A stretch of DNA of 40,358 bases from an uncultured Hungatella sp. (GTDB taxonomy: Bacteria > Bacillota > Clostridia > Lachnospirales > Lachnospiraceae): the NCBI GenBank assembly GCA_949879025.1, contig CATLBO010000018.1, positions 1-40,358 on the forward strand, written 5' to 3'. This document shows positions 1 to 40,358 of this stretch, one piece after another (positions within the stretch are counted from its first letter, which is position 1; every line of letters begins with the position of its first letter). Made by a program: the position numbers and the translations under genes. The notes beneath the pieces were generated by a model that was given only the letters and a program-made list of their open reading frames with translations, was not told the origin of the DNA and ran no database searches.

Positions 1-213
1 TTGACTTTAAGGATACCGATATGCAGGGAAAACAAAGAAAATCAAGTTGAAAAATACACCAATCTACTACACCACTTACTACACCATTTGCCCATAAATT
101 TGCGTAGATTTATATAGATTTGCGTGAAGTTCGGGCAAAATACAAAATTGAAGAAAAGTGCCAAGAAGCCCGATATATCAAGGTTTAAAGGCTTATGAAA
201 GGATAAATTCAAG
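1..213. other. Left-edge intergenic region with short direct repeats
   Basis: I see no convincing gene here. The stretch is AT-rich and holds two small direct repeats: ACTACACCA at 66-74 and 78-86 (12-bp period), and ATTTGCGT at 98-105 and 118-125 (20-bp period). A reverse-strand frame across 42-287 overlaps the phosphatase start and has no recognisable family. The repeats could be protein-binding sites or the edge of an element lying to the left, but nothing decides this. Confidence 0.4.
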
Positions 214-690
214 ATGATAAAAATATTATTTGTGTGCCACGGCAACATTTGCCGCAGCCCCATGGCCGAGTTCGTCCTAAGAGACATGGTAGAAAAACAA
301 AGAAAGGAATCAAATAGTTCGTCTGTTTATCCAGAGATAACTGTCGCCTCCGCTGCCACCAGCACCGAGGAAGCCGGAAATCCAGTTCACCACGGAACAA
401 GGAATATACTGCGGCGATACGGAATCGATACATCCGGAAAATATGCCAGGCGGATGACGAAAAAAGACTATAAAGAATTTGACTATTTGATCGGCATGGA
501 CCAGTGGAATATTCAAAACATGCTGCGGATTACGGGAGGAGACCCGGAGAACAAAGTCTGCCGTCTGTTGGACTTTACCGGCACGCCAGGAGATATTGCA
601 GACCCCTGGTATACCGGGGATTTTGAAACTACCTATAAAGATGTACTCAGAGGGTGTCAGTCCCTGCTTGCAAAGCTTGTTTCTATTTAG
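214..690 (+). CDS. Low-molecular-weight protein tyrosine phosphatase
   Basis: This 158-residue cytoplasmic enzyme belongs to the LMW-PTP/arsenate reductase-like fold and should hydrolyse phosphotyrosine or a similar phosphoester. The P-loop CHGNICRS near residues 8-15 gives the nucleophilic Cys8 and phosphate-binding Arg14. The DPW segment near residue 130 supplies the general acid. The length is normal for the family. A bacitracin-type ABC pair follows 57 bases downstream on the same strand, so the three may be co-transcribed. In Firmicutes such phosphatases often act on tyrosine kinases of capsule synthesis or on arginine phosphate, but no such partner is visible here, so the substrate is open. 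Confidence 0.9.
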   Translation: MIKILFVCHGNICRSPMAEFVLRDMVEKQRKESNSSSVYPEITVASAATSTEEAGNPVHHGTRNILRRYGIDTSGKYARRMTKKDYKEFDYLIGMDQWNIQNMLRITGGDPENKVCRLLDFTGTPGDIADPWYTGDFETTYKDVLRGCQSLLAKLVSI

Positions 691-747
691 AGCAGGCAAA
701 GGCTGGATCTGTCTGTGTAAATGATATGGGCATAGGAGGGAATCAGA

Positions 748-1515
748 ATGCCGCAGACGGTTTTGGAAACAAAGAATTTGACAAAAATCTATAATCTGGG
801 CCAGGAAAATGAATTTGAGGCCTTGCACCGTATTAATTTTACAGCCCAGGCGGGGGAATTTTTATGCATCATGGGGCCCAGCGGAAGCGGGAAGACCACA
901 TTTATCAACAACATTTCTACCATTGACTTTCCTACCAAAGGCCAGGTTCTGATTGACGGGGTGGAGATCCACACCATGTCATCTAACGAGATTGGCCGGT
1001 TTCGCAGCAGAACTCTAGGGTTTGTGTTTCAGGAGTTTAATCTTCTTGGTACCCATACTATTTATGAAAATATTGCCATGCCCCTGGCTCTTGCAAAAGT
1101 GAAGAAAAATGAAGCCAGACAACGAGTGGAGACAATGGCCGGACAAATGGGGATTCAAGAGATCCTGCACAAATATCCTAGAGAGTGTTCCGGCGGACAG
1201 CGCCAGCGGGGAGCCATATGCAGGGCGCTGGTAATGAACCCTAAAATTATTATTGCAGACGAGCCTACTGGGAATCTTGATCGGAGAAGTGCCAATGAAT
1301 TTTTGGAATTAGTTGACAAGCTCAACAGGGAACAGGCAGTTACCATTATCATGGTAACCCATGACCCGCTTATTGCCTCCTACTCATCAAGGTTGGTTTA
1401 CATAAAAGATGGAATTATTGAGCAGACCATAGAAAAGGGACAAATGGGCCAGAAGGAATATTTCTGGAGAATCACGGAGATAAATGCCAGCGAGTCAAAA
1501 AACATGTTTGTGTAA
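748..1515 (+). CDS. ABC transporter ATP-binding protein, BceA/MacB-like
   Basis: A 255-residue ABC ATPase that should power the membrane protein encoded next. Visible motifs are Walker A GPSGSGKT at residues 43-50, a Q-loop in FVFQEFNLLG, signature CSGGQRQR, Walker B IIIADEPT and the switch histidine in VTHD. The start is supported by an AGGAGG site ten bases upstream. The sequence is closest in style to the LolD/MacB/BceA group used for antimicrobial-peptide sensing and resistance. No two-component system, the usual partner of Bce transporters, is present in the window, so the substrate is not known. Confidence 0.93.
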   Translation: MPQTVLETKNLTKIYNLGQENEFEALHRINFTAQAGEFLCIMGPSGSGKTTFINNISTIDFPTKGQVLIDGVEIHTMSSNEIGRFRSRTLGFVFQEFNLLGTHTIYENIAMPLALAKVKKNEARQRVETMAGQMGIQEILHKYPRECSGGQRQRGAICRALVMNPKIIIADEPTGNLDRRSANEFLELVDKLNREQAVTIIMVTHDPLIASYSSRLVYIKDGIIEQTIEKGQMGQKEYFWRITEINASESKNMFV

Positions 1516-1550
1516 ATTTATTCATAAAAGACTGCAGAGGAATTATAAAA

Positions 1551-2804
1551 ATGTTTAAAGAAGCCGTTCAATCCCTTAGAAAAGATCTGGATCGGGCAGT
1601 ATGCTACTGGATGGTGTTTGTTCTGTCATCTATGTTTATGTATCTGTTTTTTCATGTGTCATTGTCAGAAACTGTGGGAGTTACTTATATTTATGGAAAA
1701 AATGACCTGCCCACCTTTTTGACTACCTTTGATGTGATTGTGTGCATGATTGTAATATTTATGGCTAATGATTTTTATGTAAAGAAAAAGTCCAATGAGC
1801 TGGCAGTAATACTTATGTGTGGAGGAACCTATTTGCAGCTGACACAGTTCTTAATTTCTCAGACAGGAATTCTTATGGCGCTTTCTATCCCTGTGGGGGT
1901 TGCGGCCGGAAGATTATGCTTTCCGCTGCTGAGTTTTGTATTTCACTATATGACAGGTCAGGAGCTTTTAATGGCCTCTGGAAGCCAGCCGATGATTTTG
2001 TCAGCCTGCATTATAGGCTTTGAGGTTTTTTGGTGCACCTTTGTGAATTTGGGGTATTCCTACCGAAATAGCATTTACAACCTGCTCCATGGAGAGCAGA
2101 AAATCAAGATGCAGTTACCTAGATTCTTCGCTGTAAAGATTCTGCGGTATTTTTATCCTGCACTTTATCTTGGGTGCGCAGTACTTTTATATTTCTGCGG
2201 CAGAGAGCCGGAGAAGATGATTATGCTAGGCGTTGCTGGACTTTTAGGACTTTGCGGAACCATTGATAAGGCGGTGATTCCATGGCTGGAAAGAGGCAGC
2301 ATGGATAAATGGCTGGAGGATGGGGAGAAACTGGTCTATATGGGGTTTTTCCGGGAAGATTTGAAAATGGCTAAACTATACATTATCATGTTTATTGCCA
2401 CGTCAGACATTCTCTGCTGCCTGACAGCAGGGATGATTCATAAAGGAAGTGAGTTTGCACTTTGTCTGCTGTCATTTTTCAGCATGATCCCGCTTCTGGG
2501 AATTTCCCTTATGTTTCGGTTTGCCTCAGAAGCAGCAGGCAGAAAGAATCAGTTTTCGATCCTGAAGAAGATAGGGTATACTGAGGGACAGATTAGAAAA
2601 ATTGTGCAAAAAGAACTTTTTTGGCTGTATGGGACTATTATGGCAGCTTCGCTGATATATATTTTGAATATTGCAGCTGCACTATGCATCCATAAGCTGA
2701 TCCCAGTTGCGGCGGGGGGTTCACTGGCAGTGACTTTTGTGGTGTCTCTAACGATTTGCGGGTTGATTAATTACAGGTATAATTGCGCCAATGAAGTACA
2801 ATAA
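1551..2804 (+). CDS. ABC transporter permease, short BceB/FtsX-like
   Basis: A 417-residue integral membrane protein with about ten hydrophobic segments, the first near residues 19-37 and the last near 390-410. The region around residues 80-110, with its gly-gly-x-tyr loop and following helix, resembles the FtsX fold of BceB permeases. BceB proteins are usually about 600-670 residues with a large external domain between helices 7 and 8; this one is shorter and seems to lack that domain. It follows the ATPase gene by 35 bases and presumably forms the transporter with it. Export, detoxification or lipid-linked substrate handling are possible, and I cannot choose among them. Confidence 0.78.
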   Translation: MFKEAVQSLRKDLDRAVCYWMVFVLSSMFMYLFFHVSLSETVGVTYIYGKNDLPTFLTTFDVIVCMIVIFMANDFYVKKKSNELAVILMCGGTYLQLTQFLISQTGILMALSIPVGVAAGRLCFPLLSFVFHYMTGQELLMASGSQPMILSACIIGFEVFWCTFVNLGYSYRNSIYNLLHGEQKIKMQLPRFFAVKILRYFYPALYLGCAVLLYFCGREPEKMIMLGVAGLLGLCGTIDKAVIPWLERGSMDKWLEDGEKLVYMGFFREDLKMAKLYIIMFIATSDILCCLTAGMIHKGSEFALCLLSFFSMIPLLGISLMFRFASEAAGRKNQFSILKKIGYTEGQIRKIVQKELFWLYGTIMAASLIYILNIAAALCIHKLIPVAAGGSLAVTFVVSLTICGLINYRYNCANEVQ

Positions 2805-2854
2805 AAGGAAAAATAGAAAAGCTGCCAGATCGGCAGAGAAGGGGATTTCAGCAG

Positions 2855-3958
2855 ATGAAGCCACTATCATTTATTATCATTGGTTCTGGATGGAGAGCAA
2901 TGTTTTTTGTAAGGATTGCAGAAAAATTTCCGGAGCAGTTCCAATTAAAGTATGTGCTGTGCCGGAATGAGGAAAAGGCAGAGCGGATTGCCAGAAAAGA
3001 GGGAATTAAGACTACATTGTCAGAGGCGGAATGTGAGGTGGCGAGGCCGGATTTTGTGGTGGCGGCAGTTTCTAAAGACTCCATGTTTCAAGTAACAAAA
3101 AAGTGGGCCCTGAAAGGGTTTGCCGTTCTCTGCGAGACGCCGGCAGGGATGAATGCGGATGAGCTGACAGGATTATGGGAGCTAAAGGAACGGCATGGGG
3201 CAAAAATTCAGGTTGCGGAGCAGTATACCCGATATCCTGTCATTGCAGCAGGGCTTAAGGCAATTGGCGAAGGGAAATTGGGAGAACCTTATGGAGTAAG
3301 AATATCAGCGGCCCATGATTATCACGGAGCCAGTCTGATCCGGCATATGCTGGGTATAAAGCCGGGAGATGGACCGGTACGGATGCGGGGAAAACGATAT
3401 GAGTTCCCGGTGACTGAGACAGATTCCAGGTATGGGGCTGTGACGGATGGCAGTATAAAGCAATGGAACAGAGAGTGCATTGCCATAGAATTTATGTCAG
3501 ACAGATCTGCAATAAGGAAAATAGCATATTATGATTTTTCAGGAGTGCAGTACCACTCCTTTATCCGTTCCCGGCATTTAAATGTACAGGGAAGGGACGG
3601 CGAATGGAATGATACGGTTTTACGGTATATAGGAGAGAATGGGCTTCCTGTTAAGGAGCCGGTTCTGCCGTATCTTGATCCCAAATACAAAGGGATAGAG
3701 ACAGATGAATTAAGGCAGATTGCCAGTCAGTGGAATCCTTACTTGGAACTTGACAGCGATCAGGATGAATATGCCATAGCATCTATGATGCTTGACATGA
3801 GAGAATACCTGGAGGGTGGGAAAGAAGTGTATCCGTTGGCTGAGGCGCTTGAAGATGCATATACTTGGATTTTAATGAACAGGGCAGTGGAAAATCCGCA
3901 GGAAGCAGTATGGTCGGAGAACATGCCTTGGCATAGGAAAGAGAATTTGAAAAGATAA
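2855..3958 (+). CDS. Gfo/Idh/MocA-family NAD(P)-dependent oxidoreductase
   Basis: A 367-residue cytoplasmic enzyme. The N-terminus has a Rossmann nucleotide-binding loop (GSGWRA, residues 10-15), followed by the ETPAG element typical of the family's EKP region. Here Glu-Thr-Pro replaces Glu-Lys-Pro, so the usual catalytic lysine appears to be threonine. The C-terminal half fits the alpha/beta domain of these sugar or inositol dehydrogenases. An AAGGGG site precedes the ATG. It begins 50 bases after the permease gene and may share its transcript. The long inverted repeat just after it probably ends transcription. The substrate, likely a sugar or sugar acid, cannot be read from sequence. Confidence 0.82.
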   Translation: MKPLSFIIIGSGWRAMFFVRIAEKFPEQFQLKYVLCRNEEKAERIARKEGIKTTLSEAECEVARPDFVVAAVSKDSMFQVTKKWALKGFAVLCETPAGMNADELTGLWELKERHGAKIQVAEQYTRYPVIAAGLKAIGEGKLGEPYGVRISAAHDYHGASLIRHMLGIKPGDGPVRMRGKRYEFPVTETDSRYGAVTDGSIKQWNRECIAIEFMSDRSAIRKIAYYDFSGVQYHSFIRSRHLNVQGRDGEWNDTVLRYIGENGLPVKEPVLPYLDPKYKGIETDELRQIASQWNPYLELDSDQDEYAIASMMLDMREYLEGGKEVYPLAEALEDAYTWILMNRAVENPQEAVWSENMPWHRKENLKR

Positions 3959-3971
3959 AACGTGGCAAGAG

Positions 3972-4040
3972 AAAAGCTGTTGCAAAATAATGATTCACAG
4001 GGTATGGGCTGAGGAACAATATTATTTTGCAATAGCTTTT
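3972..4040 (+). terminator. Long inverted repeat, terminator-like
   Basis: Arms at 3972-3991 and 4021-4040 are complementary at 19 of 20 positions around a 29-base loop, and the right arm runs into a T-rich tract. It sits directly after the oxidoreductase gene and before the promoter of the defence block. The long AT-rich arms and large loop are unusual for a simple terminator, and a small mobile-element remnant is an alternative. Confidence 0.55.
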
Positions 4041-4099
4041 ATTTTATCTCTGTGCGCTCTGCCTTTGCATACGTTTTATCCGCTGCAGGAAATGTTTTG

Positions 4100-4128
4100 T
4101 TGAAATACGCCTGTTGAAATGATAAAAT
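4100..4128 (+). promoter_or_regulatory. Sigma-70-type promoter of the NERD-Wadjet block
   Basis: TTGAAA at 4100-4105, a 17-base spacer and TAAAAT at 4123-4128 form a good vegetative promoter 44 bases upstream of the NERD gene start. No equally good promoter was seen between the NERD gene and jetA, which supports one transcript for the whole block. Confidence 0.55.
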
Positions 4129-4172
4129 AAAAGATACGAAAAAGATGAAGCGCTGAAAGGAATCGCATATAC

Positions 4173-5363
4173 ATGGGATTTTTTAATAAGATGAATGAGC
4201 CGGTGTTTTTGAAACGGAACAGCGGGTCAGAGGAACGGTTGGACAAGCTTAAGAGACTGGAGCCTTTGCTGAATGAGGAAGGAAAGGCAAAGCTAAAGCA
4301 GGATATAAGGAATCTGGAGGCAGGCATGCTGGGAGAGAGGAATATTGCGTTTGAGCTGGAAAACAGCCACATGCCTATGTATATTATCCACGACTTATAT
4401 TTGCGGGACGGGGATTTGACGTCTCAGATCGATTATCTGGTGATCACAAGAAAAATTTGCTTTGTTATCGAATGTAAGAATCTGTACGGAAATATTGAGA
4501 TTGATAATCAGGGGACTTTTGTCCGGACTATGGAGTTTGGAAGGCAGACAAAGCGGGAAGGAATTTACTCTCCCATTACCCAGAATCATCGGCATATGGC
4601 GCTGCTGCGGAAACTAAGACTGGAGCAGTCTAAAGGATTTTTCAGCCGGTTCCTGCGGGACAGAAGCTTTGATGAGGATCATTGTGCCATAGTGGTACTG
4701 GCTAATCCCAGGACAGTGCTGGATGCCAGGTATGCGAAAAAAGAGGTAAAAAGTCAGGTCATCAGGGCAGACCATCTTGTAGATTTTATAAGGGAGAAAT
4801 GCCAGGACTCCAGGGCAGCGGAACTTTCGGATAAAGAGATGCGGAATTGGGCTCAGTCTTATTTGGATATGGATCAGGAAAATGAAGCAGATTACTTGAG
4901 AAAGTATGAAGAGTATAGAGAACATAAGAGTTCCCAAGACAGAGGCGGGAGAGACATCCAGGGGAATAAGAGTTATGGAAATGGATATTATGGCAGCAGG
5001 GAATATGCAAGGAAGAGCGGCACAGGCAGAGATGGGAAGACAAGCGGAAATTGGGACGAGAACAGAAAGCAAAGCGGAAATGCAGGCAGGGACAGAAAAA
5101 TAGATGGATGGGGCAGCGGGCTGGGAGAAGAAGTACGGGAGAAGATTATTAAGGAATTAAGATCTTATCGGTGGAATACCAGCCAGGCGGAGGGGATTAA
5201 ACCTTATATGGTTTTTAATGATAAGCAGATGATGGATTTGCTGGAGAAATTTCCGGCTGACAGGCAGGAACTTAAAGCAGTGTTCGGGTTTGGAGATGTG
5301 AAGGCTGAGAAGTATGGGACGGAGATTATTGGTATATTGGATAAGTATAGGATCAGGCAGTAG
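4173..5363 (+). CDS. NERD-HRDC nuclease-related protein
   Basis: A 396-residue protein with no signal peptide. Residues 45-180 form a NERD (nuclease-related) domain: GERN near 54-57, Asp87 in QIDYLV, and Glu100-Cys-Lys102 in VIECKN give the D...ExK pattern of restriction-like nucleases. Residues about 250-315 are a Gly/Arg/Ser-rich flexible linker. Residues 325-396 match an HRDC domain, the nucleic-acid-binding module at the end of RecQ and RNase D. It lies about 75 bases before jetA on the same strand, behind the promoter at 4100. Nuclease activity is inferred. A role as an accessory defence factor is my guess from position; NERD-HRDC genes also occur alone. Confidence 0.82.
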   Translation: MGFFNKMNEPVFLKRNSGSEERLDKLKRLEPLLNEEGKAKLKQDIRNLEAGMLGERNIAFELENSHMPMYIIHDLYLRDGDLTSQIDYLVITRKICFVIECKNLYGNIEIDNQGTFVRTMEFGRQTKREGIYSPITQNHRHMALLRKLRLEQSKGFFSRFLRDRSFDEDHCAIVVLANPRTVLDARYAKKEVKSQVIRADHLVDFIREKCQDSRAAELSDKEMRNWAQSYLDMDQENEADYLRKYEEYREHKSSQDRGGRDIQGNKSYGNGYYGSREYARKSGTGRDGKTSGNWDENRKQSGNAGRDRKIDGWGSGLGEEVREKIIKELRSYRWNTSQAEGIKPYMVFNDKQMMDLLEKFPADRQELKAVFGFGDVKAEKYGTEIIGILDKYRIRQ

Positions 5364-5440
5364 CCTTCAGTAAAGATGTGGGAAAAGGGATGGCTGGGTA
5401 ACCAGGCAGCAGCCCTTATAATATGGAAAGGTACTGGAAT

Positions 5441-6829
5441 ATGGCAAATCAGTTTTCGGAGATACCGGAGAGCTTTTGGGGGCTGTTTCGTTCCCAAAAC
5501 CGGCAGATTTATATTGATGCGCTTTTGCAGGTGAATGAGGAGTATCAGTACAGCAATTATTATCTCAGCAGGGAGATTTGTATACAGACTTTAAGCGATT
5601 TTTTTGCCAGGCAGAAGGTGACTTTGGAGCAGGAGGAGTCGGAGGATGATTTTGACTTACTGGAACCATTGTCCACGCGGATTCTTAACTGGCTTTTGCG
5701 GACCGGCTGGCTTAGGAAGGTGGAGGACTACGGAGCCATGACAGTGAATATCGTGATTCCGGATTATGCAGCAGTGTTTGTAGACGCATTCGCCCATCTG
5801 GCGGGGGATGATGAGGATGAGACCCAGGTATATATCCAGAATGTGTATGGAATTTTGTTTGCGTTTAAAAATGACCCCAGATCCAACATTTCTCTTCTAA
5901 AGACAGCCCTTATTAATACCAGGCGGCTGAACAAGACACTGCAGGATATGCTTCACAATATGGATAAGTTTTTTTCAAGCCTGCTGGAACAGCGGGTTTA
6001 TGGGGATCTGCTGAAGGAACATCTGGATGGATATGTGGAGGAAATTGTCAGGAAGAAGTACCATATTTTGAAAACATCCGACAATTTTTACTTGTATAAG
6101 ACAGACATTAAGAAATGGCTGGGGGAAATGAGGCAGGACTACCCGTGGCTTTTGCAGGTGTGTGAGCGGAACAAGCGGCTGCGGGGGCTGGATATTCAGG
6201 TGGAGGAGCTGGAGAATCAGCTGGATATGATTGAGCGGGGATTTGATGATATTGAGCATCGTATTATTAACATGGACCGGGAGCACACCAGATATATCCG
6301 GGCAACAGTTACCAGGCTGAACTATCTGCTGAACCGGGAGGATAATATGAAAGGGCTGGTGATCCAGCTTTTAAACCATTTGTCGGAGGCAAAGGGGAAA
6401 GATGCTCAGGATCGGGAGGCGGAGCGGATAGGAACTCTCATGAACCTGTCCCAGATGACAGTGATTTCGGAGAAGTCTCTCTACAAAAGGAGAAGGCTGA
6501 AACAGGATTTTATGGAGGGGCTGGCCCCTGAGGAGGAGATGGAGGAACTTTCCGGGGAGGAGATTTTGAGACTGAACCGGATTCGGAACCGGTACAGCAG
6601 GAAGCAGATTGAGGAGTTTATTCTGGAGAGGATGGAAAACGGGCGGCTGGAGGTGACAGAGGATACCATCGCATCGCTTGAGGATTTTGAGAAGCTGGTG
6701 CTGGCTTATGATGGGTCTGTAAGAAAGGACAGCCCGTACCGGGTCAGGGAACAGGATGTGGAAATGGTTGACAACGGGAGGTATCGGTATCCGAAGCTGG
6801 TGTTTGAGAGGAAAAAGCAGAGGAAGTAA
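5441..6829 (+). CDS. jetA: Wadjet plasmid-defence subunit JetA
   Basis: A 462-residue protein resembling the JetA family formerly named DUF5716. JetA is the kleisin subunit (MukF-like) that links the JetC ATPase heads and binds JetB. The N-terminal part is helical and winged-helix-like. The middle, roughly residues 240-330, is coiled-coil, and the C-terminus is acidic and basic in patches. I chose the ATG at 5441 because AAAGG lies about ten bases upstream; an ATG six codons earlier (5423) has a poorer ribosome site. The next gene follows after 35 bases. Wadjet complexes extrude and cleave small circular DNA. Which of the published Wadjet types this is should be settled by profile search. Confidence 0.88.
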   Translation: MANQFSEIPESFWGLFRSQNRQIYIDALLQVNEEYQYSNYYLSREICIQTLSDFFARQKVTLEQEESEDDFDLLEPLSTRILNWLLRTGWLRKVEDYGAMTVNIVIPDYAAVFVDAFAHLAGDDEDETQVYIQNVYGILFAFKNDPRSNISLLKTALINTRRLNKTLQDMLHNMDKFFSSLLEQRVYGDLLKEHLDGYVEEIVRKKYHILKTSDNFYLYKTDIKKWLGEMRQDYPWLLQVCERNKRLRGLDIQVEELENQLDMIERGFDDIEHRIINMDREHTRYIRATVTRLNYLLNREDNMKGLVIQLLNHLSEAKGKDAQDREAERIGTLMNLSQMTVISEKSLYKRRRLKQDFMEGLAPEEEMEELSGEEILRLNRIRNRYSRKQIEEFILERMENGRLEVTEDTIASLEDFEKLVLAYDGSVRKDSPYRVREQDVEMVDNGRYRYPKLVFERKKQRK

Positions 6830-6864
6830 AGGGAAATGGATAATTGCGGGGAGGATGGTATCGG

Positions 6865-7482
6865 ATGATAAATTACTACGAAGAACTGCCGCCTGAGGAG
6901 CAGCGGAAGCTGACGGAATATATCGGACAGCTTTACAGGCAGACGTTTCTGCTGGAGCGGCGGTATGACAGAAAAACCAAGCGGTATCAGATTAACAAGG
7001 ATTATTATCAGTGCAGCAAGCATCTGGAGTTTATCAAAGCGTACTTTGCCATTATGAATATTGAGGTTATGGAGAACAGCCAGATTGGTGTCATCTACAT
7101 CCGGGGGGAGCAGGTGGTGGGGGAAAAGCTGCCTAAGCTGGCTACCCTGTATATCTTGATTCTGAAGCTGATTTACGATGAACAGATGTCCACAGTGTCC
7201 ACGTCGGTCAATGCGGTGACTTCTCTGGGAGAGATCCATGAGAAGCTGGGGACTTATCGGCTTTTGAAAAAGCAGCCGTCAGTGACAGAGATCCGCCGCT
7301 GCCTTGCGCTGCTGAAACGGTATCAGCTTATTGAACCTTTGGATATTCTGGAGGAGATGGACGGACAGAGCCGTCTGGTCATCTACCCAACGGTTAATGT
7401 AGTACTGATGGGGGATGATGTGAGGGCGCTGATTGAGACTTACACAGAGGGGGATGAGGAAGATGACGAATCAGAGGTTTGA
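6865..7482 (+). CDS. jetB: Wadjet subunit JetB
   Basis: A 205-residue protein of the DUF4194/JetB family, the MukE-like partner that dimerises and clamps the kleisin JetA. It is rich in alternating helices and ends in an acidic tail. GGGGAGG lies about ten bases before the ATG at 6865; an in-frame TTG at 6844 is less likely. Its last 20 bases overlap the start of jetC, a sign of translational coupling and fixed stoichiometry. Identification rests mainly on size, on its position between jetA and jetC, and on family resemblance. Confidence 0.88.
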   Translation: MINYYEELPPEEQRKLTEYIGQLYRQTFLLERRYDRKTKRYQINKDYYQCSKHLEFIKAYFAIMNIEVMENSQIGVIYIRGEQVVGEKLPKLATLYILILKLIYDEQMSTVSTSVNAVTSLGEIHEKLGTYRLLKKQPSVTEIRRCLALLKRYQLIEPLDILEEMDGQSRLVIYPTVNVVLMGDDVRALIETYTEGDEEDDESEV

Positions 7483-10400
7483 GGCTCTGTCCAGAATATG
7501 CCTGAACAACTGGCATTATATAAGGCATAAGACGTTGTCTTTCCACGAAGGGATTAATTTTTTTACGGGCCATTCCGGAAGCGGAAAGTCCACAGTCATT
7601 GACGCAATGCAGATTGTCCTCTACGCCAATACGGACGGCAGAGGATTTTTTAACAAGGCGGCGGCAGATGATTCGGATCGGAACCTGATTGAGTATCTGC
7701 GGGGCATGGTCAATATCGGGGAGGACAATAATTTTTCTTATTTGAGAAATAACAATTTTTCTTCCGCCATTGTGCTGGAGCTTCGGAGAACGGACACTGG
7801 GGAATGCCAGTGCGTGGGAGTGGTGTTTGATGTGGAGACAGCGGCAAATGAAATTTCCAGGATGTTTTTCTGGCACAAGGGGCCTATTCCGGATCATGAG
7901 TACCGGGCAGAGGGGAGTGGGAAGGCTTCCTTTGGCCGCACCATGTCTATTGAGGAAGTGAAGATGTGGCTTCTGGGGAATTTTCATAAGGAAGAGTATT
8001 ATTTTGGCTCCCACAATGAGCGGTTCCGCAAGCAGCTGTACGATGTGTATCTCGGCGGGCTGGATTCGGAAAAGTTTCCTCTTCTGTTTAAGCGGGCTAT
8101 CCCGTTCCGCATGAATATTAAGCTGGAAGAGTTTGTGAAGGAGTATATCTGCATGGAGCAGGATATCCATATTGAGGATATGCAGCAGAGCGTTATGGAG
8201 TATGGGCGTATGCGGCAGAAGATTGAGGATACCTGCAGGGAGATTGAAAAGCTGAAAGAAATCTGCAGCCAGCATGGGCAGGTAGAGTCTATCCGACGGG
8301 ATATGGATGCCTTCGGGTATTACAGCGCCAGGCTTGATATTATGCAGGACAGGATGAAGGTGGCGGAGTGCCAGACAAAGATCCGGATTCTGGAGGAGAA
8401 CGGTAAAAAAGCGGTCCAGGCCATAGAGGAAGAGCAGGCGCGGATCGACGACATGATCAGACAGAGTGATGAGCTGCTTCGGCGCATTTCCATGACTGGA
8501 TACGATCAGATGAAGGAGCAGCTTGTGGCCTTAAATGCTCTGGTGGAGCGGCTGGCAAGCAGTAAGGCCCGGTGGGAGCAGACGGCAGGCGCTCTGAAAG
8601 CCTGGGAGGAGGAGGACAGTGTGTCCAACCGTACCCTGTGGGATATTGAGGCGTTTGAGCAGGGGAAGATCACGGAGGAAGAATTAAAGCGGCTTAAAGG
8701 CGATCTGGAGGAGGTCCGGAAAGATGTGACAAAGCAGCAGCAGGACGCCCAGGCCCAAGTGCGGGAGCTGCAAAAGAAGGCAGCCCAGGCCCGGGAGGAA
8801 CTTGCCCAGTTAAAAGCCGGAAACAAGGCATATCCAAAGGAACTGGAGCAGGCCAGGACCATTTTGCAGAACCGCCTGTACCAGGAGACGGGAAAGAGCG
8901 TCAGAGTGGAGATTCTGGCGGATCTTTTGGACATCCGGGATGAGGCATGGCGCAATGCGGTGGAAGGCTATATGGGGTATAACAAGCTTTCGGTCATCGT
9001 GGAGCCAAAGTATGCCCGCACAGCCATGAAGATTTATGAGGAGATGGACAAGGAAAAGTTTTACCGGGTGGCAGTTCTGGACACGGAGCGGGTGCTGGCA
9101 GATAAGCATCCGGTGACAGCAGGTTCGCTGGCGGAGGAGGTGGAGGCCAGAAGCGATTACGCCCAGGCGTATGTAAATTTCCTTCTGGGGCGGGTGATGA
9201 AGTGCAGGGATGTGGATGAGCTGCGCAATCACCGGATCGGCATTACCAAGAGCTGCGTGTCCTACCACAATTACCGGATTCAGCATATAAACCCTACACT
9301 GTACACGTCGGCAGCCTATATTGGGAAGAGCAGCGTGCGACAGAGGATAAAGTTGTTGGAGAAAAGCCTGAAGGATATGGAGGAGGCCATAAAGCCACAG
9401 CAGGAGATTGTAAAAGATGCGATGCGGGTTCTGGGTCTGGAGCATCTGAGCCAGGATACGGAGGTGTACCTTGAGTGGAATAAGGACATGGTTTCCTTCA
9501 GGGGAAAGCAGGCAGAGCAGGCTAAGCTGAAGGCTAAGCTGGAGGAACTTTTATCCCAGAATGTGGAGCAGTGGAAACAGGAGCGGCAGTCTATCCTGAA
9601 TCTGTGCGAACAGAGGAAAGCGGTTAGGCGCCAGCTTGACAAGAATGCGGATGAGCTTGAGAGAAATCAGAAACAAGAACGGGAGACCTTGGTAAACCTT
9701 AATGAGGCTCTGGTGGAGAAGGAGAGGAACCTTTCGGTCAACCAGGAGTTTGAGGAGGAGCTGGCCAGGATATTAGATGCGAAGCCGAATCCCAGATTTG
9801 ATGTTATGCGGAGTGATTTTCTGAGGCAGCTTGACAGGGCTGAGGAGAAGCGGCAGAAAGAGATGAATCAGTTGGTAGAGCTGCGGACCTCCTATCTACG
9901 GATCTATCAGAACCGGAATTTTTCGCCTACCGCAGAGTCTAACCGGGAGTATCAGGAGCTGCTTGACCATCTGGGCGATGAGCGGCTGGAGGAGTTCCGG
10001 GTTCGGGCCGGGGAGCAGGCAAGAACAGCGGTGGAGCATTTTAAGGATGATTTTATGTATAAGATCCGCAGCGCTATTAAGGAGGCCATGCAGCGCAAGG
10101 ATGAGCTGAACCGTATTATCAGCCGGCTGGATTTCGGGAAAGACAAGTACCAGTTTTATATCGGGAAAAATAAGGGGCCTGACGGCCAGTATTATGATAT
10201 GTTCATGGATGAAGCGCTGGAAGTAAATCCGTCGGATCTGGATATTGGCCTGGATAATCAGCTGAACATGTTTACCCAGGAACATGAGAGCCATTATGGG
10301 GCTATGATTAATGATTTGATCAGCATTTTTATTCCTCCGGAGAATGCTTCGGCAGAGGAGCTGGAGGAGGCCAGGCGCAACATGGATCGGTATGCGGATT

Positions 10401-10852
10401 ACCGGACCTACCTTTCTTTTGATATGCAGCAGTTGATTCAGAATGAGGATGAGGTGATTAAGATTCGGCTGAGCAAGATGATTAAGAAAAACTCAGGCGG
10501 GGAGGGACAGAATCCTCTCTATGTGGCGCTGCTCGCCAGCTTTGCCCAGGCGTACAAAATTGATCTGAAGCCAGGGCTTATACGGAATCCTACCATTCGG
10601 CTGGTGGTTCTCGATGAGGCGTTTTCCAAAATGGACGCAGAGAAAGTGGCCAGCTGTATCCAGCTTATCCGGGGGCTTGGGTTCCAGGCTCTTATCAGCG
10701 CAACCAATGACAAGATTCAGAATTATCTGGAGACAGTGGATAAGATTTTTGTGTTTGCCAATCCCAATAAGAAGTCTATCTCTATTCAGGAGTTTGAGAA
10801 GAAGGAGTTTGAGCAGCTGAGGGAGAACCTGGAGGAGGATGAGGAGAGCTAG
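7463..10852 (+). CDS. jetC: Wadjet SMC-like ATPase JetC
   Basis: A 1129-residue SMC/MukB-type motor of the COG4913 group. Walker A GHSGSGKST is at residues 36-44, the ABC signature NSGGEGQ lies near residue 1010, and Walker B VVLDEAFSKMD follows near 1050. Between the two head halves lie two long charged coiled-coil arms, with a hinge-like or elbow region near 480-620. JetC dimers bound by JetA and JetB extrude DNA loops with ATP. The ATG at 7463 was preferred over two upstream in-frame ATGs because homologues begin close to the ...NNWHY segment and a GAGG/GGGGG site lies upstream. All core motifs are intact, so the gene looks functional. Confidence 0.95.
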   Translation: MTNQRFEALSRICLNNWHYIRHKTLSFHEGINFFTGHSGSGKSTVIDAMQIVLYANTDGRGFFNKAAADDSDRNLIEYLRGMVNIGEDNNFSYLRNNNFSSAIVLELRRTDTGECQCVGVVFDVETAANEISRMFFWHKGPIPDHEYRAEGSGKASFGRTMSIEEVKMWLLGNFHKEEYYFGSHNERFRKQLYDVYLGGLDSEKFPLLFKRAIPFRMNIKLEEFVKEYICMEQDIHIEDMQQSVMEYGRMRQKIEDTCREIEKLKEICSQHGQVESIRRDMDAFGYYSARLDIMQDRMKVAECQTKIRILEENGKKAVQAIEEEQARIDDMIRQSDELLRRISMTGYDQMKEQLVALNALVERLASSKARWEQTAGALKAWEEEDSVSNRTLWDIEAFEQGKITEEELKRLKGDLEEVRKDVTKQQQDAQAQVRELQKKAAQAREELAQLKAGNKAYPKELEQARTILQNRLYQETGKSVRVEILADLLDIRDEAWRNAVEGYMGYNKLSVIVEPKYARTAMKIYEEMDKEKFYRVAVLDTERVLADKHPVTAGSLAEEVEARSDYAQAYVNFLLGRVMKCRDVDELRNHRIGITKSCVSYHNYRIQHINPTLYTSAAYIGKSSVRQRIKLLEKSLKDMEEAIKPQQEIVKDAMRVLGLEHLSQDTEVYLEWNKDMVSFRGKQAEQAKLKAKLEELLSQNVEQWKQERQSILNLCEQRKAVRRQLDKNADELERNQKQERETLVNLNEALVEKERNLSVNQEFEEELARILDAKPNPRFDVMRSDFLRQLDRAEEKRQKEMNQLVELRTSYLRIYQNRNFSPTAESNREYQELLDHLGDERLEEFRVRAGEQARTAVEHFKDDFMYKIRSAIKEAMQRKDELNRIISRLDFGKDKYQFYIGKNKGPDGQYYDMFMDEALEVNPSDLDIGLDNQLNMFTQEHESHYGAMINDLISIFIPPENASAEELEEARRNMDRYADYRTYLSFDMQQLIQNEDEVIKIRLSKMIKKNSGGEGQNPLYVALLASFAQAYKIDLKPGLIRNPTIRLVVLDEAFSKMDAEKVASCIQLIRGLGFQALISATNDKIQNYLETVDKIFVFANPNKKSISIQEFEKKEFEQLRENLEEDEES

Positions 10853-11014
10853 CAGGCGCAGAAACAGGATTGCTGTAAAATAGTGGCAGTTTGAATGTCA
10901 ACATTATTTAGTCAGGGGTTGCCGCAGGCCCCACAGGAGCTATCTTCTGTCAGGGTTCAGAATTGCCAAACGTTAAAGCTTATGTTGGATTTAAATCAGG
11001 AGGGCGGATAGAAA

Positions 11015-12238
11015 GTGGGACGAAAAAATAAGGAGGTGCAGGAAGGGAACGGGCAGGTGACATATTATTTACTTAATAAAGTAATTGATAAATTTGAGAA
11101 CAGCATAAACGACTGGCGGGAGAAGACAGAAGGGAACCGCAGCTTTAAAATTCAGCAGCCGGATTATGACGCAGTGGGAAAGAGCGAACTCATAGAGGAG
11201 GCCAGAAAGCTGGAAAAAATGGGCTTGATTCGGGTTACCTGGTTCTGTGCAGGTTCGGAAATAGAGAAGGTGACTTATGGCTTAAAGGACATGCCCAAGA
11301 TATATCAGGCCATGGGCAGGGAGTCTAAAAGGAACCGCCTGGAAAGGGCCAGGCAGTGTGCAGGCAGGTATGAAAGGCAGGCCCAGACGCCATGGCTGAA
11401 GGCTTACTATGAGGACGTATTCCAGGAGATTGACAGGGGAAAGTATCCAGGTGATTTGGAGAAGTACGGGGAGCTGTTGTTTCAGTGCCTTGACAGCATA
11501 GAGAAGTTAAGAGAGCCTGTGTTTATGCGGGTGTTTAGCAGCAAATATCTGAATGGCTCCAAGGTGTTTGAGAGAGTATTGAAATCAAGAGTCGTCAGTA
11601 TCGGAAGAAAATATCATCCTATGATTGATGAGGCTATGAGCGAACATGAGATTTTGTCTCAAATGTATCTGGAAAATTATGCCCAGGAGCTGGAGCTGAA
11701 AGGGGAGCTGAGGATTGTTCTGAGCGGAAGGATCATTGACTTGTCGGTGTTTCCCTATGGGACGGTTTTAAACTCGGAGACGCTGAAACATGGGAGGATT
11801 GACCAGTTTCAGAGGATTCGTAAGGTAATCACTGTGGAGAATAAGGCAAATTATATGTCCATGCCCTTTGAGGAGGGGACTCTGATTTTGTTCTGCCACG
11901 GGTTTTTCTCTCCCAGAGAGAGGGAGTTCCTGGTAGGATTAGAGCAGGTTCTTGAAGGGCGGAGACAGGGGGGAGAGGAGATTGAGTACTATCATACCGG
12001 GGATATGGATTATGGGGGAGTGCGGATTTTCCGGTATATCCGAACAGAGATTTTTCCGCTGGTGAAGCCGCTGCTTATGGATGCGGCTCAGTATGAGAAG
12101 TATCTGAGCTATGGGACGGATATGGAGGCGTCTGCCTTGGAGAAGATGAAAAGGATGGAGGAGCCTTTGCTCCAGCCGCTGATCCAACGGATTTTGCAGG
12201 AGAAGAAAGTGGTGGAGCAGGAATGTTTTTTATTTTGA
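11015..12238 (+). CDS. jetD: Wadjet nuclease subunit JetD
   Basis: A 407-residue protein with an N-terminal DUF3322-like part and a C-terminal DUF2220/Toprim-like domain related to topoisomerase VI subunit A. The metal-binding features are visible: Glu in VENKANY near residue 275 and the GDMDYGG acidic pair near 329-333. JetD makes the DNA cut once the JetABC motor stalls on a small circle. A stop at 11009 forces the start downstream, and GTG at 11015, with AGGAGG about eleven bases before it, is the earliest start. There are 162 bases between jetC and jetD in which I see no gene or clear terminator. Confidence 0.92.
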   Translation: MGRKNKEVQEGNGQVTYYLLNKVIDKFENSINDWREKTEGNRSFKIQQPDYDAVGKSELIEEARKLEKMGLIRVTWFCAGSEIEKVTYGLKDMPKIYQAMGRESKRNRLERARQCAGRYERQAQTPWLKAYYEDVFQEIDRGKYPGDLEKYGELLFQCLDSIEKLREPVFMRVFSSKYLNGSKVFERVLKSRVVSIGRKYHPMIDEAMSEHEILSQMYLENYAQELELKGELRIVLSGRIIDLSVFPYGTVLNSETLKHGRIDQFQRIRKVITVENKANYMSMPFEEGTLILFCHGFFSPREREFLVGLEQVLEGRRQGGEEIEYYHTGDMDYGGVRIFRYIRTEIFPLVKPLLMDAAQYEKYLSYGTDMEASALEKMKRMEEPLLQPLIQRILQEKKVVEQECFLF

Positions 12239-12266
12239 GAATCAGAGGATCAGAAGGAGAATCAAC

Positions 12267-13064
12267 ATGAAATCAGAATCAGCAAAAAAACGGCTTGCTA
12301 TAGCAGGCTGCGGAAAATTGGGAAACATTTTAACAGATGCCTGGAGGGACGGGCTGCTTCCGGAATATGAGATTGTCGGTGTCCTTGGAAGAAACAAGGA
12401 ACATGCCCGATCCATGGCGAGTAAAGCGGGATGCCCGGCATTTGAGACTATTGAGGAATTGCTGGCTGTAAAGCCAGACTATGTGGCTGAAATGGCTTCA
12501 GTGCAGCTGGTGAAAGACATCGGAGAAAAGGTGTTAAAAAACGGAGCCAGCCTGGTAGTGTTGTCCATCGGCGCCTTTGCCGACGAAGCATTTTATGACC
12601 GGATAAAAGATACGGCCAGAGAGAACGGGACAAAGGTACATATTGCTTCCGGTGCGATCGGAGGCTTCGATGTGCTTCGGACAGTTGCCCTGATGGGACA
12701 GGTAAAAACGGAGATGGTGACCCACAAAGGGCCGAAATCACTTCAAAATACCCCAGTGTTTCGGGAGGAGCTGCTGGAGGATAAGGAGAAGTCGAAGGTA
12801 TTTGACGGGAATACAAAAGAGGCTATTAAGCTTTTGCCCACAAAGGTAAATGTGTCTGTGGCCGCCTCTCTGGCCACGGCGGGGACGGAGGAAACACGGT
12901 TCCGTATTTTCAGTGTGCCGGGGATGGAAGGGGATGACCATAAGATTACTGCCGAAATAGACGGTGTGACGGCTGTAGTGGACATCTATTCCAGAACCAG
13001 CGACATCGCCGCATGGAGCGTGGTAGCGCTTCTGCAGAACCTGGCATCGCCGATTATGTTTTAG
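12267..13064 (+). CDS. Aspartate dehydrogenase-like oxidoreductase (DUF108)
   Basis: A 265-residue NAD(P)-dependent enzyme resembling L-aspartate dehydrogenase (NadX). The Rossmann loop GCGKLG is at residues 14-19, the family block SGAIGGFDVLR lies near 127-137, and the GDDHKI segment near 225 keeps the histidine normally placed in the active site. The family oxidises L-aspartate to iminoaspartate for NAD synthesis or aspartate breakdown. No nadA, nadB or nadC is nearby, so that role is uncertain. It begins 28 bases after jetD with an AAGGAG site and is 15 bases before the next gene. It may therefore be read through from the Wadjet transcript or from an unseen promoter. Confidence 0.8.
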   Translation: MKSESAKKRLAIAGCGKLGNILTDAWRDGLLPEYEIVGVLGRNKEHARSMASKAGCPAFETIEELLAVKPDYVAEMASVQLVKDIGEKVLKNGASLVVLSIGAFADEAFYDRIKDTARENGTKVHIASGAIGGFDVLRTVALMGQVKTEMVTHKGPKSLQNTPVFREELLEDKEKSKVFDGNTKEAIKLLPTKVNVSVAASLATAGTEETRFRIFSVPGMEGDDHKITAEIDGVTAVVDIYSRTSDIAAWSVVALLQNLASPIMF

Positions 13065-13079
13065 GAGGTATGGGAAATA

Positions 13080-13982
13080 ATGAACATGTTTAAAAAATTA
13101 GTGGCCATAGAGCCTGTAAGCTTGATTTTGTCAGCTCAGGAGGAATTGAAGCAGTATGCAGAGGAAGTAATATTGTACGAAGATATCCCGGAACATGAGG
13201 ATGAAATAGTGAGAAGAATCGGGGATGCTGACGGCGTTCTGGTCAGCTACACATCTCAGATTCGAAAGAATGTGCTGGAGCAGTGTCCAAATGTCCGGTA
13301 TGTGGGTATGTGCTGCAGCCTGTATTCGGAAGCCAGCGCCAATGTGGATATTGCCTATGCCAGAGAGCATGGGATTCAGGTTCTGGGCATACGGGATTAC
13401 GGGGACCGCGGTGTGGTGGAGTATGTGCTGTACCAGCTGGTGCGGATTCTTCACGGGTTTGACTTCCCCATGTGGCAGGAGGAGCCTCTGGAACTTACAG
13501 GCCTTCCTGTAGGGATCATCGGCATGGGCGTGTCGGGAGGCATGGTAGCGGATGCGCTGCAGATGATGGGAGCTAAGATATCCTACTACAGCAGAACTAG
13601 AAAGCCGGAGAGAGAGGCAGCAGGCATGGAGTATCTGCCGCTGAATGATTTGCTTGAGGGAAGCCAGGTGGTCATTACCTGTCTGAACAAAAATGTGATT
13701 CTCCTTCATGAGGAACAGTTTCAATGCCTTGGAAATAAAAAAATCCTGATGAATACTTCTATTGGCACGTCTTCTGACAGAGATGCTTTGGCTAAATGGC
13801 TGGAATGCAGGGATAATCTTTACTGCTGCGATACAGAGGCAGCCATTGGGGATGACACTGGGGAGCTGATTCAGAGAGAGAATGTGCTCTGCATGAGGAC
13901 CTCCGTTGGGAGGACGAGACAGGCATTTGAACTTTTGAGTAAGAAGGTATTGGATAATATACGGGCGTATCTGGAGGAGTAG
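13080..13982 (+). CDS. D-2-hydroxyacid dehydrogenase-like protein, atypical active site
   Basis: A 300-residue protein with the NAD-binding loop GIIGMGVSGG near 145-154 and the overall layout of D-isomer-specific 2-hydroxyacid dehydrogenases. The block that is usually NTARG, carrying the catalytic arginine, reads NTSIG at 225-229. The usual TPHIGG histidine block reads RTSVGR near 273-278. Thus two of the three classical catalytic residues seem absent, while the fold and nucleotide site are kept. It may use a different chemistry, bind NAD as a sensor, or be catalytically dead. An AGGAGG site lies upstream; a second ATG two codons in is also possible. Acylphosphatase follows after 16 bases. 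Confidence 0.72.
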   Translation: MNMFKKLVAIEPVSLILSAQEELKQYAEEVILYEDIPEHEDEIVRRIGDADGVLVSYTSQIRKNVLEQCPNVRYVGMCCSLYSEASANVDIAYAREHGIQVLGIRDYGDRGVVEYVLYQLVRILHGFDFPMWQEEPLELTGLPVGIIGMGVSGGMVADALQMMGAKISYYSRTRKPEREAAGMEYLPLNDLLEGSQVVITCLNKNVILLHEEQFQCLGNKKILMNTSIGTSSDRDALAKWLECRDNLYCCDTEAAIGDDTGELIQRENVLCMRTSVGRTRQAFELLSKKVLDNIRAYLEE

Positions 13983-13998
13983 AAAGGAGTGGTGATTT

Positions 13999-14268
13999 AT
14001 GGAGGCAAGAAGGCACATTTTTTTTTCCGGAAGGGTCCAGGGCGTAGGGTTTCGCTACCGCGCCACTTATCTGGCCCAGTCCAGGAAATTGACCGGGTGG
14101 GTGAAAAATCTCTGGGATGACCGGGTAGAGATGGAAGTCCAGGGGGAAGAGACGAATATTGAACGGTTTCTGCAGGATTTGCAGGGGCAGCAGTTTATTT
14201 CCATTGACAATATGGAAATGACAGAGATTCCCTGTGTGAAGGAGTCTAAATTTCGGGTGGTATATTAA
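13999..14268 (+). CDS. Acylphosphatase
   Basis: An 89-residue cytoplasmic enzyme that hydrolyses carboxyl-phosphate bonds such as acetyl-, carbamoyl- or 1,3-bisphosphoglycerate phosphates. The family signature GRVQGVGFRYR holds the phosphate-binding arginine near residue 20, and GWVKNL near 34-39 holds the catalytic asparagine. The length is typical. It is the last gene before the hairpin at 14285 and probably belongs to the transcript of the two preceding dehydrogenase-like genes. Confidence 0.93.
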   Translation: MEARRHIFFSGRVQGVGFRYRATYLAQSRKLTGWVKNLWDDRVEMEVQGEETNIERFLQDLQGQQFISIDNMEMTEIPCVKESKFRVVY

Positions 14269-14284
14269 AAACCTGTTTTGAGAG

Positions 14285-14321
14285 TGCGGCCGCAGTGATG
14301 TCTGAACTCACTGCGGCCGCA
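14285..14321. terminator. GC-rich hairpin between convergent genes
   Basis: A perfect 14-base inverted repeat (14285-14298 and 14308-14321) with a nine-base loop lies between acylphosphatase on the plus strand and the glutaredoxin-like gene on the minus strand. The stem is very stable but lacks a strong T-tract on either side, so it may be a bidirectional or 3'-stabilising element rather than a classic terminator. Confidence 0.6.
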
Positions 14322-14342
14322 TTCCTGCCTGAAAGAATCTCC

Positions 14343-14594
14343 CTATTTAAGCACATCCTTCAGATCCATTGTCTTCGTTCCGTCTTCCAGTATAAAGCAG
14401 GGAATTCCGATTCCGCCGCCTGCTTTCACCTTCTCATACATAGGCTCCTCATCTCGCAGCTTAAGATAAACCTTCAGATCCGGCAGGGAGGCAGACATAT
14501 TCTTAAATTCAATCTCTGTGCCTGCTTCTACCAGTTTGTTCAATGCATAAAGGGTATCTGGGCATAAATGGCTTCCTACTACAGTAACTTTCAT
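14343..14594 (-). CDS. Glutaredoxin-like redox protein
   Basis: An 83-residue thioredoxin-fold protein. The redox site near residue 10 reads CPDT, a single-cysteine version of the CxxC centre, and GIPCFIL near residue 65 has the cis-proline plus a second cysteine beside it. The family reduces disulfides or handles glutathione-like mixed disulfides. I preferred the second of two close ATGs because AGGAG is then nine bases away; the first would begin at 14600. It lies downstream of ridA on the same strand, with 165 bases and a GC hairpin at 14718-14742 between. It could be the last, attenuated gene of the sulfur operon or have its own promoter. Confidence 0.75.
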   Translation of the reverse strand: MKVTVVGSHLCPDTLYALNKLVEAGTEIEFKNMSASLPDLKVYLKLRDEEPMYEKVKAGGGIGIPCFILEDGTKTMDLKDVLK

Positions 14595-14765
14595 AATCAT
14601 AATCTCCTTTTTCTTTTTAATATGTATGGTATCCGTTTATGTAACGGGAATCCCCTATTTGATTTTTCTCGGTTTTTTAAGTTCCAGTGGTTTGCTGTTT
14701 AGCAAATCTGGTCTTACGGCGGGGCGTTTTACTGCCCCGCTGCCTGTTACAGGCATGCGGCATTT

Positions 14766-15137
14766 TTACCGCTTCACTGCCACTGCTTCAATCTCACACA
14801 GAACCCCTTTGGGCAGCTCTCTGACTGCTACGCAGCTTCTGGCTGGCTTGGAAGTAAAGTATTTGGCATATACCTGGTTAAAGTCACCAAAATCGGCCAT
14901 ATCTGATAAAAAGCAGGTGGTTTTAAATACCTGATCCAATCCGGTTCCTGCTGCAGCCAGGATTGCCTCCACGTTCCTGCAGCTTTGTTCCGCCTGTGCA
15001 CAAATCCCCTCAGGCACTTCCCCGGTTTGGGGGTTAACAGGAATCTGCCCCGAAGTAAATACAAACCCATTGACTTCAAATCCCTGAGAGTAGGGGCCGA
15101 TTGCCCCAGGTGCGCTGGTAGTTTCGATTACATTCAT
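14766..15137 (-). CDS. ridA: RidA family enamine/imine deaminase
   Basis: A 123-residue Rid protein with the active-site arginine in KPARSCVAV near residue 102 and the C-terminal CEIEAVA block. RidA trimers hydrolyse reactive 2-aminoacrylate and related imines to keto acids and ammonia. Aminoacrylate is exactly what PLP lyases and cysteine desulfidases release from cysteine, which explains its place in this operon. AAGGAGG precedes the start. An interspersed repeat fills the space between this gene and the symporter gene upstream. Confidence 0.92.
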   Translation of the reverse strand: MNVIETTSAPGAIGPYSQGFEVNGFVFTSGQIPVNPQTGEVPEGICAQAEQSCRNVEAILAAAGTGLDQVFKTTCFLSDMADFGDFNQVYAKYFTSKPARSCVAVRELPKGVLCEIEAVAVKR

Positions 15138-15177
15138 GATAGAATCCTCCTTTAAAATATATTAAAAAGTAAATCTG

Positions 15178-15273
15178 CATGCGCCTGGCAGCGGATGCGC
15201 CACTGCACATGAAAGCTTGGCGGGCACATTTGGCATACCTGAATGCATGCCGCCTATTGGGCGGCTGGATTTT
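15178..15273 (+). repeat. Interspersed ~95-bp structured repeat, copy A
   Basis: This copy aligns along its length with 27498-27593. Shared blocks include CATGCG.CTGG.AGCGGATGCGC at the left end and a core of TTGGCAT, CCTGAA and ATGCCGCCT that can fold into a short hairpin. It lies between the symporter and RidA genes, inside a leftward operon. By eye about 70-75% of bases match the other copy. It contains no credible ORF. Confidence 0.7.
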
Positions 15274-15283
15274 CACAGTATAC

Positions 15284-16534
15284 TTATGCAGCTGCCTGTC
15301 CGCTTTCGATACGCTTTTCCAGCCAGTCTTTCCCTTCAACCAGCCGGGCGATAATCATAGAAGCAATAGTATCTCCGCTGGCATTTAAGCAGGTTGCCGC
15401 CGGATCAACTAAAAACCCGATAGTTGCAATAAGAGGAAATGCCTCAGCTGGAAAACCAAACAGGCTGACAATAAGCATCTCGCCGACCAAACCGCCGCCG
15501 GGAGCGCCTGACAGTACAAATGCACTTAAAATCGCCACTACAATAGACATGGCATAGGTTCCCACGCCTGTATAAGGCATCTGGAACACGCCGTACAGAA
15601 ACGCAATTTTTGTAATAGAGGACAATACAGAGCCGTCCATATGCATGGTTGCACCCATGGGAAGCACAATATTGCTGATATCATCAGGGACGCCGATTTT
15701 CTTACAGGCTTCCATGTTAACCGGCAGCGTTGCAACAGAGCTTTGAGTCGCAAATGCGGTGACTGCAGGATTAAAAATATTTTTAAGCATACGTGAGATA
15801 CCCAGTTTTCCAGCCGCAAAATAACTGTAAAGAGGGAAAAATATAAGCACGTACACTGCGCACATTGGATAATAAACCAGCATGGTACGCCCGTAATCAC
15901 CGATTAACTGAGGGCCGAATTCTCCTACCAGGTTTGCAAAATATGCTCCGAGGCCAATGGGCGCCAATTTCATAATCATATCAACCATCATCATGATAAT
16001 GTCATTTAAGTTATTCAAAAGCTTCCCCGCCCAGCTTTCCTCGCCGCCGCATTTAGCCACTGCAAAGCCAGACATAATGGCAAATACAATAATGGGAAGC
16101 ATATTGCTCCGGCTCATAAGGCCGCTGAAGTCATTGACCGTAAGCGCCCCCACAATCATGTCACTGATGCTGGAGGCTTCTGCCATCTCTGCCGTACCCA
16201 TGGAGATAGCCGTATTTGCCGCAGGAGGCCAGAGATTTACTACAACAAGCACCAGTGCCGCTGCAAAACCTCCGGTAACAATAAAAGTACACACCAGACT
16301 TCCAAGAATCTTTCCAAGCCGTTTCATGTTAACCATATTTCCCACGGCAGTGGTAATGGATACATAGACCATAGGGACGACGATGGTAAACATCAGATTC
16401 AGGAAAATATCCCCAAGAGGTGCCAGTACCTTAGCCCTTTCCCCTAAAATAATCCCCAGAATGGCTCCGGTAAAGATGCCGCCTAACAGCAGCAGCGGAA
16501 ATTTATAGCTGTCCCATATTTTTTTTGCGTTCAT
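15284..16534 (-). CDS. Dicarboxylate/amino acid:cation symporter (DAACS)
   Basis: A 416-residue membrane transporter of the GltP/SstT/TcyP fold, with about eight transmembrane helices and two re-entrant hairpins. The motif usually written NMDGT appears as HMDGS in PMGATMHMDGS near residue 275. The second hairpin signature is GAPGGGLVGEM near 355. It uses sodium or proton gradients to import an amino acid or dicarboxylate. It starts 15 bases after the C-S lyase gene, under the same sigma-54 promoter, so cystine, cysteine or a related thio-amino acid is a reasonable inferred substrate. Confidence 0.88.
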   Translation of the reverse strand: MNAKKIWDSYKFPLLLLGGIFTGAILGIILGERAKVLAPLGDIFLNLMFTIVVPMVYVSITTAVGNMVNMKRLGKILGSLVCTFIVTGGFAAALVLVVVNLWPPAANTAISMGTAEMAEASSISDMIVGALTVNDFSGLMSRSNMLPIIVFAIMSGFAVAKCGGEESWAGKLLNNLNDIIMMMVDMIMKLAPIGLGAYFANLVGEFGPQLIGDYGRTMLVYYPMCAVYVLIFFPLYSYFAAGKLGISRMLKNIFNPAVTAFATQSSVATLPVNMEACKKIGVPDDISNIVLPMGATMHMDGSVLSSITKIAFLYGVFQMPYTGVGTYAMSIVVAILSAFVLSGAPGGGLVGEMLIVSLFGFPAEAFPLIATIGFLVDPAATCLNASGDTIASMIIARLVEGKDWLEKRIESGQAAA

Positions 16535-16549
16535 GGTATACCCCTTTCA

Positions 16550-17722
16550 TCATAGGTTAGTGTCAATGGCTTCCTTTAGTTGTTTCATGGCCTGCCTGAG
16601 GACGCTTCGGGGGCAGGCTGCATTAAGGCGCATATAGCCGGTCAGGCTTCTTCCGAAAGTGCAGCCTTCATTTAACCCCAGCCTGGCCTTTTCAATCATA
16701 AATGTTCTTAAGGCTTCATTATCCATGTTAAGAGCCCGGCAGTCCAGCCACATGAGATAGGTGGCATCCGGTACATTTACCTTGATTTGAGGAATGTTTT
16801 CCTGGCAGAAGGACTTTACGTATTCAAAATTTCCATCCAGATATTCCAGAAGCTGCTCCAGCCATTCCTCGCCTTCATTAAATGCAGCCTCCATGGCAAC
16901 GGAACTGAATGCATTATTTCTGTGAATATCCATGTTCATCCAGAATCTGTCAAACCGAAGCTTGGTTTCCATATTGGGAAATACAGTAGTGGATGCCTGG
17001 ATGCCGGCCAGGTTAAATGTCTTTGTTCCTGAGATACAGCTTATAATGTTTCCTGCAATCTTCTGGGATACCATGGCTGTAGGCACATGCTTCTTTCCAT
17101 GAAAGATCAGGTCGGAATGGATTTCGTCAGAAACAAGAAGAACATGGTTGGCAATGCAGATTTCTGCCATTTTTTTAAGCTGATCCCTGGTCCATACAAT
17201 TCCAAGGGGATTGTGAGGACTGCATAGTAGGAAAATCTTTGCCTCCTTGGCTTTTCTTTCAAAGTCATCAAAATCTATGGTCCAACAGCCGTCTTTTTCT
17301 ACAAGCTGGTTTTCTAGTACTATCCGATCCCAGGCTTCCACCACATCATAAAATTCTGAGTATACGGGAGTCTGAATCATAACCTTGTCTCCTGGATTGC
17401 TGAAAATTTTTACGATGGCAGACAGAGCCGGAACCACGCCTAAAGACCAGCTAACAAGATTCTTGTCAATTTTCCAGCCGTTACGGCGCTCCTGCCAGCT
17501 GCAGATTGCCTCGAAATAGCTGTCAGGGCGGGATGTGTATCCCCATATGCCTTCCTCTGCCTTGGCTTTCATTGCATCAATAATTGGCTGAGCGGTTCTG
17601 AAGTCCATGTCTGCAACCCAAAGGGGGATGACGTCATTGGTCCCGAACTTTTTGATTCTCTCATCATATTTGGCGGCACGGTTGCCGCTGCGGTCAATGA
17701 CCTGATCAAAATCGTATTTCAT
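16550..17722 (-). CDS. MalY/PatB-type PLP C-S lyase/aminotransferase
   Basis: A 390-residue fold-type I PLP enzyme. The Schiff-base lysine is in SGTKTFNLAG near residue 233, the PLP-contacting aspartate is in VSDEIHSDL near 200-208, and SPHNPLG near 165 is the usual Asn-Pro motif. The N-terminal VIPLWVADMDF segment is characteristic of MalY/PatB cystathionine beta-lyases. These split cysteine, cystine or cystathionine to a thiol or sulfide, ammonia and pyruvate by way of aminoacrylate. It is first in the leftward operon, with a strong sigma-54 promoter about 60 bases upstream. Confidence 0.88.
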   Translation of the reverse strand: MKYDFDQVIDRSGNRAAKYDERIKKFGTNDVIPLWVADMDFRTAQPIIDAMKAKAEEGIWGYTSRPDSYFEAICSWQERRNGWKIDKNLVSWSLGVVPALSAIVKIFSNPGDKVMIQTPVYSEFYDVVEAWDRIVLENQLVEKDGCWTIDFDDFERKAKEAKIFLLCSPHNPLGIVWTRDQLKKMAEICIANHVLLVSDEIHSDLIFHGKKHVPTAMVSQKIAGNIISCISGTKTFNLAGIQASTTVFPNMETKLRFDRFWMNMDIHRNNAFSSVAMEAAFNEGEEWLEQLLEYLDGNFEYVKSFCQENIPQIKVNVPDATYLMWLDCRALNMDNEALRTFMIEKARLGLNEGCTFGRSLTGYMRLNAACPRSVLRQAMKQLKEAIDTNL

Positions 17723-17779
17723 GTTTTGGGCTCCTCTCTTTTTGTTTTAGCTATGTTTTGCGGTGATATTGTTATAAAA

Positions 17780-17796
17780 AGCAAGAAATGTGCCAA
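17780..17796 (-). promoter_or_regulatory. Sigma-54 (-24/-12) promoter for the C-S lyase operon
   Basis: Read on the minus strand this is TTGGCACATTTCTTGCT, a near-perfect match to the TTGGCAC-N5-TTGCT consensus with the GG and GC elements at the required ten-base spacing. It lies about 60 bases before the lyase start codon. Confidence 0.85.
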
Positions 17797-17923
17797 TTAT
17801 TTGAAAAGCAGCGGAAAAATACTTTTTTGATATTCTTCCTTAAATAAAAAAGAAAAGGGACAGAAATATTAAGGCGGGAAAGTACGATGAGGCTACAGAA
17901 TCGGGGATACAAAGCATTATATT

Positions 17924-17956
17924 TTAACCAATTAATAATAATTAATTAACCAATTA
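17924..17956. promoter_or_regulatory. Candidate enhancer sites, two TTAACCAATTA copies
   Basis: The 11-mer occurs at 17924-17934 and 17946-17956, 22 bases apart, so on nearly the same face of the helix. The pair lies about 130-175 bases from each of the two divergent sigma-54 promoters, the usual distance for an enhancer-binding protein. Similar copies precede the cysteine desulfidase gene. Confidence 0.45.
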
Positions 17957-18089
17957 TACAGGTAAAAACAAAATTCAATGATCTAAGCGCCATTGTCTGT
18001 GGACAGAAAAAACATACAATTTATATCATTCACCAAAAGGCACAATGATTTAAGGGTGTGGAATGGTATGGAAATAATCAGGCTGTACA

Positions 18090-18106
18090 TTGGCTTATTA
18101 TTTGCT
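18090..18106 (+). promoter_or_regulatory. Sigma-54 (-24/-12) promoter for the reductase-rhodanese gene
   Basis: TTGGCTTATTATTTGCT keeps the GG and GC elements with correct spacing and the TTGCT box, though it departs from the consensus just after TTGGC. It is about 90 bases upstream of the start codon at 18199. Confidence 0.7.
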
Positions 18107-18198
18107 GTATATTATAAACAGTACACTGAGGTGTATACGGCTATTTGATAAATAGCTGGATTCTGCAACTGACAGATACAAAAGGAAAGGAGAATACC

Positions 18199-19905
18199 AT
18201 GGGAAGAAAGATTGTTATTGTAGGCGGAGTGGCAGGAGGCGCTTCTGCGGCTGCTCGGATCAGAAGATTGGATGCAGCTGCCCGGATTATTATGTTTGAG
18301 AGGGGAGAGCATGTTTCGTTTTCCAATTGCTGCCTTCCTTATCATTTAAGTGGTGCTGTTGAAAATAGCGACAGCCTTGTGATGATGAGTCCGGACCGGT
18401 TTGCAAAACAGTATGACATAGAAGCGCGGGTACAAAGCGAAGTGACAGAGATCCGTCTTGAAGAAAAGAAAGTGACAGTGCATGATCTGGTATCAGGTGA
18501 CTGCTATGAAGAGGAATACGACAAACTGATTTTGGCCCCGGGAGCTAATCCGATTATGCCTAAAAGCATAAAAGGAATCCAGCAAAAGCACGTATTTTCC
18601 GTGCGGAATGTAACAGATATTAAGGCTCTGAAACAGTATATTGATGCGAAAGGCGCAAAAAGGGCTGCGGTAGTAGGCGGCGGATTTATTGGCCTGGAGG
18701 TAGCGGAGAACCTTAAAATGGCAGGGCTTTCTGTGGCTCTTATAGAAGGAAGCAGCCAGATTATGGCGCCGTTTGATTATGATATGGTTCAGACTCTCCA
18801 TAAGGAAATGATGGATTGCGGAATAGAGCTTTATTTGTCGTCCGCGCTGACAGAGGTAAAGGAAAACACCATTGTAATAATGCGGCAGAACGGTGAGAAA
18901 ATGGTTGATGCAGATGTTGTTGTCATGTCCATTGGGGTGACTCCGGAGACCGCACTGGCCCAAAAAGCAGGCCTTGCAATAGGGGAGACCGGGGGGATAC
19001 TGGTTAACAAGAATTATCAGACTTCCAATCCTGATATTTACGCCGTTGGAGATGCGATCCAGGGATACAGCCGTTTGCTGCACCGGCCTGGGCGCCTGGC
19101 TTTGGCAGGCCCCGCACAGCGGCAGGCCAGGACGGCAGCGAACCATATTTGCGGCGGACAAGGCAGAAACCAGGGATACATCGGCTCTTCCTGCATCCGG
19201 CTTTTTGGCCGGAATGCGGCTTGTACAGGGCTGAACGAAAAGACGGCGAAAGAAGCAGGGATTCCCTTCGATTTTGCTTATGTAATTGCGCCGGATAAAG
19301 TGGGACTGATGCCAGACAGCAATTATATGAACTTTAAACTGATTTTCGAAGTACCTACAGGGCGCATTCTCGGAGCACAGGCAATTGGAAAAGGGAATGT
19401 AGATAAAAGGATTGACGTAATAGCCGCTATGATAACCATGGGAGGAACATTGGAAGACTTAAAAGAACTGGAACTGTGTTATTCTCCGGTTTTTGGCACT
19501 GCAAAGGATGTGGTAAATCAGGCGGCCCTTGTAGGAATGAACCTGCTTAACGGATGCTACCGCCAGGTTCCGGTGACTGCTGTGCGGCAGCTGGTAGAAT
19601 CAGGAGCATGCATTATAGACGTAAGGGAAGAACATGAATTCCAGGCAGGGCATCTGAAAGGTGCTAAAAATATTCCTTTAAGCCAGCTCCGCCAGAGAAT
19701 GGATGAAATTCCAGTAGACGTGCCAGTGTATCTGCACTGCCGTACAGGACAGCGCAGCTACAATGCAATCTGCTGTCTTCAGGGCCATGGATATAAGAAT
19801 CTGTGGAACATTTCCGGCTCTTTCCTGGGTGTCAGCCTATATGAATATTTTAATGATAAAGTTCAGGACAGAATGCCTGTGGTAACGGAATATAATTTTA
19901 AATAG
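18199..19905 (+). CDS. CoA-disulfide/persulfide reductase with rhodanese domain
   Basis: A 568-residue fusion. Residues 1-445 are a pyridine-nucleotide-disulfide oxidoreductase: an FAD loop GGVAGGASAAAR near 9-20, the single active-site cysteine in SFSNCCLPY at 40-48 (Cys44), an NAD loop VVGGGFIGLE near 175, and DIYAVGDA near 296. Residues about 465-555 are a rhodanese domain with catalytic Cys514 in HCRTGQRS. Such enzymes reduce CoA disulfide, CoA persulfide or polysulfide with NAD(P)H, and the rhodanese part passes sulfane sulfur to the flavin domain. AAAGGAG fixes the ATG at 18199. The sigma-54 promoter and neighbours point to a role in handling sulfur released by cysteine breakdown. Confidence 0.93.
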   Translation: MGRKIVIVGGVAGGASAAARIRRLDAAARIIMFERGEHVSFSNCCLPYHLSGAVENSDSLVMMSPDRFAKQYDIEARVQSEVTEIRLEEKKVTVHDLVSGDCYEEEYDKLILAPGANPIMPKSIKGIQQKHVFSVRNVTDIKALKQYIDAKGAKRAAVVGGGFIGLEVAENLKMAGLSVALIEGSSQIMAPFDYDMVQTLHKEMMDCGIELYLSSALTEVKENTIVIMRQNGEKMVDADVVVMSIGVTPETALAQKAGLAIGETGGILVNKNYQTSNPDIYAVGDAIQGYSRLLHRPGRLALAGPAQRQARTAANHICGGQGRNQGYIGSSCIRLFGRNAACTGLNEKTAKEAGIPFDFAYVIAPDKVGLMPDSNYMNFKLIFEVPTGRILGAQAIGKGNVDKRIDVIAAMITMGGTLEDLKELELCYSPVFGTAKDVVNQAALVGMNLLNGCYRQVPVTAVRQLVESGACIIDVREEHEFQAGHLKGAKNIPLSQLRQRMDEIPVDVPVYLHCRTGQRSYNAICCLQGHGYKNLWNISGSFLGVSLYEYFNDKVQDRMPVVTEYNFK

Positions 19906-19928
19906 GCAGAAATCGTTTTTCATCTGAA

Positions 19929-22007
19929 TCAGGGAATATCTGAATGCCTCTCCCACAGCTTACGGCCTTCCAAAGTCAGCCGGCTGCCGCCTCGCCCCCG
20001 GCTGATTCTGGCAAGGCCTTTTTCTGACATTTCTGTCAGGATATTCCGCACTTCCTGCTGCGATAGAGGGAGGAAACACTCTCTGGCTTTGGCCAGCAGC
20101 TTTTCTCTTCCGACGAAACATCCCTGCTGAGACGCTTCATAAAGCTGCTCCAGGACAAACCAAAAGGCTTCCGTATAGACGCCTCCCTGTTTTTGGATAA
20201 GATTGTTCTTGCCAGGTGATGCCATAACAGGACGAAGGCAAGACTGACTGTGCTTTAATACAGTAGGAGGAAGATCCTCCAAGGCAATGTGCTCATGTCC
20301 AGTGTATATAAAATATTCTACCACATTGCGCAGTTCCCGTATATTGCCTGGCCAGGAATATTCTTTCAGGAATTTGTGTACGGAATCGGTCAGATCAAAT
20401 TGTCCCCCAAGCTCATTTTTAAAATGTTCTATCAGCAGAAACATATCATCATCCCTGCCTGCCAAAGAAGGAATCATAATAGGAAGCGTATTCAGCCGGT
20501 AGTATAAATCCCGGCGGAAGTCTCCTTCTTCCACTTTCTGCTCCAGAGATTCGTTGGTTGCAGCTACAATACGCACATCAATGCTAATAAGGCGGCTGCC
20601 TCCTACCCGCATAATTTCCCGCTCCTGCAGCACTCTTAAAAGTTTTACCTGCAGCAAGGGGCTCATGCCTTCCACTTCATCTAAAAACAGGGTTCCCCTG
20701 TGAGATAATTCCAGAAGACCTGGTCTTCCGCCCTTCTTCGCTCCCGTAAAAGCGCCTTCCTCGTATCCGAAGAGCTCGCTTTCCAGAAGATTCTCAGGAA
20801 AGGCAGCCACATTGATGGCAACAAAAGGTTCCTTTGCCCTTCTGGAAGCCTGATGCAGGGCATGGGCAAACAATTCCTTGCCAGTACCTGTTTCGCCGAT
20901 GAGAAGCACTGGGCTTTCACTTACAGCCATTCGCTTCAGAATCTCTTTGGACTTAATGATTGCCTGGGAATTGCCGATAATATCATGGAAGCCATATTTA
21001 GCATAATGGCCTTTATGTAAAAGCTGTTTTCTCAATTCGCTTTGGCGCATTTCCATGTCATTAAATCTCTGAAGTATGGCAAAAGCCCCAATGCAGGCAT
21101 CCTGCCGCAGCACAGGAACCACTTCTGCGCTGATGTTAACACCATGGATCTTGATTACCTGGGCCTCGGTGCGTTTTTTTTCTTTCATGCATTTGGAAAA
21201 GTCAATATATGGGAATACTTTTTCACATCGTTTTCCCATAATCAGTGAACTGCTTACCTTGGTAATCTCTTCCGCATGATGGCTGCAGGCAAAAATTTCA
21301 CCGCATTCGTTTACTCCGATGACGCCCTCCTCCAAGATCTCCATTAGAATATGGAACTGGCTTTCCAGACGGATAGATTTAGCGAACATTTGGTCAAAGC
21401 TGTAGTTATTGGTAGCTATGGAGCGGAAATATTTCTGGAAAGGCTCCGTCTCCAGCAGATATTCCAATTCCAGACGCAGGGCAATCTCTATCATCATGCC
21501 GGACGTGCAGGGGCGCTGCCCTAAGTTGATCTTTGTTTCTATTTCCTCAGGAACATAACGCATTTCATCAGGTGTTACTGCTATATGGACATCTTTCTCC
21601 AGCACGGCTCCGGGGTAAAATGGGATCAGTTGGATGTGGTTAATTCCAAACTGATTCAGCTGGGTGATGGCCTCCCGAGCCATGGTTTGCGTCATGTTTA
21701 CAAACAGTACTTTGGTTCCCCTTGAAAGTTCTTTCAATTTTCTAAGCTCACTCCAGCGGAAGGATACTTCCACAGCCATAGTTTGACAGTCCATGGGAAT
21801 GTGCCGTGCCACCTCCTCAGCAGAACCGTATGCGTCTGTGGAAACAACAAACAGATCGGCCCGGGGAAGAACGCCCATGGCGGAACCATCCAACACATTA
21901 TATACAGATATATCTGCATATGCTCCAAACAGGCTTTTCACTTCCCTGCCATAGGATTCACCTGCCCTTGGGTCCAGGCTTACAATAGAAATACGCTTTT
22001 TTTTCAT
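19929..22007 (-). CDS. Sigma-54-dependent enhancer-binding regulator of the sulfur module
   Basis: A 692-residue activator. Residues 1-185 are an unrecognised sensory domain, about 215-325 is PAS-like, and about 342-575 is the AAA+ domain with Walker A GETGTGKE (371-378), the sigma-54-contacting GAFTGA loop (418-423), Walker B and the GNIRELRN block. The C-terminus, residues 605-692, looks like a winged helix rather than the usual Fis-type HTH. GGAG six bases before the ATG at 22007 decides the start. It is flanked by operons with sigma-54 promoters and by rpoN, so it very probably activates them. The arrangement resembles the cdsR-cdsB pair described in C. difficile; orthology is not proven. 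Confidence 0.92.
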   Translation of the reverse strand: MKKKRISIVSLDPRAGESYGREVKSLFGAYADISVYNVLDGSAMGVLPRADLFVVSTDAYGSAEEVARHIPMDCQTMAVEVSFRWSELRKLKELSRGTKVLFVNMTQTMAREAITQLNQFGINHIQLIPFYPGAVLEKDVHIAVTPDEMRYVPEEIETKINLGQRPCTSGMMIEIALRLELEYLLETEPFQKYFRSIATNNYSFDQMFAKSIRLESQFHILMEILEEGVIGVNECGEIFACSHHAEEITKVSSSLIMGKRCEKVFPYIDFSKCMKEKKRTEAQVIKIHGVNISAEVVPVLRQDACIGAFAILQRFNDMEMRQSELRKQLLHKGHYAKYGFHDIIGNSQAIIKSKEILKRMAVSESPVLLIGETGTGKELFAHALHQASRRAKEPFVAINVAAFPENLLESELFGYEEGAFTGAKKGGRPGLLELSHRGTLFLDEVEGMSPLLQVKLLRVLQEREIMRVGGSRLISIDVRIVAATNESLEQKVEEGDFRRDLYYRLNTLPIMIPSLAGRDDDMFLLIEHFKNELGGQFDLTDSVHKFLKEYSWPGNIRELRNVVEYFIYTGHEHIALEDLPPTVLKHSQSCLRPVMASPGKNNLIQKQGGVYTEAFWFVLEQLYEASQQGCFVGREKLLAKARECFLPLSQQEVRNILTEMSEKGLARISRGRGGSRLTLEGRKLWERHSDIP

Positions 22008-22020
22008 AGATTTCTCCAAT

Positions 22021-22044
22021 TCAACCATTTATTTTAACCATTTT
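22021..22044. promoter_or_regulatory. Candidate enhancer sites upstream of the desulfidase gene
   Basis: TCAACCATTTA at 22021-22031 and TTAACCATTTT at 22034-22044 are 13 bases apart. They lie about 90-110 bases before the sigma-54 promoter at 22131 and just outside the regulator start. They resemble the pair at 17924-17956, giving a loose consensus TYAACCAWTTW. Their place next to the regulator gene would also allow autoregulation. Confidence 0.45.
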
Positions 22045-22130
22045 GTCACAATTTCACTGAGAATGCAATAGCCTTTACGATTTTGGAAAATAAAAAGAGA
22101 GAAAAGACACATTTCTATAGAGAATTATTT

Positions 22131-22147
22131 TTGGCATGATTTTTGCT
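22131..22147 (+). promoter_or_regulatory. Sigma-54 (-24/-12) promoter for the cysteine desulfidase gene
   Basis: TTGGCATGATTTTTGCT matches the TTGGCAC-N5-TTGCT consensus with a single change in the upstream element and correct spacing. Transcription would begin close to 22160, leaving a leader of about 35 bases before the ATG at 22194. Confidence 0.85.
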
Positions 22148-22193
22148 TTATAAAAAATTAGAAAACTTTACACATAAGAGAGGAGATATTCGT

Positions 22194-23480
22194 ATGATTA
22201 CCAAAACAGAATTGTTAACGCTGCTCCGCCAAGAAGTAGTTCCCGCCCTTGGCTGTACGGAGCCGGTATGTGTGGCTCTTGCCGCTGCTGATGCTTACCA
22301 TGCCATCGGAGGGGACATTGTTTCCATTAAAGTGGAGGTCAACCCTGGAATTTATAAAAACGGCATGAGTGTGGGCATCCCCGGATTTGACCGGGTAGGG
22401 CTTAAGTATGCAGCCGCCTTGGGGGCCTGTCTTGGCAATCCCCAGAAAAGCCTTCAGCTTTTAGAAGACATTAATGAGGAAGTTTCCAAAAAAGCCGTTG
22501 AACTTGCGGAAGCCCACCATGTTATTGTCATGATTAACCATAATGAAACACAGCTTTATGCAAGGGCGGAGATTATCACTACTGCCGGAATCGGGATCAG
22601 CGAAATACGGAATACCCATGCCAATATTATTCTGACCAAGAGAAACCATGAAGTTCTTCTGGAAAAGGAGTATGCAGTTACTTCCAATGACGAAATTCAT
22701 CAGAAGCTTATGGAAATGTCTGTGGCAGAAATCAAAGAGATCGTGGATCAGTGCAGTGAGGATGAACTGGCTTACATGACTGAAGGCGTAGAGATGAACG
22801 GGAAACTGGCAGATTACGGTTTAAAGAATTCGGTAGGAATCGGAATTGCATCTGCGCTTCAGAAACAGCTGGAGTCAGATACCATGGGAAACAATCTGTT
22901 CAGCCGTACTATGGTGCGGGTGGCAAGCAGCGCAGAGGGGCGTATGAGCGGCTGTCCATACACGGTTATGAGCAGCGCAGGCAGCGGAAATCATGGCCTG
23001 ACAGCTGTTCTGCCTGTAGTGGAGATGGCAGAATATGTCCATGCATCTAATGAGCAATTGGTAAAAGCGCTTGCATTTTCCCATGCCCTGAATGTGTACA
23101 TAAAATCTTTTACAGGAAAGCTGTCTGCCACCTGCGGCTGCGGAGTGTCGGCTGCTACTGCCGCTTCTGCAGCTATGGTCTGGCTTCTTGGCGGAAATGA
23201 CGTCCAGATTGGAAATGCCATTATTAACATGAGCGGAAACCTTACAGGGATGGTTTGCGACGGCGGAAAAATCGGCTGCGCTTTAAAACTTGCAACAGCG
23301 GCCAATGCGGCTATGATGTCTGCTTACCTTGCCATATCAGACGTGGTCCTTCAGGGGACAGATGGTATCTGCGGATTTACGCCAGAAGAATCTATCCGCA
23401 ATATGGGAAAGGTAAGCAGCCCGGGAATGCTGCAGACCGATCACACAATTTTGGACATTATGATGGAAAAAGACTGCTGA
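22194..23480 (+). CDS. cdsB: L-cysteine desulfidase (UPF0597/CyuA family)
   Basis: A 428-residue iron-sulfur enzyme of the serine dehydratase alpha/UPF0597 group (CdsB in C. difficile, CyuA/YhaM in E. coli). It converts L-cysteine to pyruvate, ammonia and hydrogen sulfide. The N-terminal block [16 protein letters not shown] near 18-33 carries one conserved cysteine. Further conserved cysteines lie in SGCPY near 265, in [17 protein letters not shown] near 320 and in [12 protein letters not shown] near 357-368, as expected for a 4Fe-4S site. GAGGAG before the ATG at 22194 fixes the start and places it after the sigma-54 promoter. A strong terminator follows at once, so the gene is monocistronic. 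Confidence 0.93.
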
Positions 23481-23481
23481 T

Positions 23482-23518
23482 AAAAAGCGGCTTCCGATAC
23501 TGACGGAAGCCGCTTTTT
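23482..23518. terminator. Bidirectional intrinsic terminator
   Basis: A perfect 15-base inverted repeat (23482-23496 and 23504-23518), with A-tract on one side and T-tract on the other, lies between the convergent cysteine desulfidase and rpoN genes. It should stop transcription in both directions. Confidence 0.92.
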
Positions 23519-23530
23519 ATCAGAATATCA

Positions 23531-24877
23531 TTACAGAAGCAATGCCCTCTGCCTGGAGTCCGGTATATTCATCTGAATTCGGTATTTTGCCACAGCTCTT
23601 CTGGAGACAGAGATGCCTTGGCCTGCCAGCTTTTCTGCCAGCTTTTGGTCGCTGAGAGGTTTTTTACCTTCCGCAGCAATGGCGGCACGAATTCGCTCTT
23701 TAATATTTTCCGGAGAAATACCTTCATGCCCTCCATCTTTTGAAATAGCTGGTGTAAACAGGGCTTTAAGGGGTACAGTCTTTTTATATTGTACATATTT
23801 TCCCTTAATGGCACGGCTTACAGTAGATGCATGGAGCCCCAGATCCTCTGCAATATCTTCCAGCCCCATAGGAGCCAGTGGACCTTTTAGCTCAAAATAA
23901 TTCTCCTGCCGTTTCAAGATGGCGTCTATAATACGGACAATGGTTTTTCTCCTTTGTTCTACACAGCTGATAACAAATCTTGCGCGCTCCAGCCGTTCTT
24001 TAAAATATGCTGTCAGTTCCGGGTCAGTGGACTGCTCCATCATGCCCATATAATAGTCGCTGTATTTATAATCTCCCATCCACTGGTCATTGATTTCCAC
24101 AATCCATCTTCCCCCTGGCCGGGATACCAGAATATCCGGCACTACGTAGGAGGCTTCGGCCCGCTGGATATCCATAATGGGACGGGGATTCAGGCTTCCG
24201 ATTAAGTGGATGTATTCTTTTACCTTGATGGTGGATATCCCAAGGCTTCGGGATATGGCACCAATCTGCCCGCTTACCAGATGGGCCAGATGTTCCCTTA
24301 AAAGAAGGAACAGAGTTTCGTCCTCAATGGCTCGTTCTTCCAATTGCCTGATAAGGCATTCAGCCAGATTAGGGGAGAAGATACCTACAGGCTCCAGTTC
24401 CCGCAGCACGGCAAGGCACTGAGAAAGCTCTTCCTTTCCATACCCGGATGTTTCAGAAATCTCCTCAATATCGTGGGTGAAAAAACCCTTTTCATCCAGA
24501 CAGTCTATAAGATACCCCATAATCTTCCACTGGCGTTTGGAGTAGTCGTTCCAGTTAAGCTGCCCAAGGAGATTTTCTTTTAAAGAACTTCCCTTTTTGG
24601 CAGACAATTCTCTTCGATAGGGTTCGTCCCCGTCAGGATTACCCGGATGCTGATCCGCATAGGCGGTTTCTGATTCACTGTCAGAAAATTTTTCAATGCT
24701 TGTCATGATTTCGTTTTCTTTGTGTTCCGCATTTTCCAACATTGGATTTTCTAGATATTCATTTACCATAAAGTCTTCCAGTTCCTGGTTGGTAAACGCC
24801 AGAATATTTAAGGCCTGAACCTGATTTGGAGACAGGGATTGTTTTTGCTCGGCTGCTATGTAACTGTTTAAATCCAT
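23531..24877 (-). CDS. rpoN: RNA polymerase sigma-54 factor RpoN (SigL)
   Basis: A 448-residue sigma-54. Residues 1-45 are the glutamine/leucine-rich activator-interacting region I. An acidic region II follows, then the core-binding domain, an HTH near LHASTVSRAIKGKY, and the RpoN box SRRAVAKYR near 425-433, close to ARRTVAKYR. It recognises the three -24/-12 promoters seen upstream. AGGAG before the ATG at 24877 was preferred to an earlier frame start at 24979. That rpoN lies beside its activator and target genes suggests cysteine catabolism is a main use of sigma-54 in this organism. Confidence 0.95.
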   Translation of the reverse strand: MDLNSYIAAEQKQSLSPNQVQALNILAFTNQELEDFMVNEYLENPMLENAEHKENEIMTSIEKFSDSESETAYADQHPGNPDGDEPYRRELSAKKGSSLKENLLGQLNWNDYSKRQWKIMGYLIDCLDEKGFFTHDIEEISETSGYGKEELSQCLAVLRELEPVGIFSPNLAECLIRQLEERAIEDETLFLLLREHLAHLVSGQIGAISRSLGISTIKVKEYIHLIGSLNPRPIMDIQRAEASYVVPDILVSRPGGRWIVEINDQWMGDYKYSDYYMGMMEQSTDPELTAYFKERLERARFVISCVEQRRKTIVRIIDAILKRQENYFELKGPLAPMGLEDIAEDLGLHASTVSRAIKGKYVQYKKTVPLKALFTPAISKDGGHEGISPENIKERIRAAIAAEGKKPLSDQKLAEKLAGQGISVSRRAVAKYRIQMNIPDSRQRALLL

Positions 24878-24932
24878 GGGACTCTCCTTTTGCATATGAT
24901 GTATTTTTTCGATATGTGTGGAATTTAGTTTT

Positions 24933-24961
24933 AGTTTACACTTTTTTCTTATTTTATTCAA
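24933..24961 (-). promoter_or_regulatory. Sigma-70-type promoter of rpoN
   Basis: On the minus strand, TTGAAT (24956-24961), a 17-base spacer and TAAACT (24933-24938) form a plausible vegetative promoter about 55 bases before the rpoN start. Confidence 0.45.
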
Positions 24962-25157
24962 TATTTTTATTAATTGCAATGAAAAAAATGAGGAAGTGCA
25001 AAAACACTATGTGCATAATTAACACAGTAGGGTTTTCAGGCGATAGCGGTATTAAGAGATATTTTTGCCGCAATGGCTGCAGGAGGCCTTGTTGAAGACA
25101 GGGAAAAGTATTATAATGGGGCATAGAAATGGCAGAAGAATGGAAAGGAACGGTTTT

Positions 25158-26138
25158 ATGGCGGTAAATACGGCATATCTTTGTGAAGAGGAAAGGCAGG
25201 GAATCAGAATTTTGGAATACAGAAGCCTGGACAGTCTGGCAGCTGTGCCTGAGCAGGCCGGCGGCCGGCCGGTAACGGCATTGGCCCCCTATTTGTTTTC
25301 TGCACATAAAAATTATAATGACGGGGAACACCCAGGGGCTTTCTGGATATCAGAATCCGGGCAGAGGCTGCCTTGGGAAGAGGCAGGAGAACTGCCTGTG
25401 GTGAAGGGAGATGTTCTGGAGGAGCTGCGGCTTCCTTCCGTTTTAAAACAAGTAGGGAATTATGGGCTTTATAACTGCAGCAGACTGAAGAAGCTGGAGC
25501 TGTTCAGCACAACATTAGATTGGGGGCCAGGGGTATTTACCGGATGCCAGGGCGTGACGGATCTGACAGTCCATGTAGATGAATCACAGAAATCCTGTCT
25601 GAAAGAGATCCTTGCAGAATTAAGGCAGACCTTGACAGTAACCTATGATGGAGAGGAAAAAGCTTTGCTGATTTTCCCTGAATTTTTTGAAGAAGCAGTG
25701 GAAAATACCCCTGCAAGAATTCTGATGACCAATACCCACGGATGCGGCCAGAGATACCGCAATGCGTTTGTCCAGACCCGCTTTCAGTTTCAGGAATATG
25801 ACAGCCTTTTTCCCCATGTTCAGGTTCAGGAACCGGAGGAACTGGTGACAGAACTGGCTTTAGGGCGGATCATGCATCCGTATCATCTATCTGAGGAGTT
25901 TAAATGCCGTTATATGGAATACCTGAAAGAGCATAAGACGGCAGCTGCCTGCCAGGCGGTCAGGAAAGAAAATATGAATTGCCTTACATGGCTGATCGAA
26001 CATGTTTCATATGAAAAAGAAGATTTAAAGATTGTCATTGAAACCGCTAACCGGAGGGGAAATACGCCGGCAGTAAGCATGCTGATGAACAGGGCGGAAA
26101 AACAGGGAGCTGTGAAAAGGCGGAGATTTGCGCTGTAG
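25158..26138 (+). CDS. Leucine-rich-repeat protein of the MoxR-VWA operon
   Basis: A 326-residue protein without signal peptide. Residues about 75-165 contain BspA/LRR_5-like units (ELRLPSVLKQVGNYGLYNCSRL is cut here to its pattern: LRLP...I..YAF..C..L). Residues about 240-326 are helical and ankyrin-like, ending in a basic tail. I chose the ATG at 25158, which has AAGGAA seven bases upstream; in-frame ATGs at 25116 and 25140 have weaker sites. It stops 37 bases before the VWA-like gene, so the three genes to 29168 look co-transcribed. It may recruit substrates to the MoxR-VWA pair; that role is inferred. Confidence 0.6.
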   Translation: MAVNTAYLCEEERQGIRILEYRSLDSLAAVPEQAGGRPVTALAPYLFSAHKNYNDGEHPGAFWISESGQRLPWEEAGELPVVKGDVLEELRLPSVLKQVGNYGLYNCSRLKKLELFSTTLDWGPGVFTGCQGVTDLTVHVDESQKSCLKEILAELRQTLTVTYDGEEKALLIFPEFFEEAVENTPARILMTNTHGCGQRYRNAFVQTRFQFQEYDSLFPHVQVQEPEELVTELALGRIMHPYHLSEEFKCRYMEYLKEHKTAAACQAVRKENMNCLTWLIEHVSYEKEDLKIVIETANRRGNTPAVSMLMNRAEKQGAVKRRRFAL

Positions 26139-26175
26139 AGGTAAGGCCAAGGAGTGGAGAAAGGGGGGCAGGCAT

Positions 26176-27492
26176 ATGATTGACCCTGCCAGACACAGGC
26201 AGCTGGAAGAACTGAACATGGTAAATGTGTGCACGCAGATATTGTATGACGCCAGGAATGAATTATACTTAAATATGCATTTTCTGGATATATCATTAAG
26301 CAGCCTGGGATTTGAGTCAGATCCGTCTATGAAAGGTTTGGGAACTGACGGGTATGTGATTTACTACAATCCGGATCATTTGTGTGCCCTTTACCGTCGG
26401 GGAAGGGTTTATGTAAATCGCACATATTTGCACATGGTGCTGCACTGCCTTTTCTGCCATCTTGATGCCAAAGGAAACCAGGCGGAAGCGTACTGGAACC
26501 TGGCCTGTGACATTGCCATGGAATCTATTATTGACGGACTTTACCAAAAATGCATTCATGCTGCGCCGACGCCCTTCCGCAGAGAAACGTATCTTCGCTT
26601 GAAAAAGCAGATGAAGGTGCTGACAGCAGAGGGAATTTACAGGGCCTTACAGAACATGAATCTGACCGAAAATCAGTATAATAGGCTGGCAGCGGAATTT
26701 TATACAGACAGCCATGAAAAATGGAATGAAGAGCCGCCGCCGGGCATACCGGTTCCAAGACAAAACAGATGGACAGACAACCGGGAAAAGATGCAGACTG
26801 AGATGGAGTCGGCAGGGCTGGACCCTTCTGGGGGACATGAGGAAAAGAGCTTTCTTGAACAGATTCAGGTAGAAAACAGGGAACGTTATGATTATAAGCG
26901 GTTTCTGAGAAAGTTTGCTGTTATGAAGGAGGAGATGCAGACAGACCAAGACTCCTTTGACTATATATATTATACCTATGGATTGAACATGTACGGAAAC
27001 ATGCCGCTGATCGAACCCCTGGAATCAAAAGAGGTGCACCGGATTGAGGATTTTGTATTGGTTATTGACACTTCCATGTCTTGCTCCGGCCAACTGGTAA
27101 GACGCTTTTTGGAGGAAACGTATGGGGTTTTAAGTGAAAGCGAAAGTTATTTCAGAAAGATCAATGTCCATATTATTCAGTGCGATGATCAGGTTCGTTC
27201 TGATGTGGTTATTACAGATAAAGGGCAGATGGAAGAATACATGAAGAACTTTACCATAAAAGGAAACGGGGGGACGGATTTCAGGCCTGCATTTGAATAT
27301 GTGGCGGGTCTGAAAAAACAGGGTCAGTTTACAAGACTGCGGGGACTGCTATATTTTACTGATGGAAAAGGGATTTATCCGGTCAAAATGCCTCCATATG
27401 ATACGGCTTTTGTGTTTATTCAGGATCAATATGAGGATGTGTCAGTCCCCTCCTGGGCAATAAAACTGATTTTGGATGACAGATTACAGTGA
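26176..27492 (+). CDS. VWA/DUF2201-like protein with altered metalloprotease motif
   Basis: A 438-residue protein of the COG3864 type. The N-terminal half has HMVLHCLFCH near residues 86-95 followed by WNLACDIAMES. Relatives carry HExxH plus a third histidine, but here the catalytic glutamate is methionine, so proteolysis is doubtful although metal binding may remain. The C-terminal part, from about residue 290, is a von Willebrand A-like fold with the metal-site start VIDTSMSCSG and later GGTDFRPAF and FTDGKG. AAGGGGGG fixes the ATG at 26176. VWA proteins of this kind act with the MoxR ATPase encoded next. Confidence 0.82.
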   Translation: MIDPARHRQLEELNMVNVCTQILYDARNELYLNMHFLDISLSSLGFESDPSMKGLGTDGYVIYYNPDHLCALYRRGRVYVNRTYLHMVLHCLFCHLDAKGNQAEAYWNLACDIAMESIIDGLYQKCIHAAPTPFRRETYLRLKKQMKVLTAEGIYRALQNMNLTENQYNRLAAEFYTDSHEKWNEEPPPGIPVPRQNRWTDNREKMQTEMESAGLDPSGGHEEKSFLEQIQVENRERYDYKRFLRKFAVMKEEMQTDQDSFDYIYYTYGLNMYGNMPLIEPLESKEVHRIEDFVLVIDTSMSCSGQLVRRFLEETYGVLSESESYFRKINVHIIQCDDQVRSDVVITDKGQMEEYMKNFTIKGNGGTDFRPAFEYVAGLKKQGQFTRLRGLLYFTDGKGIYPVKMPPYDTAFVFIQDQYEDVSVPSWAIKLILDDRLQ

Positions 27493-27497
27493 ACCTT

Positions 27498-27593
27498 CAT
27501 GCGTCTGGGAGCGGATGCGCACCGTATACGAAAATCTGGGCGGTGCAATTGGCATCCCTGAACGGATGCCGCCTGCTAAGTGGCGAGACTTTT
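27498..27593 (+). repeat. Interspersed ~95-bp structured repeat, copy B
   Basis: This copy matches 15178-15273. In this one the core GGCATCC, CTGAAC and GGATGCC forms a perfect seven-base stem with a six-base loop, and outer GGCGG/CCGCC segments could extend it. It fills the gap between the VWA-like and MoxR genes, so any RNA made from it would sit inside the operon message. Confidence 0.7.
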
Positions 27594-27638
27594 AAAATAA
27601 GAGATTTGGAGAAAAATGAGTAGGAGGAAAATTAAGTT

Positions 27639-29168
27639 TTGAATATTAAGCGGGCCAAAGAAGAAATAAAGAATACCATTGAAGCATACTTGCTGCGTGA
27701 CAGATATGGGGCATACGAGATTCCCCCTGTCAGGCAGCGGCCGGTTCTGCTTATGGGGCCGCCTGGAGTGGGAAAGACACAGATTATGGAACAGATTTCC
27801 CAAGAATGCCGCATTGGCCTGGTATCCTACACCATTACCCATCACACCAGGCAGAGCGCCATTGGCCTGCCTTTTATTCAGGATCGGATTTATGATTCCA
27901 GGCGGTGCTCCGTGACGGAGTACACGATGAGCGAAATTGTAGCTTCCATATATGATAAGATTGCGGATACAGGGCTTCAGGAAGGGATCTTGTTTATTGA
28001 CGAGATTAACTGTGTGTCGGAAACCCTGGCGCCTGCCATGCTTCAGTTTCTTCAGTGCAAAACTTTTGGCAGCCACAGCATTCCTCAGGGATGGATCATT
28101 GTGGCAGCAGGCAATCCTCCGGAATACAACAAGTCAGTAAGAGAGTTTGACATTGTTACCTTGGACAGGATTAAGATGATTCCTGTTGAGGCGGATTTTG
28201 GTGTATGGAGAGAGTATGCCCAGCAGGTGAATATTCATCCTGCCATTGTTTCCTACCTTGACATAAAAAAGCAGAATTTCTGCCGGATTGAAACTACGGT
28301 AGACGGCAAACTATTCGCTACCCCCAGAGGCTGGGAAGATCTGTCCAGACTTATAGAGGTATATGAAAAACTTCACAAAACTGCAGACAGAGAAGTCATC
28401 TTCCAATACATCCAGTACCCTCTGATTGCCAAAGATTTTGCAAATTATCTGGAACTTTATTATAAGTATCAGAAAGACTATGAAATTGAGGCGATTTTAG
28501 ACGGGAAACAGAGACAGGGTATTTATGAAAGGTTGGAGAGGGCTCCTTTTGATGAGCGGCTCAGCGTTATGAGCCTGCTTTTGGCAGGACTGAACAGTGG
28601 CTTTAAGGAGATGTCAGAAAAAGGGAAGCGCTTGGAACGGCTGCAGAGAATTTTCCGGCGGCTGAAACCTAAAGGAACACAGGGCGGAGGCGAAGATGCC
28701 TATGGGGCAGAGTATGCTTCTGCTGCAGAATACCTGGAAGGACTTACTGCAGGGATGCAGGCAGAGCGGAAATATAAGTTTGAATCAAAACTGCTGAGCC
28801 GGGCAGAGGATCATCTGTATCAGGATGTAATGAGGATTCTGGAACAGACTGTCCAGGAGATAAAGGCAGACCACTGCCAGACAGAGGAAGAGGTGTGGGA
28901 GAAAGTTTCCTATGTTTTTGAGAAAGAAAATGAAGCATATGAAGGTATGTTTGAACTGTGGGGGCAGAGGCTGGAACATGTCTTCGATTTTATGGAGGCA
29001 GCATTCGGCAGCGGGCAGGAAATGGTGGTATTTGTTACAGGCTTGAATACTGGGTTTTACAGTGTGGAGTTTCTGCAGGAATACAATTGCAGCCGATACT
29101 ATCAATATAATAAAATGCTTTTATTTGATGACAGGGAAAGGGAAATTCTGAAAAAGATGGGATCATAG
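27639..29168 (+). CDS. MoxR-family AAA+ ATPase
   Basis: A 509-residue AAA+ protein. Walker A GPPGVGKT is at residues 40-47, Walker B ILFIDEIN near 117-124, a sensor in IVAAGNPPEYN near 155, and an arginine-rich lid beyond 230. The C-terminal 200 residues are helical and charged. MoxR ATPases remodel or insert cofactors into target complexes together with VWA partners, as with the gene just upstream. The start is TTG at 27639 with TAGGAGG about twelve bases before. The gene ends at a promoter for the next gene. Confidence 0.88.
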   Translation: MNIKRAKEEIKNTIEAYLLRDRYGAYEIPPVRQRPVLLMGPPGVGKTQIMEQISQECRIGLVSYTITHHTRQSAIGLPFIQDRIYDSRRCSVTEYTMSEIVASIYDKIADTGLQEGILFIDEINCVSETLAPAMLQFLQCKTFGSHSIPQGWIIVAAGNPPEYNKSVREFDIVTLDRIKMIPVEADFGVWREYAQQVNIHPAIVSYLDIKKQNFCRIETTVDGKLFATPRGWEDLSRLIEVYEKLHKTADREVIFQYIQYPLIAKDFANYLELYYKYQKDYEIEAILDGKQRQGIYERLERAPFDERLSVMSLLLAGLNSGFKEMSEKGKRLERLQRIFRRLKPKGTQGGGEDAYGAEYASAAEYLEGLTAGMQAERKYKFESKLLSRAEDHLYQDVMRILEQTVQEIKADHCQTEEEVWEKVSYVFEKENEAYEGMFELWGQRLEHVFDFMEAAFGSGQEMVVFVTGLNTGFYSVEFLQEYNCSRYYQYNKMLLFDDREREILKKMGS

Positions 29169-29179
29169 GTGATATGGTA

Positions 29180-29207
29180 TTGCATTTTATATTTTAAACG
29201 ATATAAT
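29180..29207 (+). promoter_or_regulatory. Sigma-70-type promoter of the His/Cys-rich protein gene
   Basis: TTGCAT at 29180-29185, a 16-base spacer and a perfect TATAAT at 29202-29207 lie 55 bases before the start codon at 29262. Confidence 0.6.
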
Positions 29208-29261
29208 AGAGATATATCAGGAAAACACAATGGGTACACACATTCAGGAGGATTGTTAATT

Positions 29262-29699
29262 ATGTGGAGGAAAAAGGTTATGGCTGCCGCAGCGGCAGGC
29301 ATGGTGATGGCTGTAATGGCAGCGTCTCCGGCTCTGGCACATGGACATGGCTGCCGTCGGCGGGTAACTGCCGCCGCTTCCGATACGGCTAGTTTAGCCT
29401 GCACCATCGAAGGGTGCAGTGAAACAGGGTACCATACCCATGACAGTCACGGCTACTGGGGATGCTATCCGGTCTGTACGGCAGAAGGGTGCAGCGAAAC
29501 AGGCCATCATTCCCATGATGGTTATGACTGCTGGGGATATTATCCGGTTTGCGCTGTAGAAGGGTGCAGCGAAACAGGCCATCATGTTCATGACGAACAC
29601 AATTACTGTGGTTACAGCCATCGCAGCGGATACTGTGATAATTCTTGCCAAACGCCTTCAGGCAATGCAGGATACGGCGGGCATCACGGCTGTTATTGA
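29262..29699 (+). CDS. Secreted His/Cys-rich repeat protein
   Basis: A 145-residue exported protein of no named family known to me. Residues 1-26 form a signal peptide ending ALA before HGHG. Three tandem 25-residue repeats follow at residues 47-71, 72-96 and 97-121, each built on C..EGCSETG.H.HD and an aromatic-rich end. A Cys/His/Gly-rich tail ends HHGCY. The spacing of Cys and His suggests binding of zinc or another transition metal outside the cell. The ATG at 29262 has AGGAGG about nine bases upstream. It has its own promoter and a terminator downstream, so it is probably a single-gene unit beside the MoxR operon. Confidence 0.75.
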   Translation: MWRKKVMAAAAAGMVMAVMAASPALAHGHGCRRRVTAAASDTASLACTIEGCSETGYHTHDSHGYWGCYPVCTAEGCSETGHHSHDGYDCWGYYPVCAVEGCSETGHHVHDEHNYCGYSHRSGYCDNSCQTPSGNAGYGGHHGCY

Positions 29700-29768
29700 C
29701 AGCCAGGGCCGCCTGATGCAAGAGACTGGGGCAAAAACACCGGGATACAGCGGCTTAGACAGCATGTA

Positions 29769-29811
29769 AGAAACGGGTGCACCGGCTTTTTAGCTGGTTC
29801 ACCCGTTTCTT
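29769..29811 (+). terminator. Intrinsic terminator after the His/Cys-rich gene
   Basis: A hairpin with outer AAGAAACGGGTG/CACCCGTTTCTT arms and an inner ACCGGC/GCTGGT stem around TTTTTA, ending in TTCTTGTC. It separates this gene from the next promoter. Confidence 0.7.
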
Positions 29812-29821
29812 GTCGAAATCC

Positions 29822-29849
29822 TTGACATAATGGGGGGTTATATTATAAA
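29822..29849 (+). promoter_or_regulatory. Sigma-70-type promoter of the MBL-fold gene
   Basis: TTGACA at 29822-29827, a 16-base spacer and TATAAA at 29844-29849 lie 33 bases before the ATG at 29882. Confidence 0.55.
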
Positions 29850-29881
29850 ATAGTTGAAGACTTTTGACAGAGGAGAGCGTT

Positions 29882-31036
29882 ATGTTCGTAGGAAAAAGCC
29901 TTTTGGCTTCACTAATGATAAGTTCGGCAGTAATCACTTCAAGCCCTGAGGGAACAGAGGTTTCAGATTCTCGTATAAATGCAACGGTTTTAGTAGTATC
30001 GGAAAAGCCGGAAGAAGAGGCGGCACCCCAGATATCAGAAACATCAGAGGAGGAGACGCCCCAGGACTCGGAAAAACCTCAAGAATCACAGGAAAAGGAG
30101 AAGCTGCAGAAGCCAGAGGAGACTGATTCTGAGGAAGAGCCGGAGGAGACCGATTCCGGGGAAGAGCTGGAGACAGACGAAGAAGAGGAAGATAGTCAGG
30201 CGTCAGAGTGCCCGGTGCTGGAAGGAACAGCCATGACCATGCTGTCAAGCCAAGGGGGAGCCCAAATGCTCAGTTCCGTTATACGCTCGGAAAACGGCAG
30301 CCTGGTTGTCGTTGACGGAGGCTGGGAAGCAGACGGGGATTATCTTTTGGAAACCATCAAGGAAAATGGGGGAACCGTAGATGCATGGCTTATTACCCAT
30401 CCTCATTCGGATCATGTAGGGGCCCTGTATCATATTCTCAAAAACAGAAGTGATGAAGTTGACATTAATGGAATTTATTATTCCTTTGCACCTATTGGCT
30501 GGTATCAGGAGGTTTCTCCGGAGGATGCGGACATGGTTGGCCGTATTGCGGGAGAACTGGAGAAGATACCCGAGGACAAGCTTCATGATTCCGTAGGGAA
30601 AGATGATAAAATAGTTGTGGACAACTTGTACATAACTGCGTTGAACGATCGCTATGAGTTAAGCACTGATCCGGTTAACAACAGCAGCATTGCATATATG
30701 GTGGAAACGGAAGGGAAAAAGGTTCTGTTTTTAGGCGATATGTCATATGACGGCGGGAGCCAGCTTGGAAGGGAAAACGGAGATTCCCTGAAAGCCGATA
30801 TTGTTCAGATGGCTCATCATGGTCAAAACGGAGTCGGAAAAGCTCTTTATGACGTTATTTCGCCGAAAATCTGCCTCTGGCCCACTCCCCAGTGGCTGTG
30901 GGATAACGATAAGGGAAACGGATATAACAGCGGCCCCTGGAAAACCGTTGAGACCAGGAAATGGATGGAAGACTTTTTAAAGGTAGAAAAAAATTACTGT
31001 ATTAAAGACGGAGACATAGTTTTACAATTAGATTGA
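29882..31036 (+). CDS. Exported metallo-beta-lactamase-fold hydrolase, ComEC-like
   Basis: A 384-residue protein. Residues 1-22 form a short hydrophobic leader, so it is probably exported or anchored. About residues 40-112 form a Glu/Pro/Ser-rich acidic linker. The remainder is an MBL domain with HPHSDHVG near residue 178 (the HxHxDH metal site), GDMSYDGG near 286, and AHHGQNG near 313 as a further metal ligand. This pattern is like the MBL domain of ComEC and its stand-alone relatives, which may hydrolyse nucleic acids or phosphodiesters. GAGGAG before the ATG at 29882 decides the start over an upstream TTG. The real substrate is unknown. Confidence 0.82.
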   Translation: MFVGKSLLASLMISSAVITSSPEGTEVSDSRINATVLVVSEKPEEEAAPQISETSEEETPQDSEKPQESQEKEKLQKPEETDSEEEPEETDSGEELETDEEEEDSQASECPVLEGTAMTMLSSQGGAQMLSSVIRSENGSLVVVDGGWEADGDYLLETIKENGGTVDAWLITHPHSDHVGALYHILKNRSDEVDINGIYYSFAPIGWYQEVSPEDADMVGRIAGELEKIPEDKLHDSVGKDDKIVVDNLYITALNDRYELSTDPVNNSSIAYMVETEGKKVLFLGDMSYDGGSQLGRENGDSLKADIVQMAHHGQNGVGKALYDVISPKICLWPTPQWLWDNDKGNGYNSGPWKTVETRKWMEDFLKVEKNYCIKDGDIVLQLD

Positions 31037-31053
31037 AGAAGGATTAAATGCTA

Positions 31054-31087
31054 AAAAGCCGGTACCTATTTTAGGGAACCGGCTTTT
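31054..31087. terminator. Bidirectional terminator overlapping the bioY 3' end
   Basis: AAAAGCCGGT (31054-31063) pairs with ACCGGCTTTT (31078-31087), with A and T tracts on the outer sides, between the convergent MBL-fold gene and bioY. One arm lies within the last codons of bioY. Confidence 0.85.
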
Positions 31088-31659
31088 ACCAATGCTTTCC
31101 GAATTTTTGAGCCTGTAAGGACTGCCAATATTGTAAGTATAATATCTTTAGGAATAAATGCCGCAAAGGAATAGGCAACAATAGCCTGGAATGACATTTC
31201 TGAAGTGAGAAGCGACCACTGAAAAGCCCCTGCCAGTTCCACGGTCATCAGTCCTATGATGGACAGAATCATGGAAAACAATAGAGATACTGCCTGGCTG
31301 GAATGCTTTATGGGGATTCCGGCAAGCACAGCCAAAACAGGCCATGCAAGAATGTACCCTCCTGTCATTCCTGTAAGACACTGCAGTCCGCCGCTGAAGT
31401 TAGAAAAGACAGGCAGACCTATACAGCCCAGAAGGATGTACACCAAGGTAGCCATACAGCCCTGCTTCCATCCCAGAACGGTTCCAATCAGTGCGATTCC
31501 GAACACCTGGATAGTAACCGGCACTCCGGTGGGAAGAGGAATGGAAATCTGGGATATGACGGTCAAAACAGCGGCTGAAACACCTGTCAGAACTAGATTT
31601 TGGGTGTAAATGCTCCGGCTTTTCGACGAAGCCTGGGAGGCAGAAGATATGGTCTTCAT
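31066..31659 (-). CDS. bioY: Biotin transporter BioY
   Basis: A 197-residue membrane protein with about six helices, the substrate-binding S component of an energy-coupling-factor importer for biotin. The family segments are present: an early PLPTGVPVTIQVFG block, then a YILLGCIGLPVFSNFSGG block, and TGGYILAWP. No ecfA or ecfT genes are nearby, so it would share the general ECF module or work alone. A BirA operator overlapping a strong promoter lies just upstream, so biotin should repress it. No biotin synthesis genes are seen in the window. Confidence 0.93.
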   Translation of the reverse strand: MKTISSASQASSKSRSIYTQNLVLTGVSAAVLTVISQISIPLPTGVPVTIQVFGIALIGTVLGWKQGCMATLVYILLGCIGLPVFSNFSGGLQCLTGMTGGYILAWPVLAVLAGIPIKHSSQAVSLLFSMILSIIGLMTVELAGAFQWSLLTSEMSFQAIVAYSFAAFIPKDIILTILAVLTGSKIRKALVKAGSLK

Positions 31660-31730
31660 AATACGTTCCTTTCTGTAATATGAGTTTCAAGGAGTCTGGA
31701 TACGAATGAAAGAGTCCTTGCTCGAAAAAG

Positions 31731-31759
31731 AATATAACATATATAGAGAGAATTGTCAA
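31731..31759 (-). promoter_or_regulatory. Sigma-70 promoter of bioY
   Basis: On the minus strand TTGACA (31754-31759), a 17-base spacer and TATATT (31731-31736) form a near-consensus promoter. Its -35 box lies inside the left half of the BirA operator. Confidence 0.8.
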
Positions 31760-31785
31760 CTAAACATAAGATATAGTTTACAATT
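31751..31785. promoter_or_regulatory. BirA operator
   Basis: AATTGTCAAC at 31751-31760, a 15-base spacer and GTTTACAATT at 31776-31785 form an inverted repeat with one mismatch, closely matching the Firmicute BirA box. It overlaps the bioY -35 element and lies 34 bases upstream of the helicase gene, so biotin-bound BirA should repress bioY and could also affect the divergent gene. Confidence 0.85.
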
Positions 31786-31818
31786 GATTGCGCCGACATT
31801 TTTAGAGAAAGCAGGTAA

Positions 31819-34800
31819 ATGCATATGTATATTGCAGATTTACACATTCATTCCAGATACTCCAGGGCTACAAGCAGAGAGTGCACGCCAGAGCATTTGG
31901 ATCTTTGGGCAAGACGGAAAGGCATCAGTTTACTGGGAAGCGGAGACTTTACCCATCCGGCATGGCGACAGGAGCTGAGCGAAAAGCTGGAGCCTGCTGA
32001 AGAAGGGCTGTATGTCCTAAAGGACGATTTACGCCTTAAAGACAGAACCGCTGAAGGCGCCTGTCCCCCCAGATTTGTAATTTCCGGAGAAATCAGTTCG
32101 ATTTATAAGAAAAACGGGAAAGTCCGCAAAGTACACAATTTAATTTTGCTGCCAGGGCTTAAGGATGCTGAAATACTTTCGCAGAAACTGGAGACCATTG
32201 GAAATATCCACTCTGACGGCCGTCCGATTCTGGGACTGGACAGCCGGGTTCTGCTGGAGATTACTTTGGAACTGTGCCCGAAAGCCATCTTTGTCCCGGC
32301 TCATATTTGGACGCCTCATTTTTCCATGTTCGGGGCATTTTCTGGTTTTGATACCATAGAGGAGTGCTTTGAAGATCTGACGCCGTATATCCATGCTTTT
32401 GAAACAGGCCTTTCCTCTGATCCTCCTATGAACTGGCGTCTGTCGGCGCTGGACCGCCTTCAGATGATCTCTAACTCTGACGCCCACTCCCCGGCAAAAT
32501 TAGGGCGGGAGGCAAATATGCTTGAGATTGACATGTCTTATGAAGGCCTGTATGAAGCTGTTCAGAACGGAAAAGGCCTGGCAGGAACCATTGAATTTTT
32601 CCCGGAGGAAGGGAAATACCATTTTGACGGTCACAGAAAATGCCATTTGTGCTTAAGCCCCAGGGAAGCAGAACTGTATCAGGGAAAATGTCCGGTGTGC
32701 AAAAAGAAACTGACTATGGGAGTTTCTCACCGGATTGAGCAGCTGGCAGACCGCCAGGAGGGCTTTGTCCGTGCCGGGGCAAAACCTTTTGAGAGCCTTG
32801 TACCGCTTCCGGAAGTGATCGCCGCATCCACTGGACATTCGGCGGCAAGCATGAAGGTTCAGAAGCAGTATGAGGACATGTTGGAGAACCTTGGAACGGA
32901 ATTTTCTATTTTAAGAGAGATCCCGGCAGAGGATATCCAAAAGAAGGCGGGGTATCTGGTAGCTGAGGGAATCAGGAGGCTGAGAAAGGGAGATGTACAG
33001 CGCTTTCCAGGGTTTGACGGAGAGTATGGGATTATCAAGCTGTTTGAGCCGGCAGAGCTGGAATCCATGGACGGACAGATGAACATGTTTGCCATGGCAG
33101 GAGGGCTGGGAGCACGAAAGGGGGAGGATAAAGGAAAGGATCAAGAGGAAGCAAATGTGCAGACATGGGAAACCGGCCAGAAGCATGCTTCAGAGAAGAA
33201 AGATACAGCCTGTGAGGCAGAAAAGAAGGGGATCATGCCAGAAGAAGCGGCGGAGGACTCCAGGGAAGAAGGGCTCAATGAAGAACAGCTTCAGGCTGTC
33301 CAGACCATCTCTCCCAAAACAGCTGTTGTGGCAGGGCCAGGGACAGGGAAGACTAAAACTCTGGTTTCCCGTATCCTTTACCTTCTTCAGAACCGTAGGG
33401 TTAAACCATCGGAGATCACGGCAGTTACGTTTACCAATAAGGCGGCAAAAGAAATGAGGAAGCGCCTGGAACAACAATTGGGAGGCAAAAAGAATACAAG
33501 AAACCTTCATATTAATACAATTCACGGACTTTGCTATGAGATACTGAAAACTTCAGGAGAAGAGTTTTTTCTGGCAGATGAGGAGACTGCACTGGAAGTT
33601 GCAGAAGAAACAGTGAAAGAGCTGGAAATAAAGGAAAGGCCGGAAAAATTAAGGCAGCTGATATCCAGAAAGAAAACCGCCCTATTGGAAGAAGAGGCTG
33701 TTTTGGAGTTTCCCTATATCAATCAGGCGTCAGAGCTTTATAACAAAAAGCTTGCTGCGCTTCACGGATTAGATTTTGATGATCTCCTTGTAAAAGCCCT
33801 GGAATTGGCAGAAAACAGAAAAGAAAGCTTAAAATCCTTTACGTATCTTCTTGTAGACGAATTTCAGGATATCAGTCCAATCCAGTACCGTTTAATTCAG
33901 GAATGGAGCAGGGGAGGAAGAGAAGTGTTCCTGATTGGTGACCCAAATCAATCTATTTATGGATTCCGGGGTGCAGATCCGGGGAGCTTCGGCAAATTCG
34001 AAGAGGAACAGAAAGCAGAGGTAATCCGCCTAAGGAAAAATTACCGCTCTGCCCCAGAGATACTAAAAGCGGCACAAGAAGTATTGAAAGATTTCAATGG
34101 CCTGGAGCCTGTGAGGCCTTCCGGTCTTCCGGTCCGGCTGGTGCAGACATCAGGTGAAATGGCAGAAGCCATCTTTGTGGCAAAAGAGATTAACCGACTT
34201 GTAGGCGGTATTGATATGCTGGATATGGAGGAGGGGTTCTCCTGTACAGGCGAACGGACGCCTCGAAGCTTTAAAGACATTGCAGTGCTTTACCGTACAC
34301 ATCGGCAGGCAGAGCTTCTGGAAAAATGTCTGAAAAAGGAAGGAATTCCCTACGTGGTAACGGGAAGGGAAAGCTTTCTGAAAGAACCCTGCGTCCAGGG
34401 AAGCCTGGCATTTTTCAGAAGCATTCTGGACGATGAAGACCAGCTTGCAAGGAAACGGTGCCTGAGATTGCTGTGGAATCTGGATGAAGGCCATATATCC
34501 CAGTGTGCCTATGGATTGCTGGCGGACAAATACAGGGAGCTTCTAAAGCGCAGACAGCCACAGAGTATTTTAAGCATATGGCAGGAAGACATGGAATTTT
34601 CTCTTAACCCGGCTATGGAAAAATTACGCTCAGCCGCAATGTTTTATAAAACCATGGGAGAAATGCTGGAGAGTATAGCATTTGGCCAGGAAAGCGATAT
34701 AAAGCGCTGCGGAGGGAAAACATATACTTCAGATGCAGTGGCCCTTATGACGCTTCATGGATCGAAAGGGCTGGAATTTCCGGCAGTGATATTATATGGC

Positions 34801-35106
34801 GTGAAAAAGGGGATGATACCTTTCGAATATGCCCGAAAAGCACCGTCTGATAAAGGAACTGGCGAAGAAAAGACGCCTGGTGCCTCAAGGTACACAGCAG
34901 GAGAAGTAGATGTGGAGGAGGAAAGGCGGCTTCTTTATGTCGGAATCACAAGGGCAAAGGAAGAGCTGATTATGACAGGCGCAGGGGAATGCTCTGTATT
35001 TACGGAATGCTTGTCAGACGAAGTGGTTATGCGGGAGAAGTCAGGATCAAGAAACAGCCCATGGAATAGCGGACGGCAGATGAATCTCTTTGAATTTATG
35101 AGTTAA
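31819..35106 (+). CDS. EndoQ-like PHP nuclease fused to UvrD-type helicase
   Basis: A 1095-residue DNA-repair protein. Residues 1-400 resemble endonuclease Q and B. subtilis YqxK: PHP metal motifs DLHIHSRYSR near 5-14, GSGDFTHP near 41-48, PAHIWTPHF near 160 and NSDAHS near 220, then a CxxC...CxxC zinc ribbon near 275-297. About 415-480 is a charged linker. Residues 480-1095 are a superfamily 1 helicase with GPGTGKT near 506-512, LLVDEFQD, GDPNQSIYGFRG, TLHGSKGLEFP and LLYVGITRAKEEL. EndoQ nicks 5' of deaminated bases and abasic sites, and the helicase could unwind from the nick. ATGs at 31819 and 31825 are both possible. Confidence 0.9.
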   Translation: MHMYIADLHIHSRYSRATSRECTPEHLDLWARRKGISLLGSGDFTHPAWRQELSEKLEPAEEGLYVLKDDLRLKDRTAEGACPPRFVISGEISSIYKKNGKVRKVHNLILLPGLKDAEILSQKLETIGNIHSDGRPILGLDSRVLLEITLELCPKAIFVPAHIWTPHFSMFGAFSGFDTIEECFEDLTPYIHAFETGLSSDPPMNWRLSALDRLQMISNSDAHSPAKLGREANMLEIDMSYEGLYEAVQNGKGLAGTIEFFPEEGKYHFDGHRKCHLCLSPREAELYQGKCPVCKKKLTMGVSHRIEQLADRQEGFVRAGAKPFESLVPLPEVIAASTGHSAASMKVQKQYEDMLENLGTEFSILREIPAEDIQKKAGYLVAEGIRRLRKGDVQRFPGFDGEYGIIKLFEPAELESMDGQMNMFAMAGGLGARKGEDKGKDQEEANVQTWETGQKHASEKKDTACEAEKKGIMPEEAAEDSREEGLNEEQLQAVQTISPKTAVVAGPGTGKTKTLVSRILYLLQNRRVKPSEITAVTFTNKAAKEMRKRLEQQLGGKKNTRNLHINTIHGLCYEILKTSGEEFFLADEETALEVAEETVKELEIKERPEKLRQLISRKKTALLEEEAVLEFPYINQASELYNKKLAALHGLDFDDLLVKALELAENRKESLKSFTYLLVDEFQDISPIQYRLIQEWSRGGREVFLIGDPNQSIYGFRGADPGSFGKFEEEQKAEVIRLRKNYRSAPEILKAAQEVLKDFNGLEPVRPSGLPVRLVQTSGEMAEAIFVAKEINRLVGGIDMLDMEEGFSCTGERTPRSFKDIAVLYRTHRQAELLEKCLKKEGIPYVVTGRESFLKEPCVQGSLAFFRSILDDEDQLARKRCLRLLWNLDEGHISQCAYGLLADKYRELLKRRQPQSILSIWQEDMEFSLNPAMEKLRSAAMFYKTMGEMLESIAFGQESDIKRCGGKTYTSDAVALMTLHGSKGLEFPAVILYGVKKGMIPFEYARKAPSDKGTGEEKTPGASRYTAGEVDVEEERRLLYVGITRAKEELIMTGAGECSVFTECLSDEVVMREKSGSRNSPWNSGRQMNLFEFMS

Positions 35107-35170
35107 AGATAATAAGTATGTAGCAAATCCTGTATTTGGGCCGCTTAATAACAGGAGGGAGGAAAAACAG

Positions 35171-35311
35171 ATGGATTCTATGGAAGAGATTTACCAAAAC
35201 CACGCAAAGGCCATATACAGTTTTCTCCTGGCCCGGCTTCAGGACGCAGACACTGCAGAAGAATTGACCCAGGAAACTATTATGAAGGAGGCAGAGAAAG
35301 ATGATATGTAA
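35171..35311 (+). pseudogene. Remnant of an ECF sigma factor gene
   Basis: An intact 46-codon frame with a good AGGAGG site begins like an ECF sigma factor: an IYQNHAKAIYSFLL helix and DADTAEELTQET, the start of region 2. It then ends abruptly as IMKEAEKDDM. Regions 2.3 to 4 are absent. Its stop overlaps the anti-sigma start by eleven bases, as expected of the original C-terminal end. The simplest reading is an in-frame deletion of roughly 110 codons that kept both ends. A short functional peptide cannot be excluded. Confidence 0.7.
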
Positions 35312-36299
35312 GATACCATGCCATTTGATACAGGATTTGCTGCCTGTGTACGCAGACGGGCTTACCAGCCGGCAGACGGCACAAGATATAGAAGGGCATT
35401 TGGAAAACTGTGCAGAATGCAGGGAGAGTTATGAGAAAATGAAGGCTGCCATGGGACGGTCCATGGACAGGGGCAGAGAGGAAAACAGAAAAGAGATTGA
35501 CTACGTAAAAACAGTAAAATCGAGAGATATCCGTAACATAATCTGTGCGGCAGCCATATCGGTACTTGTGATTTTGACGGGAATCGGAGCAAAGCTTTTT
35601 GTTATCGGATCCCCGTCAGAAGCCTATATGACAACATATATTGATGTAGATGAAAAACAGATACACATAGGCGGCGCATTCTGGAATTCGGCTTTGGTCT
35701 ACAGCAGTCATAAGCTGGTGCGGCAGAAAGACGGCACACAAAAACTGGTTGTCTATTCCTGCCTGGCTTCGAAGTGGAACCGAAACGGTGTGTTTAACCT
35801 GACTTTGGACAGGGAAGACGTGGAAAGGCAGGTCGATATAGGAGGAACCGTGGTAAAAAGCGACGGAACCCTTATTAGTAAAACGGCAAATGAGCTTTAC
35901 AAAGCCAAAAATCCTTTTATTGGGGATGCATCAGCCAGTGGCCGCCTGACAGGGATTTTGCATATAGAGGAGCAGCTGGGAGGATTTAAAAACGAACTTC
36001 AGACCGTTGCAGAACCTTATGGATGGACTTTAAGGTATGAGGACAATGTACGCAGCTGCGCCGCATTTGAATCCAGGATGAAAGACTATGGGTGCGTTTT
36101 GCTGGCTCTTATTGATAACTTGGGCGAAATCACCTGGATTTATACTGCAGAAACTGAGGAGGGAACCATAGAACGGGAAACTGTGCTTACGGTTCAGGAG
36201 GCGTCAGAGCATTTAAATGCACCAGTAAAGTCTTTTGGAGAGAGCCCGGAAAAAGTTCAGGAATTACTGGATAAGACAGGCTTATTTAATTTTCAGTAA
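35301..36299 (+). CDS. Zinc-finger anti-sigma factor with one membrane helix
   Basis: A 332-residue protein. Residues 1-45 form a zf-HC2 anti-sigma domain with Cys3, Cys7-His8, HLENC and C..C ligands (HLENCAECRESY near 32-43). One transmembrane segment lies near residues 78-100. The remaining 230 residues are extracytoplasmic, beta-rich and of no family I recognise, so likely a sensor. It should hold an ECF sigma at the membrane until a signal arrives, but the adjacent sigma gene is truncated, so the partner is missing here or lies elsewhere. Its start overlaps the sigma remnant. Confidence 0.78.
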   Translation: MICKIPCHLIQDLLPVYADGLTSRQTAQDIEGHLENCAECRESYEKMKAAMGRSMDRGREENRKEIDYVKTVKSRDIRNIICAAAISVLVILTGIGAKLFVIGSPSEAYMTTYIDVDEKQIHIGGAFWNSALVYSSHKLVRQKDGTQKLVVYSCLASKWNRNGVFNLTLDREDVERQVDIGGTVVKSDGTLISKTANELYKAKNPFIGDASASGRLTGILHIEEQLGGFKNELQTVAEPYGWTLRYEDNVRSCAAFESRMKDYGCVLLALIDNLGEITWIYTAETEEGTIERETVLTVQEASEHLNAPVKSFGESPEKVQELLDKTGLFNFQ

Positions 36300-36342
36300 T
36301 TTTCGGTAATTGAAAGAAATTCTTTTCCCGATGGCCAGAATG

Positions 36343-36351
36343 TGCTATAAT
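36343..36351 (+). promoter_or_regulatory. Extended -10 promoter of the V4R-GGDEF-ackA unit
   Basis: TGCTATAAT at 36343-36351 is an ideal extended -10 element, with only a weak -35 upstream. It leaves a leader of about 115 bases before the V4R gene. A small CTGCAG inverted repeat lies in the leader; I could not recognise a c-di-GMP riboswitch in it. Confidence 0.55.
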
Positions 36352-36475
36352 CAAGGAAACATATTATATTTATCTGCAGTTTACGGTCTGCAGACATGGT
36401 GCGATGTTTTCAGAGGGTGTATGAGAATATTTTTATTATGAAACATACTGGGAAGATATAGAGAAAGGGGTTTCT

Positions 36476-37015
36476 ATGTCTCAAAATATATTTCTTGATT
36501 ATAAAAAGGCATTAACGTTAGACGACTACATGAAAAACAGCATGGAGGGACGCCGTAATCTGGGGAACCAGATTCCTATAACGGTTTATCGGCTTTTTGA
36601 GAATTCTTTTCGGGAAGAGCTGAAAGAGACTTTCGGGGAGGAGGAACAGGTACGTATTTTCCGCAGTGCCGGTTTCCGGGCGGGAGAATACTTTACCAGG
36701 AACTTTCTGGATATTACTTTGCCAATCAACGAATTTTTGGCCCTGCTTTGTGAGAAGATGGAGACATTAAGAATCGGAGTGCTGCATATTGAGGAGATGG
36801 ATCGGGATACAGGCAGATTCATTTTGACAGTATCTGAAGATGCAGACTGTTCCGGACTTCCTATGCTGGGGGAAACTGTGTGCAGCTACGATGAGGGATT
36901 CCTTTCAGGAATTTTGACTACATATACAGGAAAGCCGTACACTGCGCTGGAGACAGACTGTTGGGCTACAGGAGATCGTGTATGCAGATTCTGCGTTGAG
37001 GTTAGTGAGCATTGA
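36476..37015 (+). CDS. V4R-domain small-molecule sensor protein
   Basis: A 179-residue soluble protein. Residues about 30-175 fit the V4R (4-vinyl reductase) domain: FRAGEYFTRNF near 64-74, a CSYDEGFLSG block near 137-146, and the cysteine-rich end ETDCWATGDRVCRFCVE near 158-174. V4R domains bind hydrophobic or aromatic small molecules, or metals through the cysteines, and regulate attached outputs. Here the domain stands alone and the diguanylate cyclase gene begins eleven bases later, so it probably feeds that protein. AAAGGGG precedes the start. Confidence 0.85.
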   Translation: MSQNIFLDYKKALTLDDYMKNSMEGRRNLGNQIPITVYRLFENSFREELKETFGEEEQVRIFRSAGFRAGEYFTRNFLDITLPINEFLALLCEKMETLRIGVLHIEEMDRDTGRFILTVSEDADCSGLPMLGETVCSYDEGFLSGILTTYTGKPYTALETDCWATGDRVCRFCVEVSEH

Positions 37016-37025
37016 AGGAGCAGTC

Positions 37026-38303
37026 ATGGAAAATAGAAATTGTCAGATTCTTTTCGAGTATTTGAAAAGCATTTTGTATGATTCCCAGATTGAAAGGCCG
37101 GATTTGGCAAATCTGGATTCCCCATATGAGAAATTAGGCCAGGGGCTGAAGACTTTGCAGAAATGGGTGGAGGAGATGCGGACTTATTCTGCAGACCTTT
37201 CCAAAGGTTATCTTTCAGGCATCTCCCCGTCAGAAGATAACCCGCTGTGCATGAATCTGAAAAATCTTCATGCCAGCTTAAATCATCTGACCTGGCAGGC
37301 AAAACAAGTAGCGGAGGGAGATTACTCTCAGAAGGTATCTTATCTGGGAGAGTTTTCAGAGGCATTCAACACCATGATCTCCCAGCTGAAAGAGCGGGAA
37401 GACCAGCTGAAGGCGGAAAAAGCAGAGATAGAGAAACAGGCAGAGGTTCTTAACAGTTATAACGAACTTCTTCTGGAACTGACAAGAAAACAGCGGGAAT
37501 GGATTATTATAGTGGATGCCGCTACCAGAAAGATCGTTTACTGCAATAAACGCATCTCAGGGTGCGACGAAGTGAATGACAAAGAATACTGCAGGACTTG
37601 CGGAAGCAGGCTGCCGTTTGTGGATAAGATTCTCTGCTGGGGTGAGAAAGAGCAGCTCCATGCATGGGAAGTCAATGACGGAGACAGCCATTACTATCGG
37701 GTTACCACATTTCCTCTGGAATGGAAGAAGCGGAAAGCTTACGCCCACATTCTTATGGACATTACGGATGAAAAACTGGAAGCCAGGTCTTTGCAGGATA
37801 AAGCTTATCATGATGCTCTGACAGGAATTTACAACAGGGTTTATTTTGATGAGCATATGGAAAGGGTACTGCAGGATGGGAAAACCGTGGTTTTAGGGTA
37901 TCTGGATTTAGATTGCTTAAAGACGGTTAATGACAAGTTCGGCCATGGGGAAGGGGACGAGTATATACGCCGGTTTATTTCCACGGTGCAGAGATATTTC
38001 CGCACCACGGATATTTTTGCGCGGATCGGCGGTGATGAATTCTGCTTGATTTTAAATAATATTTCTAAAAAGGTAGCTGAGGAAAAGCTTACTGCTGCTA
38101 TGGTAGAATTTCAGGGATACCGGGACAGGAAGTATACTCACGGCTTTAGTTTCGGAGTGACAGAGGTTCGCGGGAGGGAAGAGAGACGTACTTTGACGGA
38201 AATCATAAACCAGGTGGACTTGGCTATGTATGAGTGCAAACGGAAGAATAAAGAATTTTACAAGAGGCAGCAGGAGGCGGCGGATGAGAATCTTGGTAAT
38301 TAA
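37026..38303 (+). CDS. Soluble HAMP-like/PAS diguanylate cyclase
   Basis: A 425-residue protein with no transmembrane segment. Residues about 65-125 look like a HAMP helix pair (AKQVAEGDYSQKVSYLGEF) and continue as a coiled coil to about 155. A PAS-like domain with several cysteines lies near 155-255. A GGDEF domain occupies 260-415, with RIGGDEF near 333-339 intact, and an upstream DLDCLKTVNDKFGH block for nucleotide and metal binding. It should make cyclic-di-GMP. HAMP without a membrane anchor is unusual and suggests input from the V4R protein encoded just upstream. GGAG fixes the ATG at 37026. Its last 20 bases overlap acetate kinase. Confidence 0.9.
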   Translation: MENRNCQILFEYLKSILYDSQIERPDLANLDSPYEKLGQGLKTLQKWVEEMRTYSADLSKGYLSGISPSEDNPLCMNLKNLHASLNHLTWQAKQVAEGDYSQKVSYLGEFSEAFNTMISQLKEREDQLKAEKAEIEKQAEVLNSYNELLLELTRKQREWIIIVDAATRKIVYCNKRISGCDEVNDKEYCRTCGSRLPFVDKILCWGEKEQLHAWEVNDGDSHYYRVTTFPLEWKKRKAYAHILMDITDEKLEARSLQDKAYHDALTGIYNRVYFDEHMERVLQDGKTVVLGYLDLDCLKTVNDKFGHGEGDEYIRRFISTVQRYFRTTDIFARIGGDEFCLILNNISKKVAEEKLTAAMVEFQGYRDRKYTHGFSFGVTEVRGREERRTLTEIINQVDLAMYECKRKNKEFYKRQQEAADENLGN

Positions 38304-39489
38304 CAGCGGAAGTTCTTCATTGAAATTCCAGGTTATTGACTCGGAAAGCGAGCAGGTGCTTGCCAAAGGAGTCTGCGAACGGATTGGCATAGACGGGGTT
38401 TTTACCTATAAGACAGACAGAATATCCATAAAAGAACCGGTTGTAATGGAGAATCATACACAGGCAGTACACACGCTGCTGGATACGCTGGTAGATTCTG
38501 AGAAGGGGATTATCAGCGATTTCGGGGAGATAGACGTGATTGGGCACCGCCTGGTACATGGAGGCGAAAAATTTACAGGCTCTGTGGTGGTGACGGATGA
38601 AGTGATTCAGGCTATGACAGAGTGCAACGATCTGGCGCCTCTGCATAATCCGGCGAACCTGATCGGCGTAGATGCGTGTAGGAAGCTGATGCCGGATACG
38701 CTGATGGTGGGAGTGTTTGACACGGCGTTTAACCAGTCGATGGAGCCTAAAGCATACCTTTATGGCCTGCCCTACAGGTACTATGAAAAATATAAGATCC
38801 GGCGTTACGGATTTCACGGAATCAGTCACAAATATGTATCGCAGAGGGCGGCTGAATTTATGGGGCAGGACCTAAGACAGGTAAAAACCATTGTATGCCA
38901 TTTAGGAAACGGAGCCAGCATCAGTGCGGTAAAGTATGGGAAGGTCATTGACAATTCCATGGGCTTTACGCCTCTTGAGGGCCTGGTTATGGGAACCCGA
39001 TGCGGGGATGTAGATCCAGGCGCCCTGGAATTTCTGGCGAAGAAAGAAAACCTGGATTTCCCCCAGGTTATGGCTATTTTGAACCAGGAATCGGGAGTGT
39101 TGGGGATATCCAAGAACTATTCCAGCGACTTCAGGGAACTGAAGGATGCAGAGATTAAGTACAACGAGAAGGCCGCCCTTGCCCGCGAGATTTTTGCTTA
39201 CAAAGTGGCAAAATATGTGGGCAGCTATGCAGCCGCCATGAATGGCGTGGACAATATTGTGTTCACAGCAGGAGTTGGGGAGAACGACTCTGATATCAGA
39301 GAGGAAATATGCAGCTATCTGGAGTTTCTGGGAATCACTCTTGATGAGCTGAAAAACCGGGAACAGTCAGAAGCCGTAAGGATATCAGAGGGGACATCAA
39401 AGGTAAATGTGCTGGTGATACGGACCAATGAGGAATTGGAGATTGCCAGGGAGGCAGCAGAAGTGGCACGGCAGAACGGCGTGAAATAA
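38284..39489 (+). CDS. ackA: Acetate kinase
   Basis: A 401-residue enzyme that interconverts acetyl phosphate plus ADP with acetate plus ATP, the last ATP-yielding step of acetate fermentation. The signatures MRILVINSGSSSLKFQ at the N-terminus, GFHGISHKYV near 180, HLGNGASI near 210 and the late GVGENDS block are all present. AGGAGG lies six bases before the ATG at 38284, inside the cyclase gene. The usual partner pta is not adjacent. The overlap suggests co-translation with the cyclase, which is odd for a housekeeping enzyme. A terminator overlaps its 3' end. Confidence 0.97.
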   Translation: MRILVINSGSSSLKFQVIDSESEQVLAKGVCERIGIDGVFTYKTDRISIKEPVVMENHTQAVHTLLDTLVDSEKGIISDFGEIDVIGHRLVHGGEKFTGSVVVTDEVIQAMTECNDLAPLHNPANLIGVDACRKLMPDTLMVGVFDTAFNQSMEPKAYLYGLPYRYYEKYKIRRYGFHGISHKYVSQRAAEFMGQDLRQVKTIVCHLGNGASISAVKYGKVIDNSMGFTPLEGLVMGTRCGDVDPGALEFLAKKENLDFPQVMAILNQESGVLGISKNYSSDFRELKDAEIKYNEKAALAREIFAYKVAKYVGSYAAAMNGVDNIVFTAGVGENDSDIREEICSYLEFLGITLDELKNREQSEAVRISEGTSKVNVLVIRTNEELEIAREAAEVARQNGVK

Positions 39490-39515
39490 GGGCGTTCTGC
39501 CGTGCCTTTGTCTTT
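39465..39515 (+). terminator. Intrinsic terminator of ackA
   Basis: A perfect 14-base inverted repeat (39465-39478 and 39493-39506) followed by TTTGTCTTT. The left arm lies within the last ackA codons and the right arm ends just before the stop of the convergent regulator gene. Confidence 0.9.
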
Positions 39516-40086
39516 ACGCTTCCAATGGCTTGGGACCAGGCGTACACCGGACCGATGTAAGCCACTCTCCGGCATTCTGGGTCAGGTTTACCAGAACGGA
39601 AAGTATCTGTTCTTGGTCATAATTCCTGCTTCTTATATATGCATAGTAACCGCCGTAGATAGTGTAAGTAAGCACCATATTCTGGACAGGATCAAGACAG
39701 TACTGAGGATATTTTTCTGCAACCATTTCTTTCACGGACTGTTCAATCTTGGAGACGAAAAGACTGCTGCGGCTGTCAGAAAAAAGAATTTGAATAAGGC
39801 GGTCTTGGGACAGGTACCCAAGAAACAGCTGCCTGGCAAATTCTCCGGCGTTTTCCCATATATATTCCGGATGGTCCATTGACTGAATGACGGACAGAAC
39901 CACTTCATTTTCCAGAGAATCGGACAATTCATAAATATCTGCATAATGAGAATAAAAAGTCGATTTATTAATTATGGCCATCTCGCATAATTCTTTGACA
40001 GTGATTTTTTCCAGCGGCCTTTTGGCGCGGAGAGAGAGAAAGGCGTTAATAATGGCCTTTTTTGTTTTTACAATCCGTAAATCCAT
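39514..40086 (-). CDS. TetR/AcrR-family transcriptional regulator
   Basis: A 190-residue regulator. Residues 5-50 carry a TetR-type HTH with ITVKELCEMAIINKSTFYSHYADIYEL, followed by a helical ligand or dimer domain ending in a TetR_C-like segment (VLTYTIYGGYYAYIRS). The ATG at 40086 with GGGAG upstream was chosen over a frame start at 40197. It faces ackA and points away from the repeat array at the window edge. Its target may be the unseen gene to the right, and the ligand is unknown. Confidence 0.85.
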   Translation of the reverse strand: MDLRIVKTKKAIINAFLSLRAKRPLEKITVKELCEMAIINKSTFYSHYADIYELSDSLENEVVLSVIQSMDHPEYIWENAGEFARQLFLGYLSQDRLIQILFSDSRSSLFVSKIEQSVKEMVAEKYPQYCLDPVQNMVLTYTIYGGYYAYIRSRNYDQEQILSVLVNLTQNAGEWLTSVRCTPGPKPLEA

Positions 40087-40191
40087 ATTACAATCTCCCG
40101 ACAATTTCAGAAATAAGTTGTTTATCCTACCGTTGAATAAAATTGCCTGTAGGCGAAAGGCAGGTTTATTTTTATAATGGTATCCAGCCGC

Positions 40192-40358
40192 ACACATCAG
40201 TGCACTTCCTTATTATAATTTGTCAGCACCACGGAGGGTGGTGACCTGCGTGCGCATCAGCGCACTTCCTTATTATAATTTGTCAGCACCAAGGAGGGTG
40301 GTGACCTGCATGCGCATCAGCGCACTTCCTTATTATAATTTGTCAGCACCAAGGAGGG
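40192..40358. repeat. 60-bp tandem repeat array, running off the window
   Basis: Units at 40201-40260, 40261-40320 and 40321-40358 (incomplete) repeat with an exact 60-base period. Unit 1 differs from unit 2 at three positions, and unit 3 is identical to unit 2 over the 38 bases visible. A partial match begins about 40192. Each unit contains a hairpin GTCAGCACC/GGTGGTGAC (one mismatch) around AAGGAG, a TGCGC/GCGCA stem and a TATAAT. Because 60 is 20 codons, one forward frame stays open and spells MRISALPYYNLSAPRRVVTC per unit. Confidence 0.9.

Follow-up and report, generated by a model that had tools for sequence, protein, structure and literature searches.

A probable, near-private sigma-54 regulon serving cysteine/cystine fermentation in an uncultured Hungatella

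What does a bacterium keep sigma-54 for when its rpoN lies beside a single group of sulfur-catabolic genes? Sigma-54 is generally regarded as a regulator of many targets. In a 40,358-nucleotide stretch of contig CATLBO010000018.1 from an uncultured Hungatella sp. (the whole stretch analysed, hereafter the window), it appears that this gut bacterium keeps one sigma factor, one activator and three promoters just for one small cluster that would break down cysteine/cystine and set free H2S, and we consider the locus to be probably a sigma-54 regulon that is nearly private and serves the fermentation of cysteine/cystine. The genes are as follows.

14766..15137, minus strand: ridA, RidA family enamine/imine deaminase (TIGR00004, 161 bits, cut-off 106.25)
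15284..16534, minus strand: SDF-family amino-acid/dicarboxylate symporter (PF00375, 1e-98)
16550..17722, minus strand: patB, PatB-family PLP C-S lyase (TIGR04350; PDB 6qp3 PatB, 2.1e-104)
18199..19905, plus strand: CoA-disulfide reductase/rhodanese fusion (CoADR-rhodanese), persulfide-reductase type (PF07992, PF02852, PF00581)
19929..22007, minus strand, predicted start: sigma-54 activator (PF00158, 2.9e-67; GAFTGA; structure models)
22194..23480, plus strand: cdsB, CyuA/CdsB-type [4Fe-4S] L-cysteine desulfidase (PDB 9fsl/9fyi; catalytic and cluster residues aligned)
23531..24877, minus strand: rpoN, RpoN (sigma-54) (TIGR02395, 362.7 bits, cut-off 277)

The initial annotation had named the same gene families, and its identities hold: PatB, Rid and RpoN score above their NCBIfam cut-offs, alongside a CyuA-type desulfidase and a CoADR-rhodanese fusion. 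PatB clears the curated TIGR04350 cut-off that defines membership of the PatB C-S lyases (466.7 vs 340 bits). CoADR-rhodanese combines a pyridine-nucleotide disulfide oxidoreductase and a rhodanese in one protein, as NADH-dependent persulfide reductases require, and matches PDB 3icr (1.7e-141) and the CoA-persulfide reductase 8a56 (2.3e-121). It scored 413 bits against the CoA-disulfide reductase equivalog TIGR03385, under the cut-off of 579, and persulfide reduction is its predicted step. Replacement of this gene in the window species was ruled out, as its orthologs are 67-81% identical. The cdsB product matched the L-cysteine desulfidase structure 9fsl (1.4e-32); a serine dehydratase identity was rejected on a profile score of 24.7 bits vs a cut-off of 243. 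Its C21 (51/51 aligned CdsB) and E23 correspond to the catalytic Cys23 and Glu25 in M. maripaludis numbering; its C314, C355 and C362 (48/51 each) align with the cluster residues Cys287, Cys329 and Cys336 of that numbering, and C316 with the nonconserved ligand Cys289. The catalytic Cys/Glu is described as distinguishing cysteine desulfidases from serine dehydratases (PMC12647591).

With the promoter consensus TTGGCAY-N5-TTGCW, we located three sites in which the GG and GC elements are correctly spaced and are kept in relatives.

17780..17796, minus strand: sigma-54 -24/-12 promoter of patB-symporter-ridA, TTGGCACATTTCTTGCT, exact consensus
18090..18106, plus strand: probable sigma-54 promoter of CoADR-rhodanese, TTGGCTTATTATTTGCT, one mismatch
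22131..22147, plus strand: sigma-54 promoter of cdsB, TTGGCATGATTTTTGCT, exact consensus

All three are intergenic and precede patB-symporter-ridA, CoADR-rhodanese and cdsB, which can be read directly and was so annotated at the outset. The accompanying claim of three 17-base -24/-12 promoters stands for the coordinates; two sites match the consensus exactly, and the one at 18090..18106 has GGCT instead of GGCA, a mismatch at a normally conserved base. The distance from the -24 end to the start codon is 74 bases for patB (17722), 63 for cdsB (22194) and 109 for CoADR-rhodanese (18199). The motif by itself was rejected as evidence and never used without conservation, because at up to two mismatches its 53 matches in the window, vs 48 expected, are no excess over chance. 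At up to one mismatch, 89 matches occur genome-wide, nearly all within ORFs; the reversed pattern gives 26. It is position and conservation in related loci that place the sites beyond chance. From 80 related loci, which represent fewer than 80 genomes since several contribute two, 73 patB and 50 cdsB regions were kept after exclusion of those with identity below 60% or the first six residues missing. Counted with a pattern slightly looser than the consensus, a site stood at the same place upstream of patB in 66 of the 73 regions (letter-shuffled regions, 0.07%) and upstream of cdsB in 46 of the 50 (0.2%). Strict sites lay within 330 bp upstream of the orthologous CoADR-rhodanese gene at 5 of 7 distinct loci.

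Conserved repeats, candidate sites by sequence, were found at enhancer distance from the promoters. The candidate enhancer is a tandem array of TAAYTGGTYAAA repeats, with at least two copies in 104 of 116 regions vs 3 of 580 shuffled ones; this set includes the window's three regions, omits the duplicates L075 and L104 and promoter-less regions, contains overlapping patB and CoADR regions where these come from one locus, and has four CoADR regions located with a frameshifted query (from 18200; true start 18199). On cross-validation, the repeat matrix recovered 12 of 14 held-out regions vs 1 of 243 stretches of other DNA. The window has two likely enhancers (UAS).

17922..17956, minus strand: likely UAS flanked by the divergent promoters of patB and CoADR; TAATTGGTTAAAA and TAATTGGTTAATT form a direct repeat, 22 bp apart, and score 17.7 and 15.8 bits with the cross-validated matrix
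22019..22044, minus strand: likely UAS ahead of cdsB; TAAATGGTTGAAT and AAAATGGTTAAAA form a direct repeat, 13 bp apart, and score 14.9 and 17.3 bits with the same matrix

The single word TGGTTAAA occurs in 59/116 regions (2.4 expected). Of the 165 pairs of neighbouring repeats in the classes listed, 26 are oppositely oriented and the remainder direct. A palindromic UAS was rejected, since the best 5-base palindrome, CAAAA-N13-TTTTG, occurs in only 14 of the 116 regions; the commonest listed 4-base palindrome, AAAA-N13-TTTT, occurs in 29 (7.2 expected). The TAAYTGGTYAAA repeats are the putative binding sites of the module activator.

In structure models the activator has an alpha/beta N-domain, a PAS domain, an AAA+ domain with GAFTGA and a C-terminal winged helix. 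Its ORF extends to 22028, and ortholog starts point to 22007 as the likely start codon. Neither a Fis domain nor PF06506 (PrpR_N) was matched at E<1 in the window activator; profile comparison of the N-domain with PrpR_N gave a probability of 0.2%, with an alignment Neff of 2.5, and the list of PDB matches was filled by PAS chains. The PAS cysteine Cys312 is invariant in 43/43 activator orthologs (the window plus 42 of the 80 loci, hand-picked for spread) vs 0/20 other EBPs, of which one is gapped there and several are poorly aligned outside AAA+. Some activator paralogs adjoin M20/M19 peptidases.

We propose that RpoN-polymerase would occupy the three -24/-12 promoters and that the single activator would contact the two pairs of TAAYTGGTYAAA boxes via its C-terminal winged helix. 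The PAS/N-terminal part may sense a cysteine-related signal, perhaps through Cys312, and on that signal the activator would open all three promoters. The symporter would import cysteine or cystine, and PatB would split cystine or S-conjugates, cystine yielding thiocysteine, a persulfide. CoADR-rhodanese would then convert the persulfide to thiol and H2S, CdsB would convert cysteine to pyruvate, ammonia and H2S, and RidA would clear the 2-aminoacrylate/imine made by both lyases (PatB and CdsB). The sequence itself shows the gene families, the conserved promoters and repeats, and the one RpoN and one GAFTGA activator found in the genome; from these we infer the ligand and the substrate, how the enzymes are ordered and that H2S is the output, and cysteine induction and sulfide production are predictions.

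The same sigma-54 module could instead act mainly on cystathionine, S-methylcysteine, conjugates of cysteine, or serine/threonine, and CdsB would then be a side branch. Enzymes of the PatB family act on a range of C-S bonds, including those of cystathionine and S-conjugates, and the symporter reached no NCBIfam equivalog cut-off, its best match being the serine/threonine transporter SstT below threshold. Among the 67 loci whose upstream flank reaches at least 1.7 kb, a close divergent cdsB is present in 48 and absent in 19, whereas PatB lies downstream in 73 of 76 loci. We nevertheless regard another main substrate as unlikely, since CdsB retains the catalytic residues of cysteine desulfidases (PMC12647591), and RidA and the persulfide-reductase-type enzyme suit a cysteine/cystine flow. 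The linkage to these two enzymes, emphasized in the initial annotation, is supported.

The activator and rpoN do lie inside the same 10 kb, as claimed, and each is the only one of its kind found in the genome: rpoN is single-copy, and GAFTGA is present in just one of 7 PF00158 matches. The genome scan for further RpoN targets, proposed beforehand, covered 88 of the 89 sites and found an intergenic position with a repeat pair only at these three; the one unscanned site (window 26455) is inside a 454-codon ORF. The source genome is a draft of 255 contigs, 82.8% complete, and may have left out a further rpoN, activator or target; RpoN might then be a general factor with further targets and activators in the missing 17%. 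That 30 of 35 genomes counted carry 2 to 39 activators also favors a general RpoN. On the other side, one activator and one rpoN lie no more than about 5 kb apart in three other genomes (G016 just 65% complete), and three genomes that lack the module activator carry a truncated module-type rpoN; a regulon that is not private seems quite unlikely here. An rpoN is seen within 10 kb in 9 of 80 related loci, contig ends cutting many flanks; with so few linked rpoN genes, and several activators in most of the 35 genomes, the privacy would be specific to this lineage.

The module, present in gut Lachnospiraceae and Oscillospiraceae, has cultured carriers in Schaedlerella arabinosiphila DSM 106076 (locus L072) and in Oscillibacter/Flavonifractor isolates. 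It has a gene order that recurs in gut Clostridia, and one relative delimits it.

14272..23456: block missing from close relative G010 (ridA to cdsB), with blastn collinearity on both sides

This 9.2 kb block covers all six genes from ridA to cdsB and marks the extent of the unit. Together with the single rpoN and activator and the genome scan, its absence supports the earlier description of a self-contained sigma-54 unit. The G010 rpoN is without the RpoN-box region, the working end of the sigma factor. Module-type RpoNs form a separate clade in a tree with long-branch and composition warnings outside that clade (G006 left out), and a second RpoN accompanies some of them. We rejected as inexact a rule under which an intact module-type rpoN requires the module, since G007 has an intact rpoN and no activator. 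Within one genus we observed the full module, a damaged module, rpoN by a broken cdsB, and a clipped rpoN without the block. In G015 rpoN is intact, the activator match begins at residue 145 and the cdsB match is partial; in G081 rpoN and activator are on separate contigs; in G022 the activator is present, no rpoN was found and the activator contig stops before cdsB; and G085 gave no RpoN domain match, yet an rpoN fragment stands at the end of its locus L079.

A whole alternative sigma system seemingly retained for three promoters would be a minimal natural model of sigma-54 retention and loss. The presence of the module would predict which commensals step up H2S formation from cysteine when called for. 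The repeat motif and winged-helix activators suggest clostridial regulons beyond the Fis-type reconstruction (PMC6615313), and Cys312 offers a single-residue handle on the proposed sensor. We give an even chance to the broader idea that sigma-54 is here the private switch of one sulfur-catabolic locus, that a distinct RpoN clade travels and decays with the winged-helix activator, and that the repeats and the PAS cysteine mark a thiol/persulfide sensor.

Cereibacter/Rhodobacter sphaeroides has dedicated RpoN paralogs with their own activators for flagella or nitrogen fixation. The Hungatella locus resembles that arrangement in its separate sigma-54 copy and own activator, here for a cysteine module in Clostridia. 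E. coli cyuR-cyuPA likewise joins a dedicated importer and CyuA under a cysteine-responsive activator for anaerobic cysteine fermentation; unlike the module, it is under CyuR/Crp rather than sigma-54 and uses the CyuP importer, and its description names no PatB, RidA or persulfide reductase (PMC9040844). The XcyR regulon (malY-pepT), described in Clostridiales including Flavonifractor and Lachnoclostridium with a UAS motif called distinct, is similar by description in having a sigma-54 activator ahead of a MalY/PatB-type gene, whereas its operon as listed there has a peptidase and is without desulfidase, symporter and RidA (PMC6615313). Similar in task is C. difficile CdsR-CdsB, in which CdsB is cysteine-induced, a sigma-54 promoter precedes a CyuA-type desulfidase and a PAS-AAA activator gene adjoins it; compared by its description, that system differs from the module, which has more genes and a linked rpoN (PMC5767170). 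A plain ortholog of CdsR-CdsB is very improbable: the target gene type and sigma factor are shared, but CdsR is a 591 aa PAS-AAA-Fis protein with a putative inverted-repeat UAS (PMC5767170), an architecture that the window activator, with its extra N-domain, winged helix in place of Fis and mostly direct repeats, does not have. The likeness to CdsR-CdsB drawn in the initial annotation thus stands for the job and gives way for the protein, which is of a different EBP family, one that carries a winged helix and whose boxes are mostly direct repeats.

The module genes were identified by profile and structure-database matches in a draft genome of 3.79 Mb (82.8% complete, 255 contigs), of which the window is contig C18, and are arranged as follows.

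Module genes and their -24/-12 sites
14766 to 24877, mixed strands: module gene span
minus strand: ridA, SDF symporter gene and patB
plus strand: CoA-disulfide reductase (CoADR)/rhodanese gene
minus strand: sigma-54 activator gene
plus strand: CyuA/CdsB-type cysteine desulfidase gene (cdsB)
minus strand: rpoN
17780-17796, minus strand: -24/-12 site of patB
18090-18106, plus strand: -24/-12 site of the CoADR-rhodanese gene
22131-22147, plus strand: -24/-12 site of cdsB

Among the matches listed, the named relatives of the activator were led by Schaedlerella arabinosiphila (82%), with other Lachnospiraceae next. The module is preceded by genes for aspartate dehydrogenase-like and D-2-hydroxyacid dehydrogenase proteins (12267-13982), which are outside it because they are present in G010, a close relative without the block.

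The initial annotation had placed -24/-12 promoters at these three positions, and direct reading of the sequence confirmed them, two exactly and the CoADR-rhodanese site with a mismatch. Since the window contains 53 matches at two mismatches versus 48 expected, the motif by itself does not exceed chance, and it is conservation that decides whether the promoters are real. We used the best 80 of 110 confirmed related loci from one scan of named genomes (activator identity 52-82%; some genomes contribute two loci). A site within 330 bp upstream was found for 66 of 73 patB genes and 46 of 50 cdsB genes, compared with 0.07% and 0.2% of letter-shuffled regions, respectively. The CoADR-rhodanese gene adjoins the activator in 7 of the 80 loci (67-81% identity), 5 of which have a strict site within 330 bp of that gene; in 8 other loci the activator has a second CoADR-like gene (37-39%) at a distance of 3 to 5 kb.

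Two words, TGGTTAAA and TGGTCAAA, were conspicuous in the DNA upstream of the -24 elements, and a matrix revealed tandem TAAYTGGTYAAA boxes, most commonly spaced by 9, 13 or 18 bp. Neighbouring boxes in the listed spacing classes had the same orientation in 139 of 165 pairs and opposite orientations in 26. With the matrix trained on the same set, at least one box occurred in 113 of 116 regions and at least two in 104, the counts for 580 shuffled regions being 47 and 3. When the window and its nearest relatives were kept out of the training set, the matrix found two or more boxes in 12 of 14 held-out regions (those missed were L076 cdsB and L077 CoADR, both from related loci); of 243 control segments, 1 had two or more and 40 had at least one. 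Across the 40-kb window, single boxes were no commoner than in shuffles (23 versus 13-23), and there were three close pairs versus 0-1.

Box pairs found with the held-out matrix
17922-17956: between the divergent patB and CoADR promoters
22019-22044: in front of cdsB
14871/14890: weak pair inside ridA

The pair at 17922-17956 could serve both the patB and CoADR promoters. Because the pair at 22019-22044 overlaps the first possible start of the activator (22028), translation probably begins at 22007, and the alignment shows an equivalent start in many orthologs.

Profile search found one RpoN in this genome and seven PF00158 matches, with a GAFTGA-type motif in the module activator only. A PrpR_N protein on contig C110 (L265/L033) has a degenerate AAA+ domain without GAFTGA and is probably sigma-54-independent; GAFTGA was also absent from several other activator-like proteins among those fetched. 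The genome has 89 -24/-12 sites within one mismatch, versus 26 with the reversed pattern. The genome scan for other RpoN targets proposed in the initial annotation covered 88 of the 89; 12 lie outside ORFs of at least 100 codons, and among these only the module's three have two or more upstream repeats. One of the 88, inside an ORF, has two weak repeats upstream. Exact repeat pairs gave three matches genome-wide, one being the patB/CoADR pair, and the reversed control gave four.

RpoN exceeded the cut-off in 9 of 26 genus genomes. In a census of 35 genomes (34 activator carriers; E up to 1e-30), four had a single activator, namely the window genome (G000), G016 (65% complete), G089 and G097, each with its single RpoN within about 5 kb of it. 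An rpoN lies within 10 kb in 9 of the 80 loci, seven at 62-84% identity and two at 32-37%. In the tree, the module-type RpoNs (11 rows) group in one clade with support of 100/99, apart from other RpoNs, and genomes G080 and G003 contain both types. PMC6615313 gives one sigL per genome across its 57 genomes.

The relative G010, with flanks 89-93% identical, lacks window 14272-23456 as a single block. Its rpoN is missing about 55 codons, including the RpoN box. In G003 the module-type rpoN likewise lacks its 3' end, as does the rpoN of G006 (65% identical), and no activator ortholog was found in either genome. In G007, rpoN is intact and its neighbour cdsB is broken; an activator search at E 1e-30 gave no match. 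A strict rule tying the fate of rpoN to the module is contradicted by three genomes: G015 keeps rpoN with activator matches from residue 145 only and a partial cdsB, G081 has rpoN and the activator on different contigs, and G022 has an activator and no rpoN found on searching. A small ORF just outside the missing block (13999-14268, plus strand), presumably acylphosphatase-like, is the last gene on that side retained by G010. At 29409-29811, the blastn comparison with G010 also gave off-diagonal matches roughly 110 bp long at 80% identity, plus an inverted match of 44 bp, which suggest local repeats.

In the alignment, CdsB has the Cys/Glu pair at C21 and E23, and C314, C355 and C362 are its three conserved cluster cysteines. 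As PMC12647591 describes such a pair and three cluster cysteines in M. maripaludis CyuA, CdsB likely converts cysteine to pyruvate, ammonia and H2S. From family knowledge, we infer that PatB would act before CoADR-rhodanese: PatB would cleave cystine to a persulfide, which CoADR-rhodanese could reduce, and RidA would clear 2-aminoacrylate.

In three related loci (L106, L113 and L115), the activator is flanked on its other side by a second PatB-SDF pair that is divergent (36-38% identity); no cdsB was found in these loci. The N-domain of the module activator also occurs in a broader family of winged-helix sigma-54 activators (L286-L304), some members of which adjoin M20/M19 peptidases, PatB-like lyases or carriers. 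In the literature searched, which mostly excluded subscription papers, we met no description of three features: the winged-helix activator and its repeats, the linkage of patB, CoADR and RidA among gut Clostridia, and the RpoN clade linked to the module. XcyR, the regulator of malY-pepT, may belong to the same family as the module activator, and a cysteine desulfidase under sigma-54 is already known from CdsR-CdsB.
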